64,000 nt of DNA from Gordonia sputi NBRC 100414 (GTDB taxonomy: Bacteria; Actinomycetota; Actinomycetes; Mycobacteriales; Mycobacteriaceae), in the NCBI RefSeq assembly GCF_000248055.1, contig NZ_BAFC01000034.1:1-64000 (forward strand), in the 5' to 3' direction. Positions 1-64,000 of the stretch are shown in pieces. How positions within the stretch are numbered: the first letter of the stretch is position 1; each line of letters starts with the position of its first letter. The translations under genes were made by a program, and so were the position numbers. The notes under the pieces were generated by a model. The model did not search any database. It saw nothing but the letters and a program-made list of their open reading frames with translations, and was not told the origin of the DNA.

Positions 1-3
1 CGT

Positions 4-48
4 GTTTGAGATCTACGTGTGTGAGATCTGGGTCTGTGAGATCCACGA
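4..48. repeat. Three 15-bp tandem repeats (GAGATC core)
   Basis: GAGATC occurs at 8-13, 23-28 and 38-43, exactly 15 bp apart. The three units are about 15 bp (4-18, 19-33, 34-48) with a shared TGAGATC core and a few mismatches. The array lies downstream of the DsbA-like gene at the window edge, so it may continue outside. Function unknown. Confidence 0.7.
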
Positions 49-73
49 CCGTTCCAGCGACTACCGAGAACGA

Positions 74-820
74 CTATTCACTCGCTTTGCCGAGCAGCGA
101 GTCGAGCCATCCGGTTCCGTTGAGAATCCCGTCCACAGGCACGCCGCCGGAGAGCACCGTCGGTGTGGCGACCTGTCCCCCTGTGGCCTTGGCCAGCTGA
201 TTCTCTGACTCTTCTGCCGCCTTCTCCCCCTCGGCGACCTTGGACCCATCGGCGATGCATTTCTGCGTCACTGCGTTGGCGCCCTGCTCGGCCGCGACCT
301 TCGCCAGGTCAGAGTTCGACTTATCGGAGTGGCCACCTTCCTTCGGCTGATCCGCGAACAGCGCGGTGTGGAACTTGAAGAAGACCTCTTTATTCTCCCC
401 TGCGCCAACACATTGCAGAGCGCCCGCCGCACGACTCGAGTAGCTGCCCGACGCCGACTGGCGGTTGAGGAAGTTCAACATGTGGTAGCGAACTCGAAGC
501 CTGCCCCCATCGACGGCGCTCACAATCGCCTGACCCGACTGCTCCTCGAACTGCTTGCACACCGGGCACATGAAGTCCTCGAAGACGTCGATCGTCGTCT
601 TCGCGTCGGGAGCTCCGATGATCAACGCGGCGTTGGAGTTGAGGACCTGCTCGTTCGCTGTCCCCCCGTGGTCGCGGTTGCGGTTCCACAGCACGCCGCC
701 GACGACCAGAGCGATCACCACCACTACCGCGATTCCCAACAACACATACGTCGACGTGCTCGACGTCGAGCGAGGTTGGTGTTTCGACGTCGATGCGGGT
801 GGCTTGCGCCTGTCAGTCAC
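74..820 (-). CDS. Membrane-anchored DsbA/thioredoxin-fold oxidoreductase
   Basis: A 248-residue protein starting at GTG. A polar N-terminus is followed by one membrane helix (about residues 25-46) and an extracytoplasmic thioredoxin-like domain. The active-site motif C85-P-V-C88, in the context DFMCPVCKQFE, matches DsbA_2/DSBA-like thioredoxins of actinobacteria. Known family members catalyse disulfide formation or exchange in exported proteins. The gene follows pgm on the same strand with a 137-bp gap, so co-transcription is possible but not shown. The fold and CxxC are clear; whether it is an oxidase or an isomerase cannot be told from sequence. Confidence 0.88.
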   Translation of the reverse strand: MTDRRKPPASTSKHQPRSTSSTSTYVLLGIAVVVVIALVVGGVLWNRNRDHGGTANEQVLNSNAALIIGAPDAKTTIDVFEDFMCPVCKQFEEQSGQAIVSAVDGGRLRVRYHMLNFLNRQSASGSYSSRAAGALQCVGAGENKEVFFKFHTALFADQPKEGGHSDKSNSDLAKVAAEQGANAVTQKCIADGSKVAEGEKAAEESENQLAKATGGQVATPTVLSGGVPVDGILNGTGWLDSLLGKASE

Positions 821-957
821 AGATCATCCTTCGTGTGGTCGCCGTGCCCTCCTGCGGAGCGGGTGCGCAACACCGGTCAGCAGCGTGGCACCACGGGCGA
901 GCCTAACGCACCGGTGATCCGCCACAGCACCGTCGAGTCATGACAAGCTCCGTCGAG

Positions 958-2598
958 TCACGACAGGGCGGCGTCGACGACCTCCTGCGCCTGCTCCTGC
1001 ACCCTCGCGAGGTGCTCGACGCCCTTGAACGATTCGGCATAGATCTTGTACTTGTCTTCGGTACCCGACGGCCGCGCGGCAAACCAGGCGTCTGCGGTGG
1101 TGACCTTCACACCGCCGATCGGCGCATCGTTGCCCGGCGCTTTCGTCATGACCGCGGTGATCGGGTCGCCGGCGAGATCGGTGGCAGTGATCTGATCAGC
1201 GGAAAGATTCGCAAGCACCGCCTTCTGTTCGCGGGTGGCGGGCGCATCCGTTCTGGCATAAGCGGATTCGCCGTACTCCGCAGCCAGCTCGCGGTAGCGC
1301 TCCGACGGCGTCTTGCCGGTGACCGCGAGGATCTCCGACGCCAGCAGCGCCATGATGATGCCGTCCTTGTCGGTCGACCACGGACCACCGTCGAACGTGA
1401 GAAACGACGCGCCTGCACTCTCTTCGCCGCCGAACGCGATGCTGCCGTCGAGCAGGCCGTCGACGAACCATTTGAACCCCACCGGCACCTCGATGAGCTT
1501 CCTGCCGATGCCCGCAACGACCCGGTCGATGAGACTCGAACTCACCAGAGTCTTCCCGACCGCGGCGTCAGGCGACCAGTTCGACCGATGCGTGTACAGG
1601 TAGTCGATCGCAACTGCCAGATAGTGATTGGGGTTCATCAACCCGCCGTCGGGGGTGACGATGCCGTGACGGTCGGCGTCGGTGTCGTTACCCGTGGCGA
1701 TGTCGTAGGAATCACGCGACTCGATGAGCGAGGCCATCGCGTCCGGCGACGAACAGTCCATCCGGATCTGACCGTCCGTGTCGAGCGTCATGAATGAAAA
1801 CGTCGGGTCCACAGTCGGATTCACGACGGTGAGCTTGTCGAGGTTGTACCGGAACCCGATGGCGGCCCAATAGCCGACTGACGCACCACCGAGTGGGTCG
1901 GCACCGAACTGAATCCCCGCCTTGCGGATCGCCTCGAGGTCGACGACCGATGCCAGGCCGTCGGTGTAATTCATGACGAACGAATAGTCGTGTACCAATT
2001 CGTCGCGTCGGGCTTTTTCGAACGGAATGCGTTTGACCCCATCGAGTTTCGCCGTCAGCAATTCGTTGGCACGGTTGGCGACCCACGATGTGATCGTCGT
2101 ATCGGCGGGGCCACCTGTCGGCGGATCGTATTTGAAGCCGCCGTCACGCGGCGGGTTGTGTGATGGGGTGACGACGATGCCGTCTGATTGCACACCGGGA
2201 TTGGCAGCATTGAACGCGAGGATCGCGCGACTGACAGCGGGGGTCGGCGTGTAGGTGTCGCCTTCGGCGGTATAGACGGTCACCCCGTTGGCCACCAGAA
2301 CTTCAAGTGCGGACTTCCACGCCGGAACCGACAGTGCGTGCGTATCGAATCCGATGAACAACGGGCCGGTGATACCCGCGCCTGCGCGATACTCGACGAT
2401 CGCCTGGGTGATCGCGAGGATGTGCGCTTCATTGAACGCGGAGTCGAGGCTCGACCCCCTGTGCCCCGAGGTACCGAAGACGACCCGTTGCCCGGGATCG
2501 TCCGGATCGGGCACCTTGTCGTAATAGGCGCCGACGACGGCGTCGACGTCGATGAGGTCTTCGGGCTGAGCCGGAGTGCCGGCACGTGGGGAAGCCAT
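958..2598 (-). CDS. pgm: Phosphoglucomutase, alpha-D-glucose-phosphate specific
   Basis: Interconverts glucose-1-phosphate and glucose-6-phosphate in the cytoplasm, feeding glycogen, trehalose and cell-wall sugar synthesis. Starting at the ATG at 2598 gives 546 residues, the length I recall for E. coli Pgm; the frame stays open upstream to 2715, but that extension lacks family resemblance. Visible motifs are the phosphoserine loop TPSHNPP with Ser146, the Mg-binding DTDADRHG, the sugar-binding GGEESAG and the C-terminal phosphate-binding [10 protein letters not shown]. It is divergent from the hydrolase gene at 2657 with 58 bp between them. All catalytic elements are present. Confidence 0.96.
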
Positions 2599-2656
2599 AG
2601 TCCTAGATTGTGCCCGAAACCCGGCGCCGCCGTCAGTCCCTTGTTCCACCGGCGTC

Positions 2657-3256
2657 ATGCTGGAGTCGATGACCCCGCGACTGAATGTGCTCGTCCTGCC
2701 CGGTGGGACCGACAACAGCTACCGCCCGTTCCGAGCGACCCAGGGAACAGCGCTGAGGATGTACCCATTCACGTGGTCGATACGCGCGAGGTTCGGCAGC
2801 GCCGTCGACGTACGGCAGGTCCGCTACCGCGTGTACGGATGGAACGGCGGCCAGGCAAGCCCCCTTCCGTATGCGCGGGCAGCGCTCGATTCGATCACTC
2901 GCGACAACCCCGACGTTCCCGTCGTCCTCATCGGACACTCGATGGGCGGGCGCGTGGCGGCACACCTCGGCGCCGACCCACGGGTCGCCGACATACTCGC
3001 GCTGGCCCCCTGGTGGCAGCATCGCGACTGGCGCCATATCCGTCGAGGCGTGCGCGTGCGCGCCATCCACGGCGACGCCGACACCCTCACATCACCACGA
3101 CGTACCGTCGAAGGCATCGCCGAACTGCGCGACGCCGGTTACGACGCCACGTTCGTCTCGGTGCCGGGTGGGCGGCACGCGATGCTCGACCACGTCTCAC
3201 TGTGGCAGCGTTCAGCGCTCGACATCGTCGGTCGCGCACTTGCCGATGACAGCTGA
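2657..3256 (+). CDS. Alpha/beta hydrolase
   Basis: About 199 residues. The nucleophile elbow GHSMGG sits in the context [17 protein letters not shown], with LPGGTDNS near the N-terminus for the oxyanion region and a late His in GGRHAMLDH, giving a plausible Ser-Asp-His triad. This is a small single-domain serine hydrolase; the substrate cannot be inferred. ATG 2657 and ATG 2669 are both possible starts; the second begins [13 protein letters not shown] and has a GGAG nearby but only 3 bp of spacing. The gene diverges from pgm. Confidence 0.8.
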
Positions 3257-3335
3257 TTTCACCGGTTATCGCGGAAATCCGTTGCGCGCTGCACACCGGG
3301 CATCGCCTACCTGTTCCACGCGGTACCGTGTGCGC

Positions 3336-3965
3336 ATGCCAAGGGCGGGTAGGCGGAAAACGATGTCGGAGAGCAGAATCCTCGATGCGACATCGGCAAT
3401 TCTGGAAACCGGTGAGCACTACGCCGACATCCCCGTCGAACGCATCCTCGAGGTCGCCGAGGTCTCCCGATCGACGTTCTATCAGTGGTTCCCCGACAAG
3501 ACCGCGCTCATTCTGCAGCTCACCACTCCACTGCTCGCCGAGTTCGTCGCGACGGCCGACCGCTACTGGAAGGAACCGTCGCAGGCACGTCCGGAGGCGC
3601 TGGCCGACGTCATCGTCGAACTCTTCGCCTCCGCACGCCGCTACCGTGTGATCTGGCGTGCGTATCTGGAGACGACGAGCACCGACACCCGCTTCGGCGA
3701 CAACTTCCGACGAGGCCTGCAGAACTACACGGCCGATATCGCCGAACGAATCCGCACCGAGCAGGCCGCGGGAATCGCATCCCCCGACATCGAGCCCGAT
3801 CAGACGGCTCGATTCATCGTGGTGGGCATGCAGGCAGGCTTCTCCGACGTCATGCAACTCGCCGACGACGGCTACGACCGCGCGTTCGCCTCGGCAATGG
3901 CTCGATCGTTCTGGCTCACCATGTACGGCGAGGGCACCGCACAAAAAAACCTCCCACCTGCGTAA
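3336..3965 (+). CDS. TetR/AcrR-family transcriptional regulator
   Basis: A 209-residue regulator with an N-terminal helix-turn-helix (IPVERILEVAEVSRSTFYQW, then FPDKTALI), typical of TetR proteins, and a variable helical ligand domain. ATG 3336 and ATG 3363 are both possible starts. It lies 79 bp after the hydrolase on the same strand, which may be a target or simply a neighbour. The stop codon is inside the stem-loop terminator shared with the convergent ssrA gene. Ligand and regulon are unknown. Confidence 0.85.
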   Translation: MPRAGRRKTMSESRILDATSAILETGEHYADIPVERILEVAEVSRSTFYQWFPDKTALILQLTTPLLAEFVATADRYWKEPSQARPEALADVIVELFASARRYRVIWRAYLETTSTDTRFGDNFRRGLQNYTADIAERIRTEQAAGIASPDIEPDQTARFIVVGMQAGFSDVMQLADDGYDRAFASAMARSFWLTMYGEGTAQKNLPPA

Positions 3966-3977
3966 ACAGGTGGGAGG
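3950..3977. terminator. Bidirectional terminator between tetR and ssrA
   Basis: Perfect 11-bp stem CCTCCCACCTG / CAGGTGGGAGG with a 6-nt loop. An A7 run just upstream gives a U-tract for the minus-strand transcript, so it is a strong ssrA terminator; CTTTC follows on the plus side. The tetR stop codon TAA lies in the loop. Confidence 0.9.
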
Positions 3978-3983
3978 CTTTCG

Positions 3984-4353
3984 TGGAGCTGCCGGGAATT
4001 GAACCCGGGTCCTCCGTCGCTTCGGTAGGGCTTCTCCGTGTGCAGTCCGCTATATCTCTACTCGGATCTCTCGGTCACGCGAACAAGCCGAGAGGACGAT
4101 CCCAGTCGCTGTGAGATGTCCCGTTCACTCCCGCGACCGGAGTGGACAGTGAGCTCCCTGAGATGATGCCGGCACCGGGCAAGGGAGCAAAACCCGGGCC
4201 AACAGACACGCAGTCGCTGTCAGGCAGCGAGTGCGTAGTCGCGCTGATTCTTATCGGCGCTTAATTGGTTGCCGCGACGCTTAACGGTGGTCTCTGGCCT
4301 GCACCGACACGCTTCCCCCACCTCGACGCACGTAGTCGAAACCGATCAGCCCC
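3984..4353 (-). ncRNA. ssrA: tmRNA (transfer-messenger RNA)
   Basis: Rescues stalled ribosomes together with SmpB. The 5' end begins GGGGCTGATCGGTTTCGAC and the 3' end is GGTTCAATTCC, then CCGGCAGCTCCA, so the tRNA-Ala-like acceptor stem pairs with a G3-U wobble. CCA is not encoded; the genomic bases after the discriminator are CGA. The resume codon is GCC at 4258-4256, and the encoded tag is ADKNQRDYALAA with a TGA stop at 4222-4220. This is close to the mycobacterial tag, which ends QRDYALAA. It is a one-piece tmRNA of about 370 nt. smpB lies 2.6 kb upstream on the same strand. Confidence 0.97.
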
Positions 4354-4386
4354 GAGATGGTTCCACCGGAAACCGGCGGAAGCTCC

Positions 4387-4415
4387 ACTATAACAACCCA
4401 CGGCACGCGGTTCAT
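4387..4415 (-). promoter_or_regulatory. Probable ssrA promoter
   Basis: On the minus strand a TATAGT -10 element (4392-4387) lies about 34 bp before the mature 5' end. The -35 region, about 17-18 bp further upstream, is weak (ATGAAC-like). The short leader contains an inverted repeat (TTCCGCCGG / CCGGTGGAA, 4362-4382), consistent with 5' processing of a precursor. Confidence 0.5.
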
Positions 4416-4461
4416 TCCCTTTTCTGTTCGCCCCTGATCACTGCCGCGCGCCGCCCATCTG

Positions 4462-5532
4462 TCACGCGCCGAGCGCTGGTCCGATGACCCGCCAACTGTC
4501 ACGCATCTCAGTGGCGAACAACGACCATGTGTGCGCGCCCTGATCGAACACACGGTACGTGTGCGGTATCCCCGCCCCATTGAGAGCGGCAGCCATCTGG
4601 TCGGTACACCAATGAGTCCCCATCTCCACCTCGGCGGGTCCGGCCAGCAACGACGGTGCGCCGAGGGGAGCACCGTCGGTTCGTCCCGGCAACCCCGACG
4701 CCGCGCCCAGATAAATTGCCTTTCCCCGCAGTCGTGCAGGATTCCGCGACGGGTCGTGATCAATCCACGCGGGCGATCCGGGAGGTCCGAACATATTCAG
4801 CGCGTTGCCACCGCCTATCGATGTCGTGGCGAAGACGCCTGCGGTCGCGGGCGGCGCACTGATGGCAGGGCAACCGCTGTACGACGCCGCCGCGCGATAG
4901 AGCGATCCACCCCGCCCGGCGATGTCGAGCGCGGGACCACCGGAGAGGGATAGCCCGGCGATCGCATTGCGGCCGTTCGCGCGCAACGGGCCCACGATGG
5001 CACCTGGCAGTTCCCGCAGCAGGTAGGTCTCCCACTTGTTGACCCCGAGCGCGGGGTCCGGCCGCTGCCAGTCGGCGTACCAGGCGTACGGCCCACCCAG
5101 CGGCGATACCACTGTCACATTCTTGCCTGCGAAGAACGATCGGTGGTCGGTCTGCTTGAGCCAACTATCACCCTCGACGCCGCCCGATCGTCCGTTGAGC
5201 AGATAGAAGACCGGTGCCGAGCCCTCGCCTCGCGGTCGCAATACCTGATTGGGGATCACCTTGCGCATCGACGGCGAGTACACGTAGACGATCGACAGTT
5301 GGTCGTCGACCCGATCGATGCGCACTACCGCCGCCGACGCAGGAGCCGCGACGGTGGTACCCGTGAGCACCGCCCCCGCTGTCGCTGCGACAACGGCCAG
5401 CAACGTGGCGACGATCGACGTACCGCGTCGACGCCAACTCGACGCCTCGCGCGGTCGTAGCGTGCACTCCGACTGTGACAGTTGTGATGCCTGTGGCTGA
5501 TGTTCCGGTTGTGGTAGTCCCCTCGTGATCAC
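4462..5532 (-). CDS. Secreted antigen-85/mycolyltransferase-like esterase
   Basis: A 356-residue exported alpha/beta hydrolase. The nucleophile elbow is GLSLSGGPALDIA, and a late GAHTWSLF corresponds to the HSW/HTW histidine motif of antigen 85. The conserved opening is RVDDQLSIVYVYSPSM. Antigen-85 proteins transfer mycolates to trehalose or arabinogalactan; this protein could do so or act as a related carboxylesterase. A hydrophobic signal (about residues 38-68, ending APASA) is preceded by an unusually long hydrophilic leader of about 36 residues from the GTG at 5532; no better start is visible. It sits between ssrA and the alpha-galactosidase gene, all on the minus strand. Confidence 0.8.
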   Translation of the reverse strand: MITRGLPQPEHQPQASQLSQSECTLRPREASSWRRRGTSIVATLLAVVAATAGAVLTGTTVAAPASAAVVRIDRVDDQLSIVYVYSPSMRKVIPNQVLRPRGEGSAPVFYLLNGRSGGVEGDSWLKQTDHRSFFAGKNVTVVSPLGGPYAWYADWQRPDPALGVNKWETYLLRELPGAIVGPLRANGRNAIAGLSLSGGPALDIAGRGGSLYRAAASYSGCPAISAPPATAGVFATTSIGGGNALNMFGPPGSPAWIDHDPSRNPARLRGKAIYLGAASGLPGRTDGAPLGAPSLLAGPAEVEMGTHWCTDQMAAALNGAGIPHTYRVFDQGAHTWSLFATEMRDSWRVIGPALGA

Positions 5533-5668
5533 CCGGCATGTTTACCGTCGCTCACAGCAACCTTCCAGACTCGGCACGCCGCTCATCGTCAGTCGAAACC
5601 AGATTGGGATGCTAACGACCGTCCCGAGATACCCCCGAGTCGTCGACGTGACCCGGCGACGATCGCAC

Positions 5669-6943
5669 TCAGCGAATCTCGAGGACAGCCGTGTCGTGCA
5701 CCCCAACCGGCACCGACAACTCACCGTGCTGCGCCGTGAACGAACGCCCGGTCCACGCGTCGACACCGGTGACCGACGCATCACCCACGAGTCCGACGCT
5801 CCCCAACGACACCGACAGCGTCCGAGCATGATCGGAACGGTTGGTAAGCGAGATGACCAGACCCTTGTCGCCGATCGCGCGCGACCACACCTCGGGATCG
5901 TCGTCGACCATCGCGCCTGCGACGACTCGCGAGTCCTGGTCGATCGCGATGATTGCCGCGTTGCGCAACGCGTCGAGCGTCTGCTGCGACATGTTCGTCA
6001 GGTCGTTGCCTGCAATCAGAGGTGCAGCCATCATCGACCACATCGACATCTGCGTACGCTGCTCCGCCGCTGTGAGCCCAGGAGATCCGACGACGAGCAT
6101 GTCCGGGTCGATGAACGACCCCGGCTTCACCCGCGCGGTCAGCGGCCCGGCGACGTCGACGATGTTGACGATGCCCTGATACCCCGACGGCCCATTCGCG
6201 GTCGACCACGCGGGTGTGACGTCGTTGGTCACACGGGTCGTCGTTGCCGTTCCGCCCCAATCGAATTGGGCACCGGGTACCGATCCGGCGTAGCCACTGT
6301 TGGGATTGATCGCAAACACGATGCGACGGCCTGTGTCGCGCAACGCATTTCGCATCGCTGTGAACGACGAAACCTGATCGTCGTGGGACGTATTCGACGA
6401 ACACCAGTCGTACTTGAGATAGTCGACGCCCCACCCGGCGAACGTCTGAGCGTCGATCACCTCGTGACCACCGCTGCCCGTCGCCCCTGGATACGTGCCC
6501 TGATACTGCGTGCAGGTCTTGTCCCGCGCGCCGGAGTAGATACCGAAGAGCAGGCCCCGCTCATGAAGGTAGGCACCAAGTGCGGCCATCCCGGAAGGGA
6601 ATCGCACAGGATCAGCCTGCAGCCTGCCCGAGGCGTCGCGCTGTGGCGCGGCCCAGCAGTCGTCGACGATCACATACTTGTAGCCGGCATCGCGCAGCCC
6701 CGACGACACGAGCGCGTCAGCCTGCGCACGGACGATCTGCTCGGTGATCCCACATCCGAAGGTGTTCCAACTGTTCCACCCCATCGGGGGAACCGCCGCA
6801 AGCCCGGGGATCGCTGGCCCATCACCGCCGATCCGACCCTCCTGCTGCGGCGTACACGCGACAGCCGCCAACGCGGCGATCACCGCCACCAGCGCGGCAA
6901 CCACCGAGAAACGTGTTCGACGATACGACGACGTCGTGGTCAC
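5669..6943 (-). CDS. GH27 alpha-galactosidase lipoprotein
   Basis: A 424-residue glycoside hydrolase family 27 enzyme that should release alpha-linked galactose outside the cell. A lipobox (LAAVAC, Cys30) suggests a surface lipoprotein. Family motifs are [13 protein letters not shown], the nucleophile region YLKYDWC (Asp179), R237-VTN-D241 matching the acid/base site, and VDAGP/DPDML-like loops. A C-terminal beta domain follows. The GTG start overlaps the smpB stop by 4 bp (GTGA), so it may be translationally coupled to smpB, an odd pairing of an extracellular glycosidase with a ribosome-rescue factor. Confidence 0.88.
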
Positions 6944-7413
6944 ATGCCCTTGACCCGACGACCCAGCTCGCGTTCGACCTCGCGCTGCGCGGTGCGTCGA
7001 GCAATGTCGTGGCGTTTGTCGTGCGCCTGCTTACCCCGAGCAAGCGCCAACTCGACCTTGACCTTGCCGTCGTTGAAGTAGAGCGATAAAGGCACCAAGG
7101 TCAGGTTGCCGTCGCGGATCTTGCCGATCAGATTGTCGATCTCGCTCCGATGCATGAGCAGCTTGCGCTTACGCAGCGGTGTGTGGTTCGTCCACGAACC
7201 GCGACCGTACTCGGCGATGTTCAGGCCACGCAGCCACACCTCGCCGTCGTCGATGGTGGCGAATGCGTCGACCAACGACGCCTTGCCCTCCCGAAGACTC
7301 TTGACCTCGGTCCCAACCAGAGCGACACCGGCCTCGTAGGTGTCCAGGATGGTGTAGTCGTGGCGCGCCTTACGGTTCGACGCGATCACGTTCCGTCCCT
7401 TTTCCTTCGCCAC
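6940..7413 (-). CDS. smpB: SsrA-binding protein SmpB
   Basis: A 157-residue basic protein that binds the tRNA-like domain of tmRNA and brings it to stalled ribosomes. Family motifs include [10 protein letters not shown] near the start, [29 protein letters not shown] and a basic C-terminal tail [16 protein letters not shown]. Its length is normal. It is co-oriented with ftsX 45 bp upstream and overlaps the alpha-galactosidase start. Its RNA partner ssrA is encoded within 3 kb on the same strand. Confidence 0.97.
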
Positions 7414-7458
7414 TTTCCACCTCCTTTCCCTGTCGTCGACAAGCCCGCGCTTCGAGCC

Positions 7459-8370
7459 TCACTCACGAACATAGACACGCAGCGTGACATATGCCGTCGC
7501 GCCTGCCAACACAATTCCGGCAAGGATCAGCCACGGCGACACGAACAGCACGTCGCCCGCGGTGATCCTGGCCAGGATGTTGACGCCGTAGAGGTCGTTC
7601 AACGCCTTGTCGAAGAAGAACACCTTCGCCGCGAAAAGGCCGCCGATCGCCAGCAACGAACCGATGAAGGCCGAGAACACGGCCTCCAACAGAAACGGCA
7701 GCTGCGTGTACCAGCGGGTCGCACCGACCAACCGCATGATCGACACTTCCGTCCGCCGGGTGAACGCCGCGACCTGAACCGTGTTGACGATCAACAGGAT
7801 CGCCGCCACCGCAAGGACCGCGGCCACCGCGAACGCCGCGTTGCGCACCCCGTCGAGCACGCTGAAGATACGTTTCACCAGCTCTCGCTGGTCTAGAACG
7901 CCATCGACGCCGAGATCCTTCCGGTCGGCGTATTTGTCGAGCACCGCGCCGAACTGGTTGGCGTCACTCATCCGAACCTTGAGCGACGCGGGGTTGGCAT
8001 CGGGCGAGATCATGTCGGCGATCTCCGGTGCGCTCTGCTCGAACGCCGCTTTCGCCGCCTTGTACGCGTCAGCCTTGCTGACGTAGGTCACCGAGCCCAC
8101 TCCCGGCTCGTTCTCGAGGTCGGTGCGCAGCGTCGAACAGGGTGCTTTCTGGCAATCCGGGTCGGCCGCACTGACGTCGTCGTTGATGTAGAACTGCATC
8201 TCGACACGGTCGAGGAAGATCTTCTGACTCTTGTTCGCCATCTGGATGACCAACAATCCGCCACCGAGCATGCCGAGAGTGATGGCAGTGGTGAGGATCA
8301 TCGCGACCGTCATCGTGACGTTGCGGCGGAGACCGTTGAAGACCTCGCGGATGATGAAGTTCGCTCGCAT
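7459..8370 (-). CDS. ftsX: Cell-division protein FtsX
   Basis: A 303-residue membrane partner of FtsE that transmits ATPase activity to septal peptidoglycan hydrolases. It has the expected four membrane segments: one after the N-terminus (about 20-44) and three in the C-terminal FtsX/MacB-type domain. A large extracytoplasmic loop between them contains two nearby cysteines (DCQKAPC). The ATG lies 109 bp after ftsE on the same strand. This is standard actinobacterial ftsE-ftsX-smpB order. Confidence 0.96.
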   Translation of the reverse strand: MRANFIIREVFNGLRRNVTMTVAMILTTAITLGMLGGGLLVIQMANKSQKIFLDRVEMQFYINDDVSAADPDCQKAPCSTLRTDLENEPGVGSVTYVSKADAYKAAKAAFEQSAPEIADMISPDANPASLKVRMSDANQFGAVLDKYADRKDLGVDGVLDQRELVKRIFSVLDGVRNAAFAVAAVLAVAAILLIVNTVQVAAFTRRTEVSIMRLVGATRWYTQLPFLLEAVFSAFIGSLLAIGGLFAAKVFFFDKALNDLYGVNILARITAGDVLFVSPWLILAGIVLAGATAYVTLRVYVRE

Positions 8371-8479
8371 GCTGGTGCTACACGTCCTTTGGTCTGTGGA
8401 GTACGCGGGCTGGTGGTACGCGGACTGACGGGCGTCGACATGGTCGGTGGCGCGCGATCGCGCTCACCTGAGCCGACGG

Positions 8480-9166
8480 TCAGCCGATGCCGTACACGCC
8501 CTGTGCGTCGTTGCGGACGAGTCTGCCGTTGTCGAACTCGAGTACCCGACGTCGCATCGCGTCGACGATGTGCCGATCGTGCGTCGCCATGACGACGGTT
8601 GTTCCGCGCCGGTTGACGCGGTCGAGCACGTCGACGATCTCCTCGCTGGTCTCCGGATCGAGGTTGCCCGTGGGTTCGTCGGCGAGCAGGACCAGTGGCC
8701 GGTTGACGATCGCCCGCGCGATGGCGACACGCTGCATCTCACCGCCCGACAGCTCGTAGGGCATACGGTCCTGCTTGCCCTCGAGACCCACGTACTCGAG
8801 GACCTCAGGTACGACACGGCGAATGGTCGACGGCTGCTTGCCGATCACCTCGAGCGCAAACGCCACGTTGTCGGCCACCGACTTCTGCTGCAGCAACCGG
8901 AAGTCCTGGAACACACATCCGATGGATTGCCGCAGCTTGGGCACCGTGCGTCCGCGAAGGCGGTTCACGTGTAAGTCGCCGACGTACACCTCACCCTTCG
9001 TCGGCCGATCCTCTTTGAGCAGCAGCCGGAAGAACGTCGACTTGCCAGAACCAGAGGGGCCGATGAGGAACGCGAACTCGCCCTTGTCGACCTCGAGATC
9101 GAGGTCGGTGAGGGCGGGTCGGCTGGATGCCTTGTACTTCATCGTCACGTTCTCCAGCTTGATCAC
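8480..9166 (-). CDS. ftsE: Cell-division ATP-binding protein FtsE
   Basis: A 228-residue ABC ATPase that pairs with FtsX at the septum. Walker A is GPSGSGKST (36-44), the signature LSGGE (139-143) and Walker B LLADE with Glu164, followed by PTGNLDP and the switch His in MATHD. It starts at GTG ([11 protein letters not shown]). It lies downstream of the low-complexity membrane protein gene and 109 bp before ftsX. Confidence 0.97.
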
Positions 9167-9235
9167 GACAACAGAGTGTAACGGTGACGCCTGAGAGGTC
9201 TGTTCAGGTGCGCACCCGCGCGCCGACCCGCCCGG

Positions 9236-9889
9236 TCAGCGCGACGGGACAGCCGTCGTCTCCTGCTGGTTGTTCCGGTTGTTGAAGAAGTCCGAGAAGC
9301 CGTTGCCACCGGTCGTGGTCGGTTGCCCACTCTGGGTGCCCGGAACGGCGCCTCCCTGACCGGGCTCTTCGCTCGGATTCTCCGACTCCCCCGAGATGCC
9401 CGACGGCACCGACGTCGAGGGATACGACGAGGACGGCGTCGAGTACGTGGTCTCCGGAGTCGTCTCGACCGACGTGCGGTGATGAGTCGGTTGGGGCGCA
9501 GGAGCGTCGACGATTCCGTATCGCTGCGAGGTGTAGCCGTAGACAATGACGCACACGATGAAGAGCACCGACACGATCGCCGTACTGGTCCGGACCCGGG
9601 TGTGCGGAATGTGATGCCAGTCGCGTCGATGGCGCAGACTGTGTGGATCGCCGATCTCGTCCGATGGCGGGATCGGGGCCGCCGTGCGATCGGCGTCCGA
9701 GTCGCTTTTCGCGTCCGAGTCGGCTTTCGCGTCGCCGTTGCTGTTGCCGTTGTCCTTGGCGTTTTCCTGCTTGTCGGCGGCGGCTTCTGCCTGCTCGATC
9801 TTGGCGACGACCTCCTCGGCCGCTGCCTTCGCGGCGTCGTCGTCGGAGCGACTCGCGGCGTGGTCGGGGCCGTCATGACGATGAACCAT
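9236..9889 (-). CDS. Single-pass membrane protein with acidic and Pro/Ser/Thr-rich tails
   Basis: A 217-residue protein of unknown function. Residues up to about 75 are Ala/Asp/Lys-rich and charged, one helix (about 103-121, SVLFIVCVIVYGY) crosses the membrane, and the C-terminal half is Pro/Ser/Thr/Gly-rich and probably disordered outside the cell. The ATG at 9889 shares one base with the TGA of mscS, which suggests translational coupling. It occupies the position of the proline-rich protein found between ftsE and mscS-like genes in mycobacteria. No catalytic motif is visible. Confidence 0.75.
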   Translation of the reverse strand: MVHRHDGPDHAASRSDDDAAKAAAEEVVAKIEQAEAAADKQENAKDNGNSNGDAKADSDAKSDSDADRTAAPIPPSDEIGDPHSLRHRRDWHHIPHTRVRTSTAIVSVLFIVCVIVYGYTSQRYGIVDAPAPQPTHHRTSVETTPETTYSTPSSSYPSTSVPSGISGESENPSEEPGQGGAVPGTQSGQPTTTGGNGFSDFFNNRNNQQETTAVPSR

Positions 9890-10890
9890 CACTTGTCACC
9901 CCCCGACGATGCTTGTGCATCGGCCTCGGCATGACCGCTCGGCGGCGCTGACCCGGCCTGCACCTCTTTACCGGAAGCGACGTTGATACCGCGACGAGCC
10001 AACGCGCGCACAATCCATGCGCGCAGCGCGCGACTGACCTCGAACTGTTTACCCGGAAGTGTCCTGGTCACCATTCGGACGGTCATCGAATCGAGTTCGA
10101 GGTTCGTCACACCGAGCGGCGACGGGGCGTCGAGGAGCAGGTCGTGCCAGTACGGATCGTTGTAGAACCGCTGGCCGACCTCGGAGAGAACCTCGTTGAC
10201 CACCCCGATGTCGGAGTCGGCGGGAACCGGAACGTCGACGACAGCTCTCGCCCAATCCTTCGAGCGGTTGGTGGTCTTGATGACCTGGCCGTTGGGGACG
10301 GTGATGACCTCGCCCTCGGACGTGCGCAGCCGCGTGATGCGCAAGGTCACGTCCTCGACGGTTCCCTCGGCCTCACCATTGCCGGTGACGGTCAAAGCCA
10401 CGACGTCGCCGTAGCCGTACTGCCGTTCGGCGACCACGAAGAATCCCGCGAGGATGTCTTGGACCACCCGCTGGGCGCCGAAACCGAGGGCGGCACCGAC
10501 CACGGCGGTCGGGCCGACCAATCCTGACAGCGGAACCTTGAACACGGTGAGGATGTGCAGGAACACGATGATGCCGACGACGACAACGAGCGTCCACGAC
10601 ACCACATCGATCATCGCGCGACGGTGTTTGGAGTCCTCGCTCTGCACGATCAGATCACTGTCGTGGAACTTGGCCTCGATGCGGTCGTTGAACTTCTGCG
10701 CCGACCAGCGGATGAACCGCACGACGAGGATGCCGCCGAGGATCCAGATGACGATCTCGAGGCCGTTGGTGGCCATCCACCGATAGAAGCGCCCGATCAC
10801 CGACTCCGTCGCACCGGGTGCGAAGGCAAGGGTGGTGAGGTCGGCCCGCGCCAGCACCGACGACCCTGCCTGCGCGAAGACCTCACGCAT
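9889..10890 (-). CDS. Mechanosensitive ion channel, MscS family
   Basis: A membrane channel of about 333 residues that would open on osmotic downshock. Hydrophobic helices lie in the first half, followed by the pore-lining helix region [24 protein letters not shown] and the cytoplasmic beta domain with the typical [26 protein letters not shown] signature (residues shortened here). The ATG at 10890 overlaps the prfB stop by 8 bp; ATG 10896 is an alternative, and the longer frame to 10935 would lie inside prfB. Its end overlaps the following gene by one base, so this is a tight operon. Confidence 0.9.
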
Positions 10891-11998
10891 CGGCATCAGC
10901 CATCCGCCAGCGGATGCCGGCCTCGATGAACTCATCGATGTCGCCGTCGAGAACCGTGGTCGGGTTGTTGTTTTCGACGTTGGTCCGCAGATCCTTGACC
11001 ATCTGATAGGGGTGCAGCACGTAGGAGCGCATCTGGTTGCCCCAGCTCGATCCGCCGTCGCCCTTCAGCGCGTCGAGCTCGGCGCGTTCCTCCTGCTGCT
11101 TGCGCGCGAGGAGCTTGGCCTGCAGCACCCGCATCGCCGACGCCTTGTTCTGCAGCTGACTCTTCTCGTTCTGACAGGTCACCACGATGCCGGTCGGGAT
11201 GTGGGTCAACCGGACCGCGGAGTCGGTGGTGTTGACCGACTGACCGCCCGGACCCGACGACCGGTAGACGTCGACCTTCACGTCGTTCTCGTCGACGTCG
11301 ATGTGGTCGGTGGTCTCGACGACGGGCAGTACCTCGACCTCGGCGAACGAGGTTTGGCGACGACCCTGGTTGTCGAACGGGCTGATGCGGACCAAGCGGT
11401 GCGTGCCCTGCTCCACCGACAGCGTGCCGTACATGTAGGGCGACTTGACCGCGAACGTCGCCGACTTCAGACCCGCTTCTTCTGCGTAGGAGGTGTCGTA
11501 GACCTCGACGCCGTAGCCGTGCTTCTCCGCCCAGCGGATGTACATGCGCATCAACATCTGGGCCCAATCAGCGGCGTCGACGCCGCCGGCGCCCGACCTG
11601 ATGTTGACCACGGCATCGCGCGAGTCGTACTCGCCGGCGAGCATGGTCTTGACCTCCATGGCCTGGATGTCGCTGCGCAGGGATTCGCGCTCGGCGTCGG
11701 CGTCGGCAAGCGCAGATGTGCGTGCCTCACCCTCTTCGGACTCCGCGAGTTCGTAGTGGACGGGCATGTCGTCGAGTCGCTGCCGCAACTCGGTGACGCG
11801 ACGCAGCTCCGCCTGGGCGTGCGAGAGTTCGCTCGTCACCTTCTGCGCGTGGTCTTGGTCGTTCCACAGATCAGGGTCGGACGCCTGCATCTCGAGCTCG
11901 TCGATCCTCCGGCGCAACTCCTCGACGTCGAGGACTTTCTCGACGGTCGTCAGGGTCGAGTCGAGGGATTCGAGATCGGTTGCTACGTCAGGATGCAC
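10883..11998 (-). CDS. prfB: Peptide chain release factor 2
   Basis: A 371-residue release factor that reads UGA and UAA. It has the RF2-specific SPF tripeptide (206-208) and the universal GGQ motif (251-253, in SGPGGQSVN) that triggers peptidyl-tRNA hydrolysis. The N-terminal half is a helical coiled domain. It starts at GTG. The reading frame is continuous, so the programmed +1 frameshift known from E. coli prfB is not needed here. It heads the prfB-mscS-(membrane protein)-ftsE-ftsX-smpB run. Confidence 0.97.
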
Positions 11999-12044
11999 GG
12001 TTTACCAGGGTACCGACTGCTGATCGCCGATGTGCCCCCACTCC

Positions 12045-12434
12045 TCACGCCGACGGCGGTACCGAGGGCGGGGCGTCGGGAGCCTGCATAGGAGGCAGTT
12101 GGCCGAAACTCCACGTCGTCGCGGTCTTGCCCGGTTTGTAGACGACGGCATGTTCGGATCCGATCTGCGGCCACGGCTCGCCTACCGCGAGGATCATCGT
12201 TCCGTACACCTCGGTCGGGTTGGTTCCCGGACCGTTGATCGTTCCGGAGATGGTGCAGAACGCTTGCCCCTTGCTGTCGGGCTCGCCCTGATCACTCACG
12301 CCGGTGACCGTCAGGGTCCCCTGCGCGTAGCCCGCCGTGTTGCCACCGAATCCGCCGATTCGCTGTCCGCGAAAACGCATGATCATCGCGATCACGGCGA
12401 CGACGAGCAAAATGACGAGAATGACGGTCAACAT
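12045..12434 (-). CDS. Small membrane-anchored hypothetical protein
   Basis: A 129-residue protein with an N-terminal helix ([18 protein letters not shown]) and a beta-rich extracytoplasmic part ending in a proline-rich tail. The longer frame to 12464 adds residues with no support, so ATG 12434 is chosen. No enzyme motif is seen. It lies 46 bp upstream of prfB on the same strand and diverges from the hisN-like gene. Function unknown. Confidence 0.65.
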
Positions 12435-12551
12435 GGCCTCAACCCTACCGACACGACCGGGCATTTCGGGCTGCGAACGCAGCGTCGACGGTCATCGTGG
12501 CAGCCATCGGTCGACCGTTTTCGCGACGCAGCCAAGCGCTACGCTGACCGG

Positions 12552-13352
12552 GTGCTTCCGACGCCCGGTTCCGACGCCACCGCCGACCTCGATTTCGCGC
12601 TCTCTCTCGCAGAGTCCGCCGACACGCTGACAATGGGGCGCTTCGGCGCGATCGACCTCGAGGTCGACGCCAAACCCGACCTCACCCCGGTCTCCGACGC
12701 CGACCTCGCCTGCGAGCGGATGATCCGCGAACGTCTGGCGGCCGTGTTCCCCGACGACGAGGTCCTCGGCGAAGAGTTCGGCGGCGACGCGATCCTGACC
12801 GGTCGGCAATGGGTCGTCGACCCCATCGATGGCACCAAGAACTTCGTGCGCGGCGTCCCGATCTGGGCCACGCTGATCGCTTTGCTGGTCGACGGCGTGC
12901 CGGTGGTCGGCGTGGTGTCGGCGCCTGCGTTGAGCCGCCGGTGGTGGGCCGCCGCCGGCCACGGGGCGTTTGTCGCGTTCGATCACGGCGACGCGCGCCA
13001 GATCACGGTCTCGCAGGTCGCCGACCTCGCGTCGTCGAGCCTGACCTTCTCGAGCCTGTCCGGCTGGGCCGACCGCGGCGTCCGCGACAAGTTCATCGAC
13101 CTCACCGACCGTGTCTGGCGAGTGCGCGGCTACGGCGACTTCCTCAACTACTGCCTCGTCGCCGAGGGCGCGGTCGACATCGCGGCAGAACCCGAGGTGT
13201 CGCTGTGGGATCTCGCCCCGCTCGACGTGCTGGTCCGCGAAGCAGGCGGGCGCTTCACCTCGCTCGACGGCTCGCCCGGCCCCGGCGGCGGCAGCGCGGT
13301 CGCGACCAACGGACTCCTCCACGACGAGGTGCTCACCGCCCTCGAGGGGTAG
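12552..13352 (+). CDS. hisN: Histidinol-phosphatase / inositol-monophosphatase family enzyme
   Basis: A 266-residue Mg-dependent phosphatase. Metal-binding motifs are GEE (73-75), DPIDGT (90-95, in [15 protein letters not shown]) and WD (219-220, in SLWDLAPLD), all typical of the IMPase fold. The close match in order and length to the mycobacterial HisN-type protein suggests dephosphorylation of histidinol phosphate, but inositol monophosphatase activity cannot be excluded. GTG 12552 fits the family N-terminus; the frame is open much further upstream without resemblance. As in mycobacteria, it lies near fadE24-fadE23. Confidence 0.85.
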
Positions 13353-13471
13353 CCGTAGCGCCGCGCCCGACCTACCTGTCCGCTCGGATAGTCCCTGCGA
13401 AATCCCGGCGTGGCGACGGGCGACAGCTTCTAGCGTGTGCGTGTAAGACCCGACGCCCCAGGAGATTCGCG

Positions 13472-13870
13472 ATGCCCGGCTTTCCCGCACTGACCCACGT
13501 GGCCATCACCGTCACCGACCTCGACGCCAGCACTCGTTGGTACTCGGCTCTGTTCGACGCCGCGCCAGTGCTCGACGAGGATGAGGAGTCGGGCGAGTTC
13601 CATCACGCGGTGTTCGCACTCGATGGCGGAACCCTCTTCGGACTGCACACGCACACCGGCTCGGCGGCGTCGGGAAGCTTCGACGAACACCGGACGGGAC
13701 TCGACCACATCGCCTTCGCCGTCAGTCGTGCGGAGCTCGACGACTGGTTGGTGCGCTTGGACGAACTCGGCGTCGCGCACAGCGATATCAAGCACGCACA
13801 CTATGGGTCCGGCATCTCGTTCCGCGACCCCGACAACATCGCGCTGGAGTTCTTCGCACCTCCTGCATGA
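13472..13870 (+). CDS. VOC-family (glyoxalase/dioxygenase fold) protein
   Basis: A 132-residue protein with the paired beta-alpha-beta-beta-beta units of the vicinal-oxygen-chelate fold: HVAITVTDLDASTRWY at the start, GLDHIAFAV in the middle and ISFRDPDNIALEFFAPP at the end. Likely metal ligands are His (HVAIT), His (LDHIAF) and Glu (ALEFF). An AGGAG ribosome-binding site lies 7 bp before the ATG. Substrate unknown; members include glyoxalases, dioxygenases and resistance proteins. It converges on the next gene with a 16-bp gap. Confidence 0.85.
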   Translation: MPGFPALTHVAITVTDLDASTRWYSALFDAAPVLDEDEESGEFHHAVFALDGGTLFGLHTHTGSAASGSFDEHRTGLDHIAFAVSRAELDDWLVRLDELGVAHSDIKHAHYGSGISFRDPDNIALEFFAPPA

Positions 13871-13886
13871 GCCGGGACAGCCTTCG

Positions 13887-14546
13887 TCAGACCTGCGTTC
13901 CCGACTCCTCATCGAGCACGACGAACTCGGTGCCGGGATCTTTCATCTCGGTCAGCCGCGAGTAGTGAACACCGGTACCCGCGTCGGAGAGCACAGCCTG
14001 GTGGATCGGGACGGCGACCCGCGGCGCCATCGCGCGCAGGTAGTCGACCGACTCGCTGAGTTTCATCCACGGCGCCGCCGAGGGCAGCGCGAGCACGTCG
14101 ATCTGCTCGAACGGAATGTAGAACGAATCACCGGGATGCATGAAACGCCCTGGAGCCGTTGATGTTCCGAGCACATACGCAACGTTGTCGACGACGGGGA
14201 TCTCGGGGTGGATCACGGCGTGACGCCCTCCGGTGAATCGCGCGGTCACCGCGCCGACACCGACCTGGCCGCCCGCGAGTGCCGCAGTCCACTCCCCTGC
14301 CGCATCGTCGGAGTTGAGTTGTGCGGCGGTCTGCGGGTCGGCGATACGGATCGCCTGAGGGTTCTCACCGACCAGATTCGGCAGCCGCGCGACGTCGCAG
14401 TGATCAGGATGTTGATGGGTGATCAGGATCGCGTCGAGTCCGGTCAGCCCTTCGAAGCCGTGCGCAAGGGTGCCCGGGTCGAAGAGGATACGAGTCCCCT
14501 CCAATTCGACGAGCATGCAGGAATGGCCGAAGTGGGTGATCTCCAT
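13887..14546 (-). CDS. Metallo-beta-lactamase-fold hydrolase (UlaG/UPF0173-like)
   Basis: A 219-residue protein with the Zn-binding motif T-H44-Q-H46-P-D48-H49 and an opening MEITHFGHSCMLVE that is typical of the UlaG/UPF0173 type of metal-dependent hydrolases. A later His in GRHAVIHPEIP and Asp in PGDSFY complete likely metal ligands. The fold is confident; the substrate is not predictable. It is on the minus strand next to the DUF2752 gene. Confidence 0.85.
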   Translation of the reverse strand: MEITHFGHSCMLVELEGTRILFDPGTLAHGFEGLTGLDAILITHQHPDHCDVARLPNLVGENPQAIRIADPQTAAQLNSDDAAGEWTAALAGGQVGVGAVTARFTGGRHAVIHPEIPVVDNVAYVLGTSTAPGRFMHPGDSFYIPFEQIDVLALPSAAPWMKLSESVDYLRAMAPRVAVPIHQAVLSDAGTGVHYSRLTEMKDPGTEFVVLDEESGTQV

Positions 14547-14601
14547 GCGTCCACTGTGCTCTCCCGCACGGGTTTACGCATTGGTCCAGCCGAACCCCGG
14601 A

Positions 14602-15078
14602 TCACACAACCGCTGGGAACACACCCCAGCCCGCAGCAGCGTCGACGATGCGAGCGACGCCGTAGACCAGCCACAACCCGAGCACCACCACCAACACCGG
14701 CAGCGCTCGACGTAGCCGGAGCCGCTTCAACGCTCCCGGACCTGCGACGAGACACCAGACTCCGGCGGCGACGGCGATCACGGTCGCCACCAGCGTCAAC
14801 GGTCCGAATACGTTGTAGGTGAACGCCCCGCCCACGTCGCCATGCATGAGGTGCACCCAACTGCGCGTCAGTCCGCACCCCGGACACGGCAGACCCGTGA
14901 GCGCGCGGAAGACACAGAGGTCGCGGCCGTGATCAACCGATCCCAGCGGCCACACGATCGCGGTGAGCAGCGCTGCCCCACCGACCGCGACCACCATCGC
15001 CGGTCCGACCCGTCGGCCACCCGCACCCGACGGTGCCGCTGTGTATGGACCCGGGAGGTCGGTGCGATCGGTTGACAC
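14602..15078 (-). CDS. DUF2752 membrane protein
   Basis: A 158-residue integral membrane protein with about three helices. The DUF2752 hallmark CPGCGLTRSW is present (in LPCPGCGLTRSWVHLMHGD). The family is common in actinobacteria and Bacteroidetes and has no established function; the paired cysteines suggest metal or redox chemistry, which is inference. It is divergent from the acyl-CoA dehydrogenase pair. Confidence 0.85.
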   Translation of the reverse strand: MSTDRTDLPGPYTAAPSGAGGRRVGPAMVVAVGGAALLTAIVWPLGSVDHGRDLCVFRALTGLPCPGCGLTRSWVHLMHGDVGGAFTYNVFGPLTLVATVIAVAAGVWCLVAGPGALKRLRLRRALPVLVVVLGLWLVYGVARIVDAAAGWGVFPAVV

Positions 15079-15135
15079 GTGACCAGCCTAAACCGGCGAT
15101 GAGAACACGACGTTCGACGAGCGCGTGACAATCTC

Positions 15136-15174
15136 CTTACCGAGTAGTAAGGTTTGTACTTACTACCGAGTAAG
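15136..15174. promoter_or_regulatory. Paired palindromic operators upstream of fadE24
   Basis: Two 16-bp inverted repeats with CTTAC-N6-GTAAG arms lie at 15136-15151 and 15159-15174, centred 23 bp apart. TAAGAT at 15171-15176 may be a -10 element. The arrangement suits a dimeric TetR- or GntR-type repressor binding at the promoter of the dehydrogenase pair. The regulator is not identified in this window. Confidence 0.75.
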
Positions 15175-15223
15175 ATACTGCTCACGCGCAGTCCAAGCAC
15201 CCGTGCGAAGAGAAATGGTTGTC

Positions 15224-16594
15224 ATGACGACTCACACCGAACCCCGCGACACCTCTGCGGTCGGCAAGAACCCGCACAAGCGCAATGCCATCGGCACCGC
15301 GATGCGTGTGCTCACGACGGTCACCGGCTCCGACTTCGCGGAGAAGTACCAGATCCGTGAGCCCATCAACCGAATCGCCTACCAGGCGACCAAGACCGGC
15401 TTCCAGACCCTCGGCGCAGCCAACCGCGCGTTCAAGAAGGTGCAGGGCGGCTCGGGTGGCGCGGCACGACTGAGCACCACACCGAAGGACTACTTCAACC
15501 TCAACCCCGACGACGAGCAGCAGATGATCGCCGAAACGGTGAAGGAATTCGCCGAGGAGATCCTGCGCCCCGCAGCCTACGATGCCGACGCCGCCGCGAG
15601 CGCACCTGAAGACATCGTCAAGCGCTCCGCCGAACTCGGCATCACGATGATCAACGTGCCCGAGCAGTTCGACGGCGCGGCGTCCGAGCGTGGCGTCGTC
15701 ACCAACGCCCTGGTTGCCGAGGCAATGGCTTACGGCGACATGGGACTAGCCCTTCCGCTCCTCGCACCGAGCGGCGTCGCCACCACCCTCACCAACTTCG
15801 GTAGCGACAGTCAGCAGAAGACCTACCTGCCCGACTTCGCAGGCGAGAACGTGCCGCAGTCGTCCGTCGTCATCGCGGAGCCGCGCGCTCTGTTCGACGC
15901 ATTCTCGTTGCAGACCAAGGCAACTCGGGTGCCGAGCGGCTACCGACTCAACGGCGTGAAGTCGTTCGTGCCCGCTGCGGGATCGTCGGAACTGTTCATC
16001 GTCGGAGCCCAGCTCGACGGCCGGCCCGCGCTGTTCATCGTCGAATCCGATTCCGAGGGACTGATCGTCGAGGCAGATCCGGGCATGGGTGTGCGCGCCG
16101 CGGGCATGGGTCGCCTACTGCTGCAAGACGTTGCCGTCCCCGAGAGCGCGCTCCTCGGCGAAGAGACCGGCGAGGCAGCCCTCGCGGCCTACCGCGACGT
16201 CGTACGTCTGTCGCGCCTCGGTTGGTCGGCGCTTGCCGCCGGAACCGGCAGGGCCGTCCTCGACTACGTGATCCCCTACGTCAACGAGCGTGAGGCATTC
16301 GGCGAGCCGATCTCCAACCGTCAGGCCGTCGCCTTCATGGTTGCCAACATCGCCACCGAACTCGACGGCATCCGCCTGGTCACACTGCGCGGCGCATCGC
16401 GGGCCGAGCAGGGTCTGTCGTTTGCCCGCGAATCGGCACTCGCACGCAAGCTGACCATCGTCAAGGGACTACAGATCGGACTCGACGGCGTGCAGTTGCT
16501 CGGTGGCCACGGCTTCACCAAGGAGCACCCGGTCGAGCGTTGGTACCGCGACCTGCGCGGCGCAGGCATCGGCGAGGGCATCGTCGTCCTCTGA
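15224..16594 (+). CDS. fadE24: Acyl-CoA dehydrogenase, FadE24-like subunit
   Basis: A 456-residue flavoprotein subunit for alpha,beta-desaturation of acyl-CoAs. The N-terminal extension carries basic residues, the ACAD helical and beta domains follow, and LGGHGFTKEHPVERWYRDLRG closes the C-terminal domain. The usual EGT catalytic signature is not seen near the C-terminus, where GEGIVVL stands instead. The gene is paired with fadE23 46 bp downstream, matching the mycobacterial fadE24-fadE23 order. Such pairs are thought to form heterotetramers in which one subunit supplies the catalytic base. ATG 15224 is chosen; ATG 15215 is an alternative. Confidence 0.88.
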   Translation: MTTHTEPRDTSAVGKNPHKRNAIGTAMRVLTTVTGSDFAEKYQIREPINRIAYQATKTGFQTLGAANRAFKKVQGGSGGAARLSTTPKDYFNLNPDDEQQMIAETVKEFAEEILRPAAYDADAAASAPEDIVKRSAELGITMINVPEQFDGAASERGVVTNALVAEAMAYGDMGLALPLLAPSGVATTLTNFGSDSQQKTYLPDFAGENVPQSSVVIAEPRALFDAFSLQTKATRVPSGYRLNGVKSFVPAAGSSELFIVGAQLDGRPALFIVESDSEGLIVEADPGMGVRAAGMGRLLLQDVAVPESALLGEETGEAALAAYRDVVRLSRLGWSALAAGTGRAVLDYVIPYVNEREAFGEPISNRQAVAFMVANIATELDGIRLVTLRGASRAEQGLSFARESALARKLTIVKGLQIGLDGVQLLGGHGFTKEHPVERWYRDLRGAGIGEGIVVL

Positions 16595-16639
16595 CGGCGA
16601 CTTCTTCCGACGACGAGACCCACCGAGAAAGCAACTGAC

Positions 16640-17863
16640 ATGGCAATCAATCTGGAACTCCCCCGGAAGCTGAACACCACGATCGACCAGGCCCACCAGG
16701 CCGCGGCCGAGATCTTCCGCCCCATCTCGCGCAAGTACGACCTCGCCGAGCACTCCTACCCGGTCGAACTCGACACTCTCGCAAGCCTGTACGACGGTCT
16801 CGCCGAGACCGGTCAGGCCGGTGCCGGTGCCGACGGCGGACGAAGCCAGGAGAAGAAGGCCAAGCCGGAGCGCGAGGGCGCGAATATCAACGGCGGCAAC
16901 ATGCAGTCGGTGATGAACGTCATCGAAACATGCTGGGGCGACGTCGGTTTGACGTTGTCGATGCCGTACCAGGGACTGGGCAACTCGGCCATCGCCGCTG
17001 TCGCGACCGACGAGCAGCTCAAGCGCTTCGGCAAGGTGTGGGCCGCCATGGCCATCACCGAGCCCAGCTTCGGCTCCGATTCGGCCGCGGTGACCGCCAC
17101 CGCCACACTCGACGGCGACGAGTACGTCATCAACGGCGAGAAGATCTTCGTGACGTCCGGTTCGCGCGCCACCCACATCGTGGTGTGGGCCAGCGTCGAC
17201 CGCAGCCTCGGGCGTGCGGCCATCAAGAGCTTCGTGGTGCCGCGTGAGCATCCGGGCGTCGAGGTGGTGCGGCTCGAGCACAAGCTCGGTATCCGCGTCT
17301 CCGACACCGCGGTGATCCGCTTCGAGAACTGCCGCATCCCCAAGGAGAACCTGCTCGGTAGCCCCGAGGTGGATACGAAAAAGGGTTTCGGCGGAGTCAT
17401 GCAGACCTTCGACAACACCCGCCCCCTCGTCGCGGGTATGGCCATCGGTGTTGCGCGCGCCGCCCTGGAGGAGTTGCGTCGCATCCTCGAGGAGGCGGGC
17501 ATCGAGATCGACTACGACAAGCCCGCCGAGAACCAGCATGCCGCCGCGGCCGAGTTCATCCGGATGGAGTCCGACTTCGAGGCTGCCTACCTGATGACGA
17601 TCCGCGCCACGTGGATGGCCGACAACAAGGAACCCAACTCACTACAGGCGTCGATGGCCAAGGCCAAGGCTGGCCGCACCGTCACCGATGTCACCAACAA
17701 GGCCGTCGAACTGACTGGCACACTTGGATATTCGGAACGCCTGCTGCTCGAGAAATGGGCCCGCGACTCGAAGATCCTCGACATCTTCGAAGGCACCCAG
17801 CAGATCCAGCAGCTCATCATCGCTCGCCGCGTGTTGAACAAGAGCAGCGCAGAACTCAAGTGA
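16640..17863 (+). CDS. fadE23: Acyl-CoA dehydrogenase, FadE23-like subunit
   Basis: A 407-residue ACAD with a complete C-terminal active-site signature IFEGTQQIQ (Glu384 as the likely base) and the mid-domain segment AITEPSFGSDSAAVTATATL that lines flavin and substrate. It probably forms a heteromeric dehydrogenase with the preceding FadE24-like subunit. The natural acyl-CoA is not known from sequence. A perfect hairpin follows the stop codon, ending the two-gene unit. Confidence 0.9.
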   Translation: MAINLELPRKLNTTIDQAHQAAAEIFRPISRKYDLAEHSYPVELDTLASLYDGLAETGQAGAGADGGRSQEKKAKPEREGANINGGNMQSVMNVIETCWGDVGLTLSMPYQGLGNSAIAAVATDEQLKRFGKVWAAMAITEPSFGSDSAAVTATATLDGDEYVINGEKIFVTSGSRATHIVVWASVDRSLGRAAIKSFVVPREHPGVEVVRLEHKLGIRVSDTAVIRFENCRIPKENLLGSPEVDTKKGFGGVMQTFDNTRPLVAGMAIGVARAALEELRRILEEAGIEIDYDKPAENQHAAAAEFIRMESDFEAAYLMTIRATWMADNKEPNSLQASMAKAKAGRTVTDVTNKAVELTGTLGYSERLLLEKWARDSKILDIFEGTQQIQQLIIARRVLNKSSAELK

Positions 17864-17885
17864 GACACTGAGTCTCGACGAATAA

Positions 17886-17919
17886 CGAGCCCTGCGGCGC
17901 CACGGTGCCGCAGGGCTCG
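17886..17919. terminator. Terminator after fadE23
   Basis: Perfect 13-bp stem CGAGCCCTGCGGC / GCCGCAGGGCTCG with an 8-nt loop, followed by ACTCTTT. It lies between the convergent fadE23 and crcB genes. Confidence 0.85.
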
Positions 17920-17935
17920 ACTCTTTCCCGACCCC

Positions 17936-18304
17936 TCACACAGCCCACGCGAGCGCGAGTCCGACGGCGCAGGCCGCAGTGGCCGCCGCCACCGAGCCCA
18001 CCGCATAGCACAGCGCGAGCCCACCGGCGCGCCGCTCTGCCAGACGCACCGTTTCGACGCTCGCCGTGCTGAAAGTCGTGTAGCCGCCGCAGAATCCGGT
18101 GCCCACGATGGCCTGCAGCTCACTCGGCGCCCCGTGGTAGATCACCAGCCCCGCGAGCAGACCCAACAGCAACGAGCCGGACACGTTGATGATCAACGTC
18201 GCCCACGGGAACGTCGTATTCCGCCACCGCTTGATCGCGCCATCGACGACGAAGCGTGCCACGGCCCCGAGCGCACCTGAGACGAGTATCGCCAGCACCG
18301 TCAC
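17936..18304 (-). CDS. crcB: Fluoride channel protein CrcB (Fluc), second copy
   Basis: A 122-residue four-helix membrane protein that exports fluoride. Hallmarks are GALGAVARF near the start, ATLIINVSGSLLLG, and GTGFCGGYTTFSTASVE, the conserved pore-lining segment. GTG 18304 overlaps the stop of the upstream crcB by 4 bp (GTGA). Adjacent crcB pairs often encode heterodimeric channels in Gram-positive bacteria. Confidence 0.93.
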   Translation of the reverse strand: MTVLAILVSGALGAVARFVVDGAIKRWRNTTFPWATLIINVSGSLLLGLLAGLVIYHGAPSELQAIVGTGFCGGYTTFSTASVETVRLAERRAGGLALCYAVGSVAAATAACAVGLALAWAV

Positions 18305-18729
18305 GACACACCGCCTCGTCGCACCGCACGTCGTCGACCCGCGGTTCCCGCCACGACGATGCCCGCCCAGGCGCCGAGCACACCGAGCACGACGCTGACC
18401 ACCGCATACGCGATCGCCACTTCGGGCGCGCCGTGATGGCCGAGTTGGGTGGTCTCGAGCGCGAACGTGGAATACGTCGTGAAGGCCCCGCAGAGTCCGG
18501 TGCCCGCAAAGACACGCACAGTGCGACGCCAGCCGTCGTCGGGGCCCGCGAGCGCCAAGAACTCCAGCAACGCGCCGAGCACGAACGCGCCGCTGACATT
18601 GATCGCGAACGTCGCCCACGGCCATCCCGTGCCGACCGTGGGAAATGCCTCCTCGATCACGTAGCGCAGACCCGTTCCGCAGATCCCGCCGAGGAAGACC
18701 AGTGCGATCGCTCCGAACTGCAGGTGCAG
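18301..18729 (-). CDS. crcB: Fluoride channel protein CrcB (Fluc), first copy, start unclear
   Basis: A CrcB homologue with LGGICGTGLRYVIEEAF, ATFAINVSGAFVLG and GTGLCGAFTTYSTFALE. The first in-frame ATG/GTG/TTG is GTG 18660, which would remove the first membrane helix (LHLQFGAIALVFLGG) although that segment is clearly coding. The frame is open upstream to about 18876 with no standard start. I give CTG 18729 as a working start; ATA 18759, with AGGGG about 10 bp ahead, is another option. A small deletion near the acs stop at 18794-18797, where a GTG lies out of frame, would also explain it. Confidence 0.75.
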   Translation of the reverse strand: MHLQFGAIALVFLGGICGTGLRYVIEEAFPTVGTGWPWATFAINVSGAFVLGALLEFLALAGPDDGWRRTVRVFAGTGLCGAFTTYSTFALETTQLGHHGAPEVAIAYAVVSVVLGVLGAWAGIVVAGTAGRRRAVRRGGVS

Positions 18730-18793
18730 AGGCCGGTCGGCCGGCGCGTCCGGATCTATAGAGCCGTCGCCCCTGGGCGCGAAGTCCGTGATG

Positions 18794-20716
18794 TCACTGT
18801 CCGATCTGTTGCGCGAGTCGCGCCAGGACGTCCGGATCCTCGATGGTCGACGGCACGGCGTACTCCTGATGATCGGCTATCTGCCGCATGGTCTTTCGCA
18901 GAATCTTGCCCGACCGTGTCTTCGGTAGCGCGGCAACCACGGTCACGTCGCGGAACGTCGCCACCGGCCCGATCTCGTCGCGGACCTTCGCGATCAGCTC
19001 GTCACGCAGCGTGTCGGGTTCGATCTCGACACCCGACTTGAGCACGACGTAGCCACTCGGCCGCTGACCCTTGAGGTCGTCGTGGATGCCGATCACGGCA
19101 CATTCGGCGACCGCCGGATGCGACGCCACGACGGCCTCGATGCTTCCGGTCGACAGTCGGTGCCCGGCGACGTTGATCACGTCGTCGGATCGTCCGAGGA
19201 TGAAGATGTAGCCGTCGTGGTCGATGTATCCGGAGTCGCCGGTCAGGTAGTAGCCGGGGAAGGCGTTGAGATACGAACTGCGATAACGCTCTTCGTCGCC
19301 CCACAGTCCGGTCAGTGTGCCCGGGGGCAACGGCAGTGCGATCACGATATTGCCTTCGGCGCCCGCATCGACGACGTTCCCCTCGGCGTCGACGACACCG
19401 ACTCCGAAGCCGGGGACGGCGACAGTCGCCGATCCCGCCTTGACCGGCATCGGTTGCAGCCCACGCAGATTGGCCGCGATCGCCCATCCGGTCTCGGTCT
19501 GCCACCAATGGTCGATCACCGGCACACCGAGCACGTTCGACGACCAGGCGAGCGTGTCGGGGTCGAGCCGCTCACCCGCGACGAAGAGCGCGCGGAGTGA
19601 CGAGATGTCGTACTGATCAAGAAGTTTCGCGTCCGGGTCGGTCTTGCGGATCGCCCGGATCGCGGTCGGCGCGGTGAACAGTGCCTTGACCCGATGCTCG
19701 GCGATGACTCGCCAGAAGGCTCCCGCATCAGGTGTGCCAACCGGTTTGCCCTCGTACATCACCGTCGTCGCGCCGACGAGCAGCGGCGCGTAGACGATGT
19801 ACGAGTGGCCGACAACCCACCCGACGTCCGACGCCGTCCACCAGATGTCGCCTGCATCGATGTCGTAGATGTTGGCCATCGACCAGGTCAGTGCGACAGC
19901 GTGCCCGCCGTTGTCGCGCACAACGCCTTTGGGCTTTCCCGTGGTGCCCGACGTGTACAGGATGTAGAGCGGGTCGGTCGCCGCGACGTCGACGGGTTCG
20001 GTGAGACCTGCCGTCTCCATCTCGGCATCCCAGTCGAGCCAGTCGCGCCTTTCATTACTCGACGAGTCCCCTTCATTGCTGGACGAGCCGTGGTCGGCGG
20101 CAGAACCCGCCACCTGCGGGCGATCCTTCACGATGACCGTCGAGACAGCGCTGTCGGAGAGGTCAAGGGCGCTTGCCACCATCGGCAGATACTCGACGCT
20201 GCGTCCCGGCTCGAGGCCGCCCGATGCGGTCACGATCGCAACCGGCTCGGCGTCGTCGATGCGTGTGGCGAGTTCGGGGGCGGCAAAGCCGCCGAACACC
20301 ACCGAATGCACTGCACCGAGCCGCGCGCAGGCGAGCATGGCGATCGCTGCCTCGGGGATCATCGGCATGTAGATGATGACCCGGTCGCCGCGCGAGACAC
20401 CCCGGCGGCGCAGCACGTCGGCGAATCGCGAGACCTCCACCAGCAGCTCGGCGTAGGTGTACTCGCGGATCTCGTCGACCATCGCGGAGTCCCAGATCAG
20501 TGCGAGACGGTCACCGTGCCCCGCGGCGACGTGCCGGTCCAGCGCGTTGTAACAGGTGTTGAGTCGGCCGTCGGGGAACCAGCGGTACATCGGCGCTGCC
20601 GAATCGTCGAGTGCCACGGTCGGCGGAACCGACCATTCGACGTCGGCTGCTGCCTGCAGCCAGAAGTTCTCCCTATCGTCGACGCTGCGCGCGAACGTGT
20701 CCTCGTAACTCGCCAT
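18794..20716 (-). CDS. prpE: Short-chain acyl-CoA synthetase (propionyl/acetyl-CoA synthetase type)
   Basis: A 640-residue AMP-forming ligase that activates a short carboxylate, most likely propionate, with ATP and CoA. The adenylation motif TSGTTGKPKG is at 255-264, WWQTETGW and YLTGDSG mark the substrate and hinge regions, and the catalytic Lys is K604 (RSGKILRK). The N-terminal segment resembles PrpE-like enzymes, but acetate cannot be ruled out. Residues 211-222 hold a Ser-rich near-repeat (SSSNEGD, SSSNE) in a variable loop. It is upstream of the crcB pair on the same strand. Confidence 0.85.
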   Translation of the reverse strand: MASYEDTFARSVDDRENFWLQAAADVEWSVPPTVALDDSAAPMYRWFPDGRLNTCYNALDRHVAAGHGDRLALIWDSAMVDEIREYTYAELLVEVSRFADVLRRRGVSRGDRVIIYMPMIPEAAIAMLACARLGAVHSVVFGGFAAPELATRIDDAEPVAIVTASGGLEPGRSVEYLPMVASALDLSDSAVSTVIVKDRPQVAGSAADHGSSSNEGDSSSNERRDWLDWDAEMETAGLTEPVDVAATDPLYILYTSGTTGKPKGVVRDNGGHAVALTWSMANIYDIDAGDIWWTASDVGWVVGHSYIVYAPLLVGATTVMYEGKPVGTPDAGAFWRVIAEHRVKALFTAPTAIRAIRKTDPDAKLLDQYDISSLRALFVAGERLDPDTLAWSSNVLGVPVIDHWWQTETGWAIAANLRGLQPMPVKAGSATVAVPGFGVGVVDAEGNVVDAGAEGNIVIALPLPPGTLTGLWGDEERYRSSYLNAFPGYYLTGDSGYIDHDGYIFILGRSDDVINVAGHRLSTGSIEAVVASHPAVAECAVIGIHDDLKGQRPSGYVVLKSGVEIEPDTLRDELIAKVRDEIGPVATFRDVTVVAALPKTRSGKILRKTMRQIADHQEYAVPSTIEDPDVLARLAQQIGQ

Positions 20717-20734
20717 CGAACGCTCTTCTCGCGC

Positions 20735-20983
20735 TCAGTCCAGGTACTTCTCTACGACGTCGGCCGGCCTTGTTGCCGCAGAATCGGGGTCCTGGCCGGC
20801 ATCCCGTTTGGCCTGACGCTGCCGCAAGAGATCCCAGGCCTGATCGAGAGACACCTCGATCTGCGACAGACGCGAGTTCTCCTCGTCGGGCGTGATGTCG
20901 CCGCGGCCCACCTTGGTGCGAAGTTCGTGCTCCTCGGCGATGAGGTCGTTGATGTGTTCGTGGATTTGCTTATCGGTCGCCAT
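20735..20983 (-). CDS. DUF2630 small helical protein
   Basis: An 82-residue acidic helical protein matching DUF2630 (TDKQIHEHINDLIAEEHELR near the start, DQAWDLLRQR later). ATG 20983 is the likely start. The family is widespread in actinobacteria and of unknown role. It lies 18 bp upstream of the acyl-CoA synthetase gene on the same strand and may be co-transcribed. Confidence 0.85.
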   Translation of the reverse strand: MATDKQIHEHINDLIAEEHELRTKVGRGDITPDEENSRLSQIEVSLDQAWDLLRQRQAKRDAGQDPDSAATRPADVVEKYLD

Positions 20984-21025
20984 GACCCCCACGTTAGTCC
21001 CGACGATGCGACACGAGCCGCAAAT

Positions 21026-21349
21026 TCAGACCGCGCACTCGAATGCCGACACGATCTCCGACGAGATGCGGCCGCGGTTGCTGATCTCGTAACCGTTCTC
21101 GCGTGCCCAGGCGCGGATCGCCTGCGTCCTGGGGTGCGCCCGCTTGGACGGGTGCCCGTTGCCCGAACCATCCGCAACGCGAGAAATTGCAAGATACTTC
21201 TGAAGCGATTGTGCGAATTCCTTCGCATGCGCAGGTGAGGTGTCGAACTCGTACTGTTTTCCGTTGAGACCGAAAACCACGGTCACCGCTTCGTCCAATT
21301 CAGAACCATCGAGATCGTCGACGAACCTGACTATCTTCTTTGTCGCCAT
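21026..21349 (-). CDS. lsr2: Nucleoid-associated protein Lsr2
   Basis: A 107-residue H-NS-like protein that binds and bridges AT-rich DNA and silences acquired genes. The N-terminal dimerisation domain (KKIVRFVDDLDGSELDEAV) and the C-terminal DNA-binding domain with the RGR minor-groove motif (ENGYEISNRGRISSEIV) are both present. ATG 21349 follows a GGGAGG site; the longer TTG frame to 21388 includes that site and is not used. Its upstream region is locally AT-rich, consistent with self-control, which is inference. Confidence 0.95.
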   Translation of the reverse strand: MATKKIVRFVDDLDGSELDEAVTVVFGLNGKQYEFDTSPAHAKEFAQSLQKYLAISRVADGSGNGHPSKRAHPRTQAIRAWARENGYEISNRGRISSEIVSAFECAV

Positions 21350-21746
21350 TCCGGCGTCCCCTCCCTCGTCATCGCTGAAATCCGACAACCCCGGCAGCTA
21401 TCCCAGCTGGCGCAATCAGCCCGTGATGAGCGTCACTGCACCAGCCCAGCGTGCCGTGTTCGCACACGCCACACTGCCGACCGCACGGTTCATCCCCCCG
21501 GACGGACTGTGCGCCGAGTTGCCCCAACAACTCACAGCGCACACATCGCTATCGAATCGACATGAGTATATCGAATCTCTGATTGAAGGTGCTCATCAAC
21601 GCCGGATCGTCGAATTCACATAAAGACAAACCGTGCCGCTCGCGCCGCAAAGTGAAAATCGATGTGAGCCTAAGACTGCCACCATCGGCCACCCCGGTGT
21701 CTAGTAAATCGGGTGTCTACTTCTGCATCCACTGCCGGGAGGTGTG
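21350..21746. other. Intergenic region upstream of lsr2 and the GNAT gene
   Basis: About 400 bp without a credible gene. The part from about 21560 to 21720 is AT-richer than its surroundings (for example ATGAGTATATCGAATCTC) and could hold Lsr2 sites. GGTGTCTA is repeated at 21696-21703 and 21712-21719, before the GNAT gene. No RNA gene is recognised. Confidence 0.5.
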
Positions 21747-22466
21747 ATGACAGCAATCTTTTCCGACGCGCGTGACACGGATCGAGTCCTCGACGACGCC
21801 GTCAACCAGTCACTCGCCCACGGCCATCGCCACTTCGCGGTCCGGAGCGGACGCATCGTGCGGTACCACCCGCTGGTGGCGGGCTTCATCGGCCATCCGC
21901 CCGACATCACGACCGAGGACTGGCACGATCTCACCCTGCTGGTGCCCGAGGGAGTCCAGTTCACCCTCCGTGATCTCACGCGGCCTCCCGAGGCAGGTTT
22001 CTCGGTCGTCGCTCGCCACGTCGCCGTCCAGATGACCGGCGAACACGTCGACCCGACCCTGCGGCTTTCCACCGGATCGCCGCGGATCGAGAAGCTGACA
22101 CTCGACGACGTCCCCGAGATGCTCGCGCTGGTCGAGCTGACCCGGCCCGGACCCTTCCTTCGACGCACCATCGAGTTAGGCGGATACGTGGGCATCCGCC
22201 ACGAGGGCGCATTGGTTGCCATGGCCGGTGAACGCCTCCGCCCACCGGGATGGTCGGAGATCAGTGCGGTCTGCGTCCACCCCGATCATCGCAACCGTGG
22301 ATACGCCTCCGCACTGGTCCTCGCGGTCGCCGCGGGCGTCCGCGACGCCGGGCGCGTGCCATTCCTCCGCGCCAACGGACTGAACGAGAACGCAATACGA
22401 CTCTACGAGTCCCTCGGGTTCCGCCACCGCAGAACGGTGACGCTGACCGCTCTTCGCGCACCCTGA
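21747..22466 (+). CDS. GNAT-family N-acetyltransferase
   Basis: A 239-residue protein whose C-terminal half is a GNAT domain of the FR47-like type: ISAVCVHPDHRNRGYASALV carries the acetyl-CoA pyrophosphate-binding loop (HRNRGYA), and NENAIRLYESLGF is the usual final strand-helix. The N-terminal half is less typical. It starts at ATG 21747 with GGGAGG just upstream. Acceptor unknown. Confidence 0.87.
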   Translation: MTAIFSDARDTDRVLDDAVNQSLAHGHRHFAVRSGRIVRYHPLVAGFIGHPPDITTEDWHDLTLLVPEGVQFTLRDLTRPPEAGFSVVARHVAVQMTGEHVDPTLRLSTGSPRIEKLTLDDVPEMLALVELTRPGPFLRRTIELGGYVGIRHEGALVAMAGERLRPPGWSEISAVCVHPDHRNRGYASALVLAVAAGVRDAGRVPFLRANGLNENAIRLYESLGFRHRRTVTLTALRAP

Positions 22467-22691
22467 GAAACACCAGAACCGCTCCGATTCCAAAGCTTCT
22501 CGCGCGCTTGATGATCGGGAAACATGACGTCGGCAGCAGCCACGATGCGCGGCTGCCAGGACATGTGACCGATGGGAGATGCTCGTGAGCTCTGCGGCGA
22601 GACCGGCTCTGCACGAGGATGATTCGCCGACGAACCGGGCGGGCAGCGGCGGAGTCTACGATTCGGTGATGCCATCGGCAACACACCGCTC

Positions 22692-24053
22692 GTGCGCCTG
22701 AACGCTCTGGCACGCAATGTCGCTCCCACCATTCTGCTCAAGCTCGAGTACCTCAATCCCGGTGGCAGCGTGAAGGATCGGGCAGCACGCGAGATGGTCC
22801 TCGCCGCCGAACGCTCCGGCGAGCTCAAACCGAACGGTGTCATCGTCGAGGGTACGTCCGGCAATACCGGAGTGGGACTTGCGATCATCGCCGCCGCGCG
22901 CGGGTACTCGATCATCGTGGTCGTCCCCGATAAGACCAGCGCCGAGAAGATCAGCCTTCTTCGCGGACTCGGAGCACGCGTCGTGGTGACACCTGGTGGT
23001 CGGCCGATCGGACATCCCGAGCACGTCCGATCAGTCGCTGAGCACATCGCGTCGACGACGCCGGGTGCGTGGCTCGCCGGCCAGTACGACAATCCCGCCA
23101 ACCCCGCCGCGCACGCGCTGACCACGGGCCCTGAGATCTGGGGCCAAACCGACGGCGCCGTCACGCATTTCGTCGCAGGCGTCGGAACCGGGGGCACCAT
23201 CACCGGAACCGGCGAGTTCCTCAAGCACGTTTCCGACGGCGCGGTCCGCGTGATCGCGCCCGACCCGCTGGGTTCCACCTACAGCGGGGGCGAAGGTCGA
23301 GCCTTCTACATCGAGTCCGTCGGCCACTACCGCCACCCCGACACAGTGGACGACGTCTGGCCCGAGTCGTTTCACCCCGACGTCGTCGACGAGTTCGTGC
23401 CGATCACCGACCGTGAAGCCATCGACACCGCGCGAGAACTCCTCCGTCATGAGGGGCTACTCGTCGGCGGTTCGGGTGCGCTCGCTGTCGCGGGCGCGCT
23501 ACGGGTGGCGACGTCGCTGCGTCCCGACGACGTCGTGGTCGTCCTCATCCCCGACTCCGGACGCAACTACCTCTCGAAGTATTTCAACGACACCTGGGTC
23601 AGCCGTTGGGGATTCGGTGTGGCGAACTCGAGCGAGCAGCCAGCCGTGCGACGCCTGAGGCGGGCGTATCCAGGACTCCCGTCGAATGCCACCGTCGCGC
23701 AGGCGCGCGCGCTACTCGCCGACATTCCGTCCCTACCGGTACATCTGCCGCGCGCAGGCGATCAGGTGGTCGCGGCCGAGATCGTCGGCTCGGTCGACGC
23801 GTCGACACTCGTCGACGCCGACGACGACGCACATCTGTGCGAGTACCTGCTTCCCCCAACACATCTGGCGGGAATCGACGAGCCGATCGTCGACGTCGCC
23901 GCGCGTCTCGGCGCCGGCCGCTCCGGAAGTGACGGCCATTCCCTCGTCGTCCTCGTCGAGAACGGCTATGCGGTCGGCATCGCCACGGCCGCCGACATTG
24001 TTGCCGCAACACCCGACATCACCGTCGCCGGACTGGTGACGGAAACCACCTGA
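22692..24053 (+). CDS. cbs: Cystathionine beta-synthase-like PLP enzyme with C-terminal regulatory region; N-terminus frameshifted
   Basis: A PLP-dependent enzyme that should condense serine or a related substrate with homocysteine or sulfide. The PLP lysine lies in GGSVKDRA, the phosphate loop is EGTSGNTG and GVGTGGTITGTG completes the fold; a degenerate CBS-like tail follows. The only standard start in this frame, GTG 22692, cuts off GNTPLVRL. A likely true start is GTG 22585, preceded by GGGAG, which reads SSAARPALHEDD and continues to GGVYDSV; it joins DAIGNTPLVRL only if one base is restored near 22666. The gene may therefore be a pseudogene or contain a sequencing indel. Confidence 0.82.
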   Translation: MRLNALARNVAPTILLKLEYLNPGGSVKDRAAREMVLAAERSGELKPNGVIVEGTSGNTGVGLAIIAAARGYSIIVVVPDKTSAEKISLLRGLGARVVVTPGGRPIGHPEHVRSVAEHIASTTPGAWLAGQYDNPANPAAHALTTGPEIWGQTDGAVTHFVAGVGTGGTITGTGEFLKHVSDGAVRVIAPDPLGSTYSGGEGRAFYIESVGHYRHPDTVDDVWPESFHPDVVDEFVPITDREAIDTARELLRHEGLLVGGSGALAVAGALRVATSLRPDDVVVVLIPDSGRNYLSKYFNDTWVSRWGFGVANSSEQPAVRRLRRAYPGLPSNATVAQARALLADIPSLPVHLPRAGDQVVAAEIVGSVDASTLVDADDDAHLCEYLLPPTHLAGIDEPIVDVAARLGAGRSGSDGHSLVVLVENGYAVGIATAADIVAATPDITVAGLVTETT

Positions 24054-24129
24054 GCGAGTTGCGCTCCACTGCTCTGCTTCACCGCCCACTGTCCACAGCC
24101 CACAGTCCACACAACCCGGAGGTCCACCC

Positions 24130-25284
24130 ATGTCCGACGATGCGCCCACTGACGCGACGCCCGCGAACAACCCAACAGCCGACAACCCCGAGTTGGTCGA
24201 CGCGAACGTCGACATCGACAGCCGCACAACAGTGTCGCGTCGTCGACTCCTCGCCTTCGGCGCGGTCGGAGCGGGACTCGTCGCCGCAGGTGGCCTCGGC
24301 GCCTGGGGGTTGCTGCGCAGCGACGCCAACGCCGACAAGCCTGCCGACGGACTGACCGTCACCAAGTCGTGGGCAGGTAAGCAACTGACACTCACCTCCC
24401 CGAGCGGTGTGTGCGACGCCCCGCTCGTCATCGCCTACGAGAAGGGGTTCTTCAAGAACGCGGGCCTCGACGTCGTGCTCAAGAAGGCGGGCGAGAACGA
24501 AGATCTCCCCGCCGCCGTCGGCTCGGGCAAATACATTGCGACAAACGGCATCTTCTTCAACTTCCTCGGCCCCATCTACAACGGCACCCCGGTGAAGCTC
24601 TCGGGCGGTCTGCATCACGGATGCCTCGATCTCTATGCGCGCAACGACAATTCGGTCCCGACGGTCGCGGCGTTGCGCGGCAAGAAGATCGGCGTGAGCG
24701 ACCTCCAGGGGTCGGCCACCAACTTCTTCTCGCTCGATCTACTCGACGCCGGAATCAACTCGAGCCCCGCGGCGAAAGAAGTGGAATGGGTTGTGATCCA
24801 ACAAGATCTGCTGCCCAAGGCCCTGCAGGACGGCAAGGTCGACGCGATCGCCACCGCGGGCGGATTCCTTCCGATCATCCAGGGCGTGCACGACGGGTGG
24901 GCAAAAGAGCTGTCCAACAACGACACCATCAGCCGCAACTCCGCGTATCCGTGCTGCGCCGTCGCGCTCAACAACGACTTCGTGGCGGAGGACCCGGTGA
25001 CGGCGAGCAAGCTGGTCAACGCGTGGGCGCAGGGATCGCGCTGGGTGGGCTCGAATCTCGAGGAGACCGCGCACATCGAGTCCACGCGAAACTACGTTCC
25101 CGACAAGCCCGAGAACATCCTGCCGGTGCTGCGCACGCTGACCTTCGACCCCTCACCTCGCAACCTGCAGGAACAGCTCGAACCCGGCATCGCGAAGTTC
25201 ATCAACACCGGATACCTACCTAAGGAGACCAACTCCAAAGCACTCGCCGACCAGGTCTTCGTCGACCTCGGTCTCAACTTCTGA
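24130..25284 (+). CDS. ABC-transporter substrate-binding protein (NitT/TauT/SsuA-like)
   Basis: A 384-residue exported solute-binding protein. An acidic leader precedes a twin-arginine-type signal (RRR at 37-39, then LLAFGAVGAGLVAAGG), so export is probably by Tat. The mature part has the NMT1/SsuA-like pattern (VIAYEKGFFKNAGLDVVL, LRGKKIGVSDLQGSATNFF). Family members bind sulfonates, nitrate, taurine or thiamine precursors. Cysteines at 95, 165 (in HHGC) and 275-276 (CC) are unusual for the class. It begins a tightly packed run with its permease and ATPase genes. Confidence 0.85.
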   Translation: MSDDAPTDATPANNPTADNPELVDANVDIDSRTTVSRRRLLAFGAVGAGLVAAGGLGAWGLLRSDANADKPADGLTVTKSWAGKQLTLTSPSGVCDAPLVIAYEKGFFKNAGLDVVLKKAGENEDLPAAVGSGKYIATNGIFFNFLGPIYNGTPVKLSGGLHHGCLDLYARNDNSVPTVAALRGKKIGVSDLQGSATNFFSLDLLDAGINSSPAAKEVEWVVIQQDLLPKALQDGKVDAIATAGGFLPIIQGVHDGWAKELSNNDTISRNSAYPCCAVALNNDFVAEDPVTASKLVNAWAQGSRWVGSNLEETAHIESTRNYVPDKPENILPVLRTLTFDPSPRNLQEQLEPGIAKFINTGYLPKETNSKALADQVFVDLGLNF

Positions 25285-25295
25285 CGGAGCGATCG

Positions 25296-26441
25296 GTGAC
25301 CACCACAACCAACCGCGACGTGCCGCGCACAGAACCCGGTCTGCGGAGTCGCGAGACTCCTGACACCACCGGCCACGCACACAACGCCGCCGAGCGCCCG
25401 ACGGTGCAGGGCGCCGCGCGCATCCACGCCGCGCTCGACAAGGTCACGCACCCGGTCCGAGTCGATCCACTGCTCGTCGCCTCCGGGATTCTCGCGTGGA
25501 TCGCCTTCGCCGCAATTGTGGCGTTCGCTCCGCACAGTCCCCGACTCTCCCAGCGCGACATCACACTGATCGACCAGTCGTCGACCTTTGTCGCCGTCGT
25601 CGGACTCGTCATCGCGGCCATCGCCGCTGCGACGTGGGCCGTCAGTACCCGACCAGGAGCCCTGGGTGCACGCGCCTCGCGTCGACTCTCGCACGGCGCC
25701 GCGTGGCTACTCGGCGCCACGCTCTGGGCGATCTTCTGGGAGGCCTCCACCGCAACGACGAGTCTCCTCAAGCCCCCGTATTTCGTTGCACCACAACCTA
25801 TTGCCTCCCGACTCTGGGATGACCGCGGGATTCTCTCCGAGAGCCTCGGCAACTCGCTGCAGCTCCTGGCTGTCGGATTCATCCTCGGTGTGATCGCGGG
25901 GGTCACCACCGGTGTGGTGATCGGCTGGTGGCAGACCGCGAACTATTGGGTCCATCCGATCCTGATGTTCCTCGGGCCGGTACCGACGCTCGCCTGGGTG
26001 CCGATCATCTTCGTGCTGTTCCCGACTGCCTATTCGGGCGCAGTGTTTCTCATAGCACTGAGCGTGTGGTTCCCGCTGACCGTGGTGACCCGCGCGGGCA
26101 TCGTCAGCATCCCGAAATCGTACTTCGACGTCGCGCAGACGTTGGGAGCGCGCGACCGCTTCCTCGTCCTCCGCGTCAGTCTTCCCGGCGCCTTGCCCAG
26201 CATCTTCACCGGCGCCTTCATGGGTCTGTGCGCCTCGTTCGTCAGCTTGACCGTGGCTGAGAACTTCGGTGTGAACTCGGGATTGGGCTGGTACCTCAAC
26301 TGGAAGAAGGGCTGGGGCGACTTCCCCGGCGTCTACGCGGGCATCGTCGTCCTCGTCGTGGTCTGCGGTGTGCTGCTGAGTCTGCTGTTCCGCCTTCGTG
26401 ATTGGTCACTGCGCTGGGAGAAGGAGCTGACCCGATGGTGA
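25296..26441 (+). CDS. ABC-transporter permease (NitT/TauT type)
   Basis: A 381-residue permease starting at GTG. A long hydrophilic N-terminus is followed by several membrane helices and the BPD_transp_1 coupling segment FDVAQTLGARDRFLVLRVSLPGALP, which matches the EAA loop that docks the ATPase. The gene is 11 bp after the binding-protein gene, and its end overlaps the ATPase gene by 7 bp, so the three form one importer. Confidence 0.9.
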   Translation: MTTTTNRDVPRTEPGLRSRETPDTTGHAHNAAERPTVQGAARIHAALDKVTHPVRVDPLLVASGILAWIAFAAIVAFAPHSPRLSQRDITLIDQSSTFVAVVGLVIAAIAAATWAVSTRPGALGARASRRLSHGAAWLLGATLWAIFWEASTATTSLLKPPYFVAPQPIASRLWDDRGILSESLGNSLQLLAVGFILGVIAGVTTGVVIGWWQTANYWVHPILMFLGPVPTLAWVPIIFVLFPTAYSGAVFLIALSVWFPLTVVTRAGIVSIPKSYFDVAQTLGARDRFLVLRVSLPGALPSIFTGAFMGLCASFVSLTVAENFGVNSGLGWYLNWKKGWGDFPGVYAGIVVLVVVCGVLLSLLFRLRDWSLRWEKELTRW

Positions 26442-27277
26442 ACAAGACCTCCCCTGCAACAAACTCCGCAGGTACAACCACGACAGGCGGCGTGATCGAC
26501 ATCAGCCACGTGACACAGGCATTCCGTAGCGGCAGCACCGATCTCGCAGTGCTCGACGACATCTCGATCTCCGTCGATGCGGGCGAGTTCCTGGTACTCG
26601 TCGGCCCGAGCGGATCGGGCAAGTCGACGCTGATCCGGCTTCTCGCAGGCCTCGACCATCCACTGTTCGGCACGGTCGATGTCGACGGGCAACGGGTCAC
26701 CGCGCCAGATCCCAGTCGCGCGTTGGTCTTTCAAGATCCCACTCTCCTACCGTGGCGCACCGTGCGCGGCAACGTCGCACTCGGGCCCCAGGCACGCGGA
26801 CTCGGACGCGAGGCCGACAAACAGATCGACGCCGCAATCGATCTCGTCGGACTCACCGACTTCGCCGACGCCTGGCCGGCGCAACTCTCCGGCGGCATGG
26901 CACAGCGCGCGGCACTCGCCCGCGCACTCGTGAACGATCCGTCGGTGCTGTTGCTCGACGAGCCGCTCGGCCGACTCGACGCTCTGACACGCCGGGTGTT
27001 GCAGGGCGAGCTGCTGCGCCTATGGCACGAAAGACGTTTCACCGCAGTGCTCATCACGCACGACGTCCCCGAAGCACTGATCCTCGCCGACCGCGTCGCG
27101 ATCCTCTCGCCCCGACCCGCACGTATCCGAGAGATCATCGACGTCGACCTGCCTCGACCACGCGATCCGTCGAATCCCGAGTTCGTCGCCTTGCAATCGC
27201 GCATCCTCACCCTGCTCGACGAGGAGGCGACAACACCCGACGACGCGCTCACCGCAGCGCGTCGCGGCGACGGATGA
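26435..27277 (+). CDS. ABC-transporter ATPase (NitT/TauT type)
   Basis: A 280-residue importer ATPase. Walker A is GPSGSGKST (57-65), the signature LSGGMAQRAALARAL, and Walker B LLLDEPLG, followed by the switch His in ITHDVPEA. ATG 26435 overlaps the permease stop; the frame extends to 26402 but only inside the permease gene. Its stop overlaps the next gene as ATGA, so the copper-domain protein is likely in the same operon. Confidence 0.93.
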   Translation: MVNKTSPATNSAGTTTTGGVIDISHVTQAFRSGSTDLAVLDDISISVDAGEFLVLVGPSGSGKSTLIRLLAGLDHPLFGTVDVDGQRVTAPDPSRALVFQDPTLLPWRTVRGNVALGPQARGLGREADKQIDAAIDLVGLTDFADAWPAQLSGGMAQRAALARALVNDPSVLLLDEPLGRLDALTRRVLQGELLRLWHERRFTAVLITHDVPEALILADRVAILSPRPARIREIIDVDLPRPRDPSNPEFVALQSRILTLLDEEATTPDDALTAARRGDG

Positions 27278-28974
27278 CCCCATGGTCTGCTCGCCGCGTC
27301 ATCCTGCTGGCGTTCGCCATTCTCGCGGCATACGCGTGGTCGACGTGCGCGGCAGCTCCGGCGAGCGCGCACGCCGTCGTCGTCGCGACCTCACCGTCGA
27401 ACGGGTCGGAGATCTCCACGTCGCCGCACGACGTCAGAATCACCTTCGACGAGCCGGTGTCGCGTTCGGCGACATCGGGAACGGCAAGCGTCCTCGACTC
27501 GTCCGGTCGCGCCGTCACGTCGGGTCAGCCGAAGCTCCTCGACGGTGGTCGCACGCTGTCGATCCCGTTGCGGCCCAACCTGAGCAAAGACTCCTACATC
27601 GCCAGTTGGACGGTGGTCTCCGCGGACAACCATCCCGTCGGGGGCTCGATCCAGTTCGGCGTCGGAGTACCTGCGATCGCATTGGCGCCTCCACCGGCTC
27701 CGACGCCGAGCGCGCTGGCCGGTCTGCTCAGCGGAGTGCTGACCGGGCTGCTCTATATCGCACTGATCGGAGCACTCGGCCTCATACCGGCCGCCCTGCT
27801 GCTCGACGCGTCGCCGCCTCGGCTGCGCACCACGTGGCGCCTCGCGCGGATCGCGGCGGCCGTCGCGGTCATCCTCTCGCTCGTCCAGATCGTCGTCGCC
27901 TACATCTGGGATGCGTCGGCAACGCCGAGCGGTCCGACGTGGGACGGGTTCGCCGACTTCGGAGCGTCGTCGTATGCGTTGTTGGTCTACCTGCGGATCG
28001 CGGTGATCGTCGCAGCGGTACTCGTCGTCGGTCGCGCGCCCGGTCAGACGCCGCGCTGGGACAGCTCCGAGATCACGCGACTCTCGGTGGCCGGCGTCTG
28101 TGGTCTCGCGGCCCTGGCCACCGTGGTCGCCAATGGCCACGGCGGTTCCGGGCCGATTCGGTTCGTCTCCACGTTCATTCACGTCGTCGCGATGGTCGGG
28201 TGGATCGGCGGGCTCCTCGTGCTGACGTGGCTTCTGGTCCACGACGACCCGTCGTCGCAACGACTGCGCCGATTGGGCGTGTGGTCGGTGGTTGCGGCGT
28301 CGTGCGTGGCGGCCATCGTTGCCACCGGAGTCGTCGCCGCGGTGATCGGCGTCGGACACTTCGCTGCGCTGGTGCACACGAGTTACGGCGTGACACTGCT
28401 GGTCAAGCTCGCGATGGTGGCGCTAGCGATTGCGCTCGGCGCGTCCAGTCACCGTCGAATTCGACGTTCCGCGCGAGAACACGTCTCCGGTCCTGCTGTG
28501 GCAGCGCGGATTCGGACACGCGTGGGAGTCGAGGCGGTCGTCGGCTGCGCGATCATCGTGGTCGCAGGTGTGCTCTCGTCACTCACGCCCGCCGCTGCGG
28601 CGTACGCGCCGACGAGGACCATCGAGACGACGGTCGGCGAGTACGCGCTGCGCATCGATGTCGGTCCCGCGCGTCGTGGCCCCGAGACCTTTCGTGTCGT
28701 GGTGACGCCGACAGCCCCTCAGACGGGTGTGGCGGCGCCCACCTCGATCAGTCTCGTACTCCGACAACCCGATTCCGGGGTCCGCGGCCTGCCCGTCGAC
28801 TTCTCGTACCGGCTACCCGGCGACATCAATCACGGACGCCCCGCGCCGGTCACGTTCATCAGTCCGGCGGTGACCGTGCCCACGACCGGTGAGTGGATCG
28901 GGACGCTCACCCTCAACCCGGTCACCGGCGACTCGATCGCGCACGTCAAGGACTTCACGTACCGCGTTGTCTAA
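27274..28974 (+). CDS. CopC-CopD fusion copper-handling membrane protein
   Basis: A 566-residue protein. After a signal peptide the mature N-terminus should begin at His33 (ASA-HAVV), the CopC copper ligand; the CopC beta domain follows (SVVSADNHPVGG-like segment). Several helices then form a CopD domain (HVVAMVGWIGGLLVLTW), and a periplasmic tail of beta-rich sequence ends the protein. Known CopC/CopD and YcnJ proteins handle copper at the membrane. ATG 27274 overlaps the ABC ATPase stop. YcnI follows 31 bp downstream. Confidence 0.88.
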   Translation: MTPWSARRVILLAFAILAAYAWSTCAAAPASAHAVVVATSPSNGSEISTSPHDVRITFDEPVSRSATSGTASVLDSSGRAVTSGQPKLLDGGRTLSIPLRPNLSKDSYIASWTVVSADNHPVGGSIQFGVGVPAIALAPPPAPTPSALAGLLSGVLTGLLYIALIGALGLIPAALLLDASPPRLRTTWRLARIAAAVAVILSLVQIVVAYIWDASATPSGPTWDGFADFGASSYALLVYLRIAVIVAAVLVVGRAPGQTPRWDSSEITRLSVAGVCGLAALATVVANGHGGSGPIRFVSTFIHVVAMVGWIGGLLVLTWLLVHDDPSSQRLRRLGVWSVVAASCVAAIVATGVVAAVIGVGHFAALVHTSYGVTLLVKLAMVALAIALGASSHRRIRRSAREHVSGPAVAARIRTRVGVEAVVGCAIIVVAGVLSSLTPAAAAYAPTRTIETTVGEYALRIDVGPARRGPETFRVVVTPTAPQTGVAAPTSISLVLRQPDSGVRGLPVDFSYRLPGDINHGRPAPVTFISPAVTVPTTGEWIGTLTLNPVTGDSIAHVKDFTYRVV

Positions 28975-29005
28975 AACCCGTAGAACTCAGAACCAGGAGA
29001 ACAGC

Positions 29006-29830
29006 ATGAACCGCTCAGCACGTCGGCTCGCTTTCGGCCTTACCGCACTTGCCTTTTCGTTGACGACGTCGGTCGCCGGTGTGGCCGCAGCGCATGTCAC
29101 CGTCGACCCGACCTCGCAGCCGAGCTCCGGCGGCTACGGCCAGGTACGACTCGTGGTACCCAGCGAAGAAGACAACACCACGACGACGGCGATCAGCGTC
29201 ACGCTGCCGACCGGGGTCGATCTCAGTTCCGTTCGTACACTACCGATTCCGGGGTGGACGGCCACGACGGAGAAGACGCAGTCCAACGGCTCCGAGCGCG
29301 TCTCGAAGATCACGTGGCAAGCCAGCAACCCCGAGAGTGGGCTCAAGCCAACCGAATACGGTGTCTTCGCGTTCTCCGGAGGCCGTTGGCCCGCAGGCAC
29401 GACGTCGGTCACGCTCCCCACACAGCAGCGGTATGCCAACGGCACCGTCGTCTCCTGGAACGAACAGGCGGCCGACGCCCAGACGGAACCAGAACACCCC
29501 GCACCCGTGGTGACGCTCGGCCCCGCGTCGGGCGATCATGACGCCGCGCACGGCGCGGCGTCGGCCACCGATGCGAACTCGACTGTTGCTCAGCAACAGT
29601 CGTCCGACGGGTCGACGTGGTGGAAGGTCATCGCCGTCGTCAGCCTGGTGATCGCCGCCGCCGCGGTATTTGCCGTCGCGGCGCTGTGGCGCCGGTTGGG
29701 CGGGAACAACACGCCGAGAAGCGAAAGTTCGACCGCGCCAGAGAGTTCCGGCGACTCAGAGGCTCTAGCGAAGACAGAGACCGCAGAGCACGCGGGCGTC
29801 GGGTCGAAGGCCGCCGCCGACCATCGGTGA
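29006..29830 (+). CDS. YcnI-like DUF1775 copper-binding membrane protein
   Basis: A 274-residue protein with a signal peptide ending AAA before His30, so HVTVDP would be the mature N-terminus as in YcnI proteins, whose first His binds copper. A DUF1775 domain (SGGYGQVRLVVPSEEDN) follows, then a low-complexity linker, one membrane helix and an acidic tail. AGGAG lies 6 bp before the ATG. With CopC-CopD next to it this is a typical copper pair, here attached to an ABC importer. Confidence 0.9.
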   Translation: MNRSARRLAFGLTALAFSLTTSVAGVAAAHVTVDPTSQPSSGGYGQVRLVVPSEEDNTTTTAISVTLPTGVDLSSVRTLPIPGWTATTEKTQSNGSERVSKITWQASNPESGLKPTEYGVFAFSGGRWPAGTTSVTLPTQQRYANGTVVSWNEQAADAQTEPEHPAPVVTLGPASGDHDAAHGAASATDANSTVAQQQSSDGSTWWKVIAVVSLVIAAAAVFAVAALWRRLGGNNTPRSESSTAPESSGDSEALAKTETAEHAGVGSKAAADHR

Positions 29831-29906
29831 TCGGCGGGCGGGGCGCGAGGTGCGCCGAAAAAAGTTGTCCACAAATTCCTCCAGCCCGGCCGCTGCCGTG
29901 CCGGAT

Positions 29907-29929
29907 TTGTCGGTACTCCTTCGTACACT
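29907..29929 (+). promoter_or_regulatory. Promoter-like box shared with the second DUF222 gene
   Basis: TTGTCG at 29907-29912 and TACACT at 29924-29929, separated by 11 bp, lie 42 bp before the DUF222/HNH start. The other DUF222 copy has TTGTCG and TAGCGT with the same 11-bp spacing. Confidence 0.4.
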
Positions 29930-29971
29930 TGTGCCCATAGGTTCGATCGCCGCGGAGGGGAGGTTATTCAG

Positions 29972-31537
29972 ATGTCCAGTGTGTTGACGTTCACCGATCC
30001 GGATGCCGACGCCGCCACGATCAGATCCATGTCGCGAGAGGAGCTCACCGAGACGGGCCGGGAGTTGTTGCGCGAGTCCCGCAAGCACGAGGCTCGGACG
30101 GTCCTTGCGGGCGCGGCTCTGGCTGAGCGGGTGTATCGCGAGCACCTCGCCGGTCGGTCCGAGACCAGTGTGTGGGGTTCGGTGATCGAGCATGCAGAGA
30201 AACTCGGACGAGCCGAAGTCTCTCTGCAATTCGGTGTCTCTCGAAGCAAGGCCGGGAGTTGGGTGACGTTGGCGGATCTCCTCGAGAAATTCCCGCTCAT
30301 CCGCGCCGGCTATCTGAACGGCGACTACTCCACCAACCGGGCCTCGATCATGGCGCGCGCTGCCCAACGTGGTGGAGACATCGATCCCGACTGCATCGAG
30401 GGTGATGACTCGGAGATGTCGTTCGAAGAGATCGTCTTGGACTATGGGGCCCGCGCCACCACCGACCCGGTGCTGTCCCAACAGCTCGACGCCGCGTTGA
30501 TCTCGATGAGTCCCGACAGTGTCACCGAGGAACGCGACACCATCGCCGAGTTGGTGGGTGACGTCACCATCACCGCGGAGGTTGCGGGCCACTCCAACCT
30601 GGATGCGGTCATCCCCGCTCACTATGGGGTGTTCCTCAAATCGCAGATCGACGCGCTGATCGATGAACGCACCTGCCGCAAAGATCCCCGTCGGCTCGGG
30701 CCACTGCGAGTGATCGCGCTCGGCGAGATCACCGGCGTACCGGGAGCGCACCTCACCTGCGACTGCGGCCTCGACACCTGCCCAGCACGGAACGCCCTGC
30801 TGCCTGAGCCCGCCGACGATGACATTCCTGAAGCCCGGGACGTCGAGACTTCCAGTGCGCCGGAACCTTGCGACGCACACCAACGTGTCGAACCCGCCGA
30901 CGCGGTGGAGCCCGTCGCCGAACCCGAGGCTCCCGACCCGACCGATCCCCACACCCCAACTGAGGCACCGGTCCCGTTCGGACGAGCCATGGTGATGCCC
31001 GATGCACCCGTGCTGACAGTGCTCACGGACCCCGACGGTGTGCTTGTACCCCGGTTACAGGGATACGGGCCGATCGACCCCACCTATGCGATCACCCTCG
31101 CCGACGTCGCGAAGACCATTCACTACCCCGAATCCGTACGTGCCGCCGGACCACTCATCCCGCTGATCTCCGACCGACCCCAGGCACCACCGGCCGATCC
31201 GACCGGACACGGTTCTCACACCGTGCCACCACCTGGGGCATTGACCTATGCACCCAGCGCCACGTTGCGCGCCGAGGTGCTCGCCAATGACGCCTGGTGC
31301 CGATACCCGTTCTGCGGCATGCCCTCTCACCTGTGCGACCTCGACCACTGGCGACCCTTCAACCACACCGACCCCGAGGCCGGCGGCTGGACGGTACTCG
31401 ACGACCTCATCCCACTGTGCCGGGCCGATCACCAGCGGAAACATCTTGGAGAGTGGGTTCCGACGCTCCACACCGACCGAAGAGTGGAATGGCGAAGCCG
31501 GCGCAGCGGCCAGGTGATCGTCACCTACCCGCGGTGA
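29972..31537 (+). CDS. DUF222 / HNH endonuclease-domain protein (first copy)
   Basis: A 521-residue protein of the REP13E12-like DUF222 family common in actinobacteria. The N-terminal helical DUF222 domain spans about residues 30-300. The C-terminal HNH domain lies at about 443-492 (CRYPFC, DLDHWRPF, then PLCRADHQRKH). An acidic Pro-rich linker separates them. Such proteins may be homing-type or mobile-element nucleases; no biochemistry is assured. GGAGGGGAGG precedes the ATG. The paralogue at 42314 shares the C-terminal half. Confidence 0.85.
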   Translation: MSSVLTFTDPDADAATIRSMSREELTETGRELLRESRKHEARTVLAGAALAERVYREHLAGRSETSVWGSVIEHAEKLGRAEVSLQFGVSRSKAGSWVTLADLLEKFPLIRAGYLNGDYSTNRASIMARAAQRGGDIDPDCIEGDDSEMSFEEIVLDYGARATTDPVLSQQLDAALISMSPDSVTEERDTIAELVGDVTITAEVAGHSNLDAVIPAHYGVFLKSQIDALIDERTCRKDPRRLGPLRVIALGEITGVPGAHLTCDCGLDTCPARNALLPEPADDDIPEARDVETSSAPEPCDAHQRVEPADAVEPVAEPEAPDPTDPHTPTEAPVPFGRAMVMPDAPVLTVLTDPDGVLVPRLQGYGPIDPTYAITLADVAKTIHYPESVRAAGPLIPLISDRPQAPPADPTGHGSHTVPPPGALTYAPSATLRAEVLANDAWCRYPFCGMPSHLCDLDHWRPFNHTDPEAGGWTVLDDLIPLCRADHQRKHLGEWVPTLHTDRRVEWRSRRSGQVIVTYPR

Positions 31538-31580
31538 CATGGTTTCGCGATGAGCGGGAACCGCACTGGCACCAATGAAT

Positions 31581-31622
31581 CCGGCCCCGCCGGGACGATG
31601 TTCCTCGTCCCGGCGGGGCCGG
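31581..31622. terminator. Strong 18-bp hairpin between DUF222 gene and tRNA
   Basis: CCGGCCCCGCCGGGACGA (31581-31598), a 6-nt loop and the exact complement at 31605-31622, followed by TTCTTA. It lies between the convergent DUF222 gene and tRNA gene, so it probably ends both transcripts. Confidence 0.88.
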
Positions 31623-31629
31623 TTCTTAG

Positions 31630-31703
31630 TAGCGGGGACAGGATTTGAACCTGCGACCTCTGGGTTATGAGCCCAGCGAGCTACCGAGCTGCTCCACCCC
31701 GCG
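31630..31703 (-). tRNA. Initiator tRNA-Met (CAT)
   Basis: A 74-nt tRNA on the minus strand with a CAT anticodon at 31667-31669. It has the three G-C pairs in the anticodon stem (CTGGG / CCCAG) and a C1-U72 mismatch at the acceptor end, both typical of initiator tRNA. The 3' CCA is not encoded (discriminator A, then CT). Confidence 0.93.
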
Positions 31704-31717
31704 TTGGTGAACACCAC

Positions 31718-31745
31718 GTTACAGGTGCGTTCGACGCAGATGCAA
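31718..31745 (-). promoter_or_regulatory. Probable promoter of tRNA-fMet
   Basis: On the minus strand TTGCAT (31745-31740) and TGTAAC (31723-31718) are separated by 16 bp, with the tRNA 5' end about 15 bp beyond. Moderate match only. Confidence 0.4.
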
Positions 31746-31820
31746 ATCCATTGCGCCAGCCGGTCTGACCTGCGGCGATGCGTCGAAAAGTGGCTTCGGC
31801 GAGCGTCGTGGTGACCGACG

Positions 31821-33068
31821 TCACGACGACCGCACGCCCATCAGGCCCGCGAGTTGCTGCGCGAGCGGATTGAGGTTGAGCTTGTCGGGGTCCTTCTTCG
31901 GCGTCGAGTCCCACGGCTGCGGGATGTCGGGGTTGGCGGTTGAAACTCGTTGTGCGCCACGGACGGCCGTCGGGTTACCGAAGGGCGCTGTGCAGTGCGC
32001 CTCTGTGTTGAACGGGAACTCGTCGTAGTTGATGTCGAAGGTCGGCTTCTCACGTCGAACCCGCGCGAGCATCGCGTCGGTCGACTCATAGCCCTGCGTG
32101 CACGCCGGCGGGTTATTGGTCTCCAGCACCACACCGAAGTGGATCTGACCGTCACCCGGCGCCGTCGTATGCCCCTGTGCCGACAGCAGACTGAGCATCG
32201 CGAAGGTATTGCCGATGTTGTAGCCGGCGGGCTCGATGGTGCGGGCCACCTCAGAGAGTTGACCGACCACCTTGCCGATATCGCCACCGTTGCGCTGGAT
32301 GAGTGTGGAGATCTGCGTGGCCGAGGTCGTTCCCGTTGTCAGCAGCCTGCGCAGATCGGGATCCGACGACGCGAGCGTCGCGGTGATCAGATCAAGGCTG
32401 CGCGACCACGCCAGGATCTGATCCGACTGCGCCTCTTGCGTCGCGAGAACGGAGTCCGCCGAATTGATCAGCGAGATCGCCTGCGGCAGTGAGTCAACCC
32501 CGGCGCGTGAGAGCTTCCCCAGCGAGTCGACGAGCCGCGTGAGGTTATCCGCCTGCCCGTTGAACGCCGCGCCGAGCTGGGTGATCACGGTGTGCAGATC
32601 GTCGATCGGAATCGACGAGGTGAAGTCGAGCGCCGACGACACGACGTCCTCGATCGGCGGCGGGACAGAGGTCTTCGTGATGACCGATCCGTCGTGCAGG
32701 TACGGCCCGGAACCCGACTGCGGCCGTAGATCGATGTACTGCTCACCGATGGCCGACCGATTCGCCACCACGGCAACCGAATTCGCGGGAATGTCGGGTC
32801 CGGAAGATTCGAGAATCAACGGGACAGTCACCCCGTCCGACCTGAGCGTCAGTGTGCCGACACGACCGACGGGCACGCCCATGTAGGTGACCTCGGCGTT
32901 GGTGAAGATGCCACCGGAATCCGGCAGATGAGCGTCGACCGTGTAGATCCCCACGCCGACAACACGATTGAGATGCACATAGCGGATGCCCGCGAAGATC
33001 GACACCACAAGTCCGGCGATGATCAGCACAGCGATCTGGATTCGAGCGAGCCGACTCAGCGGTGGCAT
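31821..33068 (-). CDS. Mce-family lipid-transport protein
   Basis: A 415-residue protein with a single N-terminal membrane anchor (about residues 8-30), one Mce domain (VDAHLPDSGGIFTNAEVTYMGVPVGRVG) and a long helical region. Mce proteins form lipid-shuttling complexes outside the membrane, normally in clusters of six with two YrbE permeases. No yrbE or other mce gene is adjacent, so it is an orphan here. GGGGAGG lies 8 bp before ATG 33068, which decides against TTG 33086. Confidence 0.88.
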   Translation of the reverse strand: MPPLSRLARIQIAVLIIAGLVVSIFAGIRYVHLNRVVGVGIYTVDAHLPDSGGIFTNAEVTYMGVPVGRVGTLTLRSDGVTVPLILESSGPDIPANSVAVVANRSAIGEQYIDLRPQSGSGPYLHDGSVITKTSVPPPIEDVVSSALDFTSSIPIDDLHTVITQLGAAFNGQADNLTRLVDSLGKLSRAGVDSLPQAISLINSADSVLATQEAQSDQILAWSRSLDLITATLASSDPDLRRLLTTGTTSATQISTLIQRNGGDIGKVVGQLSEVARTIEPAGYNIGNTFAMLSLLSAQGHTTAPGDGQIHFGVVLETNNPPACTQGYESTDAMLARVRREKPTFDINYDEFPFNTEAHCTAPFGNPTAVRGAQRVSTANPDIPQPWDSTPKKDPDKLNLNPLAQQLAGLMGVRSS

Positions 33069-33261
33069 CTTCCCCGACCTCCCCAACGAACAATCAGCAC
33101 CCGGCTAATCGAGCACTCGCGATTGTCACATTAGCCATCGTCATCGAAGATCCTTGCATCGTGAACGATCGATGTGACGGTCCCGTGAACCACGGCTTTC
33201 AGTGCGCCAGAGCACATTTCGGCTCCCAATGAGATCGGCGAGACAAGACCCCACAACGACG

Positions 33262-33294
33262 CTCGGCGCCGGACCGCTATGGTCCGACGCCGAG
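33262..33294 (-). terminator. Hairpin downstream of the UPF0182 gene
   Basis: Arms CTCGGCG-C-CGGACC and GGTCCG-A-CGCCGAG pair with one mismatch around a 5-nt loop, 18 bp after the UPF0182 stop codon. There is no clear U-tract, so it may be a weak or factor-assisted terminator. Confidence 0.5.
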
Positions 33295-33312
33295 AGTCAC
33301 CGTTGCTCGAGG

Positions 33313-36288
33313 TCAGTTGCCAGAGGGCAGCGCCTCGTAATTCTGCACAGCCTTGTTCAGCCGGTCGAGCGCCTGCCCGTACGCGGTGAAGTCGCCCTTG
33401 CTCTGCGCATCCTTGAGCTGGCCGAGTGCAGCACCGATCTCCTTCACCGCGGCGTCACGCTGCGGAGACGACGGCCCCTGCTGGCTCGGTTGTGTCGGCT
33501 GCGCGATCGGCTGTTGACCGTTGTCGCCCACGTCGACCGGCCCGTTTTCGGGTGTCGTCGCCTGGGCGGGTGAAATACCCACCTGCTTGAGCGCCTCGGC
33601 AACCGTCGCCGCGTAGCCGACACGAGCCTCGTCGCTGGCGGCGTTGTAGTAGACCAGCACGCGGTAGAGCTTCGGTATCGCGGAGTCGTCGGTCTTCGAC
33701 TGCGTGTACATCGGCTCCATGTAGAGCACGCCGTTCTGCCCCACCGGAAGGGTGAGCAGATTGCCGTAGGTGACCTTGGTGGTGTCCTCGACCTGTTTTC
33801 GGTCGGATGCCACGGGTCCTGCGCTCTTCATGTTCTCTTGCGCCTGCTGCGGTCCGACGGTCTGCTTGGTCGTCGGCAGCGTCTTGACGGTGATCTTGCC
33901 GTAGTCGTCGGGGTCCGACGACGCCGTCATGTACGCCGAGAGGAATCGGCTGTTGAAGCCGTTCATCACCGTCGTCAACTGGAACTCCGCCTGCGGCCCG
34001 CGCGGCGATGCCGCGGTGAAGTAGTACGGCGGCTGACTCAGACCCTGCTGCGTCGCGTCGTCCTTCGTCGGATCATTCGGGATCGACCAGAAATCGTTGC
34101 TGCGGAAGAACGTTCCCGGGTCCGACACGTGATAGCGCGACAACAGCGCGCGCTGGATCTTGAACAGATCCTCGGGATAGCGCACGTGCTGTTTGAGGTC
34201 TTTCTGCTTGTCGAACTCGCTGCGCGGCTTGACCGTTCCTGGGAAGACCTTCATCCAGGTCTTGAGCACGGGGTCGTTCTGGTCGACCTCGTACAGGGTC
34301 ACCTTGCCGGTGTAGGCGTCGACAGTCGCCTTCACCGAGTTGCGCACGTACGACACCTGCTTGTTGACCTGCGTCCGGCCCGTCTGTCCGCGGTTGAGCT
34401 CCTGGGCGTCGGTCGTCGCATCCTGCAGCGACGTCTTCTGCGCGTACGGATATGTCGCAAGGGTGGTGTAGCCGTCGACGATCCACTTGATCGATCCGTC
34501 GGCCATCACCGACGGATAGGTCTTGGAGTCGACGGTCAGCCACGGAGCGACCTTCTTCACGCGGTCCCGCGGATCACGGTTGTAGATGATCTTCGAGTTG
34601 GAGTTGATCGCATTCGACAGCAGGATGTTGCGCTCGGTGTACTTGACCGAATACAGCATCCGGTTGAACCAGTTGCCAAGCGAGACACCCGAATCGGCAC
34701 TGTAGGTGTAGTTCTTGCCGTCGAGGTCGTATTCGCGGTCGCCTTCTGTCGAGCCGACGATCGCATAGTCGGGATCGACCTTGGCGATCAGCTCACCGAA
34801 GTAGATACGCGGCTGGCTGACCTTGATCGGAGCGTTGGCCTTGTAGTTCTCGGTCTGGTAGTTCTCCAGGTCGCTCACCGCGAAGACCGGCAGGCCACCG
34901 CGATCACTCTCGGCATCCGACGACGCTTCGTCGACGGTGTTCGCCTGCGCAGCAATGAATCCGTTGCCGTGCGTGAACACCGTGTGCTTGTTGATCCAGT
35001 TCTGCTGGTTGGCGTCGAACTTGCTGGGATCGAGTTCGCGTGCGGCCACGATGAAATCGCGCTGCTGACCGTCGACGTTGTAACGGTCGACGGCGAGCTG
35101 CGTCGGAAATCCGTAGAAGTTCTTGAGCTTCTGACGCTGGGTGAACGCGGGCTCGATCACGTTCGGATCGAGGATGCGGATATTCGACAGCGTGGCGCTG
35201 TCGTTGTTGACCGCGACAGGATCTGCCTGTTGCTGTGTCCAATTACGTTGATATTCGACGTTGGTGCCGTCGACAAGGCCATATGCCTGTTTCGTGGCGT
35301 CCATGTTGCGTTGGATGTATTCGAGTTCTTTTTGGGCCGCGTTCGGCTTGACCGAGAACTGCTCCATCGCCAGCGGCCACCCGACGCCCATGACGAGCGC
35401 GGTGAACAACATCAGCACGGTCGCGAGCGCAGGGACACGCAGATCCCGCATCACCGCGCCCGCAAAGAACGCGACGGCACAGATGATCGCGACGACCATG
35501 AGGATCAGTTTCGACGGCAACACCGCGTTGATATCGGTGTAGCTTGCGCCGGTGAAGATCTCCTGTTTGCGCTGACTCGACAACAGCGAATACCGATCGA
35601 GCCAGTACGACACCGCCTTGAGCAACAAGAAGGTTCCCGCGAGAACAGCCAACTGAATACGGGCGGCATTGGTGATCGAGTTGCCGCCACTGCCGAGACG
35701 AATGCCGCCGAACAGGTAGTGCGTGATCAGGCTCGCGAAGAACGAGATCACCACGACAACGAACAGGATGTTGAGCACGAACCGATAGAACGGGAGGTCG
35801 AAGGCGTAGAACCCGACGTCGAGGCCGAATTGCGGGTCGCGTTGCCCGAACTCGGTTCCGTGAAGGAAGGTCTGCACCGTGGCCCACGACCCCTGCGCGA
35901 CGAGCGCGAAGACCAGCCCGATGAGAATCGGCGGAATGATCGCGTACCAGCGGATGTGGCCCATGATCGACGCCCGGTACCGCGCCAACGGATCATTCGG
36001 GCCGCTCGCGGGCACGAAAACCGGGCGCGACCGATAGGCCAGCGCAACGGCACCGAAGATCAGACCACCCGCGACGATCCCGACGATGAAGAACAACGCG
36101 ATGCGTGTCCAGACGATCGTCGAGAACACCTCGGTGTATCCGACGTCGGACATCCACAGCCAGTCGGTGATGATGCTGACGAGCCGTGGCCCCACCAACA
36201 GCACCACGAGGATGGCCACACCCACCCCGATGGCGATCTTGCTCTTGCGCGACAGTGTCGGCATGCCCGCCGGCCCGCGTACGCCCAC
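33313..36288 (-). CDS. UPF0182 large membrane protein
   Basis: A 991-residue protein of the UPF0182 (COG1615) family. Several membrane helices occupy the first third, then a long extracytoplasmic region follows with conserved segments such as YNPRDRVKKVAPWLT-like sequence, ending in a proline/glutamine-rich tail. The family is conserved in actinobacteria and cyanobacteria and has no defined role. GTG 36288 is chosen; ATG 36264 is an alternative. It is divergent from the PPA1309-like gene, matching the mycobacterial neighbourhood. Confidence 0.92.
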   Translation of the reverse strand: MGVRGPAGMPTLSRKSKIAIGVGVAILVVLLVGPRLVSIITDWLWMSDVGYTEVFSTIVWTRIALFFIVGIVAGGLIFGAVALAYRSRPVFVPASGPNDPLARYRASIMGHIRWYAIIPPILIGLVFALVAQGSWATVQTFLHGTEFGQRDPQFGLDVGFYAFDLPFYRFVLNILFVVVVISFFASLITHYLFGGIRLGSGGNSITNAARIQLAVLAGTFLLLKAVSYWLDRYSLLSSQRKQEIFTGASYTDINAVLPSKLILMVVAIICAVAFFAGAVMRDLRVPALATVLMLFTALVMGVGWPLAMEQFSVKPNAAQKELEYIQRNMDATKQAYGLVDGTNVEYQRNWTQQQADPVAVNNDSATLSNIRILDPNVIEPAFTQRQKLKNFYGFPTQLAVDRYNVDGQQRDFIVAARELDPSKFDANQQNWINKHTVFTHGNGFIAAQANTVDEASSDAESDRGGLPVFAVSDLENYQTENYKANAPIKVSQPRIYFGELIAKVDPDYAIVGSTEGDREYDLDGKNYTYSADSGVSLGNWFNRMLYSVKYTERNILLSNAINSNSKIIYNRDPRDRVKKVAPWLTVDSKTYPSVMADGSIKWIVDGYTTLATYPYAQKTSLQDATTDAQELNRGQTGRTQVNKQVSYVRNSVKATVDAYTGKVTLYEVDQNDPVLKTWMKVFPGTVKPRSEFDKQKDLKQHVRYPEDLFKIQRALLSRYHVSDPGTFFRSNDFWSIPNDPTKDDATQQGLSQPPYYFTAASPRGPQAEFQLTTVMNGFNSRFLSAYMTASSDPDDYGKITVKTLPTTKQTVGPQQAQENMKSAGPVASDRKQVEDTTKVTYGNLLTLPVGQNGVLYMEPMYTQSKTDDSAIPKLYRVLVYYNAASDEARVGYAATVAEALKQVGISPAQATTPENGPVDVGDNGQQPIAQPTQPSQQGPSSPQRDAAVKEIGAALGQLKDAQSKGDFTAYGQALDRLNKAVQNYEALPSGN

Positions 36289-36501
36289 TAACCCACTCTC
36301 CCAGTGCCATCGTTCTCAGTGCGATCGGTGTTCTCAGCACGATCATTGCAGGGCGTACCCGGTTCGGTCATTTCGGACATCTCCGGGGCTGCCGCACCTC
36401 TCAGCGCGATCGTGGCATTCACTGTACTGTCCCCGCACGGGTGCCACTGGATCCCGTGGTCCCGGTACGTCGTCGTAGCGCAGCAGGCAGTATTGACAGC
36501 C

Positions 36502-37098
36502 ATGACCGACGAGTTCTCCCCCGACGATCTCGGCCGCGCATTGCACGACGTGCTCGATCACGTCGAACTCGGCGGGTGGGGTCAACCGCCGCAGGTGTTC
36601 GCGCTCGTGCCGACGAGTCTGATCGCCGCGCAGAATCCTGGGCTCGTCGACGAGGACGACGACTCTGCGCTGAGCCCCGTCGCGCAGGAGCCACTCGAGG
36701 TCGCCGCGGGCGACGAACCCTACGCGCAGCTCGAGGAGTTCTTGGCGACGGCGACGTGGAGCCCGCCGGTGGAAGGTGTGGCGCTGGTCCTGGAGATCGT
36801 CGTTTTGCCTCCGGATGCCGAAGGTGACCTGGACTCCGCTTTCGAACCACTCCTCGGCGATCCGGCCGCAAGCGAGTCCGCAGCGCGCGCCGCGGCCCGC
36901 AGACACCCGTCGGCGCGCACGGCACGCCTGGCGGTCGGCGCACTGCGTGGGGGAAAGACGCTGTCGTTGATGCGGCTGCAGCCCACTCCGGACGACAATC
37001 CCGATGCTCCGATGGAACTGCTCACGCATCCAGAACTGGCGTCGACGCTGCAGTCGGCCCTGGCTGCCACGCTCGACGACCGCGGACCACAGGGCTAG
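36502..37098 (+). CDS. PPA1309-family conserved protein
   Basis: A 198-residue soluble acidic protein (DLGRALHDVLDHVELGGWGQPPQVFALVPTSLI-like opening) of an actinobacterial family known only by locus-type names such as PPA1309. No catalytic motif is seen. The frame to 36304 is open but ATG 36502 gives the conserved start. It converges on the PDZ-protease gene with a 3-bp gap. Confidence 0.8.
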   Translation: MTDEFSPDDLGRALHDVLDHVELGGWGQPPQVFALVPTSLIAAQNPGLVDEDDDSALSPVAQEPLEVAAGDEPYAQLEEFLATATWSPPVEGVALVLEIVVLPPDAEGDLDSAFEPLLGDPAASESAARAAARRHPSARTARLAVGALRGGKTLSLMRLQPTPDDNPDAPMELLTHPELASTLQSALAATLDDRGPQG

Positions 37099-37101
37099 AA
37101 C

Positions 37102-38157
37102 TCAGCAGTGAGGCGCATCCTTGCCTGCGCGCACGTCGTCGAGTGCAGAGAGCGCGGAGTCGAGTGAGTTCACCTTGACCAGTTGCAGTCCGTCGGGAGC
37201 GTCGGACTTGGCCTCGGTGCAGTTGCGTTCCGGCACGAGGAAGACATTTGCTCCGGCTTCACGGGCGGCGCGGGTCTTGTGCGTGATGCCGCCGATGGGG
37301 CCGACCTGGCCGTCGTCGGCGATCGTTCCGGTGCCCGCGATGAACTTGCCGCCGGTCAGCTCGCCGGTTGAGAGGCGGTCGATCACCGCGAGTGTCAGCA
37401 TCAGACCGGCTGACGGGCCGCCGATGTCGCCGACGTTGTAGGTGATCTTCAGGTTGGGGTCGGCGTTGACCACATCCGGCGTGAGTCCGATGTAGGCGAC
37501 GTCGTTGTCGTCGGGGCGAGCGGCCGCGGTGACCGTGACGGTCTGCTTGGTGCCCGCGCGATCGATCTCGATCGGGATCTGCGCACCCGGCTTCTGTTTA
37601 CGCACAGCCGACTGCACGTCCTCCGACGTCGACACCGCTGCCCCACCGACCGACAGGATCTGATCGCCCTGACGCAACACCTTCGACGACGGTCCGTCTG
37701 CGGCGACCGAGTCGACGATCAGCTTGGTCGGACGGTTGAGGTGGCGCAGCGCGGCGGCCGTCGCGGTGCTCTCCGACCCGGACATCTGCTGCTGGTTCTG
37801 TTCCTGAACCTGCTGCGTCGTCTGGTCGGGCGGGAAGATCTGCTCACGGGGCTGCACGGTGTAGCGGCCGGAGACCCACAGGCGGATCGAGTCGAACAGG
37901 GTGAGGCCGTCGTTGACCGACACGGTCGTGAGGTTGAGGTTTCCGGTCGTCGGGTCGACGGGGGTACCGGTGATGTCGACGACGGGCTTGTCGTCGAGCT
38001 TGCCCAGCGTGTTGACGGTCGGTCCTGGTCCGAGCGCCACGAAGGGCACCTGCACGGTTGTGCCGACGACAATGAGGATGAGAAGGAGCAGCGTCGTCAC
38101 TGCGATGGTGGCGATTCGGCGGGAATGCTGCCGCACCATCGTTGCGGGACCTGTCAT
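37102..38157 (-). CDS. Membrane-bound PDZ and Lon-type protease
   Basis: A 351-residue protein: one N-terminal membrane helix (about 12-36), a PDZ domain (about 150-215) and a Lon-like proteolytic domain whose serine is S249 in GDIGGPSAG and lysine K294 in THKTRAA. This is the YlbL-type architecture with a Ser-Lys dyad. Substrates are probably exported or membrane proteins. It diverges from the DUF2342 zinc protease gene by 161 bp; the shared control region is untested. ATG 38157 is preferred over upstream starts. Confidence 0.9.
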   Translation of the reverse strand: MTGPATMVRQHSRRIATIAVTTLLLLILIVVGTTVQVPFVALGPGPTVNTLGKLDDKPVVDITGTPVDPTTGNLNLTTVSVNDGLTLFDSIRLWVSGRYTVQPREQIFPPDQTTQQVQEQNQQQMSGSESTATAAALRHLNRPTKLIVDSVAADGPSSKVLRQGDQILSVGGAAVSTSEDVQSAVRKQKPGAQIPIEIDRAGTKQTVTVTAAARPDDNDVAYIGLTPDVVNADPNLKITYNVGDIGGPSAGLMLTLAVIDRLSTGELTGGKFIAGTGTIADDGQVGPIGGITHKTRAAREAGANVFLVPERNCTEAKSDAPDGLQLVKVNSLDSALSALDDVRAGKDAPHC

Positions 38158-38318
38158 TCCGCCCACCATAATCGACGCCGCGAGGGGCACTTGCACGCAG
38201 GCGCGAGCGAGCACGATTGAGTCGACGTCGCGCAGCGTCGAAGATCATGAGCGAACTACGCTCAAGGCGAACGTCGTGCAGGTCACCCATGGTCGACTCG
38301 GACGGTACCGTGGAACCC

Positions 38319-39806
38319 ATGAGTGATTTGCCCTTCGGTTTCTCCCCGTCCGGCGACGGTGACGACAACAACCGCGACAAGAACCGCGACGACAAGGGCA
38401 GTGGTGCGTCCGGCGGCGCCTCTGGTGGCGGCGATTCCGCACAGAACCCCTTCGGCTTCGCGCTCGGCGGTGAGTCGCTCGACCCCGCGGCGCTCGGCCA
38501 GGTATTCAGCCAGCTCGGCAGCATGCTCAGCGGGATGGGTTCTGGAGGCTTCGGATTCGGTGGTCAGGGCAAGGCATCGGGGCCGGTCAACTACGACCTC
38601 GCGTCGAACCTCGCCCGCCAACAGATCGGCAACTTCACCCCTGTCCTGGAGCGGGAAACGAACGCCGTCACCGACGCGGTTCGTCTCGCCGACGTCTGGC
38701 TCGACGACGCGACCACACTGCCCAGCGGTGTCAGCAAGTCCGTCGCGTGGACTCCGGTGCAGTGGCTGGAAGAGACCATGCCGACGTGGAAGCGCCTCTG
38801 CGATCCCGTCGCCCAACAGCTTTCGCGTACCTGGGAGCAGAACCTGCCTCCCGAGGCAGCGCAGTTCGCTGGTCCGATGATGGGCATGTTGACCCAGATG
38901 AGCGGCATGGCCTTCGGCACCCAGCTCGGGCAGGGACTCGGCCAACTCGCCAAGGAGGTTCTGACCTCCACAGATATCGGTCTGCCGCTCGCACCCGAGG
39001 GTGAGGCAGTGCTGCTGCCCGAGGCGATCGCGGCGTTCGCCGAGGGACTCGAGCAGCCGGCACAGGAGATCGTCGTCTTCCTCGCCGCGCGTGAGGCAGC
39101 ACATCTGCGCCTCTTCACGCATGTGCCGTGGCTGCGTCAGCGACTGTTCGCGACGGTCGAGGAGTACGCGCGTGGCATCACCGTCGATTTCAGTGGAATC
39201 ACCGACCTCACCGCGAATATCGATCCGGCGCAGTTGTTCTCCGATCCGTCGAAGCTCGAAGAGCTGATGAGTTCGTCGGCGTCCTTCGAGCCCACAACGA
39301 CTCCCGAGCAGAAGGCTGCGCTGAGCAGGCTCGAGACGCTACTCGCACTCGTCGAGGGTTGGGTGGAACAGGTTGTGTCACAGGCACTTTCTGATCGCAT
39401 CCCGAGCACCGCCGCGCTCACCGAGACCATGCGTCGACGTCGCGCGTCCGGCGGTCCTGCCGAGCAGACGTTCGCGACGCTCGTCGGACTCGAGCTGCGT
39501 CCCCGCAAGGTCCGCGAGGCGTCGACCCTGTGGCGTCAGCTCGCCGAGGCCAGCGACATCAACAACCGCGACGGCGTCTGGGCGCATCCCGACCTCATGC
39601 CCGATGCCGACGACCTCGACAATCCCGCGGGCTTCATCGATCGCGTCATCGGCGGCGACGTGGGTGGCATCGACGAGGCAATCGCCGAGCTCGAGCGCAC
39701 GCTCGCCGAAGAGGCAGCGAAAGACTCCGACGACAAGCCCGAGTCCGACGGCGAACGCGGTGAGGACAAGAAGGACGACGGCAAGAAGGACGACGGCGAC
39801 GCCTGA
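38319..39806 (+). CDS. DUF2342 zinc-dependent peptidase-like protein
   Basis: A 495-residue protein. A Gly/Asp-rich N-terminus (up to about residue 90) is followed by a helical domain with the motif R258-E-A-A-H262, a variant of HExxH as in the DUF2342/F420-associated family, and a later LVEGWVEQVV that could supply another ligand. The tail is acidic and Lys/Asp-rich. The family is annotated as putative zinc metalloprotease; the altered first His makes activity uncertain. ATG 38319 is chosen. Confidence 0.82.
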   Translation: MSDLPFGFSPSGDGDDNNRDKNRDDKGSGASGGASGGGDSAQNPFGFALGGESLDPAALGQVFSQLGSMLSGMGSGGFGFGGQGKASGPVNYDLASNLARQQIGNFTPVLERETNAVTDAVRLADVWLDDATTLPSGVSKSVAWTPVQWLEETMPTWKRLCDPVAQQLSRTWEQNLPPEAAQFAGPMMGMLTQMSGMAFGTQLGQGLGQLAKEVLTSTDIGLPLAPEGEAVLLPEAIAAFAEGLEQPAQEIVVFLAAREAAHLRLFTHVPWLRQRLFATVEEYARGITVDFSGITDLTANIDPAQLFSDPSKLEELMSSSASFEPTTTPEQKAALSRLETLLALVEGWVEQVVSQALSDRIPSTAALTETMRRRRASGGPAEQTFATLVGLELRPRKVREASTLWRQLAEASDINNRDGVWAHPDLMPDADDLDNPAGFIDRVIGGDVGGIDEAIAELERTLAEEAAKDSDDKPESDGERGEDKKDDGKKDDGDA

Positions 39807-39903
39807 CGGCGACATCTGTGCATAAAGGTCGACGCACTGCGGCGGCTGTGGATAACGTCGCGCTCATCGGCGCGAGCCACGATTCTGCTGGCAGAGTTGC
39901 CGC

Positions 39904-40830
39904 ATGGCGCGACGTGCACGTGAACTGCTGACATCGACGGCAGTCGCAGTTGAGTTGGATGAGTCTCTGCCGGTTGTCATTCCGGGCACCGTCGTGGTCA
40001 TCCGGCCTGGCAATCGGCTGCAGATCGGTAGCGGCCCCGACAGCGGCATCGTGGTCGAACTCGACCGCGACGTGTCGGCACGCCAACTCGCGGATCTACT
40101 CGTGACGCTCGAGAGCCCTCAGCGAATGTCCGACGTCGCAGGCGAACTCGCGACAACCGGCCTGACTCCTGACGACCTGACCACCCTGCTCGAGCACATG
40201 GTCGCGGCCGGCCGTGCGCTGCACGGACTGGCCTCGCCACGTCGTATCGACGAGCGCCTGCGCCGCATCCGCGTCCACGGCTCAGGCCCATTGGGTTCAC
40301 ATCTCGCGACGTCGCTGGCCGACGCCGGGTTCTCCGTGACCCGATCGAGCGGACGGCCATCGCCCGAGCATCCGGTGTCGGGATGGCCGACGGATCTGGT
40401 GGTGCTCACCGACTATCTCGTACACGACACGATGCTCGTCTCCGGTCTCATGGACGCGGGAAAGCCTCATCTGCAGGTGCGGATGCGTGATGGGGTCGGG
40501 ATCGTCGGACCCCTGGTTTTGCCGCGACTCACGAGCTGTCTGTCGTGCATCGATCTGCATCGCGCCGACCGCGATCCCGAGTGGCCGATCGTCTCGGCTC
40601 AGTTGGTGCGCGTCGCGGGTCACGGACGGCCGGCCACGGTCCGGGCGACCGCCGCCCTCGCCCACGAACACATCGAGCAACTGTCCGTGGCGATCTGCGC
40701 GCCCCAGAGCGCGCGACAACCCGAGCTGTTCGGGCGCACCGTCGAACTCCATTCCGAGCCGACTCGGATCGTCACGAAGACATGGGTTCCACATCCGCTG
40801 TGCAGGTGCCGATACGACGCCGCCGGATAA
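39904..40830 (+). CDS. ThiF/cyclodehydratase-like zinc protein
   Basis: A 308-residue protein with a winged N-terminal segment (about 45-110), a Rossmann-like glycine loop (HGSGPLGSHLATSLADAGF, about 125-143), and two cysteine pairs, C212-xx-C215 and C300-x-C302, as in zinc-binding cyclodehydratase-type E1-like proteins. It resembles actinobacterial proteins labelled as bacteriocin (TOMM) cyclodehydratase-like, but no precursor peptide or YcaO gene is near. It precedes the ABC1 kinase by 67 bp. Confidence 0.75.
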   Translation: MARRARELLTSTAVAVELDESLPVVIPGTVVVIRPGNRLQIGSGPDSGIVVELDRDVSARQLADLLVTLESPQRMSDVAGELATTGLTPDDLTTLLEHMVAAGRALHGLASPRRIDERLRRIRVHGSGPLGSHLATSLADAGFSVTRSSGRPSPEHPVSGWPTDLVVLTDYLVHDTMLVSGLMDAGKPHLQVRMRDGVGIVGPLVLPRLTSCLSCIDLHRADRDPEWPIVSAQLVRVAGHGRPATVRATAALAHEHIEQLSVAICAPQSARQPELFGRTVELHSEPTRIVTKTWVPHPLCRCRYDAAG

Positions 40831-40897
40831 CTCCAGGAGTGATGGCTGAGGCCGATCCTCAGGTCGGTCCTCTATCCTGTGATGGGGAAAGGACACC

Positions 40898-42214
40898 ATG
40901 ACCGACATCACACGCGGGCAGCATCGTCGCAACGCTCGGCTCGCGACGCTACCGATCGGTATGGCAGGTCGGGCGGCCGCGGGCCTCGGCAAACGCATGG
41001 TCGGAAAAGACAAGGACGAGGTCAACCAGGAACTCTTGGAGAAGGCCGCCGACCAACTGTTCTCGGTGCTCGGCGAGCTCAAGGGCGGCGCGATGAAAGT
41101 CGGCCAGGCCATGTCCATCATGGAGGCCGCGATTCCCGACGAGCTCGGCGAACCCTTCCGTGAAGCGCTCACCAAACTGCAGGCCGAGGCTCCCCCGCTA
41201 CCCGCGCCGAAGGTCCACAAGGTTCTCGACCAACAACTCGGCACCAAATGGCGTCAGCGCTTCCGCGAGTTCTCCGACGAGCCCGCGGCGTCGGCAAGCA
41301 TCGGTCAGGTCCACAAGGGCATCTGGTCCGACGGCCGGGAGGTCGCCGTCAAGGTGCAGTACCCCGGCGCCGACCACGCATTGAAAGCCGACCTCAAGAC
41401 GTTGTCGAGGATGTCGGGGCTGCTGCAGAAGCTCTCGCCCGGTACGGACGTCAAGGCGATGATGGACGAACTCATCGACCGCACCGAGGCCGAGCTCGAC
41501 TATCTCGGCGAGGCCGATAATCAGCGCGCCTTCGCGAAGGCATTCGACGGCGACTCCGATTTCGTCATCCCCAAGGTCATCGCGAGCGCACCCAAGGTGG
41601 TCGTGTCGGAGTGGCTCGACGGCACGCCGCTCTCGAAAATCATCACCTCCGGCGATCAGGCCACCCGTAACGAGGCCGCCGCACGCATGGCGACGTTCGA
41701 GGTGAGCTCACCGTTCCGTGTCGGACTTCTGCACGGCGATCCGCATCCGGGCAATTTCTTCATCACCGACGACGGTCGCTTCGGCGTACTCGACTTCGGC
41801 GCCGTCGGCCACTACCCCAACGGACTGCCTCCGGAAACCGGTCCCATCCTGCGGCTCGCTCGGGACAAGCAGTACGACGAGCTGACCGAAGAGATGATCA
41901 AGGCAGGCTTCATCCTGCGGTCCCGCGCCGACCGGGTCAGCCCCACCGACATCGAGGCCTACCTGAAGCCTTACGTCGACCCGCTCTACACCGAGTCATT
42001 CCACTTCACCCGTAAGTGGCTCCAACGCGCCGCGGGTAAGGCAACCGACGTGCGCGGCGATGTGTACAAGACGTCGCGAAACCTCAACGTGCCCAAGCAG
42101 TATGTGATGGTGTTCCGTGTCCTCGCGGGCTGCGTCGGCATCGCCTCGCAACTCGACGCCGAGGCCCCCTACCGGGCGATCATGGAGAAGTGGGTGCCGG
42201 GGCTCGCCGACTGA
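40898..42214 (+). CDS. ABC1/UbiB-family atypical kinase
   Basis: A 438-residue UbiB-like kinase with KxGQ (K67-VGQ), the Ala-rich nucleotide loop AASASIGQVH, catalytic HGDPHPGN and the metal-binding DFG. The family phosphorylates or otherwise drives lipid or quinone metabolism. The mycobacterial homologue near whiB7 (Rv3197-like) has been linked to macrolide resistance; that is recalled knowledge, not shown here. No WhiB7-like promoter is seen just upstream. Confidence 0.88.
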   Translation: MTDITRGQHRRNARLATLPIGMAGRAAAGLGKRMVGKDKDEVNQELLEKAADQLFSVLGELKGGAMKVGQAMSIMEAAIPDELGEPFREALTKLQAEAPPLPAPKVHKVLDQQLGTKWRQRFREFSDEPAASASIGQVHKGIWSDGREVAVKVQYPGADHALKADLKTLSRMSGLLQKLSPGTDVKAMMDELIDRTEAELDYLGEADNQRAFAKAFDGDSDFVIPKVIASAPKVVVSEWLDGTPLSKIITSGDQATRNEAAARMATFEVSSPFRVGLLHGDPHPGNFFITDDGRFGVLDFGAVGHYPNGLPPETGPILRLARDKQYDELTEEMIKAGFILRSRADRVSPTDIEAYLKPYVDPLYTESFHFTRKWLQRAAGKATDVRGDVYKTSRNLNVPKQYVMVFRVLAGCVGIASQLDAEAPYRAIMEKWVPGLAD

Positions 42215-42240
42215 GTTCTCCGCTCTCCACGCTGTCCGAA

Positions 42241-42263
42241 TTGTCGTACCCACCCTGTAGCGT
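42241..42263 (+). promoter_or_regulatory. Promoter-like box of the second DUF222 gene
   Basis: TTGTCG (42241-42246) and TAGCGT (42258-42263) with an 11-bp gap match the box before the first DUF222 gene. They lie about 50 bp before GTG 42314, which supports that start. Confidence 0.4.
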
Positions 42264-42313
42264 TGTTGTCAGATCGAACACACAAGCGATCACCAACAAC
42301 ACGGCAAAAAGGG

Positions 42314-43948
42314 GTGGCCATTACCGACATCATCGACGACCACGCCCCGACGTCACCGTTCCCGCATTCGCCACTGTCGTTCACCGCCGACGACATCGAC
42401 ACGATCAGTCACCTGTCCGGTGTCGAACTCAACGACGTCGCCCGCACCACCCAACGTCTCGCACGCCAAGCCGAAGCACGCACCGCACTTCTCGCCTATC
42501 GCATCGGCGAATCGATCGCCGACGACATGCTCGTCGTCGCCGCCACCCGACCCCACACCCACCACGCCGTCGACAAAGCAGCCATCGCCGAAATCTCGCT
42601 ACAACTCGGCATCTCCCGATCACTCGCGCGCCGCTACGCCATCCTCGGCGCCCACCTCACCGACCTCCCCCACACCACCCTCGCCTTCCTCGACGGCCAC
42701 ATCCGGTTATCCCGCATCGAGCTCGTCGCCGACCAACTCTCGATCCTCGACCCGTCACTACGAGCACAGGCCGAACCCCTCGCGCTCGAACTCGCCCGAC
42801 GCACCTCCGCCGACTCCACCCTGCGAGACCAACTCACCGAACTGGTCATCGCTCTCGACCCCGACGCCGCCACCGGTGCCCGCCACGACTTCGCCGACCG
42901 CAACCAAAACATCCACATCCGACCCGACACACACGGACACGTCACCCTCGACGGCTGCCTACCCGCCGAACAAGGCCTCCACCTCGCCCAGCGCATCTCC
43001 ACACTCATCGACGAACGACTCTGTGCCGATGACCCACGCACCCACGGCCGACGCCGCGTCGCCGCCCTCGCCGACATCCAAGGCCTCCCCGGCGCCCACC
43101 TCACCTGCCACTGCGGAAACACCACCTGCCCCGCCACACCATCCGAGCCCGAAACAGACTGCGACACAGCACCATTCGACGACACAGCACCGCTCGACCA
43201 GCCCGACACCGGCGAGGCCGACGCAGGTGTGACTGACGCAGGTGTGACTGAGGCAGGCGAGGCACCCGCGGAGGATCTGCCCAACACCGGCGAGGCCAAC
43301 GCAGAGGTGGCCGCTGACAGCGCGACCTGCGATGAGCACCATGCCGAAGAGCCGACAGCCGAGCCCGCACAACAGACGGCGCTGGAAGTACTCATCGATC
43401 CCGCCGGCGTCGCGGTTCCCCGGCTCGTCGGCTTCGGCGTGATCGACCCCGCCCACGCAGCCGAACTCGCCGCAGGCGTCATCGCACGACCCGTCGCGTT
43501 TCCCGACCTCACCGCAGCAAACCTCACCTCGCCAGGACTCAACCTCGCCGCGATGGAATCCAACCTCGCCGCATGGGAGCTGCCCGACAATCCCGCACCT
43601 CCCGCCGACCCCACCGGACACGGCGGCTACCCAGCACCACCACCATGGGCGCTGCGATACCGACCACCCGACCGGCTACGCCAACAAGTCATCGCCCTGC
43701 ACGGGGTATGCCGCTACCCCGAATGCGGCAAACCCGCCGAACACACCGAACTCGACCACCTGGTCAAGTTCAACCACGCCGACCCCCACGCGGGCGGCTG
43801 GACCGTGCTGTTCAACCTCGTCCCCCTCTGCGGACCCGACCACCAACGCAAACACCTCGGCTTCTGGACACCCACCATGCACACCGACCTCTCCATCACC
43901 TGGACCAGCACCCGCACAGGCGAAACAATCACCACATACCCACGGTGA
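42314..43948 (+). CDS. DUF222 / HNH endonuclease-domain protein (second copy)
   Basis: A 544-residue paralogue of the gene at 29972. The DUF222 domain opens the protein and the HNH domain closes it (CRYPECG, ELDHLVKFNHADP, PLCGPDHQRKH). The linker holds a 15-bp tandem repeat (43221-43250) encoding DAGVTDAGVTEAG. The coding strand is markedly C-rich and G-poor compared with its neighbours, and about 17-bp repeats run across its stop codon. GTG 42314 is preferred; TTG 42263 gives a longer frame. Confidence 0.83.
   Translation: MAITDIIDDHAPTSPFPHSPLSFTADDIDTISHLSGVELNDVARTTQRLARQAEARTALLAYRIGESIADDMLVVAATRPHTHHAVDKAAIAEISLQLGISRSLARRYAILGAHLTDLPHTTLAFLDGHIRLSRIELVADQLSILDPSLRAQAEPLALELARRTSADSTLRDQLTELVIALDPDAATGARHDFADRNQNIHIRPDTHGHVTLDGCLPAEQGLHLAQRISTLIDERLCADDPRTHGRRRVAALADIQGLPGAHLTCHCGNTTCPATPSEPETDCDTAPFDDTAPLDQPDTGEADAGVTDAGVTEAGEAPAEDLPNTGEANAEVAADSATCDEHHAEEPTAEPAQQTALEVLIDPAGVAVPRLVGFGVIDPAHAAELAAGVIARPVAFPDLTAANLTSPGLNLAAMESNLAAWELPDNPAPPADPTGHGGYPAPPPWALRYRPPDRLRQQVIALHGVCRYPECGKPAEHTELDHLVKFNHADPHAGGWTVLFNLVPLCGPDHQRKHLGFWTPTMHTDLSITWTSTRTGETITTYPR
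43221..43250 (+). repeat. 15-bp tandem duplication in the DUF222 linker
   Basis: ACGCAGGTGTGACTG is present twice in direct tandem (43221-43235, 43236-43250), with a partial third copy. Confidence 0.8.
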
Positions 43949-43984
43949 CCACATAGCCGCGCTGACCAGATACCCACGCTGACG
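43934..43984 (+). repeat. Three 17-bp imperfect tandem repeats over the DUF222 stop
   Basis: Units 43934-43950, 43951-43967 and 43968-43984 share ACATAnCCnCGnTGACC. The first unit contains the stop codon (43946-43948). Confidence 0.75.
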
Positions 43985-44025
43985 GAGTCTTCCTGTGGCG
44001 GCAGGCTTTGCGGGATGATGCGGTG

Positions 44026-44589
44026 ATGAACAAGGAGCATCTGGAGTTGTGCGCGAGCACCGAGTGGGCAGATGCGTTGTCACAGTGGATCGTGCCGTGG
44101 GCGCTCGACGACGTCGAATTGGGTTCGGATGCCGTCGAATTCGGCCCCGGACCGGGTTTGACCACCGACATCCTGCGTACGAGAACTCAACACCTGACCG
44201 CGGTTGAGGTCGATGAGGCGCTGGCTGCGGCGCTTGCCGATCGTTTCGCCGAGGCAGACGACGTGACTGTCATCCACGCCGATGGCACGGCATCTGGACT
44301 CGAAGGCTCGCGCTACACGGCCGTCGTGTGTCTGACCATGCTGCATCACGTGCCATCGACAGAACTTCAGGACGCGATCTTCGCGGAGGCGCGTCGACTC
44401 TTGACCGCGGACGGCGTCTTCGCGGGTTCCGACAGCAGGGATAGCCCGGACTTTCGCGCGCTGCACGCCGGCGACGTCTGCGTGCCGGTCGATCCGGCGA
44501 CGTTGGCCGAGCGACTCAACGCAGCGGGCTTCACCGACGTCGAGGTCGAGACGAACGAGTGGGCGGTCCGCTTTCGCGCGCGACCCTGA
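44026..44589 (+). CDS. Class I SAM-dependent methyltransferase
   Basis: A 187-residue methyltransferase with motif I VEFGPGPGLTTDIL for SAM binding, the acidic strand end TAVEVDE and HADGTASG in the middle. No target-specific domain. ATG 44026 is preferred over GTG 44023 and the TTG frame to 44008. It lies between the second DUF222 gene and whiB7; the hairpin at 44644 separates it from whiB7. Confidence 0.87.
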   Translation: MNKEHLELCASTEWADALSQWIVPWALDDVELGSDAVEFGPGPGLTTDILRTRTQHLTAVEVDEALAAALADRFAEADDVTVIHADGTASGLEGSRYTAVVCLTMLHHVPSTELQDAIFAEARRLLTADGVFAGSDSRDSPDFRALHAGDVCVPVDPATLAERLNAAGFTDVEVETNEWAVRFRARP

Positions 44590-44643
44590 CCGCGCGTCCC
44601 CCACGGTGACCGACGCACCACGTCGCAGGTCAGCCAGAACGCA

Positions 44644-44693
44644 ACGCGGCCCCCGCCATCTGCGACGTCGTGTCGCATGAGGCGGGGCCGCGT
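44644..44693. terminator. Two-part hairpin between methyltransferase and whiB7
   Basis: Outer arms ACGCGGCCCCCGCC and GGCGGGGCCGCGT flank an inner TGCGAC/GTCGCA stem. It lies between convergent genes and probably terminates both. Confidence 0.7.
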
Positions 44694-44711
44694 GGGTCGT
44701 GTCCATCCATG

Positions 44712-45035
44712 TCAGGCCGCGGTCTTGCGCGGGCGGCCGCGGGGGCGCTTGCGCGCGATCACGGCACCACGCTCGAAGATCTCGCCGCCCCAGACGCCCC
44801 ATGGCTCGGCACGATCAAGCGCAGCCTGCAGGCACTGCGCCCGCAGCGGGCAGTCGGCACACATCGCCTTGGCACGCTCGAGGTCACGGGGGTCTTCGGC
44901 GAACCACAGGTCGGCGTCGGCTTCCTGGCACGGAAGGGTCGAGGCGGTGAGTGCCGGTGCGGCACTCAGCGCGTTCCCGGCAGCGACCTCACGGTCCGCC
45001 GAGATACAGGACTCCAGAACACATTCGACGGTCAT
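44712..45035 (-). CDS. whiB7: Redox-responsive transcriptional activator WhiB7
   Basis: A 107-residue Wbl protein with four cluster cysteines (C36, C59, C62, C68), the EPWGVWGGE turn (77-85) and an AT-hook RPRGRPRK (97-104), which is diagnostic of WhiB7. It activates intrinsic drug-resistance genes with the main sigma factor. GGAG lies 6 bp before ATG 45035, so this start is preferred over GTG 45047. The gene has a roughly 500-nt leader with its own ORF and terminator. Confidence 0.95.
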   Translation of the reverse strand: MTVECVLESCISADREVAAGNALSAAPALTASTLPCQEADADLWFAEDPRDLERAKAMCADCPLRAQCLQAALDRAEPWGVWGGEIFERGAVIARKRPRGRPRKTAA

Positions 45036-45142
45036 CTGGTACTCCACATCTGTTCGAGGTTGGTCATCGTCTGTGGCGATGGCCCTCGGCCTCGACGTGA
45101 TGGGAGTTGCCGATCCACTGGTGTGGTGGTTCGGTGATCCGT

Positions 45143-45186
45143 CACGAGAAAGGCCACGGGTCGCCTTGTGCGATTCACCCGTGGCC
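45143..45186 (-). terminator. Attenuator-type terminator in the whiB7 leader
   Basis: On the minus strand GGCCACGGGT (45186-45177) and ACCCGTGGCC (45161-45152) form a perfect 10-bp stem with a 15-nt loop, followed by TTTCTCGT. It lies between the leader ORF and whiB7, as in the transcription-attenuation model reported for mycobacterial whiB7. Confidence 0.75.
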
Positions 45187-45207
45187 GTTGTGGCTGTCGA
45201 AACCCTC

Positions 45208-45456
45208 CTACGTGGAGAGATCCCGAGTCAGTACGGGGAACCGCTGCATCGCTCGCTTCGCTGCGGCAGTGCTCGCTACCGGTGCTGCCGGTGGGAAACC
45301 GGTGGCACCGAGACACGGTGCGGGCTGCAGGTCTGCAGCACGCCAGGCGTGGTCACTGACGGCGTATGCGCGCGGCGCATGGTGCGTGATGCGATGAGCA
45401 TCTGGCATCGCTGCGATCGTCTTCGCAATCACGATTGCGTTGGCGATTCCGTTCAC
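45208..45456 (-). CDS. whiB7 leader ORF (82 codons)
   Basis: An upstream ORF in the whiB7 5' leader. GTG 45456 has AAAGGAG ending 7 bp upstream, a better site than most genes in this window, and the frame runs to TAG at 45208, 22 bp before the attenuator stem. The predicted peptide (NGIANAIVIAKTIAAMPDAH, then Pro/Ala-rich) shows no family. Leader translation slowed by an antibiotic could prevent formation of the terminator; the mechanism is inferred from studied actinobacterial whiB7 leaders. Confidence 0.7.
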   Translation of the reverse strand: MNGIANAIVIAKTIAAMPDAHRITHHAPRAYAVSDHAWRAADLQPAPCLGATGFPPAAPVASTAAAKRAMQRFPVLTRDLST

Positions 45457-45543
45457 TGATCCACTCCTTTCGGTCTCGATGGTTTCGCGAGGGGTCGTGG
45501 CACACATGAATATGCCGGTGACCTTCCCGTGCTGACGCGAACC

Positions 45544-45582
45544 AGACTATTCGGTTCGCCGTAGAGCGCACAACCTATTTTT
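45544..45582 (-). promoter_or_regulatory. Putative WhiB7-dependent promoter of whiB7
   Basis: On the minus strand: AT-rich AAAAATA (45582-45576), then TTGTGC as -35 (45573-45568), an 18-bp spacer and TAGTCT as -10 (45549-45544). An AT-rich stretch 2-3 bp upstream of the -35 box is the reported WhiB7 promoter pattern. The AT stretch lies over the uvrD2 stop codon. The expected RNA start is near 45537. Confidence 0.7.
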
Positions 45583-47701
45583 GACCTGCGGTTTTGACGA
45601 GTTCGATGACCTCTTCGCCGTACTCGTTGAGCTTGGCGGCACCGATACCCGAGATCGACACCAGCGCAGCGGAATCCGTCGGCCGCTGCTCTGCGATCGC
45701 AAGCAATGTCTTGTCGGAGAACACGACAAAGGCGGGAACCTTCTTCGAGTCCGCTCGCGTCCGGCGCCACTCCTTGAGCGCCACGAGCAGACCCTCATCG
45801 AGATCCGACGGGCAATCGGCGCACCGGCCGAGCAGAGTTGCAGTCGAATCGAGCAATCGCGACCCGCACACCCGGCACGTCGGTCCCTTCCGCGGTGCTC
45901 GCTTCGACGCCGGTGCGATACGCGACGCGGGCGAGTCGTCGGGCACGAGGTCGGCGAGGAATCGCGAACGACGTCGTGCTCGACCGCCCTCGTTGCGGGC
46001 GATCGCCCATGAGATGTGCAGATGTTCGCGGGCTCGGGTGACGCCGACGTAGAAGAGTCGACGCTCCTCCTCGACGTCGTCGAACGATCCCTTGATGGCC
46101 TGACTGATCGGCAGCGATCCCTCTGTCAGTCCGACAAGGAACACCGCATCCCATTCCAAGCCCTTCGCCGCGTGCAGCGACGACAGCGTGACGCCCTGGA
46201 CGGTTGGTGGGTGCCGAGCCTGCGACCGCGCGTCGAGTTCTGCGACGAGCTCGGGCAGTGTCAGGGCGGGATTGTCGGCAAGCATGTCGTCGGCAAGCCC
46301 GGACAGCGCACGCAGCGACTGCCAGCGGGCCTTCGCCTGCGCACCCGTCGGCTCGTCGTCGGACATGCCGAGCTCGCCGAGGACCGATCGCACCACCGTG
46401 GCAAGTTCGACGTCGTCGCGGATTCCCCGCTGCGCCACGAGCGAGAGCTGCCGCATGGCCTGACGGACCTCAGCCCTGGTGAAGAACGCCTCGCCACCAC
46501 GCACCTGGTACGGGATGCCCGCCTGGGTGAGCGCCTGCTCGTGATTCTCCGACTGTGCGTTGATTCGGTAGAGAATCGCGATCCCGGAGGCGGGTACACC
46601 CGAGTTCATCAGACGCTTGATGGCCGACGCGACGGCCGACGCTTCGCTCGGCTCGTCGTCGTATTCGGCGAACTCGGGTTCGGGTCCGGCGTCGCGCTGT
46701 CCGATCAGTTGCAGTCTCGTCCCGGCGATCCGCCCACGCGCAGCCCCGATCACCCGGTTGGCGAGGCTGACCACCTGCGGCGTCGACCGATAGTCGCGTT
46801 CGAGGCGCACAAGCGTGGCGTCGGGGAATCGGCGGCCGAAATCGAGAAGGTACTTCGGTGTGGCGCCGGTGAACGTGTAGATCGTCTGGTTGGCGTCGCC
46901 GACCACGGTCAGGTCGTCGCGGGGACCGAGCCAGGCGTCGAGCAGACCCTGCTGCACCGGCGTCACGTCCTGATACTCGTCGACGACGAAACACCGGTAG
47001 CGCGAACGGAATTCGTCGGCAAGCCCGGCGTCGGACTCGATGATCGTCGTCATGTAGATGAGGAGGTCGTCGAAGTCGAGGAGGCGGTCGCCGTCTGGTG
47101 AGACCTTGGCGTCCTCGTAGGCGGCGAAAGCCTTGGCGACCTGCGCGGCGGGTGCGGGCGTCTCTCTGGTGGCACGGGTGACGGCAGCGACGTAGTCCTC
47201 GGGTCCGATGAGCGACGCCTTGGCCCACTCGATCTCCGACATCAGGTCGCGCACGGTGTCGGTGGAACTGTCGAGTCCGGCTTTGCGTGCCGCACGTCCG
47301 ACAAGTGGGAACTTGTTGTCGAGCAGCTCCCACGACGCACTGCCGAACGCGCGCGGCCAGAAGTAGCGGAGCTGGCGCATGGCCGCAGCGTGGAACGTCT
47401 GCGCCAACACGCTCGGACCGCCGGCGCCGACGCCGAGCGACCTCAGCCTGCCGCGCATCTCCCCCGCCGCCCGCGCCGTGAACGTCACGGCGAGCACCTG
47501 ACCGGGATTGACCTGCCCCTGATCGATCAGATACGCGATGCGTCGCGTGATGGTGCGCGTCTTGCCGGTACCCGCACCCGCCAGCACACACACCGGACCG
47601 CGCGGCGCGAGGACTGCGGCCCGCTGCTCGGGGTCGAGTCCGTCGAGGATGCTGCGGTCACGTGCGCGGGGCGATGAGGGGCTGTCGGACACGGGTTCCA
47701 C
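45575..47701 (-). CDS. uvrD2: ATP-dependent DNA helicase UvrD2
   Basis: A 708-residue superfamily 1 helicase. Walker A is [13 protein letters not shown] is the DEXX-type box, and DANQTIY, YRST and [18 protein letters not shown] are later helicase motifs. A tetracysteine zinc motif (CRVCG ... CADCP) and an HRDC domain end the protein, the known UvrD2 layout. GTG 47701 or GTG 47692 are possible starts; the frame is open to 47821. It diverges from mycoredoxin. The stop codon lies inside the whiB7 promoter. Confidence 0.95.
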
Positions 47702-47819
47702 TATGGCACCCCGATACGACGCCGACGCCGGCCCGTTCACCGCTGTCCACAAGCGCGCCACACCCTCACCGTGGAGACAGGTCGGGAACACGCGCCGACG
47801 AGTTCGTGTTGTGGATGCC

Positions 47820-48086
47820 ATGAGCGAGACATCTGAGAATCAGACCCCCGCCGCACTGACGATGTACACCACGTCGTGGTGCGGCTACTGCGCGCGACTC
47901 AAGACGGCCCTGCGCAGCTCGGGCCTCGAGTGGACCGAGATCGACATCGAGCGCAACCCCGACGCCGCAGAGTTCGTCGGCAGCGTCAACGGCGGCAACC
48001 ACGTGGTCCCGACGGTCCAGTACGCCGACGGCACGACCGCCACGAACCCATCGATCACCGACGTCAAGAAGAAGCTCGGCGTCTGA
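47820..48086 (+). CDS. mrx1: Mycoredoxin-1 glutaredoxin-like protein
   Basis: An 88-residue thioredoxin-fold protein with the active site C21-G-Y-C24. Mycoredoxin-1 reduces mixed disulfides formed with mycothiol. ATG 47820 is the likely start. It lies between uvrD2 (divergent) and nudC (convergent, 11-bp gap), the same order as in mycobacteria. Confidence 0.93.
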
Positions 48087-48097
48087 GACAGGCCCGG

Positions 48098-49036
48098 TCA
48101 GGCGGGCGTGCGCGCCCAGGCCTCGACCAGCGCCCGCGCGATGGAGATCGAGCCGGGCAGCAGTAGCCGAGGGGCGTCCTCGCCGTCGGCGACGTCGGGT
48201 TCGGGCATGCCCCGCAGCCATTCGTCGCCGCGGTCGAGCGCGTCGAGTACCTCGGCGCGCGTGAACCATTGCGCGTCGCCGATCTCGCCGTCGAGAAACT
48301 GGAGCGGTTCGGCGGGGTCGCCGAGCGCGGAGAAACCGAGCATCAGTGATCTGGGGAACGGCCACGGCTGCGATCCCAGGTATCGCGGCTCGCTCACGGT
48401 GATCCCGACCTCTTCGTGAACCTCTCGGATCACGCACTGCTCCAACGACTCTCCCGGTTCGACGAAGCCCGCGAGCGTTGAGTACCACCGGTCGGGCCAG
48501 ACGGCCTGACGTCCGAGCAGGATTCGGTCGGCGCCGTCGTGGACGACGGTGATGATCGCGGGGTCGGTGCGCGGGAACTCGTCGACGCCGGTCTCCGGAT
48601 TGCGACGCACCCAACCGCCACGTGCCGGGACGGTTGGGGAGCCGTTGACGGGTGAAAACCGTGCTGTCGCATGCCAGTTCAAGATACCGAGCGCGGTGGC
48701 CAGGAGTCCGGCCTCGTCGGCGTCGAGTCGGGAGGCTCCGCGTCGAGGATCGGCGGTCTTGCCGTCGAGTGCTTCGACCCTGATCGTCCACAGGTCGGTG
48801 TCGGTGTGTGCGAGGAAGACCGCATCGGCCGGAGGCTCGTCTCCGAACTCAGAACTGTCGACCCACCGCAGCGCCCCGTCGGGCTCGACGGGATAGCGAC
48901 CGCCGGTATCGATGCGAAGTACGCGCGCTGTCGGCCAGCCTGCGAGCATACGGTCGGGTTCGTCGCGGACCTCGTCGGCACGGTCAAACGTGCCTCGAGA
49001 CAGCAGCGGCGGTTGGTCGAAGACAAAGGCGCCCAT
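48098..49036 (-). CDS. nudC: NADH pyrophosphatase NudC
   Basis: A 312-residue Nudix hydrolase that cleaves NADH and NAD-type molecules. The Nudix box is GFVEPGESLEQCVIREVHEEVGI and the NudC signature SQPWPFP follows. The four Cys zinc ribbon of E. coli NudC is not visible in the region before the Nudix domain, so the metal-binding element is lost or changed. ATG 49036 is the likely start; the frame to 49255 lacks resemblance. It is at the end of the adnA-adnB-channel-nudC run. Confidence 0.9.
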   Translation of the reverse strand: MGAFVFDQPPLLSRGTFDRADEVRDEPDRMLAGWPTARVLRIDTGGRYPVEPDGALRWVDSSEFGDEPPADAVFLAHTDTDLWTIRVEALDGKTADPRRGASRLDADEAGLLATALGILNWHATARFSPVNGSPTVPARGGWVRRNPETGVDEFPRTDPAIITVVHDGADRILLGRQAVWPDRWYSTLAGFVEPGESLEQCVIREVHEEVGITVSEPRYLGSQPWPFPRSLMLGFSALGDPAEPLQFLDGEIGDAQWFTRAEVLDALDRGDEWLRGMPEPDVADGEDAPRLLLPGSISIARALVEAWARTPA

Positions 49037-49076
49037 GAAGACTGTTCTACCCTGACTCACTCGCCGGTGGCGAACC

Positions 49077-50147
49077 TCAGTCGCCCGCGCCCTTGCGGAC
49101 GTACAGCAGCCGGTCGCCCGCCTCGATCTGCTCGACCTCGCTGTCGTCGACGCGGTGCAGCACACCGTTACGCAGCACGCCGAGGACGATGTCGCGGGTG
49201 TGGGCGGGCGAGCCTCCCGTTTCCGTCGGATCGACTTCGCGTTCGGCGATCGCATACCCGGCGTCGGGAGTCAGCAGGTCCTCGATCACCTCGACGACTG
49301 ACGGCGTCATGGTCGCGATACCGAGGAGCCTGCCCGCAGTCTCCGACGACACGACCACCGAGTTCGCACCCGACTGCCGCATCAGGTGCGTGTTCTCCGA
49401 CTCCCTGATCGACGCGACGATCTTCGCGCGCGGGTTGAGTTCGCGCGCCGTGAGCGTGGCGAGAACGGCGGTGTCGTCGCGATTGGCGGCCACGACGATG
49501 CTGGCGGCGTGCGCGACACCCGCCAGCCGCAGCACGTCGGACTTCGTGGCGTCGCCGCGAACCGTCACGAGACCGTCGGCCTCCGCATGCTCGAGGACTC
49601 CCGGGTTGTTGTCGACGACGACGATCTCGGCCGGCTTGATGCCGTCGCCGATCATCGCGTCGACCGCGCTACGACCCTTGGTGCCGTACCCGATGACGAC
49701 GGTGTGGTTGCGCAAGTTGTTCCTCCAGCGCTGGATTTTAAGAGCTTGGCGGGACCGCTCGGTCAGCACCTCGAGCGTCGTACCGATCAACACGATCAGG
49801 AACAGCACGCGTAGCGGAGTGATGATCAGCAGGTTGAGCAGGCGAGCCGACGGACTGAACGGAGTGATGTCGCCGTAGCCGGTGGTCGACAACGTCACAG
49901 CCGAGTAATACATCGCGTCGAGAAACGAGAGCTCGTTATCTTGAACGTCGCGGTAGCCGCTGCGGTCGACGTAGACGAGAACGGCCGTGAAGAACAGCGC
50001 GACTACCGCGAAGATGACCCGACGCCCGATGGCCCGAGCCGGACTCTGCTTGAGCTCCGGAATACGGACGACGCCGACGAGTGCGTAGTCGGGGCCGTCG
50101 GACAGCTCCTCGCCCCGCCATCGACGTCGGAATCCGCGTCCGCGCAT
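49077..50147 (-). CDS. Potassium channel with RCK (TrkA-N) domain
   Basis: A 356-residue ion channel. Two membrane helices flank the pore filter TTGYGD, and the C-terminal RCK domain (VVIGYGTKGR, DATKSD) senses a ligand or nucleotide; a second regulatory part completes it. AAAGGTGG lies before ATG 50147, which decides the start. It sits between adnB and nudC on the same strand. Ligand unknown. Confidence 0.9.
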   Translation of the reverse strand: MRGRGFRRRWRGEELSDGPDYALVGVVRIPELKQSPARAIGRRVIFAVVALFFTAVLVYVDRSGYRDVQDNELSFLDAMYYSAVTLSTTGYGDITPFSPSARLLNLLIITPLRVLFLIVLIGTTLEVLTERSRQALKIQRWRNNLRNHTVVIGYGTKGRSAVDAMIGDGIKPAEIVVVDNNPGVLEHAEADGLVTVRGDATKSDVLRLAGVAHAASIVVAANRDDTAVLATLTARELNPRAKIVASIRESENTHLMRQSGANSVVVSSETAGRLLGIATMTPSVVEVIEDLLTPDAGYAIAEREVDPTETGGSPAHTRDIVLGVLRNGVLHRVDDSEVEQIEAGDRLLYVRKGAGD

Positions 50148-50202
50148 CAGCCGAACCACCTTTGCTTCACAGGGTGTGAATCTAATGCATCCGGGAGGTG
50201 TA

Positions 50203-53200
50203 TCACTGATCCGACTCTCGCGCGAGCAGCGCGACGAGATCGTCATGGTCGGGCAACACCTCGGGCTCGAGCGTGTAGTTGTGCCGGACGTAGTGGAACG
50301 CAGCGCTCACCCGATCCACCGGAACACCTGCGAGCTGCGCCCACGCAATCCGATAGGCGGCGAGCTGAATGTCGACGGATTCTCGTTGCGCACCACCGAC
50401 GGTCGAGTCGTTCGACGCCCCGTCACGCCGACCACCGGGTACCGCACCCGTCTTCCAGTCGACGACGACCCACGAGCCGTCGGGTTCGGCGAACACCGCG
50501 TCGATCCGGCCGCGGATCACCGTGTCGCCGATGACCGTCTCGAACGGGACCTCGACCTCGCTGGGATTGCGCGACGCCCACTTCGACGCCAGGAACGCCT
50601 CGCGCAGCGCGTCGAGGTCGGCGTCCGGCGAGGCCGACGAGTCGGCGGCACCCGGTAGTTCGTCGATATCGAGCAGCCGCGTCGCACCGAACCACCGCTC
50701 CACCCATGCGTGGAAAGCGGTACCGCGGCGTGCCGTCGGATTGGGCCGGAACGGCGTCGGACGGCGGAGTCGTCGTGCGAATTCCCTTTCGTCCGAGTCG
50801 AGTTCGACGAGTTGGCTGACCGACAGGTGCGTCGGGAGCGCGACGTCGACGAAGGCCTGGTTGCCTCGGTAATGCTCGGCGAGCAGGGCGTCGACCTCCG
50901 CTCTCCACTGCGCGATCTCGGATTCTTCTGCGGTCTCAGGGTCTTGCCCGTGTGCCGCCGACTCGGTGCCGCTGTCGGCGGGTGCGTCGAAGAGCGCCGG
51001 AGCACTGCGCGCGGCGACCGCATCGAGGACGAGTCGGGCCGCCGCGTCGACTCCTTCGCGACGCGCACCCAGCCGATCCGCGGGCCACGGCGCACGAATG
51101 GTCTGCTCGGCCAACGGGTTCGTCGCACCGTCTTCCGGTGGCGGGGCGAGCTCGTCGATGCTGAGGCCCTCGGAATCGACGGCAGGGTCGGCGATGGCGT
51201 CGGAGACGATGGCGACGAGCTCGTCGAAGAATTCCGACCCGCCGCGCGGTTTGTCGCCGGTCTCGCTCCAGTGATGCGCCGAGACGAGCAGATCGTGGCG
51301 CGCTCGCGTCAACGCGACGTAGAGGAGTCGACGATCCTCCTCCAGCCTGCGCTCGTCGATCGCCTCCTTGTGCAGAGTCAGCGCCTCGGCGAGTTCTTTG
51401 CGGTTGCTGATGCCCGCGGCTGCGAGGTCGAAGGTGGGGAAGCCCTCCCCCGTCCCCGGTTCCGCGAGGTCGCCACGCAGCGGTCCCGGCAACTCCTTGG
51501 CGCTGCGCATCCACGTCGTATCGGCCCGCCCACCGGGGAAGATCCGTGCCGCGACGTGCGGCAGCGCGACGACATCCCACTCGAGCCCCTTGGCCGCATG
51601 CACCGTGAGGATCTGGACGCGTTGCTCGGCCACCTCGATCCTGCCGGGCTCGAGTCCCTTCTCGATGGTCTCGGCGGTGTCGAGAAAGGCCAGCAGGCCC
51701 GGCAGATTCGCGCCGGGACGGTCGGCGTACGCGGTGACGTACTCGGCAAAGGCGTCGAGATGTTCGCGTCCGGTGATCGCACCGCGCATGCGACGAGCCC
51801 TGATCTGAGCCTCGATGCCGACACCGATCGTGTTCTCGACGTCGGCGACGAGCTCGGGCAGCGGCTGGCCGATGCGCCTGCGCAGCGCCTCGAGCTGCGC
51901 GCCGAACGCCCGGATACGGGCGTATCCCTGCGGTGTGTACGCCTCCGGATCGCCCGGATCGACGACGGCGTCGGCGATTCCGGCACGGTCGACGACCTCG
52001 GTCGGCAGCACGGCGTCGAGCGCGGCGTCGAGTTCTTCGCGGCTGGTGACAGCACCACCGGATGCCGCGAAGGCGTCGGCGGCGAGGTTGGTGGCACACC
52101 GCCACAGTGCGGCGATGTCGGCGGCGCCCAACTGCCAGCGCGCGCCGGTCAGGAGTCGCATCGCTGCGGTCCCGGCCATCGGATCCGCCATCAACCGCAG
52201 CGTCGCGACGACGTCCTCGATCTCCGGTACGTGGAGCAACCCGCCGATACCGATCACCTCGGCCGGGATTCCCCGACTCTCGAGTTCGTCCGCCAACGGC
52301 GCCGAATCCTCGTTGCGGCGCACCAGGATCGCGACGGTCGGCGGGTCGACGCCGTCGCGCTCGGCATCACGGTAGTGACGTTCGATGGCCTCCCCCAGCC
52401 ATGCCCGCTCGTCGACCACCGTCGAGGTGAGGGCCATCGAGACCGTTCCCGACGGCGCGTCGGGTCGCGGGCGCAGCACGCTGACCGGAATTCCCCTGCG
52501 CCGCAACTCTTCCGAGGTCCGGTTCGCGAGCTCGAGCGTGTGCGAGGGGTTGCGCCAACTCGTGAGCAGCTCGAGCCGCTCCGACGGCCTGCCGTCGGAG
52601 CGCGGGAAATCGGCGGTGAAGCGGGGAAGGTTGGCCGCCGACGCGCCGCGCCAGCCGTAGATGGACTGGATCGGATCGCCGACCGCCGTGACAGCGACCG
52701 TCGGAACACGTTCGCCTCCAGACGCTTTCGTACCCGCACCACCGAACAGCGTCGACAACAGGATTCGCTGCGAATGGCCTGTGTCCTGGTACTCGTCGAG
52801 CAGCACGGCACGGAAGGACCGCCGCTCACCCGCCGCAACGTCCGGATTGCGTTGCACCAGTTGGGCGGCCAGCGACATCTGACTGCCGAAGTCGAGTGCG
52901 GACTGTTCACGCATCGCGTCGCGCAGCGCCGCCACCATCGGCAGCAGTTCACGGCGTTCGTCGATGACCTCCTGGATCTTGACGAGGTCTTTGCTCGGCG
53001 CCGCACGCTGCCTCGGGCCGGGCGGCAATGTGTCGACCATCGACCGCAGGTCGTCGCCCCACGCGGTCAGCGTGTCGAGATCGACGAGATGTTCGGCCAT
53101 CTCGCCGTGCAACCGCAGCACTGCCTCGGTCACGCCGGAGGGCACTTTGGTGGTGTGCAACGGGCCGGTCCAGTTCGACACGATCGAGAACGCGAGTTGC

Positions 53201-53664
53201 CACAGCTCGGTCTCGCTCAGCAGCGTCGAACTCGGTTCGACGGGCAGCAGCAGCCCGTAGTCGGCGATGAGCCTGCCCGCGTACGCGTGATAGGTGCTCA
53301 CCTCGGGGTCGGCCGAACGCAGCCGCGCGGCCAGCATGCCGTCGGGGTCCCAGTTCACCAGGGCTGGCGACCCCGCGAGCATCGAGAGTCGACGCCGAAT
53401 GCGGGCGCCCAGTTCGCTGGCCGCCTTGCGGGTGAACGTGAGTCCGAGGATCTCGTCGGGTGAGACCAGCCCGTTGGCGACGAGCCACACGACCCGCGAC
53501 GCCATGGTCTCGGTCTTGCCCGCACCGGCACCGGCGACCACGAGCAGCGGTTCCAGCGGCGCCTCGATCACCGCGACCTGTTCGGGTGTCGGCGAGGGCA
53601 ATCCGAGCGCTGCGGCAAGCGAAGTCGCGGAGACACGCGCGCGCCGCACATCGACGTCAGTCAT
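50203..53664 (-). CDS. adnB: DNA end-resection helicase-nuclease AdnB
   Basis: A 1153-residue subunit of the AdnAB complex that resects double-strand breaks in place of RecBCD. UvrD-like motor: Walker A A44-GAGAGKT51, YGWRGA and the later [26 protein letters not shown] helicase motif. A RecB-type nuclease ends the protein (DWKTG, QLAAYR). It overlaps adnA by 8 bp, so the two are translated from one mRNA. Confidence 0.95.
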   Translation of the reverse strand: MTDVDVRRARVSATSLAAALGLPSPTPEQVAVIEAPLEPLLVVAGAGAGKTETMASRVVWLVANGLVSPDEILGLTFTRKAASELGARIRRRLSMLAGSPALVNWDPDGMLAARLRSADPEVSTYHAYAGRLIADYGLLLPVEPSSTLLSETELWQLAFSIVSNWTGPLHTTKVPSGVTEAVLRLHGEMAEHLVDLDTLTAWGDDLRSMVDTLPPGPRQRAAPSKDLVKIQEVIDERRELLPMVAALRDAMREQSALDFGSQMSLAAQLVQRNPDVAAGERRSFRAVLLDEYQDTGHSQRILLSTLFGGAGTKASGGERVPTVAVTAVGDPIQSIYGWRGASAANLPRFTADFPRSDGRPSERLELLTSWRNPSHTLELANRTSEELRRRGIPVSVLRPRPDAPSGTVSMALTSTVVDERAWLGEAIERHYRDAERDGVDPPTVAILVRRNEDSAPLADELESRGIPAEVIGIGGLLHVPEIEDVVATLRLMADPMAGTAAMRLLTGARWQLGAADIAALWRCATNLAADAFAASGGAVTSREELDAALDAVLPTEVVDRAGIADAVVDPGDPEAYTPQGYARIRAFGAQLEALRRRIGQPLPELVADVENTIGVGIEAQIRARRMRGAITGREHLDAFAEYVTAYADRPGANLPGLLAFLDTAETIEKGLEPGRIEVAEQRVQILTVHAAKGLEWDVVALPHVAARIFPGGRADTTWMRSAKELPGPLRGDLAEPGTGEGFPTFDLAAAGISNRKELAEALTLHKEAIDERRLEEDRRLLYVALTRARHDLLVSAHHWSETGDKPRGGSEFFDELVAIVSDAIADPAVDSEGLSIDELAPPPEDGATNPLAEQTIRAPWPADRLGARREGVDAAARLVLDAVAARSAPALFDAPADSGTESAAHGQDPETAEESEIAQWRAEVDALLAEHYRGNQAFVDVALPTHLSVSQLVELDSDEREFARRLRRPTPFRPNPTARRGTAFHAWVERWFGATRLLDIDELPGAADSSASPDADLDALREAFLASKWASRNPSEVEVPFETVIGDTVIRGRIDAVFAEPDGSWVVVDWKTGAVPGGRRDGASNDSTVGGAQRESVDIQLAAYRIAWAQLAGVPVDRVSAAFHYVRHNYTLEPEVLPDHDDLVALLARESDQ

Positions 53665-56600
53665 CGATCACCGCCTTGCCACGCAACTGCGCGGGACAAC
53701 TCGTGTGCAGTGCGCAGTGCGCGCAGCCAGGGTTAGGCGTCGCGTCGAACACCGGCCCGACGCTCGCCTTGGCCGCCGACCGCACCACACCGATCCACTC
53801 ATCGAGCAGTTCCGGTGTCAGCGGAGGTTGGACACGCTCGGCCGCGCCCGTCGACGTATTGTTCGCCGACACGAACACCAGGCGCCCACCCCCGGGTTCG
53901 AGCGTGCCGTCGGTGTCGGGCGGAAACTGCGCCGCACCGCCGTGCGCAAGCGCCACCTGGTAGGCGGCGAGCTGTGCGTGCTCCTCGGCATCGGCGCGCG
54001 ACACCGCGGTCTTCGCGGTCTTCACATCCACGACGACGGGCCTGCCCGACGAGTCGGCCTCGAGTCGGTCGACGCGACCACGCAGCCGCACCGGTGGATC
54101 GTCGTCGACGCCGGGCACCGTGGCGTCGATGGCCGATTCGACACCACGCTCCCGCAGTTCGTCGCGCGAAATACGCAGCCAGTCACGGAAATTGGTGAGC
54201 ATCTCCTCCGCTCGTTCCAACTCGTGCGCCGAGTACCACGCCGCTCCGGTGTCGACGCGCTCCCAGATGTCGCGCAACGCGCCGGTCACCTCGGCCGGGT
54301 CGATGTTGCCCGCAACCGCCTGCACGAGCGTGTGCACCAGGCTGCCCGCGATGGCGGGTGTCGCATCGCCGTCGCGCCCACCGTTGCGTTCGAGCAGCCA
54401 GCGCAGCGAGCACCTGCTCAAACTCTCGATATTCGACGGCGACAAAGTGATCGGCCCGTCGTCGGGGCGCCACAGCGGCGCATCGGTGCTCACCTCTGCC
54501 AGACCGAACCAGTCACGCGGGTGCGCTCCCGGGATGTCGGAATCGGCAAGTGTGGCAAGGAGTTCGGCGGCCGCCCTGGTGCGCTCGTCGAGTTCTGGCT
54601 CCTGCGCACCGGCGATGACCACGGACCGCAGGGTGGCCACCAACGACGGAAGCGACAGCACACGGTCGACGCCGGGATCGAGCGCGACGCCCTCCATGAC
54701 CTGCGGCGCATCTGCGTCCGTGTCGGACTCGCCACCGAGCGCCGCCGCGATCTCGGCGACGAACCTCGACGGCGATGCGTCGCCGCTACCGTCCTCGACC
54801 GCTGTGACGAGAAGTCGACGCCGCGCCCGCGTGCACGCGACGAGCAACAGACGCCGCTCGTCCGCGAGTGCCCCGGCACCACGCGTGACGACGTCGATCC
54901 CGTCTGGTGCGACGCCGTCGAGCAGGTCGACGAGCTCAGCGGTGGCGAGCACGCTGCCCCGACTCCGCAGCGACGGCCAGAGCCCGTCGAGGACACCCGC
55001 GACAGCGACGACCTCCCACTCGCGGCCCGCCGCAGCATGCGCGGACAGGACCGTCACCGAATCGGCTGCCGCAGAAGCGGTTCGGGAATCGCGGGGGATC
55101 TGCAACTGGCTCAAGTAGTGCACGAAAGCCGCGGGCCCCGCAGACGGGAGCGTGTCGGCGAAGTCGCCCGCCGCCTCGAACATCGCCATCATCGCGTCGA
55201 GATCGCGGTCGGCCTGTTCACCTGCGGGCCCACCCCTGATCGCGCTGCCGACCCACCGACGCTCGAGCCCACTCGCCTGCCACGCGGCCCACAGGGTCTC
55301 CTCGACGCCGCGGCGGGCACCATGAGCCCGCTGCGCTGCAGCTATCACGTCGAGCGCGCGCCGCAACGGTGCGGCCTCGGCGTCGGATAGCGCGCGCAGG
55401 TAACGCTGCGCGACCTCGTCGTCGAGCAGTGCCTCCCGCAACGATGTCAACGAATCACGTTGCGCCGCAGCCTCACCCGCGACATCTCCGGCCGAGGATG
55501 CGTCACGCTCCGCCTTCTCGTCGCACCTGCGCACACCACGACGCAGTCGGCGCATCGCGCCCGGATCGGCAGCTCCGATGGGGCCGGTCAGCAACGCGAC
55601 GGTGTCGTCGATGGAGAACGTCTCGTCGGGAGAAGGAGCTACCTCTGCTGCATCCGAGCGCGCCGCGACCGCGCACAGCACCGTCATCAGCGCCGCAACG
55701 GAACGTTGCCGGTGGATCGGCAGATCGGAGGTGGGCGTCGTGAGCGGGACGCCCGCGGATCGGAACGCTCGACGCAGCGCAGGCAATGCCAGGTGCACAG
55801 AGCGCACGATGACCGCCATGTCCGACCACGGGACACCCTCGAACAGGTGGGCGCGGCGCAGCAGGTCGGCGACGGCCGTCGCCTCCTTGGCCGCCGACGA
55901 GAACACCCTGACCGCCGCGCCTGCGTCGTCGTCCGCCGTTGCCGACGCCCGTGGATAGGAATGCGGCCGGGCACCGGGGAGCCGCGACGCGAGCGCTCGG
56001 CCGACCTCGCCGATGTCGGGGTGCGAACGGAAATCCTCGCTCAGCACGACGTCGCGTTCGGATCCTGGATCGGCCAGTCCGTCGGCGAAACGCGGACTCG
56101 CACCACGGAATCCGAAGATCGACTGGTCGGTGTCGGCGGCGATGATCGTCGACTCGGTTCCGGTGCCGACGAGTCGGACGAGTTCTGCTGCCTGCGGGTC
56201 GAGGTGCTGTGCGTCGTCGACGATCAGGTGCCGGATGCGATTGCGCTGACCCGCGAGGAGCTCGGGATCTGTCGCGAACGCCGACAGCGCCGACCCGACC
56301 AGCTCGGCGGCGTCGACCGCGGGCGCCGACGCACCGGGAGTCGCGAGCCCCACGGCCCCGCGCAACAGCATGTTCTGCTCGTACTGTGCGTATGCCCGCG
56401 CCGCGGCGACCCATTCGGGTCGGCGATGTGTGCGGCCGAGCGACGCGAGTTCTTCCGGGCCGACGCCACGCTCGGCAGCCCGCATCATGAGGTCGCGCAA
56501 TGCCTGCGCGAAGCCGTCGGTGCCCAGCGCGGGACGTAGCAGCTTCGGCCAGTAGCCCGCACCGTCTTCGATATCGCCCGCGAGCAGTTCGCGCAGCACG

Positions 56601-57151
56601 ACGTCTTGCTCCGAACCGGTGATCAGACGGGGCGGCGGATTGCCGTGCGCGCTCGCCTGCAACCGCAGGATGGCGAACGCGTACGAGTGGATCGTGCGGA
56701 CGAGCGGTTCGCGCAACGCGCCGCCTGCCCCCGTTCCGAAGCCACCCGACTCAGCCAGCACCCTGCGGGTGATCCGTTCGCGCAGTGCGACCGCCGCACG
56801 CCTGCTCGACGCGAGCACCAGGATCGACTCGGGGTCCGTATCGGCAGACAGCAACCGCGCGACAGCGGCGTCGACGACGAGCGACGTCTTGCCGGTTCCC
56901 GGCCCGCCGTGCACCCGCCACGGTTGCCAGCCGGAGCCGTCGCCAGAGGCCGGTGCCGCGCCGTCGATCACAGCCTGCACCTGCGCCGGCCAGACCCTCG
57001 GCCGCCCGGCGCCCTGCGCGCCATCGGAATCAGTGGTCGACGCGACGAGATGGGTGCGCAGCGCAGTGCCGCCCCCCTGCCCCTCACGGGGGTGTCGTGT
57101 ACGGGGTGCGTTTGTCCGGGACTGTCTCGGCCCCCCTTGTCGTCGAGCCAC
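53657..57151 (-). CDS. adnA: DNA end-resection helicase-nuclease AdnA
   Basis: A 1164-residue partner of AdnB. The motor has Walker A GGPGTGKT (82-89), DDAQHLDPQ as the DEXX region and GFRGA; a RecB-type nuclease (VDVKTAKT, QLAAYQVAL) ends the protein. C1143, C1146 and C1152 with an earlier Cys (SLSRCSLRW) fit the iron-sulfur cluster of this nuclease class. GTG 57151 is the given start; the first about 40 residues are low in conservation. It is the first gene of the adnA-adnB-channel-nudC run. Confidence 0.94.
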   Translation of the reverse strand: MARRQGGPRQSRTNAPRTRHPREGQGGGTALRTHLVASTTDSDGAQGAGRPRVWPAQVQAVIDGAAPASGDGSGWQPWRVHGGPGTGKTSLVVDAAVARLLSADTDPESILVLASSRRAAVALRERITRRVLAESGGFGTGAGGALREPLVRTIHSYAFAILRLQASAHGNPPPRLITGSEQDVVLRELLAGDIEDGAGYWPKLLRPALGTDGFAQALRDLMMRAAERGVGPEELASLGRTHRRPEWVAAARAYAQYEQNMLLRGAVGLATPGASAPAVDAAELVGSALSAFATDPELLAGQRNRIRHLIVDDAQHLDPQAAELVRLVGTGTESTIIAADTDQSIFGFRGASPRFADGLADPGSERDVVLSEDFRSHPDIGEVGRALASRLPGARPHSYPRASATADDDAGAAVRVFSSAAKEATAVADLLRRAHLFEGVPWSDMAVIVRSVHLALPALRRAFRSAGVPLTTPTSDLPIHRQRSVAALMTVLCAVAARSDAAEVAPSPDETFSIDDTVALLTGPIGAADPGAMRRLRRGVRRCDEKAERDASSAGDVAGEAAAQRDSLTSLREALLDDEVAQRYLRALSDAEAAPLRRALDVIAAAQRAHGARRGVEETLWAAWQASGLERRWVGSAIRGGPAGEQADRDLDAMMAMFEAAGDFADTLPSAGPAAFVHYLSQLQIPRDSRTASAAADSVTVLSAHAAAGREWEVVAVAGVLDGLWPSLRSRGSVLATAELVDLLDGVAPDGIDVVTRGAGALADERRLLLVACTRARRRLLVTAVEDGSGDASPSRFVAEIAAALGGESDTDADAPQVMEGVALDPGVDRVLSLPSLVATLRSVVIAGAQEPELDERTRAAAELLATLADSDIPGAHPRDWFGLAEVSTDAPLWRPDDGPITLSPSNIESLSRCSLRWLLERNGGRDGDATPAIAGSLVHTLVQAVAGNIDPAEVTGALRDIWERVDTGAAWYSAHELERAEEMLTNFRDWLRISRDELRERGVESAIDATVPGVDDDPPVRLRGRVDRLEADSSGRPVVVDVKTAKTAVSRADAEEHAQLAAYQVALAHGGAAQFPPDTDGTLEPGGGRLVFVSANNTSTGAAERVQPPLTPELLDEWIGVVRSAAKASVGPVFDATPNPGCAHCALHTSCPAQLRGKAVIDD

Positions 57152-57262
57152 GAGTCCATCGAATCACGCGCCTACGACACCCGTTCTCACGAGTTCCCCA
57201 CCCCGGCGAGCAGTCGGGGTGGCGCGCACTGAAACGGATACGACGCGGGGCATGATGAGTTC

Positions 57263-58063
57263 ATGGCTCCGCTGCACACCTACGTCTTCGGTCCTCCTGA
57301 TGGCCAGGCGGTCGTCGCTCTGCACGGTCTCACCGGCCACGGTCGACGATGGGAACACTTCGCGTCGAGCAGCATTCCCGAGCTCCGCGTGATCGCACCC
57401 GATCTCCTCGGGCACGGCAGGTCGCCGTGGCGGCCACCGTGGGGCCTCGACGACCATGTCGACGCCGTCGCCACGGCTGTCGAGACACAGCTCGGCGCCG
57501 ACGAACCGTTCGTGCTGGTCGGTCACTCGTTCGGTGGTGCCATCGCCGTACGCCTGGCAGCCCGGATGCCCGACCAGGTCCGTCGGCTCATCCTTCTCGA
57601 CCCCGCACAGGGCCTCGACCCGGTGTTCGCGCTCGAAGTCTCGACCGACAGCCTCGACAACTGGGACTACGCCAACGCCGACGCCGCACGTGCCGCAAAG
57701 CTGTCCGAGGGATGGGCAGACGTTCCGACCGACGACCTCGATCGCGAACTAGACGAGCATCTCGTCGACCTTCCACACGGCCGGGTCGGGTGGCGGATCA
57801 GCGAGCCCGCCGCGGCGACAGCGTGGAGCGAGATGGCCCGACCGTTCGTCCTGCCACCGCGAGGCGTCGGGACCGACGTCGTCGTCGCCGACCGCGTCGA
57901 TCCTCCGTTCGTCGGTCGAGCATTCCTCGACGCCTGCGCGGCGGAACGCCCGGACGTCACCGTCCACCACGCCGACTGCGCACACATGGTGCCGTTCCTC
58001 GAACCCGACCTGTGCGCGACACTCATTCGTGAAGGCGCAGGCCTGCTCCCCGAAGGCAAGTGA
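57263..58063 (+). CDS. Alpha/beta hydrolase
   Basis: A 266-residue hydrolase with the nucleophile elbow GHSFGG, the oxyanion-hole HGLTGHGR and the late ADCAHMVPF histidine, a classic Ser-Asp-His triad. Substrate unknown. It starts at ATG 57263, 111 bp from adnA (divergent), and is followed by an alkyltransferase-like gene 7 bp away. Confidence 0.85.
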   Translation: MAPLHTYVFGPPDGQAVVALHGLTGHGRRWEHFASSSIPELRVIAPDLLGHGRSPWRPPWGLDDHVDAVATAVETQLGADEPFVLVGHSFGGAIAVRLAARMPDQVRRLILLDPAQGLDPVFALEVSTDSLDNWDYANADAARAAKLSEGWADVPTDDLDRELDEHLVDLPHGRVGWRISEPAAATAWSEMARPFVLPPRGVGTDVVVADRVDPPFVGRAFLDACAAERPDVTVHHADCAHMVPFLEPDLCATLIREGAGLLPEGK

Positions 58064-58070
58064 GGAGCCG

Positions 58071-58376
58071 TTGGCCAAGATCAGCGAGGCCGACGTCGAA
58101 GCGGTGCGCGAGCTCGTCGCGGCAATCCCGGTAGGCCAGGTGAGCACCTACGGCGACCTCGCGGCCGCAGCGGGACTCTCGTCGCCGCGCATCGTCGGCT
58201 GGATCATGCGCACCGACACCGCCGACCTGCCGTGGCATCGGGTTGTTCCGGCGTCGGGGCGCCCCGCCGCACACCTGGCGACGCGTCAACTGGAACGACT
58301 GCGCACCGAGGGCGTACCCATCCGCGACGACCGCGTCGCGCTGCGCGACTGCCGCTGGGAGATCCCGACGCCGTGA
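58071..58376 (+). CDS. Alkyltransferase-like (ATL) DNA-repair protein
   Basis: A 101-residue relative of O6-methylguanine-DNA methyltransferase. The motif PWHRVV replaces PCHRV, so the alkyl-accepting Cys is absent, as in ATL proteins that flag alkylated guanine for excision repair. TTG 58071 with GAGGAG close upstream is the proposed start; ATG 58029 would overlap the hydrolase. Confidence 0.85.
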   Translation: MAKISEADVEAVRELVAAIPVGQVSTYGDLAAAAGLSSPRIVGWIMRTDTADLPWHRVVPASGRPAAHLATRQLERLRTEGVPIRDDRVALRDCRWEIPTP

Positions 58377-58401
58377 CGTGGCGCTGCGGCCGAGAACGCC
58401 G

Positions 58402-59256
58402 CTAGAGCATCATCCGCACGATGTCGACGACCCGCGCGAGTCCCGGCAGCGCGCCGGCAGTCGAGCGCGGGTGCAGGGCGTGGACCGCGAGCCGGAACAT
58501 GGTGGCGCGCAACATCATCTGCGCCCATTCGGGTTGGTCGGACCACCGCTGCACCAGATCGTCGTCGGCTCCACCCCACGCGAGCGAATCGACGACGACG
58601 ACCGCCGATGCCCACGGAGCAGGACGCCAGTAGGGCACGATGTCGGTGATCCCGGGCGCGGCCGCACCTGCGAAAAGGACTGTGCCGAACAGGTCGCCGT
58701 GCACCACCTGCGACGGCACGTCGACAGGCTTGCGTAGCGTCCCGAGAGTCTTGAGCATGTCGACGCTGCGCATGCCGTCGTCGGACCTCGGTTCGCTCAT
58801 TCCGGCGGCGCGCGCCGAACGCAACGGCACGTCCTCCCAGGCGGCGCGGTCGGCCGCGGCGAACACGTCGACGTCGGTGTGCGGCGGCGCGGGCTGCTGC
58901 AACAGAAAGCGTGGACGTTCGAGGTCGGCGAGTACCTCGTGCAGACGGTCACCTACGGCGAGCACCTCGTCGTGTCGGGGTTCAGGAGATCCGGCGATGT
59001 AGGTGTCCGCACGCCACCCCGACACGACGTACCGCCCGTCGGTCGCGCGGAACGGCCGCGCAATCCGCAGACCCTCGACGTAGAGGTTCTCGCGCACAGA
59101 CGCCGACCAGGCTGCCCGCGCGTGGTCGGGCACGAGGGACAGCACCACCTCGCCGACCCGCCAGCCGCCCACCCAGGTGTCGCCCATGGCGATGGGCGGG
59201 TGAGAGGTGAGCCCGAACGTGTTGAGCACGTGATCGGGCGGTTGCGGATTCTGCAC
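58402..59256 (-). CDS. TIGR02569 / aminoglycoside-phosphotransferase-like protein
   Basis: A 284-residue protein with kinase-like marks: VVHGDLFGTVLF resembles the APH catalytic HGDL, and ITDIVPYW could be the metal-binding Asp. It matches the actinobacterial TIGR02569 family by its opening (VLNTFGL, MGDTWVGGWRVG) and place next to moeZ. GTG 59256 is preferred over TTG 59280. Substrate unknown. Confidence 0.8.
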   Translation of the reverse strand: MQNPQPPDHVLNTFGLTSHPPIAMGDTWVGGWRVGEVVLSLVPDHARAAWSASVRENLYVEGLRIARPFRATDGRYVVSGWRADTYIAGSPEPRHDEVLAVGDRLHEVLADLERPRFLLQQPAPPHTDVDVFAAADRAAWEDVPLRSARAAGMSEPRSDDGMRSVDMLKTLGTLRKPVDVPSQVVHGDLFGTVLFAGAAAPGITDIVPYWRPAPWASAVVVVDSLAWGGADDDLVQRWSDQPEWAQMMLRATMFRLAVHALHPRSTAGALPGLARVVDIVRMML

Positions 59257-59334
59257 GTCTGCAGAGATTACCGAGCGCAACGTCGTATGTGCTGCAGCGA
59301 CGCGTGGCGCGCCGGGACTTGCGACGAACGACGC

Positions 59335-60507
59335 TCAGTAGACCGGCAGCTCCTTGTCGACCTGGTTGGCCCACGCGGTGACCCCACCCTGCAGATGGGT
59401 GGCGTCGGAGAAACCCGCCCGCTTCAACGCGGCGAGCGCCTCGGCCGACCGGATACCGGTCTTGCAGTACAGCACCGTCGGACGGTCCTGCGGGATCTGT
59501 GCGAGCGCCGTACCGGAGAGGATGTCGCCCTTCGGGACCAGCGTGGCACCGTCGATGTGCACGATGTCCCATTCGACGGGCTCGCGGACGTCGATCAGCG
59601 CCAGCTTCTCGCCGGAATCGAGACGCTCCTTGAGCTCACGCGGAGTGAGCGTCGACCCGTCGGCCGCCTGCGCGGCCTCGTCGGACACCACACCGCAGAA
59701 CTCCTCGTAGTCGATGAGTCCCGAGATGCGTTCGCCCTCAGGGTCTTTGCGGATCTTGATGGTGCGATAGGTCATGTCCAATGCGTCGTAGACCATCAGA
59801 CGGCCGAGCAAAGGCTCGCCGATACCGCAGATGAGTTTGATGGCCTCGGTACCCATGATCGAGCCGATCGACGCGCACAGAATGCCGAGAACGCCGCCCT
59901 CCGCGCAGGAGGGAACCATCCCGGGCGGCGGCGCCTGCGGATAGAGGTCGCGATAGTTGATGCCGCGTCCGTCGGGTGCGTCCTCCCAGAACACCGACGC
60001 CTGGCCCTCGAACCGATAGATCGATCCCCACACGTACGGCTTGTGCGCGAGCACCGCGGCGTCGTTGACCAGGTAGCGGGTCGCGAAGTTGTCGGTGCCG
60101 TCGATGATGAGGTCGTACTGCGAGAACAGCTCGATCGCACCCTCGGGCTCGAGGCGTTCGTCGTGGATGTTGACGGTGACGTAGGGGTTGATCTCCTGGA
60201 TCGAGTCACGGGCGCTCTCGGCTTTCGGCCGACCGATGTCGGACTGCCCATGGATGACCTGTCGCTGCAGGTTCGACTCGTCGACGACGTCGAATTCGAC
60301 GATGCCGATGGTTCCCACACCCGCTGCCGCCAGGTAGAGCAACGTCGGCGAACCGAGACCCCCGGCGCCGATCACGAGCACCCTGGCGTTCTTCAACCGT
60401 TTCTGACCGTCCATCCCGACGTCGGGAATGATCAGGTGCCTGCTGTAGCGGGCTACTTCGTCATTGGAGAGTTCTGCCGCTGGTGCGAGAAGCGGTGGCA
60501 GGGACAC
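59335..60507 (-). CDS. moeZ: Adenylyltransferase/sulfurtransferase MoeZ
   Basis: A 390-residue fusion of a ThiF/E1-like domain and a rhodanese domain. The nucleotide loop is G47-AGGLG52, and SNLQRQVI and DGTDNFATRYLVND are E1 motifs. The rhodanese cysteine is C348 in LYCKTGIRS. Known MoeZ activates sulfur-carrier proteins for molybdopterin, cysteine and thiamine-type pathways. GGAGG lies about 8 bp before GTG 60507, which decides the start. Confidence 0.95.
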   Translation of the reverse strand: MSLPPLLAPAAELSNDEVARYSRHLIIPDVGMDGQKRLKNARVLVIGAGGLGSPTLLYLAAAGVGTIGIVEFDVVDESNLQRQVIHGQSDIGRPKAESARDSIQEINPYVTVNIHDERLEPEGAIELFSQYDLIIDGTDNFATRYLVNDAAVLAHKPYVWGSIYRFEGQASVFWEDAPDGRGINYRDLYPQAPPPGMVPSCAEGGVLGILCASIGSIMGTEAIKLICGIGEPLLGRLMVYDALDMTYRTIKIRKDPEGERISGLIDYEEFCGVVSDEAAQAADGSTLTPRELKERLDSGEKLALIDVREPVEWDIVHIDGATLVPKGDILSGTALAQIPQDRPTVLYCKTGIRSAEALAALKRAGFSDATHLQGGVTAWANQVDKELPVY

Positions 60508-60624
60508 GTGGACGCCTCCGTCTAAGAAAAACCGTCTGAAAAGGAAAACCAACTCACCCAGACAACGACTCGCCTCACACGGGCATTCCCGACGGCTCGA
60601 CGGGACAGCACGACGAGGAGTGGC

Positions 60625-62601
<1,977 letters not shown>

Positions 62602-62614
62602 CGCGAAATGCCGA

Positions 62615-62652
62615 CCGGCCCCCCTCCGGTCGATAGGACCGTCGGGGGCCGG
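62615..62652. terminator. Bidirectional terminator between fasR and DUF3107 gene
   Basis: Outer arms CCGGCCCCC (62615-62623) and GGGGGCCGG (62644-62652) with an inner CGGTC/GGACCG stem; GCTTTCT follows on the plus strand. It separates convergent genes. Confidence 0.8.
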
Positions 62653-62671
62653 GACTGGCTTTCTCGAGCGA

Positions 62672-62902
62672 TCAGCTCCCGAATCCGACGCGCCGCGTCT
62701 CCGAGCTGCCGACCTCGACGTAGGCGATCTTGGTGACCGGGATCAGGAACCGTGAACCCTTGTCGTCGGTCAGCGACAGCAACGACTCCTTGCCCGAGAG
62801 GGCGGACTCCACAGCGGCCAATGCCTTGTCGCCGCTGAGCGTCGACTGGATGGACAGTTCTCGCGGGCTGTCTGTGATGCCGATCTTCACTTCGACGGAC
62901 AT
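62672..62902 (-). CDS. DUF3107 small protein
   Basis: A 76-residue protein (VEVKIGITDSPRELSIQ, then IPVTKIAYVEVG) matching DUF3107, conserved beside fasR in mycolata. No known role. ATG 62902 is the likely start; the longer frame to 63046 only translates the palindrome array upstream. It converges on fasR. Confidence 0.87.
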   Translation of the reverse strand: MSVEVKIGITDSPRELSIQSTLSGDKALAAVESALSGKESLLSLTDDKGSRFLIPVTKIAYVEVGSSETRRVGFGS

Positions 62903-62950
62903 GGCCACCCTTCCGTTGGCGATGTCGCGCGGAACTCGCGCGACCGATGC

Positions 62951-63015
62951 AATGCCTTCGGCACAGCGCTGATGCAATGCCTTCGGCACAGTAGTAATTA
63001 AATGCCTTCGGCACA
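62951..63015. repeat. Three 25-bp-spaced palindromic iterons upstream of DUF3107
   Basis: AATGCCTTCGGCACA is present exactly at 62951-62965, 62976-62990 and 63001-63015, each 25 bp apart, and each holds the inverted repeat TGCC-TTC-GGCA. The 10-bp spacers differ in sequence. They lie about 50-115 bp upstream of the DUF3107 start and downstream of the ferritin-like gene region. They look like operator sites or a small repeat element. Confidence 0.85.
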
Positions 63016-63096
63016 AGGCTAGTGCAGGGTCACGCCACACGGACACCCGCTCCGCTGACAGCGAACGAACCCGAACAACCGGCGGATCGGAGTGTT

Positions 63097-63816
63097 TCAG
63101 CCGAGCCCGAGGTCGGCCATGCGTGCGCTGTGTCGGTCGGCGACGACGTCGAAGAATCCCGCCATGCCCTGCAACGACGCCGCGCCCGCGAAGAGCAGGT
63201 CGGTGACCTCCTCCTCAGCCGCGAGCACCCACTGCGCGTGTGTGATGGCCTCGCCGAGCAGGCGGCGTCCCCACAGCGTCAGCGGCGACCGCAGAGCCGG
63301 GTTCGCGTCGATGGCTTTGCGCACCTCGTCGCGGGCGAATGCCGAACTGCCCGTCGCCGACATCACCTCGGCGACCACCGCGCGAGGTCCCGCGGGCAGA
63401 GCACCGGAGACCTCCGCGTAGAAGTCGGCTGCCAGGCCGTCGGCGATGTATGCCTTCACCAGCGCCTCGTACCAGGTCTTGGGATTGGTGACGCGGTGGT
63501 ACTCGTCGAACACCCCGCTGTAGCGCACCACGGCCTCGGCCGGGTCGATGCCGTATCGGCTCACCTGTTCGGACAGGTTCTCGAAGTGCGCGATCTCCGA
63601 AGCAACCATGCGCGCGATGTTGATACGCCCCTGCACGTCGGGCGCCATCGCCGACTCGTCGATCAGCCGGTGGAATGCGGCGAACTCGCCCGCGAGGAGA
63701 ACCGAGTAGAGCTTGCCGATCGCCGGATCCTCCTGATCGACCGACGTGGCGGAGGCCGGCTCGGAAGACGAGGACGACCCAGAAGATGACTCAGCAGAAG
63801 GCGCGGCAGACGACAT
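63097..63816 (-). CDS. Ferritin-like-domain protein
   Basis: A 239-residue protein. A Ser-rich leader of about 30 residues is followed by a helical ferritin-like domain with SEIAHFENL and EYHRVT, and FARDEVRKAID further on, giving plausible carboxylate and His metal ligands. The family (Rv3210c-like) is conserved in mycobacteria with no clear job; it may bind iron or hydroxylate a substrate, as in MiaE-like proteins. ATG 63816 is chosen; the frame to 63921 extends only into the promoter region. Confidence 0.8.
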   Translation of the reverse strand: MSSAAPSAESSSGSSSSSEPASATSVDQEDPAIGKLYSVLLAGEFAAFHRLIDESAMAPDVQGRINIARMVASEIAHFENLSEQVSRYGIDPAEAVVRYSGVFDEYHRVTNPKTWYEALVKAYIADGLAADFYAEVSGALPAGPRAVVAEVMSATGSSAFARDEVRKAIDANPALRSPLTLWGRRLLGEAITHAQWVLAAEEEVTDLLFAGAASLQGMAGFFDVVADRHSARMADLGLG

Positions 63817-64000
63817 GAGGCGATGGTAGGTCGGCTGCGATCGCTTCACCAAGTACACTTGACAACGGTGCACTGACGCGACCGTGACATCTTGGTACGC
63901 CGAGGACTCCCATGGACACACTGAATGGGATCATCCGGGCGGGATCGAGATCGTCGCCGCGACACCGCGCGACCTGTAGGCAACGATCCACACCGACCGC

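What the first reader, a model, noticed from the sequence alone, without database searches (positions are those of the whole stretch)
45036..45582. Complete attenuated leader of whiB7: promoter, leader ORF and terminator, with the promoter lying on the uvrD2 stop
Seen in the sequence: an AT-rich stretch 2-3 bp upstream of a TTGTGC -35 box, a TAGTCT -10 box, an 82-codon ORF with a strong AAAGGAG site, and a 10-bp terminator stem plus U-tract 22 bp after the ORF, all before whiB7. The AT element is also the last codons of uvrD2. Studied actinobacterial whiB7 leaders use ribosome-stalling control, so a similar switch is inferred here. The ORF peptide has no match I recognise, so its sensing code could be new.
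Basis: partly seen in the sequence, partly recalled or inferred. Interest (0 to 1): 0.72.

Follow-up and report, generated by a model that had tools for sequence, protein, structure and literature searches.

The report
Gordonia whiB7 stress-sensing transcription attenuator
In front of a bacterial resistance-regulator gene lies a short decoy gene that lets the cell tell whether its ribosomes are stalling; the switch is of a known kind, but its working parts can be read here across a genus, and a second copy of the regulator has lost the switch.

Summary
On the minus strand, between uvrD2 and whiB7 of a Gordonia genome, lie a WhiB7-type promoter (AT element 45582-45574 containing the uvrD2 TAG stop, -35, -10), a Shine-Dalgarno site, an 82-codon uORF (45456-45208) and a 10-bp terminator (45186-45152). 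The 59 Gordonia genomes examined share this layout, with uORFs of 39-124 codons. The interpretation (ribosome-stalling attenuation, as in mycobacteria and Streptomyces) is supported, and the missing part was found: codons near the uORF end (Arg-Phe-Pro-Val; 45244-45233) can pair 12 bp with the terminator 5' arm and loop, forming an antiterminator. Their codon choice indicates selection on the RNA rather than the peptide. The sensing code is not new in kind: the uORF is alanine-rich, with 42% Ala in the 15 codons before the arm and 3% after it, as in mostly mycobacterial relatives (43% and 3%). This fits published alanine sensing by whiB7. So it is a new member of a known kind. An unexpected extra: the same genome and G. 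jacobaea carry a second whiB7 formed by duplication and a ~350-bp deletion that removed antiterminator and terminator; its N-terminus is old leader DNA read in another frame. Induction and readthrough remain untested.

The parts
45575..47821 (-). uvrD2 (UvrD/REP helicase with HRDC domain), upstream gene
45574..45582 (-). AT element AAAAATAGG of the WhiB7-type promoter; contains the uvrD2 TAG stop (45577-45575)
45568..45573 (-). -35 box TTGTGC
   Evidence: TTG of the element found at 60 of 60 loci
45544..45549 (-). -10 box TAGTCT, spacer 18
45464..45470 (-). Shine-Dalgarno AAAGGAG of the uORF
45208..45456 (-). leader uORF, GTG start, 82 codons, 21 Ala
45244..45288 (-). Ala-dense zone, the 15 codons before the arm's Arg codon (7 of 15 Ala)
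45233..45244 (-). antiterminator arm inside the uORF (GCGGTTCCCCGT; codons of Arg-Phe-Pro-Val)
45197..45226 (-). predicted hairpin over the uORF stop codon, between the two antiterminator arms
   Evidence: window only
45170..45182 (-). partner of the arm: part of terminator 5' arm plus loop (ACGGGTGAATCGC)
45152..45186 (-). intrinsic terminator, 10-bp stem GGCCACGGGT/ACCCGTGGCC with a nested loop stem, followed by TTTCTCGT
44712..45035 (-). whiB7, 107 aa, WhiB domain and C-terminal RGRPRK

Best explanation
This is a transcription attenuator for whiB7. RNA polymerase starts at a WhiB7-type promoter. Ribosomes translate the uORF; when they run freely they cover the Arg-Phe-Pro-Val codons while the terminator is being made, the terminator folds and whiB7 is not transcribed. 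When a ribosome stalls upstream of that point (drug, or uncharged tRNA, most plausibly for alanine), the RFPV codons stay free and pair with the terminator 5' arm and loop as soon as these emerge, before the 3' arm is made; the terminator cannot form and whiB7 is transcribed. Shown by sequence, comparison or computed folds: the parts, their conservation, reading-frame conservation, RNA-level codon constraint in the arm, complementarity of arm and terminator, and Ala density before the arm. Inferred: actual stalling, readthrough, alanine as a preferred cue, and WhiB7 feedback on the promoter.
For: Same parts at 60 of 60 loci in 59 genomes and a -10 at 59 of 60. Frame conservation 93/115 against 32/156. 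Arm codons over 34 cluster representatives: Arg codon ends in A or G in 33 of 33 (0.44 expected from the other Arg codons of the same uORFs), Pro is CCC in 27 of 29 (0.22), Val is never GTC in 28 of 28 (0.56); arm:terminator duplex stronger than the mean of synonymous recodings in 34 of 34, Stouffer Z -10.7. Minimum-energy folds of the RNA before the 3' arm is made (ribosome 3' edge set at 13 nt): arm pairs with terminator 5' arm and loop by 8 bp or more in 59 of 59 genomes with the ribosome 5 codons upstream, 56 of 59 at 8 codons upstream and 53 of 59 near codon 5, 0 of 59 with the ribosome on the arm or at the stop; 12 bp in the window. Terminator stem keeps pairing through changes on both sides at two positions. 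Ala 41.6% in the 15 codons before the arm, 19.2% further upstream, 3.1% after it (34, 30 and 34 representatives). Of 67 non-Gordonia loci examined, 32 passed a filter for a TCCGTG-type arm late in the uORF; their Ala pattern is 43.1/30.3/3.2%. Published mechanism for whiB7/wblC (passages of PMC11550727, PMC10727445, PMC9618640, PMC13393426).
Confidence: 0.85

Rival explanations
1. The uORF encodes an arrest peptide: the nascent chain ending in Arg-Phe-Pro-Val stalls the ribosome itself in response to a drug, and the peptide sequence is the sensor.
For: RFPV is the most conserved part of the peptide; arrest peptides often contain Pro (general knowledge, no call).
Against: Codon choice in the motif is constrained at synonymous sites; of 59 genomes Arg is Gly in 7, Pro is Ser in 4 and Ala in 1; in close pairs codon positions 1, 2 and 3 change 787, 858 and 1071 times, so the peptide as a whole is weakly constrained; in the folds a ribosome on the motif hides the arm.
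Confidence: 0.07
2. The leader is a general attenuator for slow translation of any cause, and the Ala richness is a by-product of GC-rich, weakly constrained coding.
For: Peptides outside the arm drift in length and sequence; the genus is GC-rich; published inducers include many drugs.
Against: Ala is 22.9% in frame against 7.4% and 11.7% in the other frames and 11.2% expected from base composition; in-frame is higher in 60, 59 and 60 of 60 loci. Ala before the arm exceeds Ala after it in 34 of 34 representatives. Four other window proteins have 11-16% Ala, whiB7 21%.
Confidence: 0.3
3. Translational rather than transcriptional attenuation: the uORF controls access to the whiB7 Shine-Dalgarno site.
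For: uORFs of some resistance genes work this way (general knowledge, no call). Pairing of the uORF with the whiB7 start region was not looked for here.
Against: A terminator-like stem with compensatory changes lies between uORF and whiB7 and the uORF arm pairs with that stem.
Confidence: 0.05
4. A metabolite riboswitch or T-box element of a known family.
For: Long structured leader.
Against: No Rfam match at E up to 10 in 45030-45600; in 40-50 kb only one weak, distant hit below its cut-off (ASpks at 48916-48988).
Confidence: 0.02

Closest known systems
whiB7 leader of mycobacteria (uORF and Rho-independent terminator; PMC4128351, passages; Burian and Thompson 2018 and Lee 2022 known only through citations and recall)
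   Same: AT element before the -35, SD, uORF, terminator with a GGCCACGG-type stem, uORF codons complementary to the terminator 5' arm, Ala-rich zone before them
   Different: Gordonia uORFs are 39-124 codons against 41-71 for the mycobacteria; the arm is RFPV (GCGATTC..CCGTG) and pairs into the conserved terminator loop GAATCGC, while the mycobacterial candidate arm is ASV (TCCGTG), which was the best partner of the terminator in only part of the loci
Streptomyces wblC leader (review PMC11550727, passages; otherwise recalled)
   Same: uORF, terminator, antiterminator logic
   Different: Not compared by sequence here
Amino-acid attenuators (E. coli trp, recalled; mycobacterial ilvB1 as described in PMC13236596, passages)
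   Same: Regulatory codons placed before a pairing segment; a stall exposes the antiterminator
   Different: Controls a stress and resistance regulator, not a biosynthetic operon, and drugs are expected to act as well

Membership tests
whiB7/wblC uORF attenuator | Downstream gene is a WhiB7 orthologue | tested here: met
   Best solved-structure matches are WhiB7 (7kif_Z E 8.4e-33; 7kug_A 4.9e-26), other WhiB proteins 2e-7 or worse; Pfam Whib; GVWGG and RGRPRK seen in the sequence
whiB7/wblC uORF attenuator | AT-rich element about 3 bp upstream of the -35 | tested here: met
   AAAAATA-GG-TTGTGC in the window, 2 bp; element at 60 of 60 loci; M. abscessus motif as described in PMC10727445
whiB7/wblC uORF attenuator | Translated uORF in the leader | tested here: met
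   SD and frame-conserving indels; translation itself not measured
whiB7/wblC uORF attenuator | Rho-independent terminator between uORF and whiB7 | tested here: met
   in L145 the 8-bp register test was weak; in L136 and L138 the automatic stem pick was not the GGCC stem or lacked an immediate T-run
whiB7/wblC uORF attenuator | Antiterminator formed from uORF and terminator sequences | tested here: met
   by computation only
whiB7/wblC uORF attenuator | Readthrough induced by ribosome-targeting drugs or amino-acid shortage | not testable with these tools
   needs RNA or reporter data
Erm-type arrest-peptide control | Strictly conserved arrest peptide | tested here: not met
   motif amino acids change in 7 (Arg) and 5 (Pro) of 59 genomes while synonymous sites are constrained
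Riboswitch or T-box known to Rfam | Match to a curated family | tested here: not met

The most novel reading that the evidence does not exclude
In this Gordonia lineage the attenuated whiB7 locus gave rise, by duplication and a deletion of about 350 bp inside the copy, to a second WhiB7 that has escaped the attenuator: the antiterminator arm, terminator and original start are gone, and the first ~45 residues are largely the old leader uORF DNA read in another frame. The cell would then have one WhiB7 gated by ribosome stalling and one that is not.
Probability: 0.5. Interest if true: 0.6.

Novelty: new member of a known kind. Interest (0 to 1): 0.42.

Why it matters
It shows the whiB7 attenuator layout across a genus outside Mycobacterium and names its likely working parts: which codons form the antiterminator, which part of the terminator they capture, and where the alanine codons sit. 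The shared order (Ala-dense zone, arm, Ala-poor tail, stop, terminator) in Gordonia and mycobacteria, with different arm sequences, gives a testable rule for what such leaders sense. The second, attenuator-less whiB7 would be a natural experiment in what happens when the gate is lost.

Tried and rejected
Rfam gave nothing in the leader. Three WhiB7-promoter patterns in the own genome gave 1, 2 and 3 sites (the same patterns read backwards 0, 0 and 1), so a WhiB7 regulon could not be listed; around the C75 site (L152) no clear gene start was seen just after it (by eye). Using the single best duplex to find the arm does not work in GC-rich leaders; folding in context and synonymous-codon controls were used instead. 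The probabilities printed were badly normalised (some exceed 1) and are not used; one search replaced them by counted base pairs. NCBIfam gave no WhiB hit for either WhiB7 copy. My first uORF finder missed 8 of 60 loci because its motif was too narrow; widened. The uORF start of L104 was at first an internal one and was corrected before the counts; the terminator start of L113 was wrong and corrected from then on. One locus (L150, same genome as L135) was dropped before and the cluster-based counts, leaving 59 genomes in 34 clusters; still hold 60 loci. A pattern for the uvrD2 stop failed for many loci and was replaced by tblastn. In one search, 49 of 67 non-Gordonia loci gave a uORF and a stem; a late SV-type segment was the best partner of the terminator in 12 of 49 and an early copy near codons 3-6 in 22 of 49, which was not followed. 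In one search the bin 4-15 codons after the arm gave 6.3% Ala (18 clusters with at least 8 residues there), against 3.1% for the whole tail.

Full report
What is there. The window comes from a Gordonia genome; the nearest named relative of its WhiB7 is that of G. jacobaea mv1 (96% aa). On the minus strand uvrD2 (Pfam UvrD-helicase, UvrD_C, HRDC) is followed by whiB7 (107 aa; best solved-structure match WhiB7, E 8.4e-33). Between them lie, in order, the AT element AAAAATAGG that contains the uvrD2 TAG stop, -35 TTGTGC, -10 TAGTCT, the Shine-Dalgarno site AAAGGAG, an 82-codon GTG uORF, a 10-bp terminator stem with TTTCTCGT, and 116 nt to the whiB7 start.

Is it more than chance. A whiB7 match was found in 59 of 59 Gordonia genomes (the window's own included). 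At 60 of 60 loci taken from them (one genome gave two) the AT element, a uORF and the terminator start are present, and a TANNNT -10 follows at spacer 17 or 18 at 59 of 60. The uORFs were chosen partly by the motif they carry; the motif-free strict scan showed a uORF at 47 of 60. uORF lengths run from 39 to 124 codons, so 82 is ordinary. In 75 close, overlapping pairs, 93 of 115 uORF indels are multiples of three against 32 of 156 in the spacer after the terminator: the frame is kept, so the uORF is very probably translated. Substitutions at codon positions 1, 2, 3 were 787, 858 and 1071: the peptide as a whole is weakly constrained. The overlap of the AT element with the uvrD2 stop is common but not universal: 28 of 60 loci inside, 18 elsewhere, 14 without a uvrD2 hit.

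The sensing code. The uORFs hold 22.9% Ala in frame (mean of 60 loci), against 7.4% and 11.7% in the other frames and 11.2% expected from base composition; four other window proteins have 11-16%, whiB7 itself 21%. The window uORF has 21 Ala in 82 codons. Ala is 41.6% in the 15 codons just before the arm, 19.2% further upstream and 3.1% after the motif, higher before than after in 34 of 34 representatives. Of 67 non-Gordonia loci, 32 (mostly mycobacteria, with two Rhodococcus and one Pseudonocardia) passed a filter for a TCCGTG-type arm late in the uORF; there the figures are 43.1, 30.3 and 3.2%. In one search such a late segment was the best partner of the terminator in 12 of 49 loci, an early copy near codons 3-6 in 22 of 49. 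So the order Ala zone, arm, Ala-poor tail, stop, terminator is shared while the arm sequence differs. Papers describe induction of whiB7 by stalled uORF translation and by alanine or amino-acid starvation (passages of PMC13236596, PMC4128351, PMC11550727, PMC10727445, PMC13393426, PMC9618640). The primary works of Lee 2022 and Poulton 2024 are not held, and Burian 2018 was not looked up; I recall, from no call, that Poulton reports uORF amino-acid composition setting whiB7 expression. Searches for Gordonia with whiB7, whiB7 with antiterminator, whiB7 with paralog and leader, whiB7 with uvrD2 and two of whiB7, uORF, alanine-rich (20 of 22 listed) showed no title or abstract start on a Gordonia leader; subscription papers are mostly missing from the library.

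How it most likely works. Free translation covers the arm and the terminator forms; a stall upstream frees the arm, which captures the terminator 5' arm and loop first, and transcription runs into whiB7. WhiB7 then acts on its own promoter through the AT element (inference from the mycobacterial literature). None of this was measured here.

The second copy. The window's genome has another whiB7 at G000:C24 (L118 2574-2936; 120 aa), and so has G. jacobaea (L119; G020 is taken to be G. jacobaea mv1 because the contig length 327729 agrees with L009). In the matches listed only these two of 59 genomes show a second copy above 90% identity. blastn shows L118 2582-2692 matching the middle of the window's uORF (45410-45305; 79%) and then running directly into whiB7 from 44956 (90%). 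The missing part (45304-44957 in the window) holds the rest of the uORF, the arm, the terminator and the first 26 whiB7 codons. The uORF remnant is read in a different frame as the N-terminus. Between the two species the WhiB domain of the copy looks constrained (dN 0.019, dS 0.278 over 70 codons; NG86), but in G020 the copy is closer to the primary gene (dS 0.125) than to its counterpart, so gene conversion could account for part of this. No AT element was found within 1500 bp upstream; the 39 nt before its start, including TTGACT, are identical in both (by eye), so it may have its own promoter; this is untested. A 1.7-kb HNH-like reading frame (window 42263-43948; Pfam HNH just below its cut-off) has a 93% copy beside the second whiB7 in the window's genome, a possible vehicle of the duplication.

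Verdict. The finding is real and correctly read; it is a new member of the known whiB7 attenuator kind, with a genus-specific, loop-capturing antiterminator, and the sensing code is alanine-rich like the known one.

Noticed in passing
L118 2574-2936 (G000:C24) and the matching stretch of L119 (G. jacobaea): Second whiB7 made by duplication and a ~350-bp deletion that removed antiterminator, terminator and start; N-terminus is uORF DNA in another frame; low dN/dS in the WhiB domain, with possible gene conversion.
   Followed up: partly
window 42263-43948 and L118 3305-5001: HNH-endonuclease-like reading frame with 93% identical copies (1713 nt) near both whiB7 genes; L119 shows only 87 bp of it.
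   Followed up: partly
window 44008-44589 (+): Methyltransferase gene (Methyltransf_11) tail-to-tail with whiB7; Pfam RrnaAD above its cut-off, NCBIfam Erm/RsmA models far below theirs.
   Followed up: no
mycobacterial loci such as L018, L026, L030, L040 (uORF codons 3-10): An early copy of GTGGCC complementary to the terminator 5' arm is the strongest partner in 22 of 49 non-Gordonia loci; some short-uORF Gordonia have CCGTGG at an RPW segment. A two-arm antiterminator is possible.
   Followed up: no
Gordonia uORFs, e.g. L110 codons 1-4 and about 30: A recurring Met-Asn-Gly-Ile start and an Arg-x-Arg-Ser-Trp segment in many long uORFs have no explanation yet.
   Followed up: no
G000 whole genome: Three WhiB7-type promoter patterns find only 1-3 sites in 4.95 Mb, so the regulon motif is looser or the regulon small.
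   Followed up: partly
L039, L051, L043, against L018-L086: whiB7 uORFs of Pseudonocardia (L039, L051) and Halosaccharopolyspora (L043) have only 6-10% Ala, and Nocardia L078 and Rhodococcus L029 about 15%, below mycobacteria and Gordonia; the Ala code may be limited to part of the Mycobacteriales.
   Followed up: no
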